This document shows positions 1 through 41,613 of a stretch of DNA of 41,613 nt, piece by piece. The position numbers and the translations under genes are program-made. The stretch comes from an uncultured Eubacteriales bacterium (GTDB lineage Bacteria > Bacillota > Clostridia > Christensenellales > UBA1242), in assembly GCA_949841245.1 (NCBI GenBank), contig CATKYT010000009.1:1-41613 (forward strand), given 5' to 3'. A model generated the notes under the pieces. It had not been told where the DNA came from. It made no database searches and saw only the letters and a list, made by a program, of their open reading frames with translations. How positions within the stretch are numbered: position 1 is the first letter of the stretch; the number at the start of each line of letters is the position of its first letter.

Positions 1-183
1 GTTATTTTGTCACACAAATTTTTTGTGTAACTTTGTTACAGAAACAAAAATATAGTGTATTATGCAAGAAATAATACACCATATTTTGTGCATTTAAACT
101 TAAAAAGCCAAATTTAACAAACTTATGAAATTGGTTTACTATAAAAATAATTTTGTGATATACTTTAATCAAAGGATAAACTT
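1..183. other. Intergenic start of window with two inverted repeats
   Basis: No gene is supported here. A small hairpin lies at 12-28 (ACACAAA/TTTGTGT). A larger inverted repeat lies at 48-86, with 16-nt arms, one A/C mismatch and a 7-nt loop; it has no T-run, so it looks more like an operator or mRNA structure than a terminator. A weak AAAGGA ribosome-binding site precedes the start at 184. Confidence 0.5.
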
Positions 184-1113
184 ATGAAAAAGAAAAAACA
201 AAACATAATCATCGACTGTGATGTCGGAGTTGATGATGCAATTGCCCTTATGTATGCTTTGCAAAGTGAAGACCTTAACATTCAACTTTTGTCCACCGAA
301 GCAGGGAATAACCCAATTGAAAGCATAACTCAAAACACACTTCATCTTACAGAATTGCTAAACAAAAAAGTCCCTGTTGTGGAAGGCGTCAAGGAACCAA
401 TCAAGCGTCAACCATCTTATGCATTAAACGCACAAGGCAAAGGCGGACTTGGTGGATATAAATATAATCGTAAAAAAATCAAAACTTCACCTTTAAAAGA
501 AAGTTCATCTGATGCAATTTACAAAGTTCTTAAATGCAACAAAGAAAAAACAACCATTGTTGCCATTGGTCCAATGACTAACATTGCAGTGCTTTTAAAA
601 GAACATCCAGATGCAAAAGATTACATAAAAGAAATTGTTTTCGAAAGTGGAACAAAAGAAAAAATTTATGGAAAACCTTACAAATCATTTAATGTGGGTT
701 TTGACCCAGAAGCAGCCGAAATCGTGTTTAAAAGTGGAATTCCACTTGTCATGATTCCAATGGAACTTGGACATATCGCCTACCTAAATAAAGACGACAT
801 CAAACAATTCAAAAAGACAAATAAGATTGGAAAAATTTTTGCCAAAATGTTTAAAAAATATCACGACTATCATGTCGGACATTTAGGAGCAGCCGTTCAT
901 GATGCCTGCACAATTTTCTATTTATTGCATCCTGAATTCGTCAAAACCGAACAAGCACATATTGAAATTAAATATTATAAAACTGAAACAGATGACTTTG
1001 GATATGTTGACATAGATTTCAAAAAGAAAGCCAATGCAACTGTTTGCATTGACCTTGTGATTGATATGTTTAAATATGAAATTTTTGATTGTTTAAAAAG
1101 ACTTGATAAATAA
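184..1113 (+). CDS. Nucleoside hydrolase (inosine-uridine preferring, IunH/Rih family)
   Basis: Predicted to hydrolyse the N-glycosidic bond of ribonucleosides to free base and ribose for salvage in the cytoplasm. The N terminus carries the family calcium-binding signature DxDxxxDD (D11, D13, D17, D18), and a late VHDA motif supplies another metal-ligand aspartate. The length of 309 residues is normal for the family and no signal peptide is seen. AAAGGA lies about 8 nt upstream of the ATG. It is a single gene, convergent with secF, and shares the terminator at 1163-1196. Substrate preference cannot be read from the sequence. Confidence 0.92.
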   Translation: MKKKKQNIIIDCDVGVDDAIALMYALQSEDLNIQLLSTEAGNNPIESITQNTLHLTELLNKKVPVVEGVKEPIKRQPSYALNAQGKGGLGGYKYNRKKIKTSPLKESSSDAIYKVLKCNKEKTTIVAIGPMTNIAVLLKEHPDAKDYIKEIVFESGTKEKIYGKPYKSFNVGFDPEAAEIVFKSGIPLVMIPMELGHIAYLNKDDIKQFKKTNKIGKIFAKMFKKYHDYHVGHLGAAVHDACTIFYLLHPEFVKTEQAHIEIKYYKTETDDFGYVDIDFKKKANATVCIDLVIDMFKYEIFDCLKRLDK

Positions 1114-1162
1114 ATTTGATTTATAAAAAACTTTCCAACAGAATTAAATTCGATTTATAACA

Positions 1163-1196
1163 AAAAAAAGAAGAAGTAATTAAACTTCTTCTTTTT
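1163..1196. terminator. Bidirectional terminator between nucleoside hydrolase and secF
   Basis: Long A-tract, GAAGAAGT stem, 5-nt loop and AACTTCTTC with a T-tract. It can serve both strands. The last codons and stop of secF lie inside the right arm. Confidence 0.8.
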
Positions 1197-2364
1197 CATT
1201 AACTTGATTGTTTTCAATCTCAACAATTTCCATGTCTTTTTTGTTTGATTTCACTTTGGTTTTGTTTCCACCCATATCAATAGACTTTTTCTTTTTTGGT
1301 CTGTAAGCAATTGACCAAAGCCCAGGAGTGATGAACACAGAAGAATAGAAACCTGCCATAATTCCAATCATGATTGGGAATGCAAATTCTCTAATGTCAG
1401 CAACACCAATAACTGTGATTAAGAAAATCATAATAAAAGTGGTTATTGTTGTCAAAATAGAACGCATCATAGTGTTTTTAACTGCCATATTCGCAATCTC
1501 TGTGTTAACAATCTTTTTGTCAGATTGTCTTGCCATTTTAAGAGAATCTCTCATACGGTCAAATATAATGATAGTGTTGTTGATTGAATAACCCAAAATG
1601 GTAATTAAAGCCGCAATAAATGCCACATTAACTTGCACACGACAAATAATCATAATTGATGCAGTCACCAAAACATCATGGAAAAGCGCCAAAATAGCCG
1701 CTAAACCACTGGTAATTTCAAACCTAATTGCCACATAAATCAAAATCAAAACAACAGCAACAAGAAGCGCTATAAATGATTTCATAAGAAGTTCGGAACT
1801 TGCCGCAGCAGTAGTTATTCCCCCTTCTTCCACCAAACTTGCAACTTCAACATATTTACCTTCAAGTTCATCAAGAGTGGCATTTTGTTCGACATATTTA
1901 AATGCTTTCAACATTTCCAGTCTGATTTCATGATTGACATCTTCAATCTCTGAAGAAGTCAAATCATTATTGTTTTGATATTTAATGATAAGTGCAGAGC
2001 CTTTTGGAACAAGTTTATGTTCTTCGGACATTGTTGTATCTTGAAAAGTAGAAACTGATAAACCGTGTTTTTCCAAAACAGAAATTACAATTCTTTCAAT
2101 TTCTCCCCTGTTTTTATTTAAATCATATTTGCTGTCATCATAAGTATATTCACCTGTGTTGTCAACATAGACGGTCATTACTGAACCACCAGTGAAATCA
2201 ATGCCAAGTTTGAAACCTACACAACAGAAAACGATTAAACCAACTAAACAAATCAAAATAGGTGCAATTAAAAACCATTTAAGGTTTTTGCAAAAATCAA
2301 ATTTTGTTCCCACCAACTTGTCATCAATTGAAAAGAGTGCTTTTTTAAACTTTTTCATGTTCAT
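1180..2364 (-). CDS. secF: Protein translocase subunit SecF
   Basis: Membrane partner of SecD in the Sec accessory complex that uses ion-motive force to help complete protein export. The first membrane segment is followed by the family motif IDFTGG, then an extracytoplasmic loop and a C-terminal block of about five hydrophobic helices with the conserved GYSINNTIIIFDR region. Its ATG overlaps the secD stop (ATGA), and AGGAGGG precedes it, so translation is probably coupled to secD. The length (394 residues) includes a charged C-terminal tail rich in K and E that is longer than usual. Confidence 0.96.
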   Translation of the reverse strand: MNMKKFKKALFSIDDKLVGTKFDFCKNLKWFLIAPILICLVGLIVFCCVGFKLGIDFTGGSVMTVYVDNTGEYTYDDSKYDLNKNRGEIERIVISVLEKHGLSVSTFQDTTMSEEHKLVPKGSALIIKYQNNNDLTSSEIEDVNHEIRLEMLKAFKYVEQNATLDELEGKYVEVASLVEEGGITTAAASSELLMKSFIALLVAVVLILIYVAIRFEITSGLAAILALFHDVLVTASIMIICRVQVNVAFIAALITILGYSINNTIIIFDRMRDSLKMARQSDKKIVNTEIANMAVKNTMMRSILTTITTFIMIFLITVIGVADIREFAFPIMIGIMAGFYSSVFITPGLWSIAYRPKKKKSIDMGGNKTKVKSNKKDMEIVEIENNQVNEKEEV

Positions 2365-3761
2365 AATATTTCACCCTCCTTGATTTCTTCCACAACAATC
2401 TCTTTGTCATCGTTTTCTTCAAGACTTCTGATTTGTTGTTTTGGAAGGTGTAATTTCTTTGGATTGATGCTGTTTAATGGCAAATACCATTTAACCAAAT
2501 ATCTCAAAATGACAAGGTTCATAAACATAGAAAGCAAAATACCAATTAAAAGTGTTATTGCAAAACCTTGAATTGAAGATGTTCCAAGAATGTAAAGCAC
2601 AATCGCCGTGGCAACAGTTGTTATGTTACTGTCAAAAATTGGCCAGAAAGCACGCTTAAAACCATTTTTCACAGACAAAGGAATTTTCTTTCCGCTTTTA
2701 TATTCTTCTCGGAAACGCTCGAAAATAATTACAACGCCATCAACTGCCATACCAATACTTAAAATTATTCCAGCAAGTCCTGGCAAAGTCAACTGAACAA
2801 ATGAAATAGCTTGCAAGAAGAATAACATTAAAATTAAATAGATGACCAAAGCAAGACCAGCCAAGAAACCAAAATCACCGTATCTAACCCAAAGCAAAAC
2901 TAAGATAAGAATAAATCCAACAATTCCGCCGATGATGGCAAGTCTAAGTGCTTCCACACCAAGAGTGGCTGAAATAACATCGCTGGAAATTAAATCAAGA
3001 GAAACATTGAAAGTCCCACTCATGATTTGCAAAGCATATCTTTCTGCATCTTCATGAGAATTAAAACTTCCCGAAATGAAAGTTGAACCACCAGTAATTT
3101 TTGAAGTGCATTGCAAAGTTAAGCAATCATCAACATTTTCGATGTTGTCGCCAAAATAGATGTAAATTTCTTTGTCGCCGTTTGCTGCATCATTGGTTAA
3201 ACTTTCAAATTTTCTTGCACCTTCGGTTGTGAAAGTAACTGAAACACCATGCACATAATCATTGCTGTTGTCATCTTTTTTCTGATAAGTTGCTTGAACA
3301 TTGCTGATGTCTGTTCCACGAATGCGAATGTCTTCATCAGAAGTTGACTTTTTCAAAGTCATTCGAAGTGGAGTTGGTTCTCCAATAAGGTCAAAAATTT
3401 CCTGAGCATCAGTTACTGATGGAACTTCAACTCTGATTTTGTTGCCATCTTGACGAACAATTGTGGCTTCGCTATATTTGCCACCAATAACACCTTCAAG
3501 TCTTGTAACTGTGGCGTCAATGGCAGTGTCTAAATCCTTTGTATTACTGTCTTTGGCAATGTCACATTGATAAACAACAGAAATACCACCAGCAAGGTCC
3601 AATCCAAGAGAAATGGAATTGGCAAACCCATTGTAGGTGGAAGTTGTGAAAGGTATATTAAAACTGCATACAGACAAAACAATTCCAATTAAAGTCAAAA
3701 CTGCAACAGCCACATAGTTCATAATGGAATTCTTTTTCAATTTGTTCTTAATTCTAGCCAT
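2361..3761 (-). CDS. secD: Protein translocase subunit SecD
   Basis: Works with SecF and YajC at the SecYEG channel. An N-terminal membrane helix is followed by the SecD signature LGLDLAGGISVVYQ, a large extracytoplasmic P1 region, and a C-terminal membrane block with GMAVDGVVIIFERFREE. At 466 residues it is a compact Gram-positive-type SecD. GTAAGGGG lies about 5 nt before the ATG. It is the first gene of secD-secF, with a clear promoter at 3809-3837. Confidence 0.96.
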   Translation of the reverse strand: MARIKNKLKKNSIMNYVAVAVLTLIGIVLSVCSFNIPFTTSTYNGFANSISLGLDLAGGISVVYQCDIAKDSNTKDLDTAIDATVTRLEGVIGGKYSEATIVRQDGNKIRVEVPSVTDAQEIFDLIGEPTPLRMTLKKSTSDEDIRIRGTDISNVQATYQKKDDNSNDYVHGVSVTFTTEGARKFESLTNDAANGDKEIYIYFGDNIENVDDCLTLQCTSKITGGSTFISGSFNSHEDAERYALQIMSGTFNVSLDLISSDVISATLGVEALRLAIIGGIVGFILILVLLWVRYGDFGFLAGLALVIYLILMLFFLQAISFVQLTLPGLAGIILSIGMAVDGVVIIFERFREEYKSGKKIPLSVKNGFKRAFWPIFDSNITTVATAIVLYILGTSSIQGFAITLLIGILLSMFMNLVILRYLVKWYLPLNSINPKKLHLPKQQIRSLEENDDKEIVVEEIKEGEIL

Positions 3762-3808
3762 TATAACCCCTTACAAGATTTGGTTAATACACCATAAATA
3801 CTTAAATA

Positions 3809-3837
3809 AGTATAATACTTTACAGGGGCAAAGTCAA
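3809..3837 (-). promoter_or_regulatory. Sigma-A promoter of secD-secF
   Basis: On the minus strand TTGACT, a 17-bp spacer and TATACT. The -35 box lies a few bases from the end of the upstream membrane-protein gene, so secDF probably has its own transcript. Confidence 0.75.
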
Positions 3838-3844
3838 TTGAAAA

Positions 3845-4252
3845 TCAATATTTTTTTAAATTGACACAGATAATTCCACAGATTGCACCAATAACGCTGT
3901 TGAAAATTAAATCGTTTAACAGTGTTCTGTCAAAGCAAAAAGCCCCATCAAGCAGTGAAAACACCAAAAATGCCAAAATTGTGAAAATGAATCCAATAAG
4001 AAGTCCATTTAAAAGCCCTTGATTTTTATATTTTTTAAGTCCAACAAACACACCAAAAAATATGCTGACGCCTTTGATAACTTGATTAACTGGTGAAATC
4101 ACACTGTCACTTATGCTTGTAAAACGCAAAACAAAGGCAAACAACAGAATTCCTACAAGTGCCACACATAAAGAAGTTACCACGCCTTTAAGTAAAGCAA
4201 CCCAAAGACCATTTACACTTTTATTTTCGCTTTTTAATGCTTTCAATTTCAT
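3845..4252 (-). CDS. TIGR04086-type small membrane protein
   Basis: A 135-residue integral membrane protein with four hydrophobic segments (approximately residues 17-40, 55-72, 80-102 and 113-131). The pattern of a KGLK-like loop and a C-terminal glycine-rich helix ending in VNLKKY resembles the TIGR04086 family, which often lies near yajC/secDF in Clostridia. Its function is unknown; the neighbourhood suggests a link to the membrane or export machinery, but that is inference. A strong GGAGG lies about 5 nt before the ATG. Confidence 0.75.
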   Translation of the reverse strand: MKLKALKSENKSVNGLWVALLKGVVTSLCVALVGILLFAFVLRFTSISDSVISPVNQVIKGVSIFFGVFVGLKKYKNQGLLNGLLIGFIFTILAFLVFSLLDGAFCFDRTLLNDLIFNSVIGAICGIICVNLKKY

Positions 4253-4395
4253 TATTGCCTCCTTTCTTTCACAATAAACCTAAAAGTCTGTTTAATTAAA
4301 TTTATGCGGACAAGTTTTCAAATATGAAAAGCCAAGACAAATAAATTAAAAATTCATAAAAAACCATTAATCTTTAAAATCTGCATTTCCTTTGT

Positions 4396-4424
4396 TTGAC
4401 TTGAATTTAAAAAAGGTTTATAAT
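4396..4424 (+). promoter_or_regulatory. Near-consensus promoter, probably giving a leaderless mRNA
   Basis: TTGACT, 17-bp spacer, TATAAT. The ATG of the next gene begins 6 nt after the -10 box, so the expected transcription start coincides with the start codon. No Shine-Dalgarno lies at normal distance. Confidence 0.8.
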
Positions 4425-4430
4425 GAAAAT

Positions 4431-5324
4431 ATGAAAAGCATTTTTGTTTATAATCCAGAAAGTGGAAAAGGTAAAATCAAAAAACATAAAGATTACATCA
4501 TTAAAGAACTTTCTGAAAAATATGGTAAAGTGGAATGCATTGAAACCACCCATCCCAATCATGCCAGCGAAATCGCAAGGTCATGCACTGATGTTGATTA
4601 TCTTTTTTGCTCTGGTGGAGATGGCACATTAAATGAAATTGTAAATGGACTTGGTTGCCTTTCAAAAAAGCCAATTGTTGGATATATCCCAAGTGGAACA
4701 ATCAACGATGTAAGTCGCTCTTTAAAACTTTCCAAAAACATTAAAAAAGCCGTTAAAATTTTGAAAAATGGAGAAACCTTTTCACATGACATTTTTCAAG
4801 TAAACAATCAATTTGGAATCTATGTTTGCTGTGCAGGATTATTTACAAAAACAAGTTACACAGCAGAAAGAAAAGCCAAAGTCAGATTTGGGAAATTTGC
4901 CTATTTCTTTAAAGCGATTAAAGAACTTTTTAATTCTGACGCAGTCAAAATTTCCATTAAAACCGAAAATGAAACCATAGAATGCAACTGTGCAATTCTT
5001 CTTATTTTAAATTCTAAAAGCGCTGGCGGATTTAAACTTAACAGAACTGCTGACTTAAATGATGGAGAAGTGGATGTCATGCTTGTGCCATGCAAACATA
5101 AGAAAATTCACTTTCTTTCAATTCTGAAAGTTGTAAATGTCTTTTTGATTGGAATGAAAAGATTTCAAAACAACAAAAGGTATATCTATCGAAAACTTAA
5201 TCATTTCACCTTAACCACCAACAGTGGAGCATGCATAAATATTGACGGAGAAAAAAGCGATTCTGGTGAATTTGAATTTTCAGTTTTGCGTCAAGCATTA
5301 CAAATAATAGTTCCAAAAAAATAA
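4431..5324 (+). CDS. Diacylglycerol kinase/YegS-type lipid kinase-like protein
   Basis: Predicted to phosphorylate a lipid such as diacylglycerol at the inner face of the membrane. The N-terminal DAGK catalytic domain shows NPESGKGK (8-15) for nucleotide and the hallmark SGGDGTLNEI (61-70). The C-terminal beta-sandwich ends with NIDGEKS. The 297 residues fit the YegS/BmrU/DagK class. A TTG-started extension to 4392 is possible but would run across the promoter, so the ATG at 4431 is chosen. The substrate is uncertain; sphingosine-kinase-like activity cannot be excluded. Confidence 0.85.
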   Translation: MKSIFVYNPESGKGKIKKHKDYIIKELSEKYGKVECIETTHPNHASEIARSCTDVDYLFCSGGDGTLNEIVNGLGCLSKKPIVGYIPSGTINDVSRSLKLSKNIKKAVKILKNGETFSHDIFQVNNQFGIYVCCAGLFTKTSYTAERKAKVRFGKFAYFFKAIKELFNSDAVKISIKTENETIECNCAILLILNSKSAGGFKLNRTADLNDGEVDVMLVPCKHKKIHFLSILKVVNVFLIGMKRFQNNKRYIYRKLNHFTLTTNSGACINIDGEKSDSGEFEFSVLRQALQIIVPKK

Positions 5325-5337
5325 GAAACCCAAAAAT

Positions 5338-5365
5338 AAAAACACAAACTTTTGTTTGTGTTTTT
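5338..5365. terminator. Bidirectional terminator between lipid kinase and yajC
   Basis: AACACAAAC, TTTT loop, GTTTGTGTT, flanked by A-runs and T-runs on either side, so it can end both convergent transcripts. Confidence 0.85.
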
Positions 5366-5372
5366 TGTTTAA

Positions 5373-5852
5373 TTATTTTTTCTTACTTTTCTTTTTTGGA
5401 ACAGATTCTTCAGCACTTTCAGTTGTCACTGCAATATTGTCAGAAGAAGTAACTTCTGCAACTTGTTCTTCCAAAGATTTTTCTTTATTGTTAGGTTTAA
5501 TTTCTTTTTCTGTAATTTTTGTTTCCACTTTTGGAGCAACAATTTCATCTTTGAAAACTGTATAAATTGCATAAGCATCAACACTTAAATAACTTTTATT
5601 TTTTCCGCCAGTTTCAATAACAACAATCTTTTTTGAATCATCAAATTTAAGTTCAACAATAGTTCCATAAACTCCACTTGTAGTTAAAACTTTGTCACCT
5701 ACTTTTAAAGAATTGGTTTGCTCTTGAACCTTTTGAGTTTCTCTTTTATTTCTTGAATTCATCAAGATTGGCATAGCAATCAAAAGCAAAGCTACAACAC
5801 CGATTAAAGCATAGTTCCACCATTGAGCACCTTCAAGCAACATACTTGTCAT
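5373..5852 (-). CDS. yajC: Preprotein translocase subunit YajC
   Basis: Single-span membrane protein associated with SecDF. One hydrophobic helix (about residues 13-31) is followed by the YajC core with LKVGDKVLTTSGVYGTIVE. The 159 residues include an unusually long charged tail rich in E, S and K ending in KKKSKKK; the usual family length is about 90-110. AAAGGAG lies 7-8 nt before the ATG. Just upstream on the same strand is a 25-residue membrane peptide that may share its mRNA. Confidence 0.93.
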   Translation of the reverse strand: MTSMLLEGAQWWNYALIGVVALLLIAMPILMNSRNKRETQKVQEQTNSLKVGDKVLTTSGVYGTIVELKFDDSKKIVVIETGGKNKSYLSVDAYAIYTVFKDEIVAPKVETKITEKEIKPNNKEKSLEEQVAEVTSSDNIAVTTESAEESVPKKKSKKK

Positions 5853-5865
5853 AACATTTCTCCTT

Positions 5866-5943
5866 TTATTTAATTAAAATAAAGCCCATAATAAAAAACA
5901 AAAAAATAATCAAAATTGGAAGGGCTATTTCGTTGAATCCCAT
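5866..5943 (-). CDS. 25-residue single-span membrane peptide upstream of yajC
   Basis: A tiny reading frame: MGFNEIALP followed by a continuous hydrophobic stretch (residues 7-24) and a terminal lysine. It has its own ribosome-binding site (GGAG, 11 nt before the ATG), a good promoter 35 nt upstream, and ends 13 nt before the yajC start, within whose ribosome-binding site it terminates. No family is recognised; the N terminus recalls the start of TatA-like or other small membrane proteins only loosely. Position suggests cotranslation with yajC. Without comparative data it remains a candidate. Confidence 0.55.
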   Translation of the reverse strand: MGFNEIALPILIIFLFFIMGFILIK

Positions 5944-5977
5944 ATTTCGGAAATCTCCTTTTTTATGTTACCATAAA

Positions 5978-6006
5978 ATTATACAACAAACCAAACAAAT
6001 TTTCAA
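5978..6006 (-). promoter_or_regulatory. Promoter of the small peptide-yajC unit
   Basis: Minus strand TTGAAA, 17-bp spacer, TATAAT. The expected transcription start is near 5971, giving a short leader before the ATG at 5943. Confidence 0.75.
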
Positions 6007-6100
6007 GATAAATGTCAAAAGTTTTCATATTTTGTCGAAAGAGAAATCAGCATTAAAGCATTAAAACAACAAAATAAATTAAAATATTAGCTAATTAATA

Positions 6101-6147
6101 AAAAAACAATGAAAAACAGCATAAATTTGCTGTTTTTCATTGTTTTT
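6101..6147 (-). terminator. Strong terminator of thrS
   Basis: Nearly perfect 19-bp inverted repeat around a short loop (arms 6102-6120 and 6129-6147), with a T-run on the minus strand. The thrS stop codon overlaps the first arm as transcribed. The plus orientation also ends in T5, so it may work both ways. Confidence 0.85.
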
Positions 6148-7912
6148 ACAATTTTTTTGTTTCAATTTCACTTTCAAGTCTTTCAATAAAATCAACAAGT
6201 TTAAGTCCACTGGCACTTTCAAAACCACGACCACGAATGGAAATTGTTTCGCTTTTTTCTTCTTCATCTCCCACAATAATAAGATAAGGAATTTTCATAG
6301 AAAGTGCTTCACGAATTTTATATCCCACTTTTTCGTTGCGATCATCAAGTTCTGCCCTTAATCCTTTCTCTTGCAAAATTTTGTATACTTTATTTGCATA
6401 ATCATTGTTTCTGTCTGTCAATGTCAACACCTTAACTTGAACAGGTGCAAGCCACAATGGAAATGCGCCCGCGTATTTTTCAATCATATAAGCAAGAGTT
6501 CTTTCATAACAACCTATGCTTGATCTGTGAATGATGACTGGTGTCTTTTTAACTCCATCTTTGTCTGTATATTCCATTCCAAATTTTTCTGCAAGCATTT
6601 GGTCAATTTGAATAGTAATCATTGTGTCTTCTTTTCCAAAAACATTCTTAATTTGAATGTCAAGTTTTGGTCCATAGAAAGCGGCTTCACCAACACCAAC
6701 TTCATAAGGAATTTCAAGATCTTTTAAAATTCTTTCCATCGCATTTTGAGCATCGTCCCATTGTTGTTTTGTGCCAATATATTTTTCTTTGTCATTAGGG
6801 TCCCATTGAGAAAATCTGTAAGATATATCTTCATCAAGCCCAAGTGTTTTAAGCATATATCTGGCAAGTTCCAAACAACCCTTAAATTCTGATTCCAACT
6901 GCTCTGGTGTGCACATTAAGTGACCTTCTGACAATGTAAATTGTCTTACTCTGATAAGTCCATGCATTTCACCACTTGCTTCATTTCTAAACAAAGTCGA
7001 TGTTTCATCATAACGAAGTGGCAAGTCTTTGTAAGAGCGTGGTTTATTTAAATAACATTGATATTGAAAAGGACAAGTCATTGGACGCAAAGCATAAACT
7101 TCTTTGTCTTTCTTCTCATCGCCCAAAATAAACATACCTTCTTTATAGTGATCCCAGTGACCTGAAATTTTATATAAATCGCTTTTTGCCATAAAAGGAG
7201 TTTTTGTAATCTGCCAACCGCGTTTTGCTTCTTCATCTTCCACAAACCTTTGCATAAGTTGAATAACCTTTGCACCTTTTGGAAGCAAAATTGGAAGTCC
7301 CTGACCAATATAATCCACAGTTGTAAAAAGTTCAAGTTCTCTGCCAAGTTTGTTGTGGTCACGCTTTCTTGCTTCTTCAAGCATATTGATGTAATCATTT
7401 AATTGTTTTTTGTCTGCAAATGCATAAACATAAACGCGTTGAAGCATTTTGTTTTTTTCATTTCCACGCCAGTAAGCACCATTGACGGCATGTATTTTGA
7501 AAGCATAGTTTTGCAAATTTCTTGCACTTTCAACATGTGGTCCACTGCACAAGTCATAAAAATCATTTCCAGTGTAATAAACTGAAATTTCAGCATCTTC
7601 TGGAAGTTCGTTTATAATTTCCGTTTTGTAAGCATTGTCTTTAAAAAGTTTTAATGCTTCTGCTCGACTTAAAACTTTTCTTACAAAAGGTTCTCCTTTG
7701 TTGATGATTTCTTTCATCTTTTTTTCTATTGTTTCAAAATGGTCTGGGGTCAGTTGTTCATCCAAATCCACATCATAATAAAACCCATCGTCAATTGCAG
7801 GTCCAATTGTAAGTTTTGTTGTTGGATAAAGTTCCATCAATGCCTTTGCCAAGATGTGAGCAAGGCTGTGTCTTGAAGTGTGCAACTTTTCATCTTTTTC
7901 TTTCTTTTCCAT
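6146..7912 (-). CDS. thrS: Threonyl-tRNA synthetase lacking the TGS domain
   Basis: Charges tRNA-Thr with threonine in the cytoplasm. The protein begins almost directly with the N2 editing domain: HxxxH (H15, H19) and CSGPH (C122, H126) are intact. The class II catalytic core and C-terminal anticodon-binding domain (VKVLTLTDRNNDYANKVYKIL) follow. At 588 residues it is about 50 shorter than the common 640-residue form because the N-terminal TGS/N1 domain is absent. AAGGAG lies about 9 nt before the ATG, and no in-frame extension toward the T-box leader encodes a TGS domain. Regulated by the T-box directly upstream. Confidence 0.96.
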   Translation of the reverse strand: MEKKEKDEKLHTSRHSLAHILAKALMELYPTTKLTIGPAIDDGFYYDVDLDEQLTPDHFETIEKKMKEIINKGEPFVRKVLSRAEALKLFKDNAYKTEIINELPEDAEISVYYTGNDFYDLCSGPHVESARNLQNYAFKIHAVNGAYWRGNEKNKMLQRVYVYAFADKKQLNDYINMLEEARKRDHNKLGRELELFTTVDYIGQGLPILLPKGAKVIQLMQRFVEDEEAKRGWQITKTPFMAKSDLYKISGHWDHYKEGMFILGDEKKDKEVYALRPMTCPFQYQCYLNKPRSYKDLPLRYDETSTLFRNEASGEMHGLIRVRQFTLSEGHLMCTPEQLESEFKGCLELARYMLKTLGLDEDISYRFSQWDPNDKEKYIGTKQQWDDAQNAMERILKDLEIPYEVGVGEAAFYGPKLDIQIKNVFGKEDTMITIQIDQMLAEKFGMEYTDKDGVKKTPVIIHRSSIGCYERTLAYMIEKYAGAFPLWLAPVQVKVLTLTDRNNDYANKVYKILQEKGLRAELDDRNEKVGYKIREALSMKIPYLIIVGDEEEKSETISIRGRGFESASGLKLVDFIERLESEIETKKL

Positions 7913-7965
7913 TTTCTTATTCTCCTTTCAAACTTAAAATGTCAAAACTTTTTCAGTTTTAAAAA

Positions 7966-8187
7966 TAAAAAAAGTCCATAAAAACAAGAAAAAGTCTTGA
8001 ATTTAAGGACGATTAACTAAACCGCGGTTCCACCTTAATTGCAAAAAATGCCACTCTTATAAATATTTGATGTATCATCATCACGACAAGTGGTTTCGCA
8101 CTTTCCAATCTGTCAAGATTTTTCACCAACCAACCTTTCTCTGAACACTTCATGGACGCTACTTATTCATCGCTAAATACAAAATAT
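7966..8187 (-). promoter_or_regulatory. T-box riboswitch leader of thrS (tRNA-Thr)
   Basis: On the minus strand the exact T-box core GGTGGAACCGCGG lies at 8034-8022. It is followed by a terminator built of GTCC/GGAC outer arms (8010-8007 with 7977-7974), an inner CAAGA/TCTTG helix, and a T-run at about 7973-7967. The specifier is probably ACC (Thr) at 8094-8092 in the context GAAACCA, near the 3' side of stem I. Uncharged tRNA-Thr should stabilise the antiterminator and permit thrS transcription. The whole gap between thrS and the next gene's promoter is explained by this element. Confidence 0.93.
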
Positions 8188-8216
8188 ATTTTATTACTAT
8201 AAAATGTTATTGTCAA
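8188..8216 (-). promoter_or_regulatory. Promoter of the thrS T-box leader
   Basis: Minus strand TTGACA (8216-8211), 17-bp spacer, TAAAAT (8193-8188), directly upstream of the leader. Confidence 0.8.
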
Positions 8217-8254
8217 GTGTTTTGTGTAAACAAATTGCAAAACATCAATAAAAC

Positions 8255-8283
8255 TTGACAAATTTGTCAAATTAGTGTATAAT
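8255..8283 (+). promoter_or_regulatory. Consensus promoter overlapped by a perfect palindrome
   Basis: TTGACA, 17-bp spacer, TATAAT: both boxes are perfect. The -35 hexamer is the left end of a perfect 16-bp palindrome (8255-8270, TTGACAAA/TTTGTCAA), a plausible operator for a repressor. Drives the leucine-rich-repeat gene. Confidence 0.8.
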
Positions 8284-8312
8284 TGACAAGCCTTCATTAA
8301 AAGAGAGAAAAA

Positions 8313-8879
8313 ATGATTATTAAAAACAAAACTTTGGTAAAAGTTGAAGAATCGGACTGCACAAAAAGTTTTAAAATTCCTGATGGCATTGAATACATAG
8401 GAGAAAAAGCATTTTATAATTGCAAAAACATAGAATTTGTTTACATTCCTGAAAGTGTGAAGGAAATTGGTAAAAAAGCATTTTGGGGATGTGAAAGTTT
8501 AAAAGCCCTTACCATTCCAAAAAATGTTTTAAGAATTGGAATGTATGCTATTGAATATTGCAAAAACATGGAAATATTGACAATAGAATCTGAAAAACTT
8601 TTAAACTGTGTAAAATCTTTTTACAGCGTTTATCCAAACTTCCAAAAAAATCTTTTAACAGAATGTTTAAAACTCAGATATGTCATAGTGCCCGATTCAA
8701 CAACAGACAACAACATAATTTTCACCAATATGGAAAAACGAAAATCTCAGACATATAAAATTCTTCGAGAAAAAGATTTTTATAAATATATCGAAAAGAA
8801 TAAAAATCGAATGCATAAAGAAACATTTAAGCGTTTAAATGAGATAAGAGAAAATAATGTTGGAATGAAAAAAGACTGA
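8313..8879 (+). CDS. BspA-type leucine-rich-repeat (LRR_5) protein
   Basis: Residues 18-80 hold LRR_5 repeats of the form IPDGIEYIGEKAFYNC and IPESVKEIGKKAFWGC; a third begins IPKNVLRIGMYAIEYC. The rest is lysine-rich and unrecognised. The 188-residue protein has no signal peptide or membrane helix, unlike the surface BspA proteins, so an intracellular role is more likely. Function unknown. It sits in the opposite direction between thrS and ytxC, genes that are adjacent in Bacillus and many Clostridia, so it may be an insertion. The same repeat type recurs in the DGR target at 21778-24561. Confidence 0.75.
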   Translation: MIIKNKTLVKVEESDCTKSFKIPDGIEYIGEKAFYNCKNIEFVYIPESVKEIGKKAFWGCESLKALTIPKNVLRIGMYAIEYCKNMEILTIESEKLLNCVKSFYSVYPNFQKNLLTECLKLRYVIVPDSTTDNNIIFTNMEKRKSQTYKILREKDFYKYIEKNKNRMHKETFKRLNEIRENNVGMKKD

Positions 8880-8897
8880 TAATTTCAGTCTTTTTTT
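8868..8897 (+). terminator. Terminator of the LRR gene
   Basis: AAAGACTGA, TAATT loop region, TCAGTCTTT and T-run. The stop codon lies within the left arm. Confidence 0.85.
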
Positions 8898-8924
8898 AAT
8901 TTTAATTTGCCAATTTTTAAACAA

Positions 8925-9701
8925 TTATTTCAACACCGAAAACTTGTCAATCTTTTCCAAACTTTTGTTGTAACAAACATTTATTCTTTCTTCAAAAATC
9001 TTGGACAAAAATCCAGCAGTATTGTCATCTCCACAACAATAAAGGTTTATTTTCTTAGGTGAAAGTTCAATTAAAGAAGAAACCAAACCTTCTTTGGAAA
9101 GTTTTTCATAGTCACCATCCACTTCGCTGTTTTCCAACTTTAAAAAATAGCCGTTTTCATCTTGAAAGACATTTATTTCTTCTTCGCAAACTTCCAAATT
9201 GTCAATCAAGAATTTTAAAAGATCAAAAAACGCTTCGTTTGAAACCAAAAACTCACTGTTTTCATTAGCTAGTGTAATAAGTTCCGCCCATTTATCTCTC
9301 AACGCTTTCAATTTGAAATAATAAAAAGAATCTAAAAATAAATTTTTATCCAAATCCAAATTCTTGCTTATGATATAGAAATCTGTTTCCTTGTCAAAAT
9401 TGATAAGTGCCTTTTTAAAAGCAGTAAGACTTATATCTTCATGAAGTGGCAGACGCAAATTTTCAGACAGATACATTTCCTTATAAAAATTGCAAACCAC
9501 TTTAATTAAACATCTTTCAACAACAACTCTTACACGAGATTGTTCTTCCATAGGACAACCAATAACAATAAAGATTTTGTCAAATTCTTCATAACATGTT
9601 ACAACCGCCCCAAACTCTGCTGTCTGTGATTTTATGGTTTGATAAACAAATTTTGCAATTTGAATATTTTTAGAATTGACCGAGATTGAAAGTTCCCACA
9701 T
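8925..9701 (-). CDS. ytxC: YtxC-like protein (putative sporulation protein family)
   Basis: A 258-residue soluble protein. The central block with a DSFYYFKLKALRDKW segment (about residues 124-138), an acidic helix region and the closing SSLIELSPKKINLYCCGD (about 209-226) resemble the YtxC family. The location supports this: ytxC is normally the neighbour upstream of thrS on the same strand, as here apart from the intervening LRR gene. The biochemical role is unknown; the family is linked to spore formers. AAAGGAG precedes the ATG. The match is from memory of the family pattern, so confidence is moderate. Confidence 0.6.
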   Translation of the reverse strand: MWELSISVNSKNIQIAKFVYQTIKSQTAEFGAVVTCYEEFDKIFIVIGCPMEEQSRVRVVVERCLIKVVCNFYKEMYLSENLRLPLHEDISLTAFKKALINFDKETDFYIISKNLDLDKNLFLDSFYYFKLKALRDKWAELITLANENSEFLVSNEAFFDLLKFLIDNLEVCEEEINVFQDENGYFLKLENSEVDGDYEKLSKEGLVSSLIELSPKKINLYCCGDDNTAGFLSKIFEERINVCYNKSLEKIDKFSVLK

Positions 9702-9766
9702 AAAAACTCCTTTCCACTATATAGTATGCAACCACTTTAAAAATACTCAAAAAGTTTTATTTTTGT

Positions 9767-9795
9767 TTGACATTTATTTTTAAAACTTATATTAT
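9767..9795 (+). promoter_or_regulatory. Promoter of the lipoprotein gene
   Basis: TTGACA, 17-bp spacer, TATTAT, followed by AAGGA about 12 nt before the ATG. Confidence 0.7.
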
Positions 9796-9820
9796 TTAAC
9801 TAAGGATTAATAATATATAT

Positions 9821-10642
9821 ATGAAGAAAAAATTTACAACAGCATTTTTGGCATTATTTGTGATTGCCCCAATCTTCGCATTATTAGGATGCGGAGATGT
9901 TTCTTCATACAAAATTATGGCAAGGTCAAGTTCTTACGGACAAGGCACTGTTTCTGGCGAAGGAACTTATGAAGAAAACTCCACAGTGACATTAAAAGCC
10001 ACAGTTACAAACAAAAACAGCACCTTTCTTGCTTGGCTTAAACAAGACGGACAAATAATAGCCAATGACGACAACTTCAAAATTGAAAATAACGATAACA
10101 ACGGAAGAATTGTTGGAAGCACACTTTCTTTTACTTCATCAGAAAGCACACGCGGGACATATACAGCAGTTTTCAGCGAAAGTGCTGAAACGATGCAATA
10201 TGTAAAACTTGACAGTTTTCGAATTTCTGACAAAGCCTATGATGAAAATGGAAATTTCATAACCAATCCAACCGAAATTACAGGAAGCAGTCTAAATTTA
10301 AATGTTGAATTTTCACAAGGCGTAAATTCCAGCGACATTTCCACAGTTGAAGTTCAAGAAGATTTAGATGTTGAAATCAATCAAAAAATAAACGCAGGCA
10401 CCGCTTACACCCTTAAACTTGATGCAAGAAATGCCTGCCAAATCAGAATAAACGCAACCTTTCGTCAAGGTGGACTTATGACTCCTGCAAATTTCAGAAA
10501 CGAATTGTTACTTGGCACAAGCAGTAAGTCCGAATTTGGTGATGTCATTTTCCAAAATGGTTATTACAACATGGTTTTCAGTTTTTCTATAAACAGCGAA
10601 AATTATTATTTCATCACAACTTATCGCATTTTAAGTGTTTAA
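9821..10642 (+). CDS. Lipoprotein with bacterial repeat (InlB-B/Flg_new-like) domain
   Basis: Classical lipoprotein signal: MKKK, hydrophobic segment, lipobox LLGC with C24 as the lipidated residue. Residues about 35-120 resemble the beta-rich bacterial repeat domain (a GxGTVSGEGTYEENSTVTLKA pattern ending in GTYTAVF), often found in extracellular proteins. The C-terminal half (about 130-273) is a further, unrecognised beta-rich region. Predicted to be anchored outside the membrane; ligand unknown. Its stop overlaps the convergent truA stop by 4 nt, leaving no room for a separate terminator. Confidence 0.75.
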   Translation: MKKKFTTAFLALFVIAPIFALLGCGDVSSYKIMARSSSYGQGTVSGEGTYEENSTVTLKATVTNKNSTFLAWLKQDGQIIANDDNFKIENNDNNGRIVGSTLSFTSSESTRGTYTAVFSESAETMQYVKLDSFRISDKAYDENGNFITNPTEITGSSLNLNVEFSQGVNSSDISTVEVQEDLDVEINQKINAGTAYTLKLDARNACQIRINATFRQGGLMTPANFRNELLLGTSSKSEFGDVIFQNGYYNMVFSFSINSENYYFITTYRILSV

Positions 10643-11379
10643 TCGAAATATTCCACACTTTTTAAATATAACCCACATGCTGGCATAGTTTTGCCAGCAT
10701 ATTTTCTTTCCCCACTTAAAAGAGCATTCTTAACACTTTCAATTGTCAACCTTCCGCTTCCAACTTCCAACAATGTCCCCACCAAAATGCGAACCATGTT
10801 ATATAAAAACCCGTTTCCAGTCACTTCAAAAGTCATGATTCTTCCTTTCTTAGAAACATTCAAATCAAAAATTTCTCTTTCAAAATTTTGCACATTTGTG
10901 TCCGCACTGCAAAAGCCATGAAAATTATGTTTTCCAATTAAAAGTTTTTGTGCTTGTTCAATTTTTTCAACATCAACATCAAAACCATACCACGCACGCA
11001 AATTGTGATATATGGCACTTACTTCTCCACCGATTTGCACAACATAACGATAAGTTTTTCTTTTGGCAGAAAAGCGTGCATGAAAATAGTCACTTGCAAG
11101 TTCCACTTTCTTTATTCTGACATCTTCTTGCAATAAATTATTGAGTGCCGTCTTAAAATTCTTAGGTGGCATAATGTTTTCAATTCTGACGGAAGCAACT
11201 TGACATAAAGCATGAACCCCTTTGTCAGTTCTTCCGCTTCCTTCAACACTTACTTCTTCGCCAGTCAATTTAAAAATAGCTTCTTCAACATCGCCCTGAA
11301 TGGTGCGTCTGCCATTTTGTTTTTGCCAACCAAAAAACGCACTTCCATTATATTCGATAAATAATTTCAAATTTCTCAT
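10639..11379 (-). CDS. truA: tRNA pseudouridine synthase A
   Basis: Converts uridines 38-40 in the anticodon arm of tRNAs to pseudouridine. The catalytic aspartate is D52 in SGRTDKGVHA; the N-terminal IEYNGSAFFGWQKQ and the late FLYNMVRILVGTLLEVG motif are typical. The length of 246 residues is normal. There is no Shine-Dalgarno; TAAAAT ends 6 nt before the ATG, so the mRNA is probably leaderless. Divergent from nifJ. Confidence 0.96.
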   Translation of the reverse strand: MRNLKLFIEYNGSAFFGWQKQNGRRTIQGDVEEAIFKLTGEEVSVEGSGRTDKGVHALCQVASVRIENIMPPKNFKTALNNLLQEDVRIKKVELASDYFHARFSAKRKTYRYVVQIGGEVSAIYHNLRAWYGFDVDVEKIEQAQKLLIGKHNFHGFCSADTNVQNFEREIFDLNVSKKGRIMTFEVTGNGFLYNMVRILVGTLLEVGSGRLTIESVKNALLSGERKYAGKTMPACGLYLKSVEYFD

Positions 11380-11385
11380 AATTAT

Positions 11386-11414
11386 ATTTTAATTATTTGC
11401 ACTTAAAAAATCAA
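11386..11414 (-). promoter_or_regulatory. Promoter of truA, leaderless type
   Basis: Minus strand TTGATT, 17-bp spacer, TAAAAT, then exactly 6 nt to the ATG. Confidence 0.6.
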
Positions 11415-11430
11415 ACATAATCAAAAAAAT

Positions 11431-11459
11431 TTGACTAAAACATTAAAAATATTTATTAT
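11431..11459 (+). promoter_or_regulatory. Promoter of nifJ
   Basis: TTGACT, 17-bp spacer, TATTAT, followed by a ribosome-binding GGAG 6 nt before the ATG at 11488. A further TATAAT lies slightly downstream. Confidence 0.7.
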
Positions 11460-11487
11460 AATTATATATTATTAAATGGAGAAAAGC

Positions 11488-14400
11488 ATGAAAAAAGTAA
11501 TTGATGGAAACACAGCCACAGCCATGGTGGCATATAAACTTTCACAAGTTATTCCAATCTATCCAATCACACCATCATCGCCAATGGCTGAATATTGTGA
11601 TGGTGAACTTTCAGGTGGACACAAAAACATTTTTGGCGAACTTCCAACTTTGGTGGAAATGCAATCCGAAGGCGGAGCAATTGGGGCTGTTCATGGTGCG
11701 CTTTGCACTGGTGCAATGACCACAACTTTCACTTCCAGCCAAGGGCTTCTTCTTATGATTCCAAACCTTTATAAACTTGCTGGTGAGCATCTTCCATGCG
11801 TCATTCATGTTGCCGCTCGTGCAGTGGCATCACATGCTCTTTCCATTTTTGGCGATCATTCAGATGTTATGGCAACTCGTCAAACAGGAGTTTTGCTTTT
11901 GTCATCTTCATCTGTTCAACAGGCTCATGACTTTGCTTTGATTGCACATATTTTGGCATATAAAACTTCACTTCCAGTAATTCACTTTTTTGACGGATTT
12001 CGCACATCTCACGAAATTCAAAAAATTGAAACATTGTCAGATGAGCAAATTAAAATGTTGCTTCCAACACAAGAAATTGAAAAGTTTAAAAAATCTCGCA
12101 TGACCAGTGACAACCCTTATCAAAAAGGCACAGCACAAGACCCATGTGTATTTTTCCAAAATCGTGAACTTTCTTCACCAATTTACAACGATGTTCACAA
12201 AATTTTGAAAACAATTTTAAAAGACTTTGCTTCCGTCACTGGCAGAAAATATAATCCTTATGACCTTACAGGAAATAAACAAGCCAAAAATGTCATTGTC
12301 AGCATGGGTTCATCTTGCGAAACAATTGAAGAAGTCATCACAAGTGACCCTTCTTTTAAAGAAACTGCTTTGGTCAATGTCCATCTTTACCGCACCTTTG
12401 ACAGCGATGCATTTCTTTCAAGTTTACCAAAAAACACCGAAAAAGTAATTGTTCTTGACCGAACAAAAGAATGTGGCGGTCGTGAACCACTTTTCTTGGA
12501 TGTTGCTTGTGCTTTAAAAAACACCACAATTAAAGTAATTGGCGGAAGATATGGGCTTGGCGGAAAAGAGTTTACCCCAAGCATGGTTAAAGCCGTTATT
12601 GACAATTTTGAAACTATGAAAGACAACTTTACAGTTGGCATTGATGATGATGTCAACCATTCTTCATTACCTTTGCAAGAATATCATCCTAAAACCAAAA
12701 CTTTGTTGCAAATGAAATTTTTTGGTTTAGGTTCTGACGGAACTGTTTCCGCAAGCAAAAGCACAATCAAAATTTTGGGAACAGAACTTGACAAATATGT
12801 TCAAGGATATTTTGAATATGACAGCAAAAAAAGCGGAAGTCTAACCCGCTCTCACATTCGCATAAGTGATCAACCAATCCAAAGCACTTATCTTGTGGAC
12901 AATGCCGATTTCATAACAATCAACAATTTCTCATTTGTGCATAGATACAATTGTTTGGAAGGTTTGAAAAAAAGCGGAAAAGTGCTTATAAACACCATCT
13001 TTTCTGCTGATGAAGTCAACAAAGTTTTGCCAGACAGTTACATTGAAACTCTTAAAAAACAAAATGCAAAATTGTTTGTCATTAATGCACAAAAACTTGC
13101 CGAAGAAGTTGGTTTAAAAAACAAAATCAACATCATTATGCAAACTGCTTTGTTTAAAGTCAGCGAAATTATTGAGTTTAAGGAAGCAAAACAACAAATT
13201 GAAAAACAGATTAAAAACATCTTTATAAAAAAAGGTCAAGAAGTGGTCAACAAAAACATTGATGCTTCCCGCCTTACAGAAAAAAGAATTGAAGAAGTGG
13301 ATGTAAACAAACTTGTTCCACAAAAAGTTGCCATGTTTGAAAAATCTATCAACGACAAGTTTTATGAAAAAATTATGAAACCAATTGAAAAACTTCAAGG
13401 AGATAAATTGCCTGTTTCCAAATTTGATGAATGTGGAAGACTTCCAACAGGCACAGCAGAATTTGAAAAACGCGGTTTTGCTGGACACCTGCCACAATAT
13501 TTGCCTTTAAACTGCATTCAATGCGGAAATTGTGTCATTGCCTGCCCACATAATGCCATCAGGCCAGTTTTGGTAAAAGGCGAAACCCCAGAAGACATTG
13601 AATTTGCCAAAGCATTTGGCATGGATGGTTATTTTTATCGTCTTCAAGTCAGCCCAGAAGACTGCACAGGCTGTGGAGTTTGTGCCAACACTTGCCCAAG
13701 TAAAAACAAAGCACTTGTAATGACCAAGGCAAATGAAATTTTAGATAAAGAAAAATCAAATTACAACAGATTGAAAAAAATTAAAACAGAAAAAAACACA
13801 CCATTTTCCACTGACCTTGCAAAAGGTTTGCAATTTAAAGACAGTTATTTTGGTTTTTCTGGTGCATGTGCAGGTTGTGGGGAAACTCCTTACATTAAAC
13901 TTGCAACTTCACTTTTTGGTCAGCGTATGTTGATTGCAAATGCAACTGGCTGTTCCAGCATCTATGGTGGTTCTTATCCAAGTTGCCCTTATCTTAAAGA
14001 CGAAACTGGAAAAGGTCCTGCATGGGCAAACTCGTTGTTTGAAGACAACGCTGAATTTGGGCTTGGCATGAAACTTGGTTCCAAATACACCGAAACCACT
14101 TCCCCAAGTGTTTGGCTTATTGGTGGAGATGGTTGGGCTTATGACATTGGCTATGGCGGACTTGACCATGTGTTGAATGGCAAAGAAAATGTCAACATTC
14201 TGGTTTTAGACAGTGAAGTTTATTCCAACACAGGTGGTCAGGCTTCAAAATCGACCCCACGCGGAGCAATGGTTAAGTTTGCAAATTCTGGAAAGCAAAC
14301 CAAAAAGAAAGATTTGGTGGCTTTGGCAATTGCATCAAAAAATTGTTATGTTGCACAAGTCAGCCTTGGAGCAAACATAAACCAATGCATAAAAGCATTT

Positions 14401-14733
14401 AAAGAAGCAGAAAGTTTTAATGGACCAAGTTTAATTGTGGCATACAGCCCTTGCGTGAACCATGGATTTGACATGTCACAAACCACAACCGAAATGCGCA
14501 AAGCAGTGGAATGTGGCTATTGGACATTACTTCGTTACAATCCACAAACAGACAACTTGTCACTTGACTCAAACAGTGATTTTGATAAATATGAAGAATA
14601 TTTAAACGGAGAACAAAGATTCAGCGTAATTAAAGAACTTAAAGGTGAAGAAGCAAACAAAATGTTGGAAGAAAGCAAACAAGATGCCATAAACAGACTG
14701 GAAACGATTAAAAAATTCATAAAAAATAACTAA
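11488..14733 (+). CDS. nifJ: Pyruvate:ferredoxin (flavodoxin) oxidoreductase
   Basis: Oxidatively decarboxylates pyruvate to acetyl-CoA and CO2, reducing ferredoxin; the central enzyme of anaerobic fermentation. A single fused chain: N-terminal pyruvate-binding domain (YPITPSSPMAE), gamma domain, two 4Fe-4S motifs (CIQCGNCVIAC from residue 676, CTGCGVCANTC from 726), further cysteines for the third cluster (CAGCGE), and the thiamine diphosphate site (GGDGWAYDIGYGG with SNTGGQ). About 1081 residues, slightly shorter than the usual 1170-1190, apparently at the C terminus. An ATG at 11476 is in frame, but GGAG just upstream of 11488 favours the later start. Confidence 0.97.
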   Translation: MKKVIDGNTATAMVAYKLSQVIPIYPITPSSPMAEYCDGELSGGHKNIFGELPTLVEMQSEGGAIGAVHGALCTGAMTTTFTSSQGLLLMIPNLYKLAGEHLPCVIHVAARAVASHALSIFGDHSDVMATRQTGVLLLSSSSVQQAHDFALIAHILAYKTSLPVIHFFDGFRTSHEIQKIETLSDEQIKMLLPTQEIEKFKKSRMTSDNPYQKGTAQDPCVFFQNRELSSPIYNDVHKILKTILKDFASVTGRKYNPYDLTGNKQAKNVIVSMGSSCETIEEVITSDPSFKETALVNVHLYRTFDSDAFLSSLPKNTEKVIVLDRTKECGGREPLFLDVACALKNTTIKVIGGRYGLGGKEFTPSMVKAVIDNFETMKDNFTVGIDDDVNHSSLPLQEYHPKTKTLLQMKFFGLGSDGTVSASKSTIKILGTELDKYVQGYFEYDSKKSGSLTRSHIRISDQPIQSTYLVDNADFITINNFSFVHRYNCLEGLKKSGKVLINTIFSADEVNKVLPDSYIETLKKQNAKLFVINAQKLAEEVGLKNKINIIMQTALFKVSEIIEFKEAKQQIEKQIKNIFIKKGQEVVNKNIDASRLTEKRIEEVDVNKLVPQKVAMFEKSINDKFYEKIMKPIEKLQGDKLPVSKFDECGRLPTGTAEFEKRGFAGHLPQYLPLNCIQCGNCVIACPHNAIRPVLVKGETPEDIEFAKAFGMDGYFYRLQVSPEDCTGCGVCANTCPSKNKALVMTKANEILDKEKSNYNRLKKIKTEKNTPFSTDLAKGLQFKDSYFGFSGACAGCGETPYIKLATSLFGQRMLIANATGCSSIYGGSYPSCPYLKDETGKGPAWANSLFEDNAEFGLGMKLGSKYTETTSPSVWLIGGDGWAYDIGYGGLDHVLNGKENVNILVLDSEVYSNTGGQASKSTPRGAMVKFANSGKQTKKKDLVALAIASKNCYVAQVSLGANINQCIKAFKEAESFNGPSLIVAYSPCVNHGFDMSQTTTEMRKAVECGYWTLLRYNPQTDNLSLDSNSDFDKYEEYLNGEQRFSVIKELKGEEANKMLEESKQDAINRLETIKKFIKNN

Positions 14734-14769
14734 ATGTAGTATAATTATTATAAGAAACATACAAATTGT

Positions 14770-14798
14770 TTGACAAATTCGACAAAATTTTTTAAAAT
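14770..14798 (+). promoter_or_regulatory. Promoter of the glycerophosphodiesterase gene
   Basis: TTGACA, 17-bp spacer, TAAAAT, then AAAGG before the ATG. Confidence 0.75.
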
Positions 14799-14819
14799 AG
14801 TTATATAAAAAGGATATTT

Positions 14820-15566
14820 ATGAATAGAGAAACCGATTTGTTTAAAACTTGGCTTGTGGAAACACCTTTGGCTCACAAAGGACTTCACACAAAAAACATA
14901 CCTGAAAATTCACTCAGTGCTTTTTCCAACGCCATTGAAAAAGGCTATGGAATAGAACTTGATGTTCAACTTTTGGCAGACGACACAATTGTCGTTTTCC
15001 ACGATGACTCTTTGGCAAGAATGACAGGAAATGATGGTTACATCAGATTTTTGAATAAAGAAGATTTAAAAGCTTTGACTTTAAAAGGCTCAAAAGAGCG
15101 CATTCCAACTTTCCAAGAAGTGCTTGAACTCGTAAATGGAAAAGTTCCACTTTTGATTGAAATTAAAAACAAACATAAAGTTGGAAAACTTGAACAAAAA
15201 GTGATTGACATGTTGAAAAAATATAATGGTGAATATGCAGTTCAATCTTTTAATCCATTTTCACTTGCCTATTTCAAAAAACATGCCCCACACATCATTC
15301 GTGGACAAATTGCTGGCGAACTTAAAAATGAAGATATTAAACTTAGTTTTGTGGAACGCTTTGTCATGAAACGCATGACTTTAAACAAAACAGTAAGTGA
15401 ACCAGATTTCATTTCATATGAAGCAATATGCCTGCCAAATCGCTTTGTTAAAAAATATAAACATTTGCCACTTTTGACTTGGGTTGTTCACAGTAAAGAA
15501 CAATATCACAAAATAATTAAACATTGTGACAACATAATCTTTGAAGATTTTGACCCTGAAATTTAA
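14820..15566 (+). CDS. Glycerophosphodiester phosphodiesterase (GDPD)
   Basis: Predicted to hydrolyse glycerophosphodiesters to glycerol-3-phosphate and an alcohol. The TIM-barrel catalytic residues are visible: H19 in LAHKGLH, E29/N30 in PENS, E46 and D48 in IELDVQ, and H61 in VFHDD. No signal peptide, so cytoplasmic. 248 residues, normal for the short bacterial class (UgpQ/YqiK-like). Stands alone with its own promoter and terminator. Confidence 0.92.
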   Translation: MNRETDLFKTWLVETPLAHKGLHTKNIPENSLSAFSNAIEKGYGIELDVQLLADDTIVVFHDDSLARMTGNDGYIRFLNKEDLKALTLKGSKERIPTFQEVLELVNGKVPLLIEIKNKHKVGKLEQKVIDMLKKYNGEYAVQSFNPFSLAYFKKHAPHIIRGQIAGELKNEDIKLSFVERFVMKRMTLNKTVSEPDFISYEAICLPNRFVKKYKHLPLLTWVVHSKEQYHKIIKHCDNIIFEDFDPEI

Positions 15567-15570
15567 AAAT

Positions 15571-15600
15571 AAAAGCACACTTTTTCTTGTGTGCTTTTTT
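15571..15600 (+). terminator. Terminator after the GDPD gene
   Basis: 10-bp stem AAAAGCACAC/GTGTGCTTTT, 8-nt T-rich loop, T-run. Confidence 0.85.
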
Positions 15601-15641
15601 AATTTTAAAACAAAGTTTTTCACAAAAATAAGAAGCATTTG

Positions 15642-17387
15642 CTATTCCACTGTCACCGACTTTGCCAAGTTTCTTGGTTTGTCAGGATTAAATCCCAACA
15701 TCAATGCATAATTAAATGCCAAAAGTTGCAAAGGTATAACGCTGACAATAGGCATTAAAATTTCATCAAAACTTGGCAAATCAATTCTGAAATCGACTTC
15801 CACATTGTGAACAAGATTGGAAATCAAAAGAACTTTTCCGCCACGAGCCTTAACTTCTTCAATGTTGCTTTCAACCTTAGACTTTAAGTTTTCCACAGTG
15901 GAAATGGCAATCACCAAAGTGTCCTTATCAATAAGTGCAAGAGTGCCATGTTTAAGTTCGCCAGAAGCCATGCCCATGCAATTTAAGTAAGCAATTTCTT
16001 TTAATTTCAAACTTGCTTCCAAACTTGTGACATAGTCTTGACCACGACCAATGAAGAACACTTTTTTAAATTTAGAAATTGGCAACAAAAGATTGTCGTC
16101 AAAATTTAAATAATCATATCTTAAAACAAAATCTTTAAGCAAATCTTGTTCATCAATTTTTGCAAGTTTTAAAACCAGAATTAAAAGAGTAAACACTTGC
16201 GAAACATAGGCCTTAGTGGAAGCCACAGCAACTTCTTTTCCAGCAAAAGTTGGAAGCACATAATCTGCAATATGTTCCAAAGTGGAATAAGGCACATTAG
16301 TGACACACATCACCTGCATACCTTTTTCCTTAACCAATTTTGCACATGCAATTGTGTCAGCAGTTTCCCCACTTTGGCTGACAAAAACATAAAGACAATT
16401 TTTGGAAAGAACCCGATTGGCATATCTAAATTCACTTGCAATTGAAACCTGACATTGTTTTCGACAAAATTTTTCCAAATACAAAGCACCCATAAGACTG
16501 CTGTGATAAGCAGTTCCACAGGCTATGAAATGAAATTGTTTGAATTTTCCAAGTTCGTTAAGCAAATGTTCATTTAAATAATTTTCAGAAAAATATTTAA
16601 AAAAAGTTTTTTTAAGCACAATAGGTTGTTCTTTAATTTCTTTCAACATGAAATATTTTTCATTTAAGTTTTCGTCTGCAAAATCAAAATTACTGATATT
16701 TAATGCTGACTTTTCAATTTTTTCACCATTTTTATTAAAAAATTCCAGTTTTTTTGCATTCGCAACAACAAACTCATCATCTTCAAGTATGTAACATTCT
16801 TCAAACTTTTTCGCAAAAATGGAAATATCACTCCCTGCCATGCAACCATTTTCATTTACAGCAACCATAAGTGGACTGTTGCGTTTTGCCAAATAAATTT
16901 TTTCAGATTTTCTCTCTATAAGACAAACAGCAAAACTGCCTTCCACCATGTTGCAAGCACTTATAAGTTTATCTAAAATTTTTCCTTCTTGCTTTTCAAT
17001 TAAATTAACTAAAACTTCTGTGTCAGTTTGAGAATATAAATTGTCAATTTGAAATTGTTTTTTAAGTTTTTCATAGTTCTCAACAATTCCATTATGAACC
17101 AATGCAAAACTTTTACTATAAGAAACATGCGGATGAGCATTTTCAACACTCACCTTTCCATGAGTTGCCCAACGCGTATGACCAATTACAACATCAGACT
17201 GCAAATTTGAAGAAATTTTTGCTTGTAAATTTTTAATCTGACCAACACTTTTAACATGTTTAATTTCACCATTTTCAAGATAAGCAATACCACTGGAATC
17301 ATAACCCCTGTATTCCAATTTTCTCAACCCATCAACAACAAGTTCAACACCATTTTTAAAGCCAATGCTGGCACAAATTCCGCACAT
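15642..17387 (-). CDS. glmS: Glutamine-fructose-6-phosphate aminotransferase (isomerizing)
   Basis: Makes glucosamine-6-phosphate for peptidoglycan precursors. The N-terminal class II glutaminase domain begins MCGICA with C2 as nucleophile and shows GHTRWATHG; two SIS sugar-isomerase domains follow (SQSGETADT), and the C terminus PRNLAKSVTVE is diagnostic. 581 residues, slightly short of about 600. GAGG lies 5 nt before the ATG. It follows rsmD by 44 nt. No glmS ribozyme is present in that gap. Confidence 0.97.
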   Translation of the reverse strand: MCGICASIGFKNGVELVVDGLRKLEYRGYDSSGIAYLENGEIKHVKSVGQIKNLQAKISSNLQSDVVIGHTRWATHGKVSVENAHPHVSYSKSFALVHNGIVENYEKLKKQFQIDNLYSQTDTEVLVNLIEKQEGKILDKLISACNMVEGSFAVCLIERKSEKIYLAKRNSPLMVAVNENGCMAGSDISIFAKKFEECYILEDDEFVVANAKKLEFFNKNGEKIEKSALNISNFDFADENLNEKYFMLKEIKEQPIVLKKTFFKYFSENYLNEHLLNELGKFKQFHFIACGTAYHSSLMGALYLEKFCRKQCQVSIASEFRYANRVLSKNCLYVFVSQSGETADTIACAKLVKEKGMQVMCVTNVPYSTLEHIADYVLPTFAGKEVAVASTKAYVSQVFTLLILVLKLAKIDEQDLLKDFVLRYDYLNFDDNLLLPISKFKKVFFIGRGQDYVTSLEASLKLKEIAYLNCMGMASGELKHGTLALIDKDTLVIAISTVENLKSKVESNIEEVKARGGKVLLISNLVHNVEVDFRIDLPSFDEILMPIVSVIPLQLLAFNYALMLGFNPDKPRNLAKSVTVE

Positions 17388-17431
17388 ATAAACCTCGTTA
17401 AATTTATATATGCAGTGACAAAAAAAATGTC

Positions 17432-17959
17432 TTAAAATCTTAGGTAAGTCAGTTGAATTGTTCCATATCTTTTTTCATCGAAAACATTAAACATTCCGTA
17501 ATCAAAATTATCTTCGCAAGCATGTTCACAGACAATAATTCCATCTTCTGCCAAAATTTTCTTTTCATAAATCAAATTTAAAATCTTTTCATATAATCCA
17601 CTTTTATAAGGTGGGTCAAGCAAAATTAAATCAAATTGCTTGTCCACTACTTCCAAGAAAGTGCAAGCATCACATTTGCTCACTTGTGCATTTTCACCAA
17701 TTGTTTTCAAATTGGCTTTTGTCATCATGACGCTTCTGGCGTCTTTGTCCACAAAAACAACTTCTTCTGCTCCACGACTTAACGCTTCAATTCCAAGTGC
17801 ACCTGTTCCGCAAAACAGATCCAAAACTTTTTTGTTTGGCACAAAAAATTGCAATTTGACAAAAAGTGATTGTTTCACTTTGTCCGTAGTTGGACGGATA
17901 TGATTAAACTTATTTTCAAGAAGTCGCCTTCCCTTATATTTTCCTGCATCAATTCTCAT
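17432..17959 (-). CDS. rsmD: 16S rRNA (guanine(966)-N(2))-methyltransferase
   Basis: Methylates G966 of 16S rRNA (E. coli numbering) during 30S assembly. Shows RPTTDKVKQSLF (22-33), the SAM-binding LDLFCGTGALGIE (46-58) and the catalytic DPPY (115-118). 175 residues, normal. No Shine-Dalgarno: TATAAT ends exactly 6 nt before the ATG, so translation is probably leaderless. Lies between alr and glmS on the same strand. Confidence 0.93.
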   Translation of the reverse strand: MRIDAGKYKGRRLLENKFNHIRPTTDKVKQSLFVKLQFFVPNKKVLDLFCGTGALGIEALSRGAEEVVFVDKDARSVMMTKANLKTIGENAQVSKCDACTFLEVVDKQFDLILLDPPYKSGLYEKILNLIYEKKILAEDGIIVCEHACEDNFDYGMFNVFDEKRYGTIQLTYLRF

Positions 17960-17965
17960 AAAAAA

Positions 17966-17993
17966 ATTATAGCATTATTTAATTAAATTTCAA
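17966..17993 (-). promoter_or_regulatory. Promoter of rsmD, leaderless type
   Basis: Minus strand TTGAAA, 16-bp spacer, perfect TATAAT, 6 nt, ATG. It lies at the 3' edge of alr. Confidence 0.7.
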
Positions 17994-17997
17994 ACAA

Positions 17998-18996
17998 TTA
18001 TTCAATAATTGTTTTGCCACGAAAATTTGAAAATCCAGTTAAGATTTCATAAGGAATTGTGTCAATTTTTTTTGCAAAATAGTTGGCATCAGACATCACA
18101 ATAACTTCATCGCCAACTTTTACATTTTTGTCCACCTTTACAAAGAAAGCATCCATACAAATGTTGCCCACACTTGGATATTTTTTGCCATTAATCATCA
18201 CACAAAAATTTCCACTTAAATTTCTTCTTAAACCATCACCATAACCAACAGGCACAACCGCAAATAAACCATTTTTATTCAAACAATATTTTTGTCCATA
18301 ACCAATGGCTTCGCCTTTCTTTGCATAAAAAATTTTGCTGACATGAGAAACAATTTTAAGCACAGGTTTAACACCTTTCTGTCCATAACCATAAAGTCCA
18401 ATTCCAACCCGCACCATGTCAAAATTATAAGGATAGTTATATATATTTCCACCACCAAAACAAACCATGGCATCTTGCGAAATTAAAGAACGCAATCTGA
18501 CAAACCTTTTATAAGCCAAATTCGTGGTTCGCTTACTTTCTGTCATAGAAAAATGCGAACAAATGCTTTTAAGTTGAATTTCTTTTTCTCTTAAAAATTC
18601 ATTGACCATTTTGGCACTCAGTTCACTTTTTAAACCAAACCTATTCATTCCAGAATTAATTTTCAAGTGGCATGAGTCTTTAAGTCCCGCTTTATAGAAT
18701 GTGTTTAAATCATTTTCATCTTCGGCAATCACTTCCAACCCATATTTTAAACAAGACTTTAAATCATCAACGCGTGAACAAATCAAAATTGGTTTATCAG
18801 AATTTCGTCTTACCTTAATTGCTTCTTCAACATTAACCACGCCAAAATAATCAACATAATCATTCAAAATATTTACTATATCTGAAAGTCCATGACCATA
18901 AGCATTTGATTTCACCATGGCACAAATCTTTTTATTTTTAAAATGCATAACATTGTCAACAAGGTTTGATTGACTTATAAATTTTAAATTTTTCAT
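17998..18996 (-). CDS. alr: Alanine racemase
   Basis: Interconverts L- and D-alanine for peptidoglycan. PLP lysine K29 sits in MVKSNAYGHG; the second catalytic tyrosine is in AIGYGQKY, and the substrate region reads SVGNICMDAF. 332 residues, about 30-50 shorter than usual, with trimmed loops in the C-terminal beta domain. No Shine-Dalgarno; a TATATA lies 7 nt before the ATG with TTGTAA 18 nt further upstream, suggesting a leaderless or near-leaderless mRNA. Confidence 0.94.
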   Translation of the reverse strand: MKNLKFISQSNLVDNVMHFKNKKICAMVKSNAYGHGLSDIVNILNDYVDYFGVVNVEEAIKVRRNSDKPILICSRVDDLKSCLKYGLEVIAEDENDLNTFYKAGLKDSCHLKINSGMNRFGLKSELSAKMVNEFLREKEIQLKSICSHFSMTESKRTTNLAYKRFVRLRSLISQDAMVCFGGGNIYNYPYNFDMVRVGIGLYGYGQKGVKPVLKIVSHVSKIFYAKKGEAIGYGQKYCLNKNGLFAVVPVGYGDGLRRNLSGNFCVMINGKKYPSVGNICMDAFFVKVDKNVKVGDEVIVMSDANYFAKKIDTIPYEILTGFSNFRGKTIIE

Positions 18997-19145
18997 AATA
19001 TGTTATATAATAATTTTAGTTTAATTGTTACAATTTGAAAACTTTATATATTGGGTCGTTTTTTATCTATTTTGACGAATTATTGGCGTCACTTTTGTGT
19101 AATTTTTTCTTAATTCTTGTAAAATTTCAATGAAAGGAGAAAAAA

Positions 19146-19328
19146 ATGAAAAGTCTACCAAGATATACATTAAGAATTTCAGAATCTTTGCAACGCAAAA
19201 TCAAATATACCGCAATTTACAACGGTAGAAGCAAAAACAAAGAGATTGAAATCGCAATTAAAAGATATCTAAACGATTTTGAAAGGCTTCATGGTAATAT
19301 CGAAATAGAAAACGACACAGAAGATTAA
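19146..19328 (+). CDS. Small ribbon-helix-helix (Arc-type) DNA-binding protein
   Basis: A 60-residue protein whose pattern (YTLRISESLQRKIKYTAIYNGRSKNKEIEIAI) fits the beta-helix-helix Arc/MetJ fold. AAAGGAG lies 6 nt before the ATG. It could be an orphan antitoxin or autoregulator; no toxin gene is adjacent. It stands just before the tRNA pair at the left edge of the accessory stretch. Confidence 0.7.
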   Translation: MKSLPRYTLRISESLQRKIKYTAIYNGRSKNKEIEIAIKRYLNDFERLHGNIEIENDTED

Positions 19329-19354
19329 AAATTTGCCATAAATACAAATTTTTG

Positions 19355-19383
19355 ATTGACAAAAGAAAAAATGTGATGTATAA
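19355..19383 (+). promoter_or_regulatory. Consensus promoter of the tRNA pair
   Basis: TTGACA, 17-bp spacer, TATAAT: perfect boxes, 48 nt before tRNA-Lys. Probably transcribes both tRNAs. Confidence 0.85.
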
Positions 19384-19431
19384 TTACATAGTCTTTTTCA
19401 TTGCAACAATTTTGTTCAATAAAAAACTTGT

Positions 19432-19507
19432 GGACTGCTAGCTCAGTTGGTAGAGCATCTGACTCTTAATCAGGGGGTCCAGGGTTCGAGCCCCTGGCAG
19501 TCCACCA
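19432..19507 (+). tRNA. tRNA-Lys (anticodon CTT)
   Basis: Acceptor GGACTGC pairs with GCAGTCC; D-arm GCTC/GAGC; anticodon loop CTCTTAA with anticodon CTT reading AAG; T-arm CAGGG/CCCTG with TTCGAGC loop; discriminator A and encoded CCA. 76 nt. Confidence 0.97.
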
Positions 19508-19562
19508 CAATTTGCGTGAAAACGCTTTTTTTGTATGATCAAAAAAGTGTAAATAAAATTAT

Positions 19563-19648
19563 GCTGGTGTGGCGGAATGGCAGACGCACAGGACTTAAAA
19601 TCCTGAGTTCGAAAGGACGTGTGGGTTCGACTCCCACCACCAGCACCA
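19563..19648 (+). tRNA. tRNA-Leu (anticodon TAA)
   Basis: Acceptor GCTGGTG pairs with CACCAGC; anticodon stem CAGGA/TCCTG with loop CTTAAAA, anticodon TAA reading TTA; long class II variable arm; T-arm with GTTCGAC; encoded CCA. 86 nt. Confidence 0.97.
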
Positions 19649-19683
19649 AATAAACTAAGTAAAAAGTCTTGTTAGGAGGAAAA

Positions 19684-20313
19684 ATGAAATTATTTGCAAG
19701 ACGAAAACGAAAAAGGGTTGCCACATGGTATAAAACGAATGAAAGCGACAAGGTATGGTGGCTAGACAACAGAGATCAAATAGGAGAATATGTGTTTAGT
19801 TTTGATAAGAAAACTGAATTCAATCTTTTTGCAGATTATCCTTATAAACTAACTCCTGAACAAAAAGAGATTTTTGATAAAGAAAATCCTTATTGGAAAG
19901 ATTTTTTTAGAGAAAGATGCAGTGATGAACAGGCATTAAAAAACGATTGCGATTCTATTTGGAGAAAGCATAATAAACGAATGGATTTGTTAAATAGATT
20001 GGAAACCGAAAAACTATACACATCAACAGAAAGCGATAGTCTTTTCTCAGGTCATTTTGATTACAACCCTGTTATTTGGGAGGTTTTTGACGAAGTTGGC
20101 GTGAATGACCCTAATTATAAATCTTATGACAATTATCTTGCCAAAAAAGACATACACAAACTCTCTCCACAAGAAGTTGTCGAGCAATTTTTATTTTGGA
20201 ATAGAGGCGAGAGATTTTGTGAAGGCACAATTGCAGAAGCGATTGATAATGGAAATTTTATGAGGCTTTTTGTAAAATTTGTTGGGGATAATAATCCTAA
20301 AAATAATGAATAG
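19684..20313 (+). CDS. Unrecognised acidic protein beside the ADP-ribosylglycohydrolase
   Basis: A 209-residue soluble protein, no signal or membrane helix. The C-terminal part (LSPQEVVEQFLFWNRGERFCEG, then AIDNGNFMRLF) loosely resembles the DUF6508 pattern; this is tentative. The start is the ATG at 19684 behind AGGAGGAAAA; a TTG at 19669 would run through that site. It lies 36 nt after tRNA-Leu and 30 nt before the ADP-ribosylglycohydrolase, so the two probably form an operon. Function unknown. Confidence 0.65.
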   Translation: MKLFARRKRKRVATWYKTNESDKVWWLDNRDQIGEYVFSFDKKTEFNLFADYPYKLTPEQKEIFDKENPYWKDFFRERCSDEQALKNDCDSIWRKHNKRMDLLNRLETEKLYTSTESDSLFSGHFDYNPVIWEVFDEVGVNDPNYKSYDNYLAKKDIHKLSPQEVVEQFLFWNRGERFCEGTIAEAIDNGNFMRLFVKFVGDNNPKNNE

Positions 20314-20343
20314 GTTGACTAAAACTTTGGAAGGAAGATAAAT

Positions 20344-21147
20344 ATGTTTGGTGCAATTGTTGGAGATATTGTTGGCTCAATTTACGAGTTTAAGAACATA
20401 AAAAGAAAAGATTTTCGATTGTTTGACCAATATTGTTTTTTTACAGATGATAGCGTTATGACTTTTGCTGTGGCTGAAGCTTTAAGAAAGACTCAAGATA
20501 AAAATTTTAAGAATTTGGACAAACAAACAATAAAAGAAATGCAGAAATTTGGGGAACTCTATCCACACGCAAGTTATGGTTCCTCATTTAAAAGTTGGCT
20601 AAAAGAGAAAAATCCAAAGCCTTATAATTCTTATGGAAATGGTGCGGCTATGAGGGTTAGCCCTGTGGCATATTTGGCAAATAATCTTGACGAAGTGAAA
20701 AAACTTTCAAAAGAGGTGACTGCAGTTTCTCATAATCATGATGAAGGAATTAAAGGTGCAGAAGCAACTACTGTTGCAATTTGGTTAGCCTTAAACAATC
20801 GTAGTAAAGATGAAATCAAGAAACATATTGAAGATAATTATTATAAGCTTGATTTTGACTATGAAGAGTTGAAAGAAAATTATTGTTTCAACGAAACGTG
20901 TCAAGATACTGTTCCACAAGCAATTTATTGTTTTCTTATAAGTAATGACTTTGAAGATTGTTTAAGAACAAGTGTTTCAATTGGTGGCGATACAGACACT
21001 TTGTGTGCAATTTCTTGCGCAATTGCCGAAGCTTATTATGGAATTCCAGAAAAAATCCACGACTCAGCGCTGTCTTATTTAGATAAGCGGTTATTAAAAC
21101 TATACAACAAACATTATAGGCGAAGTACTAAATTAACAGTTGTTTGA
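20344..21147 (+). CDS. ADP-ribosylglycohydrolase family protein
   Basis: Predicted to remove ADP-ribose from modified proteins or nucleic acid, or to hydrolyse related compounds. Bi-metal (Mg) ligand motifs are present: GDIVGS (7-12), FTDDSVM (33-39; D35, D36) and GGDTDT (214-219). 267 residues, typical of the DraG/ARH-like class. GGAAGGA lies before the ATG. It might reverse the action of a toxin or regulate a metabolic enzyme; no ADP-ribosyltransferase is in view. Its stop codon lies inside a TTTGATTT/AAATCAAA hairpin. Confidence 0.88.
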   Translation: MFGAIVGDIVGSIYEFKNIKRKDFRLFDQYCFFTDDSVMTFAVAEALRKTQDKNFKNLDKQTIKEMQKFGELYPHASYGSSFKSWLKEKNPKPYNSYGNGAAMRVSPVAYLANNLDEVKKLSKEVTAVSHNHDEGIKGAEATTVAIWLALNNRSKDEIKKHIEDNYYKLDFDYEELKENYCFNETCQDTVPQAIYCFLISNDFEDCLRTSVSIGGDTDTLCAISCAIAEAYYGIPEKIHDSALSYLDKRLLKLYNKHYRRSTKLTVV

Positions 21148-21381
21148 TTTTCGCGAAATCAAAAGTTTGTTGCGAAATCAAATTTTGATTAGTTTGATTT
21201 ATTTTGATTTTTAATCAAAAAATTAGGTGTCGCATTATCAAACGGAAAAAAACAAAATCGCAAATTCAAAAGCAGACATTATAGAGTGCAAGCCCAATAA
21301 ACCTATTATAAAAGTTATATTTATATAACAAGTTGAATTTAAAATTAAAATTTGACGAAAATAATTGAGCAATTTGTATTT

Positions 21382-21405
21382 AAGCAGGTTTCCCCTGCTT
21401 TTTTC
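21382..21405 (+). terminator. Terminator of the ADP-ribosylglycohydrolase unit
   Basis: AGCAGG, short TTTC loop, CCTGCT, T-run; the only GC-rich stem in this AT-rich gap. Confidence 0.8.
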
Positions 21406-21501
21406 TTTGCATATTATAATATATAAAATATATAAATATAGCAAAAATGGAAACATATTTCTAAAATAATAGAAATATAGTTCTATTTGTTTATAAATTG
21501 T

Positions 21502-21529
21502 AAAAAAACAAGCCAAAATTCTGACTTGT
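21502..21529 (-). terminator. Terminator of the DGR operon
   Basis: Minus strand ACAAGTC, 8-nt loop, GGCTTGT (one G-U pair), followed by T7. It lies 34 nt after the 72-residue gene. Confidence 0.8.
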
Positions 21530-21562
21530 CTTTTAAAATAATGATGATAAAATTATAGATTT

Positions 21563-21781
21563 TTAGTCTTTTATTTCTTTTAGTTGTTTGACAATTGCTT
21601 TAATTTCTTCTTGATTGTCTAAAAATCGTTGTGCAAGGTCAACAAAAATGATGTCGTTGGGATCAATCTTTTGGTCTTTCAATTCTTCCAATTCTTTGCA
21701 AAGTAACTTATATTCTTTTGTTTTAAGATCAAGATCCATTGTCAGCCCAACAAGCTTGGTTTGATTTAAGTTTATTTTCAT
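21563..21781 (-). CDS. 72-residue coiled-coil-like protein coupled to the DGR target
   Basis: Its ATG overlaps the TGA of the DGR target (ATGA), so translation is coupled. Charged helical segments (residues 18-38 and 53-72, rich in K, E, L) suggest a small helical hairpin or coiled coil. No family is recognised. As the last gene of the DGR operon it could be a chaperone or partner of the target protein; that is inference from coupling only. Confidence 0.7.
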   Translation of the reverse strand: MKINLNQTKLVGLTMDLDLKTKEYKLLCKELEELKDQKIDPNDIIFVDLAQRFLDNQEEIKAIVKQLKEIKD

Positions 21782-24561
21782 TTCTCAATTCCTCCCTGTT
21801 TCAATATTTGTTGACGGTCATAAAGGATATGTTGCTCGCTTTCCGCATCTTGAAATGAATATTCACTTGGCACGCTTAAATTATGCGTTGCCTTTTTAAA
21901 TCTCTCACATTGTGCTTTAAGTCTGTTATATCCCATTCCAACATTAACTTGCTGAATTGGCTTATTTGGATGTTGAGCATCCCACTCTTTTACAAAGCCC
22001 ATCGTGCCACGCATAAGAGCATCAAAAATTAAATCTCTCTCATGCTCTTTGTGCTTTTGTGCGTCAGATGAAACTGTATATCTGCCGCTGTTATTTTCAT
22101 ATTCGCGATATTTTTGATTAAGTTCAAAATCATTGAAAACCGCATAGCCTTGCTCTGCATTGACATACATTGTGCCTTTGGCAATGATTTCACCCTTACT
22201 GTCTCTTACCACAAGATTTTGAACATCTTCTGCAACCACACTTGACTGTGCAATATATTTTCCATAAAAACTGCTGGTAATTGTTCCACAACAGCTTGCA
22301 TAAAGCCCCATGATTGCATTTCGTGGATCGTGTTTTGAAAGCATTTCAAATGTGAATTGTTTTGCATAAAGTTCATCAAGAAGTGTCTTTGAATCCTTCA
22401 AAATACTTTCAGTTTCACTTTTGATTTGCTCAATACTTTCCAAAATTGTCATTTCACGAAAAGGCTTGCCCAAAATATGCTCCCCTACTCCCTTTTCTTT
22501 TGCCTTTTTTCTTAAAGCCACTCCTTGCTGAAATGTTTGTTGTGACAAACCTTTGCCGCCAAAAACTTCGGCAATATCTTGCGTTTCGCTTGTCACTCCA
22601 ACATATTTTTCCGAAGTGTAAAATTTTTTCAAAGCATCTTCCCAAGAAAGAGTTGTTGGCTTGCCTTGTTCATTCAATGTTGTTCTGAAAGTCTTTGCTC
22701 TGTCAAAATTGGTCATAACTTTCACAAACATTCCAGGGTGTGATTTGTTTAAGTCAAGAAGAAGTCCCAAGTTTAAAAGTTTCTTTTTGTCTCCAACTTG
22801 TGAAATAAATTTTAAAAATTCTTGATTTGGTTTTGTTTCAAGTGGAAGACTGTCAAAAAGTCCATGGAAGTCACCTATTTTGAGCATCTCAGATTTCAAA
22901 ATTTGTGAAAAAGCACTTGTTGCTTTTTGAGCAAGTAAAACTTCTGTTTCTTTCCCATTTTTGTCCAACACTTTATCTTTTGAAAAACATCCAAGTGCAA
23001 GCATAAATTTGTAGTAATCAAATTTTTCTTCCATTGTCAATTGCCCATATCTCTCATTTTTTGTGAGATCAACACCATCTTCACTTTTCAAGAAACGAAC
23101 ATCACACAAGTCTTGAAAATTTTCAAGCATTCCTTTATCAATCAGCTGTTTCACAAACACATATGGAAATGAAATTTTATTTTTGTTCAAAGATTCAGCC
23201 AACTTATTCAAGATTTCAAGATTAAAATTTCCAAAAATAAGGCCATAATCAAAGTCTTTGAATGTTTTTGCCAGTTTGCCAAGTTCAACCAAGTTTTCTA
23301 ATTCTCCTTTTGGTTTCTCTCTTGACAAAATGGTTGAAGTTTGTCCTTTAAGTTTGTATGCAAACTTAAAGTCACAACCCGCAAAAGCGTTCTTCCCAAC
23401 TTTTTTTACACCATCATGAACAATAATCTTTTCTATTCCCACACAGCCTGCAAACGCATAATCTGCAATTTCTTTTTCATATTCTGGGATAATATATTCT
23501 CGTGTTGGTTCACGCGTTAAATCAAGTGCTTGATACAAAAATCCGCTTTTTGAAAAGTCCCATTTATATGGTGTATCAAAATCTGGATTTCCGTCCAATT
23601 CATCACTTCTTGCAGAATTTAAAAAGCATCTTTGAAGACTGCTTTGCCACATAGAGCAATTTCTGTGGTCATAATCTGGATAGAATGGCAAGCCAGACAA
23701 AACAATTTCTTCGCTGACAAGGTCAATTGTTGTATCCGCACCAAAGAATTTACCCTTTGGATTAACGCTTTTTGGCATGCGGTTCCAGTTTTTGATTTCA
23801 AAGGTAACTGGCTCAACTTCCACCCAAACTGGTGTTCCAGTTTCCGGCACAACACTTCCATCTGCAAATTTATACTCTCTATTTTTCCATGCAATGTTTC
23901 GGACATATTTTTTGCCATTATATTCAAATTCAGGATTTTGTTTTGACAAAAAATCTTTATTATATTCTCTTTGTCCATTGCTTGTAAAAAGCCTTCCAGT
24001 GCAAGTAAGTCCAGTTTGCAAAGTTCCGCCATTAAACAAGTTTTCAAGCGTTTGTTGAAGCTCGTTGCTTGCTTTTGTCTTTGGATACTCACCAATTTTT
24101 AAAAAGTGTTTCTCTTTTCCATTATTTGTTGTTTTTGTCTCAAAAATTTCGCTCGCTGACGCGCTGCGCGCGGAGATTAAAGATTGAAGATTAAGGGACA
24201 AAGCGGGAACGGAGCCGAGAACATATCTGTTAACAGAGGAACAGTACCACGAGCCGTAAGAGTGGACAGCCCTTACATAATGAGCAGCGTAAGCCGAACG
24301 CGACCAAAATACTCCTGTGAGTTTGCCATTTTCTGCTTTCCTGCCAGAACTTTGATAAGCATAACTTAAAAGTGCAAAGTCAGTACATGATTTTCTTCTT
24401 TCTATGTCATCTGAAAAAGTTTCTTCCAATTCTTCCATAGAAAGCAAACTTACTGTATCAGTTGTGTCAAATTTCTTGTCAGCCTTTTTTCCATGTCTAT
24501 CTGTGTTGCTATTTTTTCTTGCCACAGCCATTGACATATAATTAATCTTTTCACTTGCCAT
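21778..24561 (-). CDS. DGR target protein with N-terminal variable CLec-like region
   Basis: A 927-residue protein with no signal peptide. Residues about 36-125 match the C-terminal half of the DUF6273/C-type-lectin-like fold (VSLLSMEEL ... FWSRSA ... LGSVPALSLNL) and contain the VR (86-121). Residues about 152-320 look like the N-terminal half of the same domain (FLKIGEYPKT ... NGKKYVR ... WVEVEPVTFEI ... SSLQRCFLN), so the order seems swapped. Residues about 356-397 are BspA-type LRR_5 repeats. Residues 400-740 are helical and unrecognised; 750-915 (CCGTITSSFYG onward) show a beta-beta-beta-alpha-beta pattern, faintly GNAT-like. CATGG context with GGAG upstream supports the start. Binding partner unknown. 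Confidence 0.88.
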   Translation of the reverse strand: MASEKINYMSMAVARKNSNTDRHGKKADKKFDTTDTVSLLSMEELEETFSDDIERRKSCTDFALLSYAYQSSGRKAENGKLTGVFWSRSAYAAHYVRAVHSYGSWYCSSVNRYVLGSVPALSLNLQSLISARSASASEIFETKTTNNGKEKHFLKIGEYPKTKASNELQQTLENLFNGGTLQTGLTCTGRLFTSNGQREYNKDFLSKQNPEFEYNGKKYVRNIAWKNREYKFADGSVVPETGTPVWVEVEPVTFEIKNWNRMPKSVNPKGKFFGADTTIDLVSEEIVLSGLPFYPDYDHRNCSMWQSSLQRCFLNSARSDELDGNPDFDTPYKWDFSKSGFLYQALDLTREPTREYIIPEYEKEIADYAFAGCVGIEKIIVHDGVKKVGKNAFAGCDFKFAYKLKGQTSTILSREKPKGELENLVELGKLAKTFKDFDYGLIFGNFNLEILNKLAESLNKNKISFPYVFVKQLIDKGMLENFQDLCDVRFLKSEDGVDLTKNERYGQLTMEEKFDYYKFMLALGCFSKDKVLDKNGKETEVLLAQKATSAFSQILKSEMLKIGDFHGLFDSLPLETKPNQEFLKFISQVGDKKKLLNLGLLLDLNKSHPGMFVKVMTNFDRAKTFRTTLNEQGKPTTLSWEDALKKFYTSEKYVGVTSETQDIAEVFGGKGLSQQTFQQGVALRKKAKEKGVGEHILGKPFREMTILESIEQIKSETESILKDSKTLLDELYAKQFTFEMLSKHDPRNAIMGLYASCCGTITSSFYGKYIAQSSVVAEDVQNLVVRDSKGEIIAKGTMYVNAEQGYAVFNDFELNQKYREYENNSGRYTVSSDAQKHKEHERDLIFDALMRGTMGFVKEWDAQHPNKPIQQVNVGMGYNRLKAQCERFKKATHNLSVPSEYSFQDAESEQHILYDRQQILKQGGIEK
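24151..24176 (-). promoter_or_regulatory. GC-rich imperfect inverted repeat just downstream of the VR
   Basis: About 75 percent G+C in an AT-rich gene: CGCG-CTG-CGCG core (24160-24170) flanked by CTC/GAG arms. It lies 22 nt past the 3' end of the VR in coding sense. In the Bordetella phage DGR a hairpin at this place assists target recognition; the same role here is inference. Confidence 0.45.
24199..24307 (-). repeat. DGR variable repeat (VR)
   Basis: 109-bp copy of the TR at 25872-25980, aligned without gaps. 23 positions differ; in coding sense 22 of them are at template adenines and one is G to T. The substitutions change 16 codons between residues 91 and 120, mostly template AAY codons; two more are silent. 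The GC-rich 3' end (24199-24220) is identical except at one position and would correspond to the initiation of mutagenic homing element. Confidence 0.97.
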
Positions 24562-24640
24562 GTTTTTCTCCTTTGCATCAAAATTTATATATTTATTATA
24601 ACATTATTTTTTCAAAAAGTAAATAGCCAACGCTTAAAAA

Positions 24641-25660
24641 TCATTTTTTAAATCTTTTTATATATTTAAACAACAAATTTATGGCATTTGAATGACATAA
24701 ATGGGCGTTATAAGCATTTATACGAACATCAACATATTTATCATCAACAAGATTTTGTGTTTTAAATATATATAAATGTTTAATTTTACGCCTTAATCTA
24801 AGTTTTGCTTGAGACCTTAACAGCCGAATAATTTTACCATTTTCATTTAAAATTGTTCTAAATCCCAAAAAATCAATTCCATTTGAAAGTTTGCCAATCT
24901 GTGTTTTGGCATTAAGCTCAAGATAAAGTTTTTCGGAGCAATAGTTTTTTATTTCATTTTTGCAATAATCAAGATATTCTTTGTCTTTATGCAATAAAAT
25001 CATATCGTCCATATAGCGAACATAATATTTTATCCTTAGTTTCTCCTTTATAAAATGGTCAAGACCGTTGAGATAAAACAATGCAAACCATTGACTTGTT
25101 TGGTTGCCTATTGGAAGTCCGACACCTGTTTCTGCATTTCTGCTTTGCAAAAGAATATCAACAAACCACAAATCTTCTTCATCCAAAACTTTTGCAAGTT
25201 GTTCTCTTAAAATTTCTTGGCTTATATTTTGAAAATACTTTTTTATATCACATTTCAAAAAATATCCTAAATTATTTTTGTTTAAATTATAAAACTTACG
25301 CAAAAACAACTTTAATCTGTCAAGTCCAAACAATGTGCCTTTGTTTTTTCTACAAGCCACATTGTCAGGAACTAATTTTTTCTCAAGTTTAGGTTCCAAA
25401 ACATTCATGCAAAAAGCCATCAAAACAACTCTGTCTTTATAAGACAGAGCTTCAATGTTTCGCTTTTTTGGCTCATAAACATAAAATTGTTTGTATTTTC
25501 CAATTTTGTATGTTTTGTTCAAAAGCTTTTTTGACATTTCAGTCAAATTTTGACTTAAATTTATTTCAAAAGAGATTGTTTCTTTTTTATGCTGTTTTGA
25601 AAGCCTGCATTTTTTGTGGGCAGTAAGCAACTTTTCAAATGTGAAAGCATCTTTAAGCAT
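24641..25660 (-). CDS. DGR reverse transcriptase
   Basis: Copies the TR RNA with adenine-specific infidelity to generate cDNA that replaces the VR. The 339-residue protein has RT motif A LKCDIKKYF (135-143, D138), the DGR-type motif 4 GLPIGNQTSQ (181-190), and the catalytic YMDD (216-219), followed by LGFRT and a basic thumb (RSQAKLRLRRKIKHL). A longer frame runs back to 25909 through the TR, but AAGGAG sits 7 nt before the ATG at 25660 and the extension is not protein-like. It lies 79 nt upstream of the target gene on the same strand. Confidence 0.97.
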   Translation of the reverse strand: MLKDAFTFEKLLTAHKKCRLSKQHKKETISFEINLSQNLTEMSKKLLNKTYKIGKYKQFYVYEPKKRNIEALSYKDRVVLMAFCMNVLEPKLEKKLVPDNVACRKNKGTLFGLDRLKLFLRKFYNLNKNNLGYFLKCDIKKYFQNISQEILREQLAKVLDEEDLWFVDILLQSRNAETGVGLPIGNQTSQWFALFYLNGLDHFIKEKLRIKYYVRYMDDMILLHKDKEYLDYCKNEIKNYCSEKLYLELNAKTQIGKLSNGIDFLGFRTILNENGKIIRLLRSQAKLRLRRKIKHLYIFKTQNLVDDKYVDVRINAYNAHLCHSNAINLLFKYIKRFKK

Positions 25661-25871
25661 ACAATCTCCTTTTAATTTTAAATATGCCACCACCTGCGTT
25701 GACAGAAAACTTCCAAAGCTGACAGCATTGGTTATTATGGTGGCAATTTTCTTCCAATTCTTCTTGAGAATTTGAAAAAGATTGAGATTCCTTTGCCTTA
25801 AACACACATTTGTTCCACTTGGACACAAACACTTCTCGTCAGTTATCAAGCATTTTGCTTGTTTTATAAGG
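25661..25871 (-). ncRNA. Structured spacer between TR and RT (part of the DGR template RNA)
   Basis: On the minus strand a 7-bp helix TGCCACC/GGTGGCA closes a 47-nt loop (25745-25685), and an interrupted hairpin built of TTTGT/ACAAA and TCC/GGA lies near 25800-25828. In studied DGRs sequence downstream of TR is part of the RNA needed for priming and binding RT-Avd. A specific role here is inferred from position and pairing. Confidence 0.55.
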
Positions 25872-25982
25872 CAAATCGGGAACGGAGCCGAGATTATATT
25901 TTTTAACATTGTTATAGTTCCACGAGCCGTCAGAGTTTACATTTCTTACATTATTTTCATCGTTAGCCGAACGCGACCAAAA
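25872..25982 (-). repeat. DGR template repeat (TR)
   Basis: Non-coding template for VR diversification. Read in the VR frame it encodes a CLec-like core rich in AAY (Asn) codons: SRSANDENNVRN, then GSWNYNNVKKYN, then LGSVPDL. AAY codons can be changed at two adenines to give many residues but never a stop, the usual design of DGR templates. 35 adenines in 109 nt (coding sense). Homology to the VR ends abruptly at both edges. Confidence 0.97.
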
Positions 25983-26147
25983 ACAACTAGGCTCAAAATA
26001 ATCTCATCTTAATTAAAGCGTCACCGCTATAATCCATCATAAAAAGCATCGCTTTTGCTCATTTTTGCTTTTTAAAAAGCAAAAAGTTTCGCTTTATCGC
26101 TTGCATTTTTCTCTTTCCCAAAAATGTCATGCATTTTTGGGCTGACC
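25983..26147 (-). ncRNA. Hairpin-rich segment between avd and TR
   Basis: A perfect 24-nt palindrome at 26062-26085 and a perfect 10-bp hairpin with a 5-nt loop at 26117-26141 (CCCAAAAATG/CATTTTTGGG), then a short GCGTCACCGC hairpin near 26018. No T-run follows on the minus strand, so these are more likely RNA-processing or structural elements at the 5' side of the template RNA than terminators. Confidence 0.55.
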
Positions 26148-26717
26148 TTAAGACTTTTTGCCAAGTCTATCGGCGTCACTTTTTCTCCATGCAACAAGCA
26201 GATTTATGCAATCCGCAACTTGCAGTGAAATTTGTTCATATTGTTTCTTCAAAATACACTGGCTTTCAAATGATAAAAAAGCCATATATGCAAGCAGTTT
26301 CAATTTCAAATAAGTGGCGTGTTGACAATCTTTTCTGTTTTCAATGTTTTTGGCATTATTCATTTGCAAAGAGTTTGCTTCAATCAATTTTTCAAGAGCA
26401 TCCAGACAATAATTTTGCAATCTGTTGACAAACACAGCACGGAAGCGCTTAGGCGATTTTTCAGTGACAGTGATGACATATGCCGCCAATTTTTTTGTTT
26501 TTGTGATAACCAACAATTCGCTTGAGCCTTGCCTTATTTTCAAAGGTTCATCGATTTCTGGAATTTCATTTTTGATGGCAGCAGTTTCTTTATATTTTTT
26601 ATTTTCTCCGCGTGCCACACCTTTTGCAGTTGCAACTCTGTCATCATAGATTTCTTTGTTGCCAGCCACTTTTGGAATTGTCAGTTGGACATCAATAGGA
26701 TTTCTTCTTTTGTTCAT
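26148..26717 (-). CDS. avd: DGR accessory variability determinant (Avd)
   Basis: Helical partner of the RT; the family forms a pentameric basic barrel that binds RT and template RNA. Residues about 68-185 fit the Avd four-helix pattern: LLVITKTKKLAAYVITVTEKSPKRFR, then VNRLQNYCLDALEKLIEAN, then LSFESQCILKKQYEQIS and LVAWRKSDADR. The 60-residue N-terminal extension makes it longer (189) than the usual 110-130. AAAGGAAAG precedes the ATG. First gene of the DGR operon. Confidence 0.9.
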   Translation of the reverse strand: MNKRRNPIDVQLTIPKVAGNKEIYDDRVATAKGVARGENKKYKETAAIKNEIPEIDEPLKIRQGSSELLVITKTKKLAAYVITVTEKSPKRFRAVFVNRLQNYCLDALEKLIEANSLQMNNAKNIENRKDCQHATYLKLKLLAYMAFLSFESQCILKKQYEQISLQVADCINLLVAWRKSDADRLGKKS

Positions 26718-26903
26718 ATACTTTCCTTTTATATTTCAGAAAGAAAAAAAACTTCTGAATTTCTTCAAAAAGTCTTGTTAAAGCGTTTTATTTGCTCTCA
26801 CAAAGCGGAACAAAAGTTCGTATTGACGCTTTGTGACCACATGGGCAGTGGAAACTACTCCCTTTTTATGACCTTATTATACATCACATTTTTCAAATGT
26901 CAA
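26718..26903 (-). promoter_or_regulatory. Consensus promoter and structured 150-nt leader of the DGR operon
   Basis: TTGACA (26903-26898), 16-bp spacer, TATAAT (26881-26876): both boxes perfect. The leader folds well: CACAAAGCG/CGCTTTGTG 9-bp stem (26835-26827 with 26807-26799) enclosing a GAAC-TTTT-GTTC hairpin; an upstream GGG...CCC hairpin (26862-26843); and TTCAGAA/TTCTGAA with eight T in its loop just before the avd ribosome-binding site. A 14-codon frame starts near 26842 without a good ribosome-binding site. Confidence 0.7.
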
Positions 26904-27013
26904 GACCTTTTTCATAAAAAGTTGGAGATTGAGATAACTTTACTCGCAACCACATACAGCCAACACCAAATTGGATTTCCCAGCGGTTCGGGCACATAAT
27001 CACTTGTCGCACC
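26904..27013. other. GC-enriched gene-free segment ahead of a terminator
   Basis: About 45-50 percent G+C from 26935 to 27012 against roughly 30 percent around it, with no believable gene. Frames crossing it are short, lack start signals and match nothing recognised. It may be a structured RNA or the remnant of a gene. The rest of the gap to 27077 holds the terminator and a promoter. Confidence 0.4.
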
Positions 27014-27039
27014 AAAAAAGAGTTGATTAAACTCTTTTT
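27014..27039. terminator. Strong bidirectional terminator with no adjacent gene end
   Basis: AAAAAAGAGTT, GATT loop, AACTCTTTTTT. No coding gene ends here on either strand, so it probably closes an unannotated plus-strand transcript or shields the DGR. Confidence 0.75.
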
Positions 27040-27043
27040 TATT

Positions 27044-27071
27044 TTGCAATAAAATTTCATTATGATATAAT
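27044..27071 (+). promoter_or_regulatory. Promoter of the C45-like gene, leaderless type
   Basis: TTGCAA, 16-bp spacer, perfect TATAAT, then 6 nt to the ATG at 27078; no Shine-Dalgarno. Confidence 0.65.
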
Positions 27072-27077
27072 TTTTAC

Positions 27078-28040
27078 ATGAAAATCAAAGTTTTAAATGG
27101 CACTCATTTTGAAATTAACAAAAAAATTTCAATTTATTTTAAAAAATATTTCAACAAAGCAAACATTAAAATTATTGAAAGCGAAAAAGTGCAAAAAATT
27201 ATCAATATTTTGGAAAGTGAACATCCTGTTGTTTTGGAAGAACTTAAAGGTAGAGCCAAAGGTTTTGACATTTCTGTTTCAGAATTTATCAGCCTAACTT
27301 CTTACGAACTTTCAGAATTGAATGAAGACAGATGCTCAGACATTTATGTCTGCGAAAAAGAATTAAAAGGCATCTACCATAATGAAGATGGCAGTGATGA
27401 AATAGTGCCAATTTTGTGCAGTTATGATGATGAAGCAATCTTTGATTTAAGTTGTTACTCTGCCCTGCATGGAACAACTTTTTCCGCTACAAAAAATTTA
27501 ATGTTTTCCATAAATTACATATACAACAAAAATCTTAATTTAAATGCCGATTTACCCACTTGGATTTTTACTAGACTTCTTCTTTCTTGCAAGAATTTTA
27601 AAGAAGTGAAAAAGACTTTAAAAAAATATTCAATCTGGGGTTCAGTTTCCATAAACCTGCTTGATGTAAAAACAAACAAATTGTTTTCAATAGAAAAACA
27701 CAATAACATAAACAGTATAAAAGAAATTAAAAACACCTATTTCAAAACAAACACATTCATTCACAAAGACATGCAAAAGTTTTGTGAAGTTCCAAAAGAA
27801 ATTAATACATCCCAAACAAGGTTTAACAAAATTGCAGAACTTTTGCAAACAAAAAGTTTAACATATCAGCAAATCATTCTTTATAATAATGGAAACGATT
27901 ATGACAGTGTAAAAGTTACTGGGCAAAACAGAAACAACTGCAAAACACAAGTAACAGTATTCTTTTGCAACGATAGAATTGAAATCATCAAAGAAAATGA
28001 AACTCAAATATTTTTAATAAAAAATATTTTCAGCCAATAA
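27078..28040 (+). CDS. Peptidase C45 / acyl-CoA:6-APA acyltransferase-like protein
   Basis: Ntn-hydrolase-like protein of 320 residues. The family order is visible: ELKGRAKGFDISVSEFISLTSYEL (56-78), then the putative self-processing cysteine C86 in RCSDIYV, then HNEDGS (101-106, in place of the usual QNxDW), an HGTTFS segment, and ARLLL-type helix text with a late FSIEKH. Relatives process themselves before the cysteine and act on amide bonds. No signal peptide, so cytoplasmic. The substrate is unknown. The mRNA appears leaderless. Confidence 0.7.
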   Translation: MKIKVLNGTHFEINKKISIYFKKYFNKANIKIIESEKVQKIINILESEHPVVLEELKGRAKGFDISVSEFISLTSYELSELNEDRCSDIYVCEKELKGIYHNEDGSDEIVPILCSYDDEAIFDLSCYSALHGTTFSATKNLMFSINYIYNKNLNLNADLPTWIFTRLLLSCKNFKEVKKTLKKYSIWGSVSINLLDVKTNKLFSIEKHNNINSIKEIKNTYFKTNTFIHKDMQKFCEVPKEINTSQTRFNKIAELLQTKSLTYQQIILYNNGNDYDSVKVTGQNRNNCKTQVTVFFCNDRIEIIKENETQIFLIKNIFSQ

Positions 28041-28050
28041 ATAAAAACAA

Positions 28051-28077
28051 AAAAAAGAGCGTAAGTCGCTCTTTTTT
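28051..28077. terminator. Bidirectional terminator between C45-like gene and cysteine synthase
   Basis: 10-bp AAAAAGAGCG/CGCTCTTTTT stem with 5-nt loop, A- and T-runs on both sides. Confidence 0.85.
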
Positions 28078-29019
28078 TTACAACACTTTAAAATCCAATA
28101 ACTCAATTTCGTCAACAAGTGATGATGTCACCGATTTAGTTAAATCTGTTGAGAGATATTTTTTGTTGTCGTCCGCAAAAACTGTAACTGCATTTTCCCC
28201 TGTCAAAATTGCTCCAAGAAAATTTGCTCCGCTGGAAATGCCAACTCCAAGCGAAAGAAACCTGCAAAGTTTTTGACTCATGGCAATGGCATCGTCATCG
28301 GCAATTGGAATAATTTGACTTACCAAATTGGGGTCATATAATTGGGGAACAATTTCATCACTTATCCCCTGAATTTTGTGATGACCAAAAGGCTTTACAT
28401 CAGAAAGTATGCGGGCATGTGCAGGTTCGATTGCAACTATTTTCAAACCTTTCTTTTGTTTCAAAAAACTTCCAATCCCACATAATGTTCCACCCGTGCC
28501 AACACCAGAAATAAAACATTGCACATCTTCATCTTTAATTTTTTCATAAATTTCTTTTGCAGTAACATTTTTTTGAATTTTAATGTTGCTTTTATTTTCA
28601 AATTGGTTTGTGCAAAAATAACTATTTTTTACATAAATTTGTGCTTGTTTAAATGCTTCTTTAAAATCTTCTGTTTCAACATATTTTGCTCCATAAAGTT
28701 TTATCAGTTTTTTTCGTTCTTCACTTACATTTTTTGGCATAATTATTGTTACAGGGTTACCAAGTAAATTCCCCATAGCACAAATGGAAATTCCCATGTT
28801 ACCACTGGAAACTTCCACAACTTCGTCCCCTTTCTTTAACAAACCATTTTTATATGCGTCAAAATAAATTTGATAAGCCACTTTGTCTTTAATGCTTCCA
28901 GTAAGAGAAAACCACTCGCATTTAACAAAAATTTTTTGAATTTTGTCATTAAATTTGCACTTAATTTCAATAATGGGTGTATTAGTAATCATTTTTTTAA
29001 TGCTTTTAAACGCTTTCAT
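28078..29019 (-). CDS. cysK: Cysteine synthase family protein (PLP-dependent)
   Basis: Predicted to make L-cysteine from O-acetylserine and sulfide. PLP lysine lies in GSIKDKVAY (approximately residue 44), the substrate loop reads SSGNMGI, and the phosphate loop is GVGTGGT. 313 residues, usual for CysK. AGAGGA precedes the ATG. The asparagine loop is SSGNMG rather than TSGNTG, so a related activity such as a cystathionine-beta-synthase-like or SbnA-type reaction is possible. Confidence 0.85.
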   Translation of the reverse strand: MKAFKSIKKMITNTPIIEIKCKFNDKIQKIFVKCEWFSLTGSIKDKVAYQIYFDAYKNGLLKKGDEVVEVSSGNMGISICAMGNLLGNPVTIIMPKNVSEERKKLIKLYGAKYVETEDFKEAFKQAQIYVKNSYFCTNQFENKSNIKIQKNVTAKEIYEKIKDEDVQCFISGVGTGGTLCGIGSFLKQKKGLKIVAIEPAHARILSDVKPFGHHKIQGISDEIVPQLYDPNLVSQIIPIADDDAIAMSQKLCRFLSLGVGISSGANFLGAILTGENAVTVFADDNKKYLSTDLTKSVTSSLVDEIELLDFKVL

Positions 29020-29063
29020 AAAAATCCTCTTAAATAATTTATGATTACATTTTAATTTTTGTT

Positions 29064-29125
29064 ACAAAAGTTCTACTTTTGTTCGACTAAAAAGGCTTGC
29101 AATTCGACTTTTATCATAGTATAAT
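29064..29125 (+). promoter_or_regulatory. Promoter and palindrome upstream of the HTH-AAA-CYTH gene
   Basis: TTGCAA (29097-29102), 17-bp spacer, perfect TATAAT (29120-29125). A perfect inverted repeat ACAAAAGT-TCT-ACTTTTGT lies at 29064-29082, between the two divergent genes, and is a candidate operator for the encoded HTH domain. Confidence 0.65.
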
Positions 29126-29147
29126 AATGTCGTCAAAAGGAGTTTTT

Positions 29148-30458
29148 ATGAACAATTTAGAAATTGGTAAAAAAATTTATGAACTTAGAAAATCAGAAGA
29201 CATGTCACAAGCAAAATTGGCATCTTTGCTTGATGTTTCAAATAAAGCAGTTTCGAAATGGGAAAATTGTGATGCCAATCCGTCACTTGAACAACTTATC
29301 AAACTTTCCAAGATTTTTAATGTGTCACTTGATGAACTGATTGGCACATCAGAGCAAAATAAACGCCGAAAAATATATAAAATAGTCATCACTGGTGGTC
29401 CATGTTCAGGAAAATCAACAGCATTAAGTTGGCTTCAAAATGAATTTTCTAAAAAAGGATATTTGGTTCTATTTGTTCCAGAAACTGCAACAGAAATGAT
29501 TATTGGCGGAGTGACACCTTGGACAATTGACAACAACATAGATTTTGAAACCAGCATTTTAAAACTTCAAATTCAAAAAGAAAAAATTTTTGAAGAAGCC
29601 ACAAAAAACACAGACTATGACAAAATTTTGATTGTTTGCGACAGGGGTTGTTTAGATTGTAAAGCATATATGACACCTAATGAGTTTAAGAAAACATTAA
29701 AAATTTTGGACACAACTGAAATTCAGTTAAGGGACAGTTATGATGCCGTTTTCCATCTTATAACTGCTGCTAAGGGTGCAGAAGAATTTTATAATTTCGA
29801 CAATGAAGCCAGACTTGAAATGCCAAACGAAGCAATAAAAATAGATGATAAAATATTAAATGCATGGATAGGTCACCCACATGTAAGAGTTATTGACAAT
29901 TCAACAGATTTCGAAACAAAAATGCGCCGTTTAATGAATGAGATTTCAAACTTTTTAGGTGCACATGAAACATATGAAATTGAAAGAAAATTTTTAATCG
30001 AACATCCAAATATTGAAACTTTGGAAAAAATGCCAAACTGTCAAAAAGTTGACATAATACAAACTTATTTAAAATCATCCAATCCAAACGAAGAAATCCG
30101 CATAAGACAACGCGGAAACAATGGCAGTTACATCTATACAAAAACCACTAAACGCATAATAAACGACCTTAAACGCGTCGAAACCGAAACTCGTATAACT
30201 AAAGATGATTATTTAAAATTGCTTATTGACATAGATACTGACAAAAGACAAATCAGAAAAACTCGTTATTGCTTAATGTATGAAAATCAATATTTTGAAA
30301 TTGATATTTATCCTTTCTGGAAAGATAAAGCAATCATGGAAATTGAACTGCATGATGAAAATCAACAAATTAAATTGCCAAATTTCATTAAAGTCAAAGA
30401 AGAAGTTACAGGGAAAAATGAATATAAAAATTCATCAATTGCTTCAACAAACCTATAA
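29148..30458 (+). CDS. HTH-AAA-CYTH three-domain fusion protein
   Basis: Residues 4-66 are an XRE/Cro helix-turn-helix (IGKKIYELRKSEDMSQAKLA, then SNKAVSKWE). Residues 76-270 form an AAA_28-type P-loop ATPase with Walker A GGPCSGKST (83-91) and the TxEV-like VPETATEMI. Residues 275-430 form a CYTH (triphosphate tunnel) domain opening with EIERKFLIE (277-285) and showing IRIRQRG and ETETR. 436 residues. The start is at 29148 behind AAGGAG; an earlier frame start would lie in the promoter. AAA-CYTH pairs are known (Ttd14-like); the DNA-binding addition suggests a nucleotide- or polyphosphate-sensing regulator, which is inference. Confidence 0.88.
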   Translation: MNNLEIGKKIYELRKSEDMSQAKLASLLDVSNKAVSKWENCDANPSLEQLIKLSKIFNVSLDELIGTSEQNKRRKIYKIVITGGPCSGKSTALSWLQNEFSKKGYLVLFVPETATEMIIGGVTPWTIDNNIDFETSILKLQIQKEKIFEEATKNTDYDKILIVCDRGCLDCKAYMTPNEFKKTLKILDTTEIQLRDSYDAVFHLITAAKGAEEFYNFDNEARLEMPNEAIKIDDKILNAWIGHPHVRVIDNSTDFETKMRRLMNEISNFLGAHETYEIERKFLIEHPNIETLEKMPNCQKVDIIQTYLKSSNPNEEIRIRQRGNNGSYIYTKTTKRIINDLKRVETETRITKDDYLKLLIDIDTDKRQIRKTRYCLMYENQYFEIDIYPFWKDKAIMEIELHDENQQIKLPNFIKVKEEVTGKNEYKNSSIASTNL

Positions 30459-30623
30459 AAATCTTCTCTATAATTTTGATGATAAATTAATAATAAATTA
30501 AAAAACTTACTTTAAATTTTGCAAATTTGATTTTTAAATACATTATTCTTATAAAGTCTTTTTACTTTTTCGACTTAAAAAACTTGAATTATAAAACTAA
30601 ATAAAATTATAAAAAAATAACAA

Positions 30624-30646
30624 AAAAGCGTCATTTAGACGCTTTT
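30624..30646. terminator. Bidirectional terminator
   Basis: AAAAGCGTC, ATTTA loop, GACGCTTTT, with A- and T-runs. It closes the 107-residue gene on the minus strand. The 165 bp to its left hold nothing recognisable. Confidence 0.8.
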
Positions 30647-30968
30647 ATTTATTTAAGTTTTTAAGATATTCCAAAACAATCTTTACATTTTTGTCATGGC
30701 TTACTGTAAAATTTAAGTCAGTAACTTCCATCCAACCATTTTGTTTTGCAAGATAAAGAAGCAAGTCATATTTGCAACATCTTATCATAGTTTCTTGATA
30801 AAGTTTTACTTGGTCTGTTGACAAATAAAGTTTTGTCAATTTTTTATGCAACACAACCAATTCTTCAAGTTCATCAATCTCAAAATGACGACAATATTGT
30901 TTGTAAAAATCTTGCAAACTTTTAAGTTCTTGTTCTGCAATTTCTTTTGTTGCTTTTACCTTAACCAT
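30645..30968 (-). CDS. Hypothetical helical protein, third gene of the asp23-fakA operon
   Basis: A 107-residue, mostly helical, lysine-rich protein with no recognised domain, signal peptide or membrane segment. AAGGAG lies 8-9 nt before the ATG. It follows fakA by 14 nt, so it is almost certainly cotranscribed, but nothing in its sequence shows a function. Confidence 0.75.
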   Translation of the reverse strand: MVKVKATKEIAEQELKSLQDFYKQYCRHFEIDELEELVVLHKKLTKLYLSTDQVKLYQETMIRCCKYDLLLYLAKQNGWMEVTDLNFTVSHDKNVKIVLEYLKNLNK

Positions 30969-30982
30969 CTAAAACTCCTTTT

Positions 30983-32617
30983 CTATTCAAGAGAAACTAA
31001 GTAGTAATAAACTGGTTGACCACCATTTGCCACAGTAACTTCACAATCAGGATATTTCTTAGCCACTTGTGCTTGCAAATCATTGGCATCTTCTTCACGA
31101 ATGTCTTCACCATAAAAAAGAGTAATGTTCATAATTGAGTCATCAATCAAAGCATCAATCAACTTTTCTGTCGTTTCGTTAACCAAACTGCCTTTTGCCA
31201 AAATTGCTTTATCATCAAGCCCGATAATTTCGCCTTTAACAAGGTCAAAACCATCAACATGAGTGTCACGAACGGCATAAGTTACAGAGCCAGAACGCAC
31301 ACATCTGATGGCTTCAAGCATGGCATTCTGATTTTCTTCCACAGTGGCATCAGGATTGAAAGCAATTGAAGCCGCAATTCCTTCAGGAACGCTTTTTGTA
31401 GGAATGACAATCAAGTTTTTGTTTGTTACATCGCCCGCTTGTTCAGCAGCCAAAACAATGTTTTTGTTATTTGGGAAAACAAAGACATTGCGTGCAGGCA
31501 CTTTATCTGCGGCAGTTGCAATATCTTCCGCACTTGGGTTCATAGTCTGTCCACCAACAATAATTTCATCAACTGTAAGTTCTCTGAATATGTTTGCCAA
31601 ACCATCACCTGGGGCAACAGAAATCATGCCCATTTCCTTGGTTTCTTCCACTGCCTGAGTCTTTTTCTTCAAAGCACGGTTTTGTTCTCTCATATTTTCA
31701 ATTTTAAGATTATAAAGTTCGCCAAGTTCCAAAGCATAACCAAGTGCTTTATGTGGATCATTTGTGTGAACATGCACCTTAACAAGCGACAAATCGCCAA
31801 TGCAAATGACAGAATCGCCAATATCCATAAGTTTTTCACGAAGTTTTGCAATGTCTGCTTCGGTTGTCTTCTTATGCATGTTGATAATCATATATTCTGT
31901 GCAATAACCGAATTCAATGTCACCAATGTTATTGATGTCTGCAATCACATCATCCACTGTTTGTGGTTTGGTTTCATCTTCAAAAGTATATTCAAGGTCT
32001 TCTTCACCCATAAGGAAACGATAAAAACCTGTGAAAATAACCAAAATTCCACGACCACCACTGTCAACAACGCCTGCTTTCTTCAAAACTGGCAACATTT
32101 CAGGTGTTTGCTTTAAAATTTCTTCGCCAGTGTCAAGCACTTTTTTCAAGAATGTTTCAAAATCATCATGACGCTTAGCAATGCTTACTGCGTTTTCAGC
32201 CATGACACGAATTACAGTCAAAATTGTGCCTTCTTTTGGAATGGTAACAGCCTTATAAGCGATTGCAGCCCCTTCCTGCATAGCCTTTGCAAAGTCTTTT
32301 GTGCTGACTTCTTTGCAGTTTTTAGTAACAGAACAAAAACCTTTAAAAATCTGAGATGTGATAACCCCACTGTTTCCTCTTGCACCGCGCAAAGCCCCTT
32401 TTGAGAACGCTTCAGAAAGTGAAGAAAGGTCGTTGTTCATACATTTGTTTACTTCGCCAACAGCGGATTTCATCGTTAGAAACATATTTGTTCCTGTATC
32501 ACCATCAGGAACTGGAAAAACATTCAATGAGTCAATATATTCTTTATTTTGTTCAAGCAAACTTGCACCAGCAAGAATCATCTTGCGGAAAGTTGCTCCG
32601 TTTATCGTTTTTTGCAT
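30983..32617 (-). CDS. fakA: Fatty acid kinase subunit A-like protein (YloV/DAK2)
   Basis: In characterised Firmicutes FakA phosphorylates fatty acids bound to FakB. The N-terminal DAK phosphatase/DhaL domain carries the nucleotide/Mg motif VPDGDTGTN (36-44) and RGARGNSGVI; the middle domain and C-terminal DegV-like region end in GGQPVYYYLVSLE. 544 residues, usual for YloV. Gene order asp23-fakA divergent from rpmB matches B. subtilis yloU-yloV-rpmB. AAAGG precedes the ATG. Confidence 0.93.
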   Translation of the reverse strand: MQKTINGATFRKMILAGASLLEQNKEYIDSLNVFPVPDGDTGTNMFLTMKSAVGEVNKCMNNDLSSLSEAFSKGALRGARGNSGVITSQIFKGFCSVTKNCKEVSTKDFAKAMQEGAAIAYKAVTIPKEGTILTVIRVMAENAVSIAKRHDDFETFLKKVLDTGEEILKQTPEMLPVLKKAGVVDSGGRGILVIFTGFYRFLMGEEDLEYTFEDETKPQTVDDVIADINNIGDIEFGYCTEYMIINMHKKTTEADIAKLREKLMDIGDSVICIGDLSLVKVHVHTNDPHKALGYALELGELYNLKIENMREQNRALKKKTQAVEETKEMGMISVAPGDGLANIFRELTVDEIIVGGQTMNPSAEDIATAADKVPARNVFVFPNNKNIVLAAEQAGDVTNKNLIVIPTKSVPEGIAASIAFNPDATVEENQNAMLEAIRCVRSGSVTYAVRDTHVDGFDLVKGEIIGLDDKAILAKGSLVNETTEKLIDALIDDSIMNITLFYGEDIREEDANDLQAQVAKKYPDCEVTVANGGQPVYYYLVSLE

Positions 32618-32632
32618 ACCTTTTGCTCCCTA

Positions 32633-32983
32633 TTATACACAAACGCCGACAACATGGACATTGACTGTGTCAACAATCATGCCAGTAAAATTTTCGACAT
32701 TATATTTAACTGATTTTTTAAGCGATTCTGCAACGGCACTGATAGAAACACCGTATTTTAAAATGCAGTGTATATCAATAAAAATTCTGTTGTCTATATG
32801 ATTAATAGAGACACCTTTTGAGTATCTCTCATGTTTGAAAACTTCTCTTGCACTGTCCTTGAAATTTTTTGCCACAAGGTCAACAACACCATAACAATCC
32901 AACGCAACAAAACCAGCAACAGTGCGTATTGCATTGTCGCTGATTGAGATATTGCCATAATAGTTATTTGTGTCAACAGTCAA
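32633..32983 (-). CDS. Asp23/Gls24 family envelope stress protein (YloU-like)
   Basis: 116 residues: GNISISDNAIRTVAGFVALDCYGVVDL opens the Asp23 domain, closed by VDTVNVHVVGVCV. Function in the family is linked to the membrane or cell envelope; the B. subtilis counterpart YloU neighbours fakA. The likely start is TTG at 32983, behind GGGGG at 7 nt; the longer frame to 33091 crosses the promoter and is hydrophobic nonsense. A non-ATG start is unusual in this window. Confidence 0.85.
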   Translation of the reverse strand: MTVDTNNYYGNISISDNAIRTVAGFVALDCYGVVDLVAKNFKDSAREVFKHERYSKGVSINHIDNRIFIDIHCILKYGVSISAVAESLKKSVKYNVENFTGMIVDTVNVHVVGVCV

Positions 32984-33017
32984 GTCTAAACCCCCGTAAA
33001 CATTATTCGCTAAGTAT

Positions 33018-33046
33018 ATAATACTATAAATATAAAATTTTGACAA
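33018..33046 (-). promoter_or_regulatory. Promoter of the asp23-fakA operon
   Basis: Minus strand TTGTCA, 17-bp spacer, TATTAT, about 35 nt before the TTG start. Confidence 0.7.
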
Positions 33047-33159
33047 GCAAATAAAAACAAAAAAACAAATTTTTTTGTCAAAATCGACCAAAAAGGATGG
33101 ATTTATAAAATATTATACTACAACTCTGAAAAATCTATGATAAACTATGTTAAAAATGG

Positions 33160-33188
33160 TTGATTTTTTATTTAAAATGTGTTAATAT
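33160..33188 (+). promoter_or_regulatory. Promoter of rpmB
   Basis: TTGATT, 17-bp spacer, TAATAT, then a short leader with AAAGGAG. Confidence 0.7.
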
Positions 33189-33219
33189 AAAACACGAAAC
33201 ACAATTAAAGGAGACGAAT

Positions 33220-33402
33220 ATGAGCAGAGTTTGTGAAATTTGCGGAAAGGGTAAAATGGATGGCAAGACTGTCAGCCATGCAAATAATAAAGCACCAAAA
33301 AAATATGATGTAAACTTGCAGAACACAGAAATAAACGGCAAGAGAGTTAAGGCTTGCACTAAATGTATCAAAACTGCAAAGAAAAACAGTAACAACGCAT
33401 AA
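33220..33402 (+). CDS. rpmB: 50S ribosomal protein bL28, zinc-ribbon form
   Basis: Component of the large ribosomal subunit. 60 residues: MSRVCEICGKGK ... VSHANNKAPKKYDVNLQ. Four cysteines in two CxxC pairs (C5, C8 and C46, C49) mark the zinc-binding C+ paralogue form. An in-frame upstream start exists at 33160 but overlaps the promoter; AAAGGAG at 33207-33213 fixes the start. Divergent from asp23, as in other Firmicutes. Confidence 0.96.
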   Translation: MSRVCEICGKGKMDGKTVSHANNKAPKKYDVNLQNTEINGKRVKACTKCIKTAKKNSNNA

Positions 33403-33425
33403 GAGTTACCTAAATTTTTCACATC

Positions 33426-33456
33426 AAAAGAGAGACGATTTTCGTCTCTTTTTTCG
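33426..33456 (+). terminator. Terminator of rpmB
   Basis: AGAGAGACGA, 3-nt loop, TCGTCTCTTT with T-run. The remaining gap to 33612 holds only a small ATGGA/TCCAT hairpin near 33505-33518. Confidence 0.8.
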
Positions 33457-33612
33457 TTTGGTTAATCAGTCTTTTGTGTTGTTTTTATAAAACATTTTCA
33501 AAAATGGAACTGTCCATTTTGGCGCTTTTACGCAAATTATTCTGATGTTTGATTTCTTTTCTTTTTCCATAATATTTATTATGTTGACATGTTTAATTTT
33601 GTCACATATTTT

Positions 33613-34494
33613 TTATTTTTGACAAGCAAACTGCCCCGCTATTGCACCATCAGAACATGCAGTTACAATCTGTTTAAGCACACCATTACGCACATCTCCA
33701 ATGGCAAACACTTCTTTTTCAGAAGTTTGCATCCTTTCGTTTGTAACAATATACCCCTGTTCATCCAACTTTAAAACGCCTTTAAAGATGTCTGTTGCAG
33801 GAATTTTACCCAATTCAACAAAAAGTGCATCTGTTGTTAATTGTAGATGTTCTCCACTTACAGAAACATCAACTTTTTCCAATTTTAATTGCCCTTTAAT
33901 TTGCTTTATTTCCGCTTTTGAAATTACTTTAATTTTTTCATCTTTATTGACTTTTTCAAATGCCGATAAATCCGCTTTATCAATTATTGTTACACTGTTG
34001 CAAATTTCACTTAATATCTTTGCCGCCCTTAACCCTTTTCCATTTTCACTTGCCACACACACATCTTTGCCTTTATAAAAATTGGCGTCACAAACTGCAC
34101 AAAAACTTACTCCACGACCTAAAAAATCATTTTCATTAACCCCAATTTCTTTGCTTTTTACACCTGTTGCAATGATGACACTTTTGCTTTTATAAACTTG
34201 TTTTTTGCCATTTAAAATCTTTACATCATCAGAAAAATCGACAGCCTGAATTTCATCATAAATTAAATCAACTTCAAAATTTCCAACTTGGTCAGCAAAT
34301 TCTTTGCTCAATGAAATTCCATCTGCAAGTTTATGAGAAGGAAAGTTTTCAATATCATTAATCATGTTAAGTTGACCGCCAAGTGCAAATTTTTCAATAA
34401 TTGCTACACTTTTACCGCGTCTCTTAGCATAAACAGCAGCACTCATACCACCAACACCACCGCCAATAATTAAGATGTCATAAAACTTTTCCAT
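33613..34494 (-). CDS. Thioredoxin-reductase-like flavoprotein without NADPH motif (FFTR-like)
   Basis: FAD-binding Rossmann motif GGGVGGMSAA (11-20), ALGGQL, and redox-active CAVC (C132, C135) identify the thioredoxin reductase fold. However, where NADPH-dependent enzymes have GGGxSA this protein reads SENGKG (149-154), and the HRR motif binding the 2'-phosphate is replaced by DKADLSAF. Such loss is known in the ferredoxin-dependent flavin thioredoxin reductases of Clostridia. It closes with AIGDVRNG. 293 residues. The start is the second ATG, 5-6 nt after GGAG; the upstream ATG at 34506 overlaps that site. Confidence 0.85.
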   Translation of the reverse strand: MEKFYDILIIGGGVGGMSAAVYAKRRGKSVAIIEKFALGGQLNMINDIENFPSHKLADGISLSKEFADQVGNFEVDLIYDEIQAVDFSDDVKILNGKKQVYKSKSVIIATGVKSKEIGVNENDFLGRGVSFCAVCDANFYKGKDVCVASENGKGLRAAKILSEICNSVTIIDKADLSAFEKVNKDEKIKVISKAEIKQIKGQLKLEKVDVSVSGEHLQLTTDALFVELGKIPATDIFKGVLKLDEQGYIVTNERMQTSEKEVFAIGDVRNGVLKQIVTACSDGAIAGQFACQK

Positions 34495-34597
34495 AAAAAT
34501 CTCCATTTATAATATATTATCACAAAAGCCCATGAAAAAACAACAAAATAAAAACCATGAAAAAAATTTAGATATAATCATATTTTTCAACAAAAAC

Positions 34598-34625
34598 TTG
34601 ACAATTACCCCCCCCGTGTTATTCT
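34598..34625 (+). promoter_or_regulatory. Promoter with an eight-cytosine spacer tract (possible phase-variable switch)
   Basis: TTGACA (34598-34603), 16-bp spacer including C8 (34608-34615), TATTCT (34620-34625). A poly-C run is rare in this AT-rich DNA. Gain of one C by slippage would give the optimal 17-bp spacing. Confidence 0.6.
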
Positions 34626-34652
34626 TTTACTAAATTGAAAAAGGAGTTAATT

Positions 34653-35261
34653 ATGAAAAAAGTTGTAATCATACATGGACTTGGTGGATTGAAAGAAACC
34701 TACTTTCCGCACTTGGCAGAAACATGCAAAAAATTAGGACTTGAAGTATTTATGCCAAATCTTGGAAGTTACCATGATGAAGGCGGAACAAGTTATGAAA
34801 TTTGGAAAAACAATTTTGACAAACAAATCTTGCCACACCTTGACAAAGAAACTCTTGTCGTGGCAAATTCACTTGGTCCAGTGTTTTTTGTAAGATATTT
34901 TGCAGAAAGAAAAGTGCAAATTGGTGCATACATCTCTTGTGCCGGTGGATATAACCCACTGGAAATGAACCCTTCTGCCCCACAACGCATAGTTACAAAT
35001 GAAACGGCAATAAAAACCATATCCACTTTTGTTCCCCAAAAAAAAGATTTCGAAATTGTCAAAAATCTTGATTTTCCAAAATTTTCTTTCTTCTCGGACA
35101 ATGACAGATTTTTCTTGCAAGAAAATTTGGAAAATTATTCAAAAGCCATAGGTTCTGAACCAATTTTAATAAAAGGTTTAAGTCATTTTGATATGACACC
35201 TGACGGAAAATGGTTTACAAATTTCACACAACTTGAAAATCTTATTGAAAAAATAATTTAA
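34653..35261 (+). CDS. RBBP9/YdeN-type serine hydrolase
   Basis: A small alpha/beta hydrolase of 202 residues. VVIIHGLGG (4-12) forms the oxyanion region, the nucleophile is S73 in ANSLGP, the aspartate is probably in FSDNDRF and the histidine in GLSHFD. The pattern fits RBBP9/YdeN. Substrate unknown, cytoplasmic. AAGGAG lies 6-7 nt before the ATG at 34653; a TTG at 34635 is disfavoured. Expression may be set by the poly-C promoter. Confidence 0.85.
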   Translation: MKKVVIIHGLGGLKETYFPHLAETCKKLGLEVFMPNLGSYHDEGGTSYEIWKNNFDKQILPHLDKETLVVANSLGPVFFVRYFAERKVQIGAYISCAGGYNPLEMNPSAPQRIVTNETAIKTISTFVPQKKDFEIVKNLDFPKFSFFSDNDRFFLQENLENYSKAIGSEPILIKGLSHFDMTPDGKWFTNFTQLENLIEKII

Positions 35262-35270
35262 TAAAACAAA

Positions 35271-35294
35271 AAAAATCGCAAAACTGCGATTTTT
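35271..35294. terminator. Bidirectional terminator between hydrolase and rpsI
   Basis: 10-bp AAAAATCGCA/TGCGATTTTT with a 4-nt AAAC loop, then T-run. Confidence 0.85.
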
Positions 35295-35311
35295 TCTTTT
35301 TGATTTCTTGA

Positions 35312-35722
35312 TTATCTCTTTGAGAATTGTGGTGCTTTTCTTGCTTTTTTAAGACCATATTTCTTTCTTTCTTTCATTCTTGGGTCACGAGTAAGAAGTC
35401 CAGCATCTTTAAGTTCTTTTCTGTAAGTTTCAGAAACTTTTACAAGTGCTCTTGCAATTCCATGTCCAACAGCACCTGCTTGACCAGAAATTCCGCCACC
35501 AATAACATTTACGAAAACATCGTATTTGTCAGCAGTGCCAGTAATTGTCAAAGGTTGTCTTGCAACAACAATTAAAGTATCTCTTTGAAGATAGTCTTCA
35601 ACGCTTCTTCCATTGATTTCAAATTTGCCAGAACCAGAGCAAAGTCTAACTCTTGCAATAGATTTTTTTCTTCTTCCAGTAGCGATAAAGTAACCGCCCT
35701 TATTAACTTTCTTTTCAGCCAT
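35312..35722 (-). CDS. rpsI: 30S ribosomal protein uS9
   Basis: Small-subunit protein whose tail reaches the P-site t[22 protein letters not shown] near the start, [19 protein letters not shown] in the middle and the basic C terminus [12 protein letters not shown] are diagnostic. 136 residues. Its ATG overlaps the rplM stop by one base (TAATG), so translation is coupled. Confidence 0.97.
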
Positions 35723-36165
35723 TATTCAATCACTCCTTTTAAAACAACAGTTTCTGGTTTTTGAGCGTCATGATTATGTTCAGCACCCTTAAACACATTA
35801 AGTCTTGTGATTTGTTTTCTTCCCAAAGTATTTTTTGGAAGCATTCCCTTAACGGCTTTTTCAATAACCTTGCGAGAATCTTTTTCCATCAAAGCCTTAT
35901 AATTGATTTCTTTAAGACCACCGATGTAACCTGTGTGATGACGATAAACTTTGTTTTCTGCCTTTTTACCTGTCAAAACAACTTTGTCAGCATTAAGAAC
36001 AATAACAAAATCACCAGTGTCAACATGTGGTGTATATATAACTTTATTTTTACCAGTCAACATATCAGCAACTTGGCTTGCAAGACGACCAAGAGGCATG
36101 TTTGCAGCATCAACTACAAACCATTTTCTTTCAACTGTTGCTGGGTTTGCCATGTAAGTTTTCAT
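35722..36165 (-). CDS. rplM: 50S ribosomal protein uL13
   Basis: Early-assembly large-subunit protein. [19 protein letters not shown] near the N terminus and [11 protein letters not shown] late in the chain are diagnostic; 147 residues. AAGGGAG lies 6-7 nt before the ATG. First gene of rplM-rpsI, behind a structured leader. Confidence 0.97.
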
Positions 36166-36329
36166 TTTTTCTCCCTTAAAAATTTGTATATTTATATAGA
36201 ATGCTTTGGCGCTCCGCTTTGCCAGTAAGCAAGCACTTTTGAAAATGACGAAAATTAAGGGGCTAACAATAAAAATCGCCTTTTCAACAAAGACGATATT
36301 ATTTTAAATATATTTAGCCAATTTGTCAA
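36166..36329 (-). promoter_or_regulatory. Promoter and probable ribosomal-protein L13 leader
   Basis: TTGACA (36329-36324), 17-bp spacer, TAAAAT (36306-36301). The ~130-nt leader contains an ATCG...CGAT hairpin near 36297-36275 and a second, GC-rich hairpin (TGCTT, TGGC/GCCA, AAGCA) around 36230-36200. Firmicutes often regulate rplM-rpsI through an L13 leader; matching this one to that family was not possible by eye. Confidence 0.6.
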
Positions 36330-36386
36330 GTGTTTTATCCAACTTTTACAAATAAATTTAAAAATTGTGTTAATAAACATAACCAT

Positions 36387-38615
36387 CTAAAACAGATTTT
36401 TGACTTTTTCATCTGCTGCTGTCAACAAATTTTTCAAAAGAGTAAAACGCGTTGCGGTATATTTATTTGCCACCATTCGTTTAAGATATTGTTTTTCGCC
36501 AACTATGACAACCATTTTTTTAGCTCGTGTAACAGCAGTGTAAATTAAGTTTCTTGTCAAAATTATGCTTGGCCCTGCAATGGCAGGAATGACAATTGTG
36601 TCAAATTCCGAACCTTGACTTTTATGAATTGTAATGGCGTAAGAAAGCGACAAATCCATAAGATCAGGTCGAGTATAAAGACAAATTCTTCCGTCTTCAA
36701 ACTCAACAATCACTTCACTTGTCTGTGGATCAATAGTCACAATTTGACCTATGTCACCATTAAACACACCCTGTCCAACTTCTTCAGCAAATCTGCCATG
36801 TCGTTTCCATTCAAGATCATAGTTATTCGTCATTTGCATGACTTTGTCGCCTTCACGGAAAATAACTCTGTTAAATTCCACTTGGCGTTTGCCATTTTGT
36901 GGCGGATTTATTCTTTCTTGCAAAACCGTGTTTAAATTTTCAATTCCACACACACCTGCTTTAAGCGGAGCAAGAACTTGAATTTGTTGCGGTTCCACTT
37001 TCAAAAATTTAGGAAGTCTGGTTGTAACAAGTTCCAAAATTGAATCTTTTATAAGTTGTGGGTCATTTTTGCTTTCAAAGAAAAAGTCCAAACTTGTGTT
37101 GTCAATAAGTGGCATTTTTCCTTCATTGATAAGATGTGCATTTGTAATAATTAAACTTTTTTCTTCTTGACGGAAAATTTTGGTAAGCATGCAAAACTTA
37201 ATCACATTGCTTTGCAATATATCAGCCAAAACATTTCCCGCACCAACACTTGGCAACTGGTCTTTATCGCCAACCAAGATAAGTTTGCAGTCACGAGGCA
37301 AAGCCTTTAAAAGTGAACACATAAGAGCCACATCCACCATGGACACTTCATCAACAATAACCGCATCCGTTTTTAAAGGATTTGTTTCATTATGCACAAA
37401 AAAACTTTGGTCTGATTGAATGACATTCACTTCCAAAAGCCTGTGAATTGTTTTAGCTTCATGTCCAGTGCTGTCACTCATACGCTTTGCAGCGCGTCCA
37501 GTAGGTGCAACAAGAGAAACATTTTTCTTTTGATTTGTCAAAATTTCCAAAATGCATTTAATTATGGTTGTCTTTCCTGTTCCTGGGCCACCAGTAATAA
37601 CAAAAACCCCGTTATTGATTGCTCCAATAATGGCATTCTTTTGTTCTTCATGAAAAATAATTTTATTTCGCTGTTCAAAATTTGCAATTTCTTCTTCAAC
37701 AGCAAATTCCTGTTCATTTTGGCAATTTGCAAGCCATACAAGTTTTTGTGCAACAGCATTTTCATAATAATGATATTTGGAAAGCATTACAATTTCTGTG
37801 CCATCCAGCCAAGTTGTTACACATGTTCTGTCTAAACACAAACTGTCAAAAGCTTCTTTAAATCCATCAGCACATTCCATTTGGTCAAGTTCCAAAGAAG
37901 TTGCAGATTGGTCAAAAAGCATTACTTTTGGCAAATAAGTGTTGCCATTTTTTTCACATGAAGTTTTAAGCACATAAATTAATCCCGCTCTTATACGAAA
38001 GACAGAAGTTTTTGGAATGCCACAATTCTGAGCAATTTTATCAGCAGTTAAGAAACCAATTCCATCAATATCTTCCACCAACTTATAAGGGTTATTCTTA
38101 ACAATTTCATTTGTCTTTTCATGATAGACATTATAAATTTTCAACGACATGTTTGTCGAAACATTATAGTTTTGCAAAAACATGATTGTGTTTTGCACTT
38201 CACGGTGTTCTTTAAAAGAAAAACCAATTTCAACAGCTTTTTTTTCACTTATGCCGTTTATTTGTGAAAGTTTTTGTGGAGAATATTCCAAAACATCCAA
38301 AGTTTCTTTACCAAAGCGTTCCACAATCTTTTTGGCTGTAATTGGCCCAACCCCACGAATCAGACCGCTTCCTAAATATTTTTCAATTCCAGCAATAGAT
38401 TTTGGCAAAGAAATTTCATAACTTTCAAAAACATATTGAACACCATACTTAGTGCGTTCAAATTTGCCTTCCAAAGAAACTTCTGCGCCAACTTGAATGT
38501 CAACAAATTTTCCAACGACTGTGACAATGGAATCTTCTTTTTCCAGCCTTGCAACAGTGTATCCATTTTCATCGTTTCTATATACTATATCTTCAATAGT
38601 TCCACAAAGTGCCAT
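36387..38615 (-). CDS. recD2: ATP-dependent RecD2-type DNA helicase
   Basis: A 5'-3' SF1 helicase for recombination and repair in bacteria without RecBC. The N-terminal OB-like region (MALCGTIEDIVYRNDENGYTV) and tandem helix-hairpin-helix motifs (GVGPITAKKI at 88-97, DGIGFLTADKIA) are typical of RecD2; Walker A GGPGTGKTT (342-350), DEVSMVD, and the late ITIHKSQGSEFD and YTAVTRAKK complete the helicase. 742 residues. TAATAT lies 6 nt before the ATG with TTGCTT 17 nt further, without Shine-Dalgarno. Confidence 0.95.
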   Translation of the reverse strand: MALCGTIEDIVYRNDENGYTVARLEKEDSIVTVVGKFVDIQVGAEVSLEGKFERTKYGVQYVFESYEISLPKSIAGIEKYLGSGLIRGVGPITAKKIVERFGKETLDVLEYSPQKLSQINGISEKKAVEIGFSFKEHREVQNTIMFLQNYNVSTNMSLKIYNVYHEKTNEIVKNNPYKLVEDIDGIGFLTADKIAQNCGIPKTSVFRIRAGLIYVLKTSCEKNGNTYLPKVMLFDQSATSLELDQMECADGFKEAFDSLCLDRTCVTTWLDGTEIVMLSKYHYYENAVAQKLVWLANCQNEQEFAVEEEIANFEQRNKIIFHEEQKNAIIGAINNGVFVITGGPGTGKTTIIKCILEILTNQKKNVSLVAPTGRAAKRMSDSTGHEAKTIHRLLEVNVIQSDQSFFVHNETNPLKTDAVIVDEVSMVDVALMCSLLKALPRDCKLILVGDKDQLPSVGAGNVLADILQSNVIKFCMLTKIFRQEEKSLIITNAHLINEGKMPLIDNTSLDFFFESKNDPQLIKDSILELVTTRLPKFLKVEPQQIQVLAPLKAGVCGIENLNTVLQERINPPQNGKRQVEFNRVIFREGDKVMQMTNNYDLEWKRHGRFAEEVGQGVFNGDIGQIVTIDPQTSEVIVEFEDGRICLYTRPDLMDLSLSYAITIHKSQGSEFDTIVIPAIAGPSIILTRNLIYTAVTRAKKMVVIVGEKQYLKRMVANKYTATRFTLLKNLLTAADEKVKNLF

Positions 38616-38621
38616 ACATAT

Positions 38622-38650
38622 ATATTAAATAAAAAACAGCAAAAAAGCAA
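38622..38650 (-). promoter_or_regulatory. Candidate promoter of recD2, leaderless type
   Basis: Minus strand TTGCTT, 17-bp spacer, TAATAT, 6 nt, ATG. The boxes are weaker than in the other cases. Confidence 0.45.
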
Positions 38651-38686
38651 GCGAATATAACTTTTGATTAAAAATAAAAAAGACTA

Positions 38687-38715
38687 TTGACATTTTGTCT
38701 TTAATTTTGTAAAAT
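38687..38715 (+). promoter_or_regulatory. Promoter of the orphan gene at 38743
   Basis: TTGACA, 17-bp spacer, TAAAAT, followed by CAGGAG before the ATG. Confidence 0.75.
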
Positions 38716-38742
38716 AAAATATAAATTAAACAGGAGTAAATT

Positions 38743-39519
38743 ATGAACGAATTTATTTTATATGGCTATCCACAAAGTGCAACAAGTTTTTTTGAATTGT
38801 GTAAATCACTTCCAACATTTTCAGTAACCATTCCAAATGAACAAGGTTTAAAAAATGCTAGAGCCCATCAACCACTTAAAACATGTGTAAATTTTTTAAG
38901 AACAAATGCTGAAATCCTTAAAAACCATCCAAAATTTAAAAACTTAAATTTAAAAGGCAAAATTATGACTGTCGGTGGAACTCCTTTTGAAATTTATAAT
39001 GAGCATCCAGCAGTTGATTATACTTTTGCCCGCCCTGAAACTTGCATTATATATGATAAAAGTCAACCTTTTACGAAGCGTTTTGATCCTGAAAAAAATC
39101 CACATGGATTTAAAACGCAAATAAAGTCCATTTCAATAACAGTTAAAAATGACAGAAAAGTTTTAACAAGCAATGCACCAATCTTCAATTTTGGTGGAAA
39201 AGAATATGTATGGTATAACAAACAATATTGTGAAAATGGAAAAGACCCATACATGAAATTGATTATGAATGAATGTTATGAACCTGCACTTCCTTTCAAC
39301 ATTACGACATGTTCAAATAATTTTGCAGACGCAAAATTTCTCAGAGAACAATATAATCGTCTTGTAACAGAAGGCTGTTCTCCAAAAGAATTGGATATGA
39401 TTGTTCCTGTTTTAATCAGCGAAAAAGATGGTTATGAAACCGCAAAACCAATTTTTTCTGAAAAGCATCTTGCAATAATAGAAAGTCAAAAACAACCAGA
39501 AAAAGTTTTAAACAACTAA
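38743..39519 (+). CDS. Hypothetical protein, no recognised family
   Basis: 258 residues, soluble, no signal peptide or membrane helix. Base composition and codon use match the neighbours; a good promoter, AGGAG and a strong terminator show it is a real single gene. Visible features: a KTCVNFLRTNAEIL helix, a proline- and aromatic-rich middle (TVGGTPFEIYNEHPAVDY) and a KDGYETAKPIFSEKHLA tail. I do not recognise a domain and propose no function. Confidence 0.75.
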   Translation: MNEFILYGYPQSATSFFELCKSLPTFSVTIPNEQGLKNARAHQPLKTCVNFLRTNAEILKNHPKFKNLNLKGKIMTVGGTPFEIYNEHPAVDYTFARPETCIIYDKSQPFTKRFDPEKNPHGFKTQIKSISITVKNDRKVLTSNAPIFNFGGKEYVWYNKQYCENGKDPYMKLIMNECYEPALPFNITTCSNNFADAKFLREQYNRLVTEGCSPKELDMIVPVLISEKDGYETAKPIFSEKHLAIIESQKQPEKVLNN

Positions 39520-39558
39520 TTAAATCAATCAAGCATAACAAGTTTTCTTTAAAAATTG

Positions 39559-39588
39559 ATGTGTCTAAAAAATTTAGACACATTTTTT
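39559..39588 (+). terminator. Terminator of the orphan gene
   Basis: Perfect 11-bp stem ATGTGTCTAAA/TTTAGACACAT, AAA loop, T6. Confidence 0.9.
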
Positions 39589-39621
39589 AATAACTTTTTT
39601 CACGAATATAGGACAAAACAG

Positions 39622-39650
39622 TTGCAAAAAGATTTTTTGTCGTTTATAAT
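39622..39650 (+). promoter_or_regulatory. Promoter of the marR-cysS unit
   Basis: TTGCAA, 17-bp spacer, perfect TATAAT. The ATG lies 9 nt past the -10 box, leaving a leader of only about 2-4 nt. Confidence 0.7.
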
Positions 39651-39659
39651 GAGTTATGT

Positions 39660-40043
39660 ATGAAAAACGCAGATAGAATTTTAGAAATAGAAGCATTGAC
39701 AGAAAACTTAACAAAGCACTTTGCAAACAACAACCTGCTTAGAATGAAGGTTTTATATTTTATTTCGCAATATGAAAATCTTTCTGTAAGCATGATAATC
39801 GACAAATTGGGGCTTAAAAAATCCAATTTTGCACTTATTTCAAAAGAATTAGAAAATGAAGGACTTGTCATCTCCAAACAAGGCGAAATCGATAAACGAT
39901 GTCGTCTTATGTTTTTGACGGAAAAAGGCAAAACTGAACTTGAAGCATATTTAAACAAACTTGACCAACATTTTGGCGAACAACCAACTGAATTTGAAAA
40001 TGCTTTGAACATAGTTTCCACCTTTTTGAATAAGAAAATATAA
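39660..40043 (+). CDS. MarR-type winged-helix transcriptional regulator
   Basis: 127 residues with the winged-helix core LSVSMIIDKLGLKKSNFALISKELENEGLV (41-70) and a wing around KQGEIDKRCRLMFLTEKGKTEL (73-94), flanked by helices for dimerisation. No Shine-Dalgarno; a very short leader is expected. It ends 14 nt before cysS and presumably shares its transcript. Ligand and targets unknown; autoregulation with cysS is a reasonable guess. Confidence 0.8.
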   Translation: MKNADRILEIEALTENLTKHFANNNLLRMKVLYFISQYENLSVSMIIDKLGLKKSNFALISKELENEGLVISKQGEIDKRCRLMFLTEKGKTELEAYLNKLDQHFGEQPTEFENALNIVSTFLNKKI

Positions 40044-40057
40044 GTTTGGAGATTAAT

Positions 40058-41413
40058 ATGGTAAAATTTTATAATTCATTAACAAGACAAAAAGAAGAAC
40101 TAATTCCACATGAAAACAATGTTGTCAAAATGTATTCATGCGGTCCAACAGTTTACAGTTACCCACACATTGGAAATATGCGGGCATATCTTTTTATGGA
40201 TAACATTCGCCGTGTGCTTAAATATAATGGCTTTAAATTGAATGGCGTTATGAACATAACAGATGTCGGTCACCTTACATCTGATGCCGATGAAGGCGAA
40301 GATAAAATGTTGCTTGCCAGCAAACGCGAACATAAAACTCCTTGGGAAATTGCCAAGTTTTACACCGACATTTTCATGAACGACACCAAACTTTTAAACA
40401 TTGACTTGCCAGAACATATTATTCCAGCTACAAGTGTGGTGGAAGACATGATAAAGTTTGTTGAAAGCCTTATGGAAAAAGGTTATGCTTATGAAACCAG
40501 CAAAGGCATCTATTTTGATATAGAAAAGTTTAAAGACTATGGTCACCTTTCTGGCATGGATATAAACGAAAAACTTGCTGGTGCAAGAATTGATGTCGAT
40601 GAAGAAAAGCGTTCTCCTTACGATTTCGTTTTGTGGGTTAAAGCACCAAAAGAACACATCATGCAATGGAACAGCCCATGGGGAAAAGGTTATCCTGGTT
40701 GGCATATTGAATGTTCTGTAATTGGCGATAAGTTTCTTGGCGAACATATCGACATACACACAGGTGGTGTTGACCATAAACCTGTTCATCATGAAAATGA
40801 AATCGCCCAAAGCAACTGCTATTATGGACATAAAGTTGTTAATAAGTGGATGCATATTGAATTTTTGCAAATTGACAACGGCAAAATGAGTAAAAGTTTA
40901 AACAACATTTACACCATTAAAGACCTTACAGACAAAGGTTATTCGCCAGAAGATTTCAGATATTTCTATTTTATGGCACACTATGCAAAACAACAAAACT
41001 TCACTTTTGATGCTTTGGATATGGCAAAAAACACTCTTAAAAGTTTGAAAAATTTGCTTAAAGAACATAAAAATGGCTCAGTAAAAGTTGATACAACTTC
41101 TTATGAAACGGAATTTTTGGAAAGTATAAATGATGACCTTAACATGCCAAAGGCAATTGCAACTGTGCTTAGAATGTTAAAAGAAGAAAGAAGTTCTGAT
41201 GTTTATAAAACTTTTGAAAAGTTTAACCAAGTGCTTGGTTTAAACTTAGAAGAAGACGATATTCCGCAAGAAATAAAAGAAAAAGCAGAACTTCGCTGGA
41301 ATGCAAAGAAAAACAAAGACTTTGTCACCGCTGACAATTTAAGAGCCGAACTTTTAAATCTTGGCTTTGAAATCAAAGACACAAAAGACGGCTATGACGT
41401 TTTAAAAAAATAA
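40058..41413 (+). CDS. cysS: Cysteinyl-tRNA synthetase
   Basis: Class I synthetase charging tRNA-Cys. The zinc ligand C28 in SCGPTVY, the HIGN motif (37-40), GWHIECS and HENEIAQ zinc-site text, and KMSKS (276-280) are all present. 451 residues, typical. Start at 40058 behind GGAG with 6-nt spacing; a TTG at 40046 would overlap this. No T-box precedes it, unlike thrS; a MarR-type gene lies upstream instead. Confidence 0.97.
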   Translation: MVKFYNSLTRQKEELIPHENNVVKMYSCGPTVYSYPHIGNMRAYLFMDNIRRVLKYNGFKLNGVMNITDVGHLTSDADEGEDKMLLASKREHKTPWEIAKFYTDIFMNDTKLLNIDLPEHIIPATSVVEDMIKFVESLMEKGYAYETSKGIYFDIEKFKDYGHLSGMDINEKLAGARIDVDEEKRSPYDFVLWVKAPKEHIMQWNSPWGKGYPGWHIECSVIGDKFLGEHIDIHTGGVDHKPVHHENEIAQSNCYYGHKVVNKWMHIEFLQIDNGKMSKSLNNIYTIKDLTDKGYSPEDFRYFYFMAHYAKQQNFTFDALDMAKNTLKSLKNLLKEHKNGSVKVDTTSYETEFLESINDDLNMPKAIATVLRMLKEERSSDVYKTFEKFNQVLGLNLEEDDIPQEIKEKAELRWNAKKNKDFVTADNLRAELLNLGFEIKDTKDGYDVLKK

Positions 41414-41436
41414 AAGACCATTAATTGGTCTTTTTT
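41412..41436. terminator. Bidirectional terminator between cysS and comF-type gene
   Basis: AAAAGACCA, TTAAT loop, TGGTCTTTT, T-run; the minus-strand stop codon touches the right arm. Confidence 0.85.
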
Positions 41437-41613
41437 AATATTCGTTTGTTTGTTTTTGTTTAATTTTATTACGAGCAATGCCACAAACATAGACATCTTT
41501 CACTTTTTGGTTTATTAGACTGGCACAATAGTCCACTGTGGAACATGTTGTCAATATGTCATCCACTATAAGCACTCTGTCTGTTGGTTTAAGTTTTTCT
41601 TCATTCAACACAT
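41435..41613 (-). CDS. comFC: ComF-type phosphoribosyltransferase, C-terminal fragment
   Basis: Partial gene cut by the window edge; only the last 58 complete codons are present. It contains the PRPP-binding motif VLIVDDILTTCST followed by a helix and the end IARNKIKQKQTNEY. This fits the phosphoribosyltransferase domain of the ComFC/amidophosphoribosyltransferase-like family, linked to DNA uptake in competent bacteria. The N-terminal zinc-binding part expected in ComFC lies outside the window, so the name is provisional. Confidence 0.75.
   Translation of the reverse strand, partial: VLNEEKLKPTDRVLIVDDILTTCSTVDYCASLINQKVKDVYVCGIARNKIKQKQTNEY

Follow-up and report, generated by a model that had tools for sequence, protein, structure and literature searches.

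A host-encoded diversity-generating retroelement in a gut bacterium that appears to diversify a circularly permuted C-type-lectin-like domain

Introduction

Variable repeats (VRs) of diversity-generating retroelements (DGRs) typically lie at the C-termini of their target proteins, a pattern that a large survey explains by homing signals lying outside coding sequence only there (PMC8144416). Three described systems come closest to the one analysed here. Faecalibacterium prophage DGRs (PMC11792537; L141 and L144 among the loci compared here) diversify a DUF6273 (C-type-lectin-like) domain whose halves stand in the normal order, with the VR at the C-terminus of DUF6273. In the BPP-1 DGR, a GC-rich inverted repeat follows the VR by tens of nucleotides (4–34 bp in phage examples), and phage hairpins have stems of 7–10 bp with a 4-nt GRNA loop (PMC3240598). 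MoxR/STAND conflict systems link a diversified, C-terminal C-type-lectin domain to MoxR-like AAA and vWA proteins, with the MoxR, vWA and effector parts spread across several proteins, and the diversified domain is proposed to be a sensor (PMC10907252, PMC7159879).

The DNA analysed here (the window, 41,613 nt in full) comes from a gut bacterium with a one-megabase genome. A sequence-only reading had placed a DGR among housekeeping genes with no phage genes in view, which holds for the neighbours checked: genes for an SIS/glutamine amidotransferase protein, a methyltransferase, Ala racemase, PALP, a FakA-like kinase, a RecD2-type helicase, POR and a Cys-type tRNA synthetase. That reading did not extend to the position of the VR near the N-terminus, the circularly permuted domain, the hairpin within the ORF, the structured RNA of the spacer or the fused effector.

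The retroelement and its relatives

The following parts make up the core of the element:
25872..25982 (-), template repeat (TR), from the TR/VR alignment
24199..24309 (-), VR, target residues 85-121 of 927
24641..25660 (-), DGR-type reverse transcriptase (RT) with YMDD and GLPIGNQTSQ, start placed at Met84 of the listed ORF
25661..25871 (-), predicted structured TR-RT spacer RNA, from RNAalifold
26148..26717 (-), Avd-like accessory protein of 189 aa, about 60 of which form an N-terminal extension, from phrog_3206

This element is a genuine DGR. The sequence-only reading had claimed a complete one with adenine-directed mutagenesis, which is borne out by the TR/VR bias together with the profile and PDB-sequence matches of the RT. 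At the coordinates first proposed (TR 25872-25980 and VR 24199-24307, gapless, in coding sense), 22 of 35 TR adenines are changed in the VR (10 to C, 7 to T and 5 to G), whereas among the 74 other bases a single G is replaced by T (Fisher p = 4.8e-13). This comparison alone is untrimmed; all other TR/VR boundaries were set by a score that counts mismatches outside adenines against a pair. The pair is the longest direct repeat in 20500-28000. The adenine difference at the 3' end (GAT in the TR, GCT in the VR), counted among the 22, is more likely to be an IMH-type fixed difference than a product of mutagenesis because the same A-to-C change occurs in 9 of 12 related cassettes, so that 21/34 is the fairer adenine count. 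A search of the genome gave no sign of a second VR: leaving TR and VR aside, the best of six TR matches has E 0.028.

The RT matches phrog_1423 ('Reverse transcriptase', E 3.1e-104), and its best PDB sequence by phmmer is 8ub7 ('Reverse transcriptase', E 1.6e-38), which we take to be a DGR RT; a group II maturase is far behind at 3.1e-10. A group II intron or retron RT was rejected on these matches. The best NCBIfam model is group II RT, at 93.7 bits, far below the cut-off of 300. The Avd-like protein matches phrog_3206 ('Avd protein of DGR', E 3.6e-17, residues 62-186), with NCBIfam Avd (E 1e-9) and Pfam bAvd (E 4e-4) under their cut-offs, and is up to 90% identical in related cassettes. An RT of the DGR type and an Avd-like protein lie beside the TR/VR pair, as first noticed.

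The listed RT ORF opens at 25909, inside the TR. The true start is probably Met84 (25660), because in several homologues the alignment begins no earlier than residues 83-86 and because 25661-25871 appears to be a covarying RNA, although a few other homologues still align there; residues 1-83 were rejected as coding sequence on this basis. Within the spacer, half of the predicted pairs (25 of 50) show a double-sided, pair-keeping change in one or more sequences (RNAalifold on 10 of 12 cassettes, L204 and L215 left out, with no shuffle control). The best Rfam match, at E 0.14, is under the gathering score, and no family is assigned.

Twelve cassettes (the window and 11 others) share the layout of TR, RT, target and N-terminal VR, plus an Avd match that is cut by a contig end in L209 and split over two frames in L205. 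Pair-like TR/VR matches were dropped as low-complexity, palindromic or tandem at L208, L222 and L224, and likewise at L140, L150, L152, L154, L165-L168 and L172. Among three close cassettes, VRs differ pairwise at 15/37, 19/36 and 18/36 template-A sites and at 0/71, 0/71 and 0/75 other sites, with no TR differences. Adenine-specific VR variation is therefore seen as predicted, between cassettes of related genomes rather than strains of one species.

A single clade (support 100/99) unites the RTs of 13 loci with permuted targets, and the window RT falls together with RTs accompanied by TR/VR pairs of their own. The tree holds 29 of 80 viral loci, L197 as its sole RT-only locus and no group II or retron RTs; the long branches of L143 and L149 meet in it. 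The RT nearest to the permuted-target clade sits on IMG/VR contig L033, so a viral link may exist in the wider family.

A target with its domain halves in reversed order

The target region comprises:
21778..24561 (-), diversified target protein of 927 aa, starting about 80 nt after the RT ORF end
24178..24540 (-), putative C-terminal half of a DUF6273/C-type-lectin-like domain, holding the VR and placed first, target residues 8-128, from relatives' PF19789 matches and a C-half HMM
23524..24126 (-), putative N-terminal half of a DUF6273-like domain, placed second, target residues 146-346, from an N-half HMM
23371..23493 (-), BspA-type LRR_5 segment, target residues 357-397

A C-terminal VR is typical of DGR targets and does not define them; here the VR lies close to the other end of the protein. 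A terminal VR as an absolute rule was rejected: 7 of 14 canonical-order targets examined have 315-562 coding residues after the VR, so that a VR can be internal without any permutation.

Half-domain profiles show the diversified DUF6273/C-type-lectin-like domain to be circularly permuted, as far as sequence matches can place its parts, with the VR-bearing C-half first and the N-half second. In canonical proteins N-half matches precede the C-half, as in L262, where the N-half (iE 2.3e-35) stands directly before it. In a set of 248 ORFs, 19 carry both halves at iE < 0.01; the order is N-then-C in 15 related canonical ORFs (14 distinct) and C-then-N in 4 other members of the family. Five canonical DGR targets (L141, L144, L146, L147 and L149) belong to the set and fall outside these 19. 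IMG/VR contig L033 has the permuted order, with C-half iE 2.6e-6 and then N-half 3.5e-20. The VR-bearing domain of the window has no Pfam (PF19789) match of its own, and its link to DUF6273 runs via relatives, in which the corresponding segment aligns with PF19789 between positions 53-58 and 161-171 of 172 (over the cut-off in L136, L139 and L200, under it in L156 and L173). The profile does not run across both halves in order; relatives match from 53-58 on, and their N-half lies downstream. Only about 80 nt separate the RT ORF end from the target start, and therefore no N-half fits upstream.

An AF2 model of target residues 1-400 has pLDDT 80.9 and pTM 0.85. Foldseek gave the permuted domain no match under 1e-3 in the PDB. 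Against BFVD DUF6273 proteins, rank 1 has E 1.8e-3 but spans 287 columns at 22 Å, and ranks 2 and 3 cover 104-113 columns at 3.0-3.3 Å (probability 0.99-1.00, E 0.02-0.03); a sequential aligner cannot match the whole permuted fold.

An in-frame hairpin after the variable repeat

The candidate homing structure lies inside the target ORF:
24160..24172 (-), predicted DNA hairpin CGCGC-GCA-GCGCG within the ISARSAS codons, 26 nt after the VR

Neither strand of the window holds another GC-rich GNA-loop stem of 5 bp. An IMH followed by a hairpin is typical of DGRs, though not universal, and this locus has a fixed A/C difference at the VR end and the 5-bp GNA hairpin. All 12/12 cassettes with a TR/VR pair have a 5-bp GNA-loop hairpin inside the ORF, 26-32 nt beyond the VR, as do 5/7 RT-only loci, 5/40 loci without RT and 1/7384 background windows, where the rows are related and the counts hence not independent. 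It is lost in 2/7 RT-only loci and absent from 35/40 loci without RT; a locus counts as 'without RT' if the sequence fetched around it (up to about 9 kb on each side), as opposed to its whole genome, gave no RT match. Two of the five hairpin-bearing loci without RT (L174, L203) are cut by contig ends. The survey spanned 59 loci, with L231 left out for want of a usable match, and target starts were extrapolated, so a site may be missed in cut or distant loci.

The stem has two compensated pairs, and its covariation score was reached by 0/500 shuffles; two of five shuffle measures were not extreme, namely both-sides-changed pairs (12/500 as high) and further pair types (285/500). The alignment holds 22 rows from loci with a recognisable site, to the exclusion of loci lacking one and of L201, L204 and L210. 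In L180, L182 and L194 a compensated pair is synonymous on both sides; in L205 another alters both amino acids and keeps the pair. Draws that preserve the peptide and follow local codon use yield a stem of at least 5 bp in 1.4-3.0% of cases. Stems of at least 5 bp with at least 3 G+C follow 4/14 canonical or viral VRs, and among the DGRs compared the hairpin is no common trait. The loci surveyed show a predicted hairpin that is RT-associated, covaries and is mostly lost where the machinery is absent, and they suggest a putative role in homing. A cis-acting homing site would fall within the reading frame because permutation puts the VR-bearing C-half at the protein N-terminus.

Effector modules and localisation

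The end of the target and the next gene carry:
21802..22359 (-), GNAT-fold domain, putative effector, target residues about 735-920
21563..21781 (-), small partner protein of 72 aa that overlaps the target stop, from tblastn

The predicted fold of the former matches GNAT domains structurally. The small partner has tblastn matches (E 2.3e-6 or better) no more than about 100 nt after the same C-terminal module at 15 related loci. In relatives the C-terminal module of the target is a MoxR-like AAA domain (AAA_5, E 8.5e-6 in L200), and the partner gene matches DUF2201_N (3e-30) and VWA-like DUF2201 (E 0.0014 in L200, under the cut-off, and 3.2e-10 in L205). A MoxR AAA gene with a vWA partner was not found among the window genes checked. 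By hydropathy scan alone, the target peaks at 1.16 over 19 residues and has no segment that is strongly hydrophobic. The target is most likely a diversified cytoplasmic sensor-effector.

Alternative explanations

The target could be an ordinary one that has lost its N-half or had it misannotated, so that the supposed permutation is a truncated domain joined to an unrelated one. Circular permutations commonly arise by duplication and truncation, and the window protein itself lacks a DUF6273 match; but the second part matches the canonical N-half of L262, the C-then-N order is identical in 12 cassettes and L033, the RT-target gap is too short and AF2 gives a single confident unit, which makes such a truncation improbable. 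The element being a recently silenced fossil in this genome is about equally improbable. Relatives do have broken or partial RTs (L198, L199, L201, L207, L225, L226), the target N-domain is interrupted in the assembly in 4/12 cassettes (TAG within the VR in L182 and L194, a frame change within the VR in L215, a stop in the N-half in L204), and the VR comparison covers cassettes of related genomes. Against this, RT, Avd, TR, spacer RNA and target are all open and complete here, and the non-adenine VR sites are nearly unchanged, as recent homing would give.

A little less improbable, though still unlikely, is that the hairpin is a by-product of the conserved peptide ISARSAS with no homing role. 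The stem is just 5 bp, three RT-less loci uncut by a contig end keep it (L175, L176, L196), and at RT-less L224 a different stem, CCGCGC-TGA-GCGCGG, stands at the site in 2/3 tandem copies. However, the low frequency of such stems under the same peptide and codon use, the compensated pairs of both kinds and the absence of the hairpin from most loci without RT (albeit related rows) argue against a mere by-product. A surface adhesin is unlikely to a similar degree. LRR_5/BspA segments are often extracellular. Most cellular DGR target clusters carry an N-terminal membrane anchor or signal peptide, according to a global survey (PMC8144416). The low hydropathy and the GNAT-fold and AAA C-termini, usually cytoplasmic kinds of domain, stand against an adhesin and favour the cytoplasmic sensor.

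Proposed mechanism and significance

By analogy with known DGRs, Avd and RT of this host-encoded element would make an error-prone copy of the TR-spacer RNA, the errors falling at adenines, and this cDNA would replace the VR. The VR-bearing C-half of the permuted C-type-lectin-like domain would form the protein N-terminus, followed by the N-half, and the homing site would lie in the ORF as an IMH-like VR end with the GC-rich GNA-loop DNA hairpin 26-32 nt on. The rest of the target may be a replaceable effector. In the window it consists of an LRR segment and GNAT-fold domain; in relatives it is a MoxR-like AAA domain, and a neighbouring gene encodes a DUF2201/vWA-like partner. Binding by a cytoplasmic sensor with about 17 variable positions would then trigger the C-terminal effector, as proposed for DGR-linked conflict systems. 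We assign a probability of about 0.8 to this joint reading of a host DGR that diversifies a permuted lectin-like domain with an in-ORF homing site, a replaceable effector and a sensor role. We lean only slightly towards a broader view, in which a host DGR clade has a permuted C-type-lectin domain with the variable site first and any effector attachable behind it, an in-ORF hairpin that dictates amino acids, and products that act in the cytoplasm as antibody-like sensors coupled to GNAT or AAA effectors.

The permuted clade departs from the pattern of C-terminal VRs in a testable way, in that the homing signal seems to lie in the ORF and to constrain the protein. A permuted scaffold that takes effectors at its C-terminus would serve as a diversifiable binder. 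Small-genome gut Clostridia would also join the bacteria with DGR-diversified, probably intracellular sensor-effector proteins.

Comparison with known systems

No circularly permuted DGR target was found in the parts of the literature searched, a scope that leaves out most subscription papers and bioRxiv. The window shares an RT, adenine bias and a diversified DUF6273 domain with the Faecalibacterium prophage DGRs; its domain, in contrast, is permuted, with the VR near the N-terminus of the whole protein. It also shares a GC-rich inverted repeat after the VR with BPP-1, but the stem of 5 bp and GNA loop of 3 nt are shorter than those given for phages, and the hairpin lies inside the ORF, nearly 800 codons before the target end. 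Like the MoxR/STAND conflict systems, the family appears to tie a diversified lectin-like domain, a proposed sensor, to MoxR-like AAA and vWA-like proteins, whereas here that domain is N-terminal and fused to an AAA domain (relatives) or a GNAT-fold part (window).

The retroelement

On the minus strand, the diversity-generating retroelement (DGR) of the window runs in the following order.

avd, minus strand: Avd-like protein
Template repeat (TR), 25872-25980, minus strand
Spacer, 211 nt, minus strand
Reverse transcriptase (RT) gene, minus strand
Target gene, minus strand: 927-residue protein with the variable repeat (VR, 24199-24307) at residues 85-121
Small ORF, minus strand

TR and VR align without gaps, and 22 of 35 template adenines are changed compared with 1 of 74 other bases (p = 4.8e-13); the DGR with adenine-directed mutagenesis named by a sequence-only reading is real and was correctly identified. 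Profile searches of the kind it proposed recover the DGR-type RT (phrog_1423, E 3e-104) and Avd-like protein (phrog_3206, E 3.6e-17) that it placed alongside, and the housekeeping surroundings it described are true of the neighbours checked. PDB entry 8ub7 ("Reverse transcriptase"), which we take to be a DGR RT, is a far better match to the window RT than group II or retron RTs. TR and VR aside, TR-like matches in the genome (about 1.0 Mb, 35 contigs, completeness 98.5%) score no better than E 0.028.

A permuted target domain

The RT ORF ends only about 80 nt upstream of the target start, so nothing more fits before it. In relatives, the VR-bearing segment matches PF19789 (DUF6273, 172 positions) from positions 53-58 to 161-171, over the Pfam cut-off in L136 (E 1e-9), L139 (1.5e-6) and L200 (2.8e-6) and under it in L156 (E 0.0023) and L173 (0.0042); the window's own VR-bearing segment has no Pfam match. 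Canonical DGR targets L144 and L141, from the same order, match colinearly from position 1 or 3 to position 171 or 172. Half-domain HMMs from the window target (C-half, residues 8-128; N-half, residues 146-346) were searched against 248 ORFs from DUF6273-bearing and related loci, with a threshold of iE < 0.01 for both halves. Both are present in 19 ORFs, as N then C in 15 (L258 and L262 being one protein, and L235 having the pair twice) and C then N in 4. None of the set's five canonical DGR targets passes the threshold with both halves; the clearest canonical example is L262 (N-half iE 2.3e-35, then C-half 2.6e-8). Because these HMMs give N-then-C in canonical ORFs and C-then-N in the targets, the DGR-target domain is, judged by sequence, circularly permuted. 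AlphaFold2 (15 sequences) models target residues 1-400 as one confident unit (pLDDT 80.9, pTM 0.85). With Foldseek, the modelled domain aligns to phage DUF6273 proteins along 104-113 columns (3.0-3.3 A), though the E values are 0.02-0.03; no fold in the PDB matched at 1e-3. Such a partial match should be expected for a permuted fold from a sequential aligner and is not proof of permutation. The novelty lies in the permuted scaffold, its N-terminal VR and the hairpin placed in frame, features shared by a clade of cassettes.

A hairpin inside the reading frame

In the window, the in-frame hairpin CGCGC-GCA-GCGCG is 26 nt past the VR, within ISARSAS codons, and a similar stem lies 26-32 nt after the VR in the other 11 cassettes (TR, RT and target with N-terminal VR). 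A 5-bp GC-rich GNA-loop stem occupies the site in 12/12 TR/VR cassettes, 5/7 RT-only loci and 5/40 loci without an RT in the fetched stretch, against one in 7384 further 230-nt windows drawn from these loci as background. Pairing holds in 96.2% of cells across 22 aligned sequences (21 distinct), compared with 0-73% for slid versions. Compensatory change occurs in two pairs, a level reached by 12 of 500 shuffles, and the covariation score is reached by none of 500. Compensation is synonymous on both sides in L180, L182 and L194; in L205, SARSAS becomes STRSVS with the pair kept. Given peptide and codon use, 1.4-3.0% of draws would be expected to form such a stem. No such stem follows the internal VRs of canonical L141 and L144 or viral L034-L037, so the hairpin is a mark of the permuted-target clade rather than a general rule. 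A 5-bp stem does lie 11 nt past the internal VR of L149, and one of 7 bp with a GACA loop lies 22 nt past the C-terminal VR of L146.

Variation between relatives

Adenine-confined VR differences, proposed earlier as a check across strains, are seen in relatives' cassettes, the comparison being of related genomes rather than strains of this species. Pairwise among L210, L209 and L215, which have identical TRs, template adenines differ at 15/37, 19/36 and 18/36 sites and other VR sites at 0/71, 0/71 and 0/75. In the 60 nt that follow the VR they differ at 0-1 positions; these cassettes are mosaic, since some parts are identical (0/647 upstream differences between L210 and L215) and others differ by up to 11%. 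For the L200, L202 and L204 pairs, with 1-4 TR differences in 108 bases, the counts are 17/38, 25/40 and 26/40 template adenines versus 2/70, 2/68 and 2/68 other sites.

In VRs L182:9233-9342 and L194:9234-9342 a TAG lies in frame; it is also present in the TR, its adenine being unmutated. The VR of L215 shifts the reading frame. Such alleles appear to be silent until the VR is rewritten. TAA codons in the TRs of L180 and L205 are altered in their VRs. In related targets L175 (G044) and L176 (G100) the hairpin is intact, and their genomes gave no match to the RT at E 1e-20. The two targets differ at 27/120 positions in the VR-like stretch against 5/240 before it and 25/840 after it, but also at 200/1620 in the C-terminal part; the RT was perhaps lost recently.

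Distribution and ancestry

A profile scan of GTDB contigs gave 59 loci, mostly labelled Clostridia or other Bacillota MAGs, with L220 labelled Prevotella and L231 Bacteroidia. An RT match is present in 18 and a TR/VR pair adjoining a colinear target in 11; with the window, cassettes number 12, and 4 of these (L182, L194, L204, L215) have, as assembled, an interrupted target N-domain. Of 398 genomes sampled evenly from the phylum, the only one to match at E 1e-10 was that of the window. In a tree of 47 rows, the RTs of 13 permuted-target loci group as a single clade (support 100/99), whose sister within those rows is the RT of L033, an IMG/VR contig. The L033 target also has C-half then N-half and an N-terminal VR, so the permutation predates the clade, and mobile DNA may have carried it. 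Its C-terminal part resembles MoxR-type targets, the protein has no Pfam match, and a DUF2201 protein comes next.

Broken or partial RTs adjoin the permuted target in six relatives; four of them (L198, L201, L207, L225) still have the hairpin, and in the other two (L199, L226) it is damaged. In L197 (Candidatus Caccovivens) the RT match is full-length; Avd and TR were not found in the contig. L224:6856-9762 holds three tandem permuted-domain copies, in two of which the hairpin position is taken by a 6-bp stem (CCGCGC-TGA-GCGCGG); the stretch has no RT match. A second DGR kind occurs in the same genus (L149:9780-11307, G042), with a 953-aa target, an internal VR, and VR and TR on opposite strands.

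CGG frame breaks in relatives

CGG codons stand at +1 frame breaks in L180, L181, L182, L183, L186, L189, L194 and 400 kb of genome G598 (L280-L299); frame 0 soon stops, and the frame from skipping C (GGN) remains open. Deep in G598 ORFs, CGG is at breaks in 29 of 45 cases, in frame in 6 and otherwise in 10, and such breaks occur at CGT in 0/154, CGA 5/75, AGG 14/225 and CCG 3/97. CGG breaks number 0/38 in G002 and 0/13 in the window genome. The target-gene break is Leu-CGG-N-AAATATCA in 7/7 loci, and 7/12 unbroken homologues have Gly there. The pattern resembles +1 frameshifting, or reading of four bases, at CGG throughout the genome in this lineage. A scan for tRNAs in these stretches, a quarter of the genome, turned up no Arg tRNA for CGG.

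Proposed mechanism and comparison with BPP-1

As in known DGRs, RT and Avd would produce adenine-mutated cDNA from the TR-spacer RNA. This cDNA would be swapped in for the VR within the gene itself, where the end of the VR and the hairpin mark the site, a step partly demonstrated. Amino acid change is possible at 17 of 35 codons (~1e17 protein variants in principle), and 3 can become stops. The variants may be cytoplasmic binders, with a C-terminal module that would act upon binding. In BPP-1, efficient homing requires a hairpin just after the VR, and known phage stems measure 7-10 bp, have GRNA loops and lie at a distance of 4-34 bp from the VR (PMC3240598). We infer a homing role for the hairpin in this clade.

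Across 10 cassettes, the TR-RT spacer has a consensus fold of 50 pairs, 25 of which (raw count) are changed on both sides yet kept in at least one sequence, which speaks against a coding role for codons 1-83 of the RT ORF as listed. The DGR RNA of BPP-1 is structured, and the window spacer fold is consistent with it.
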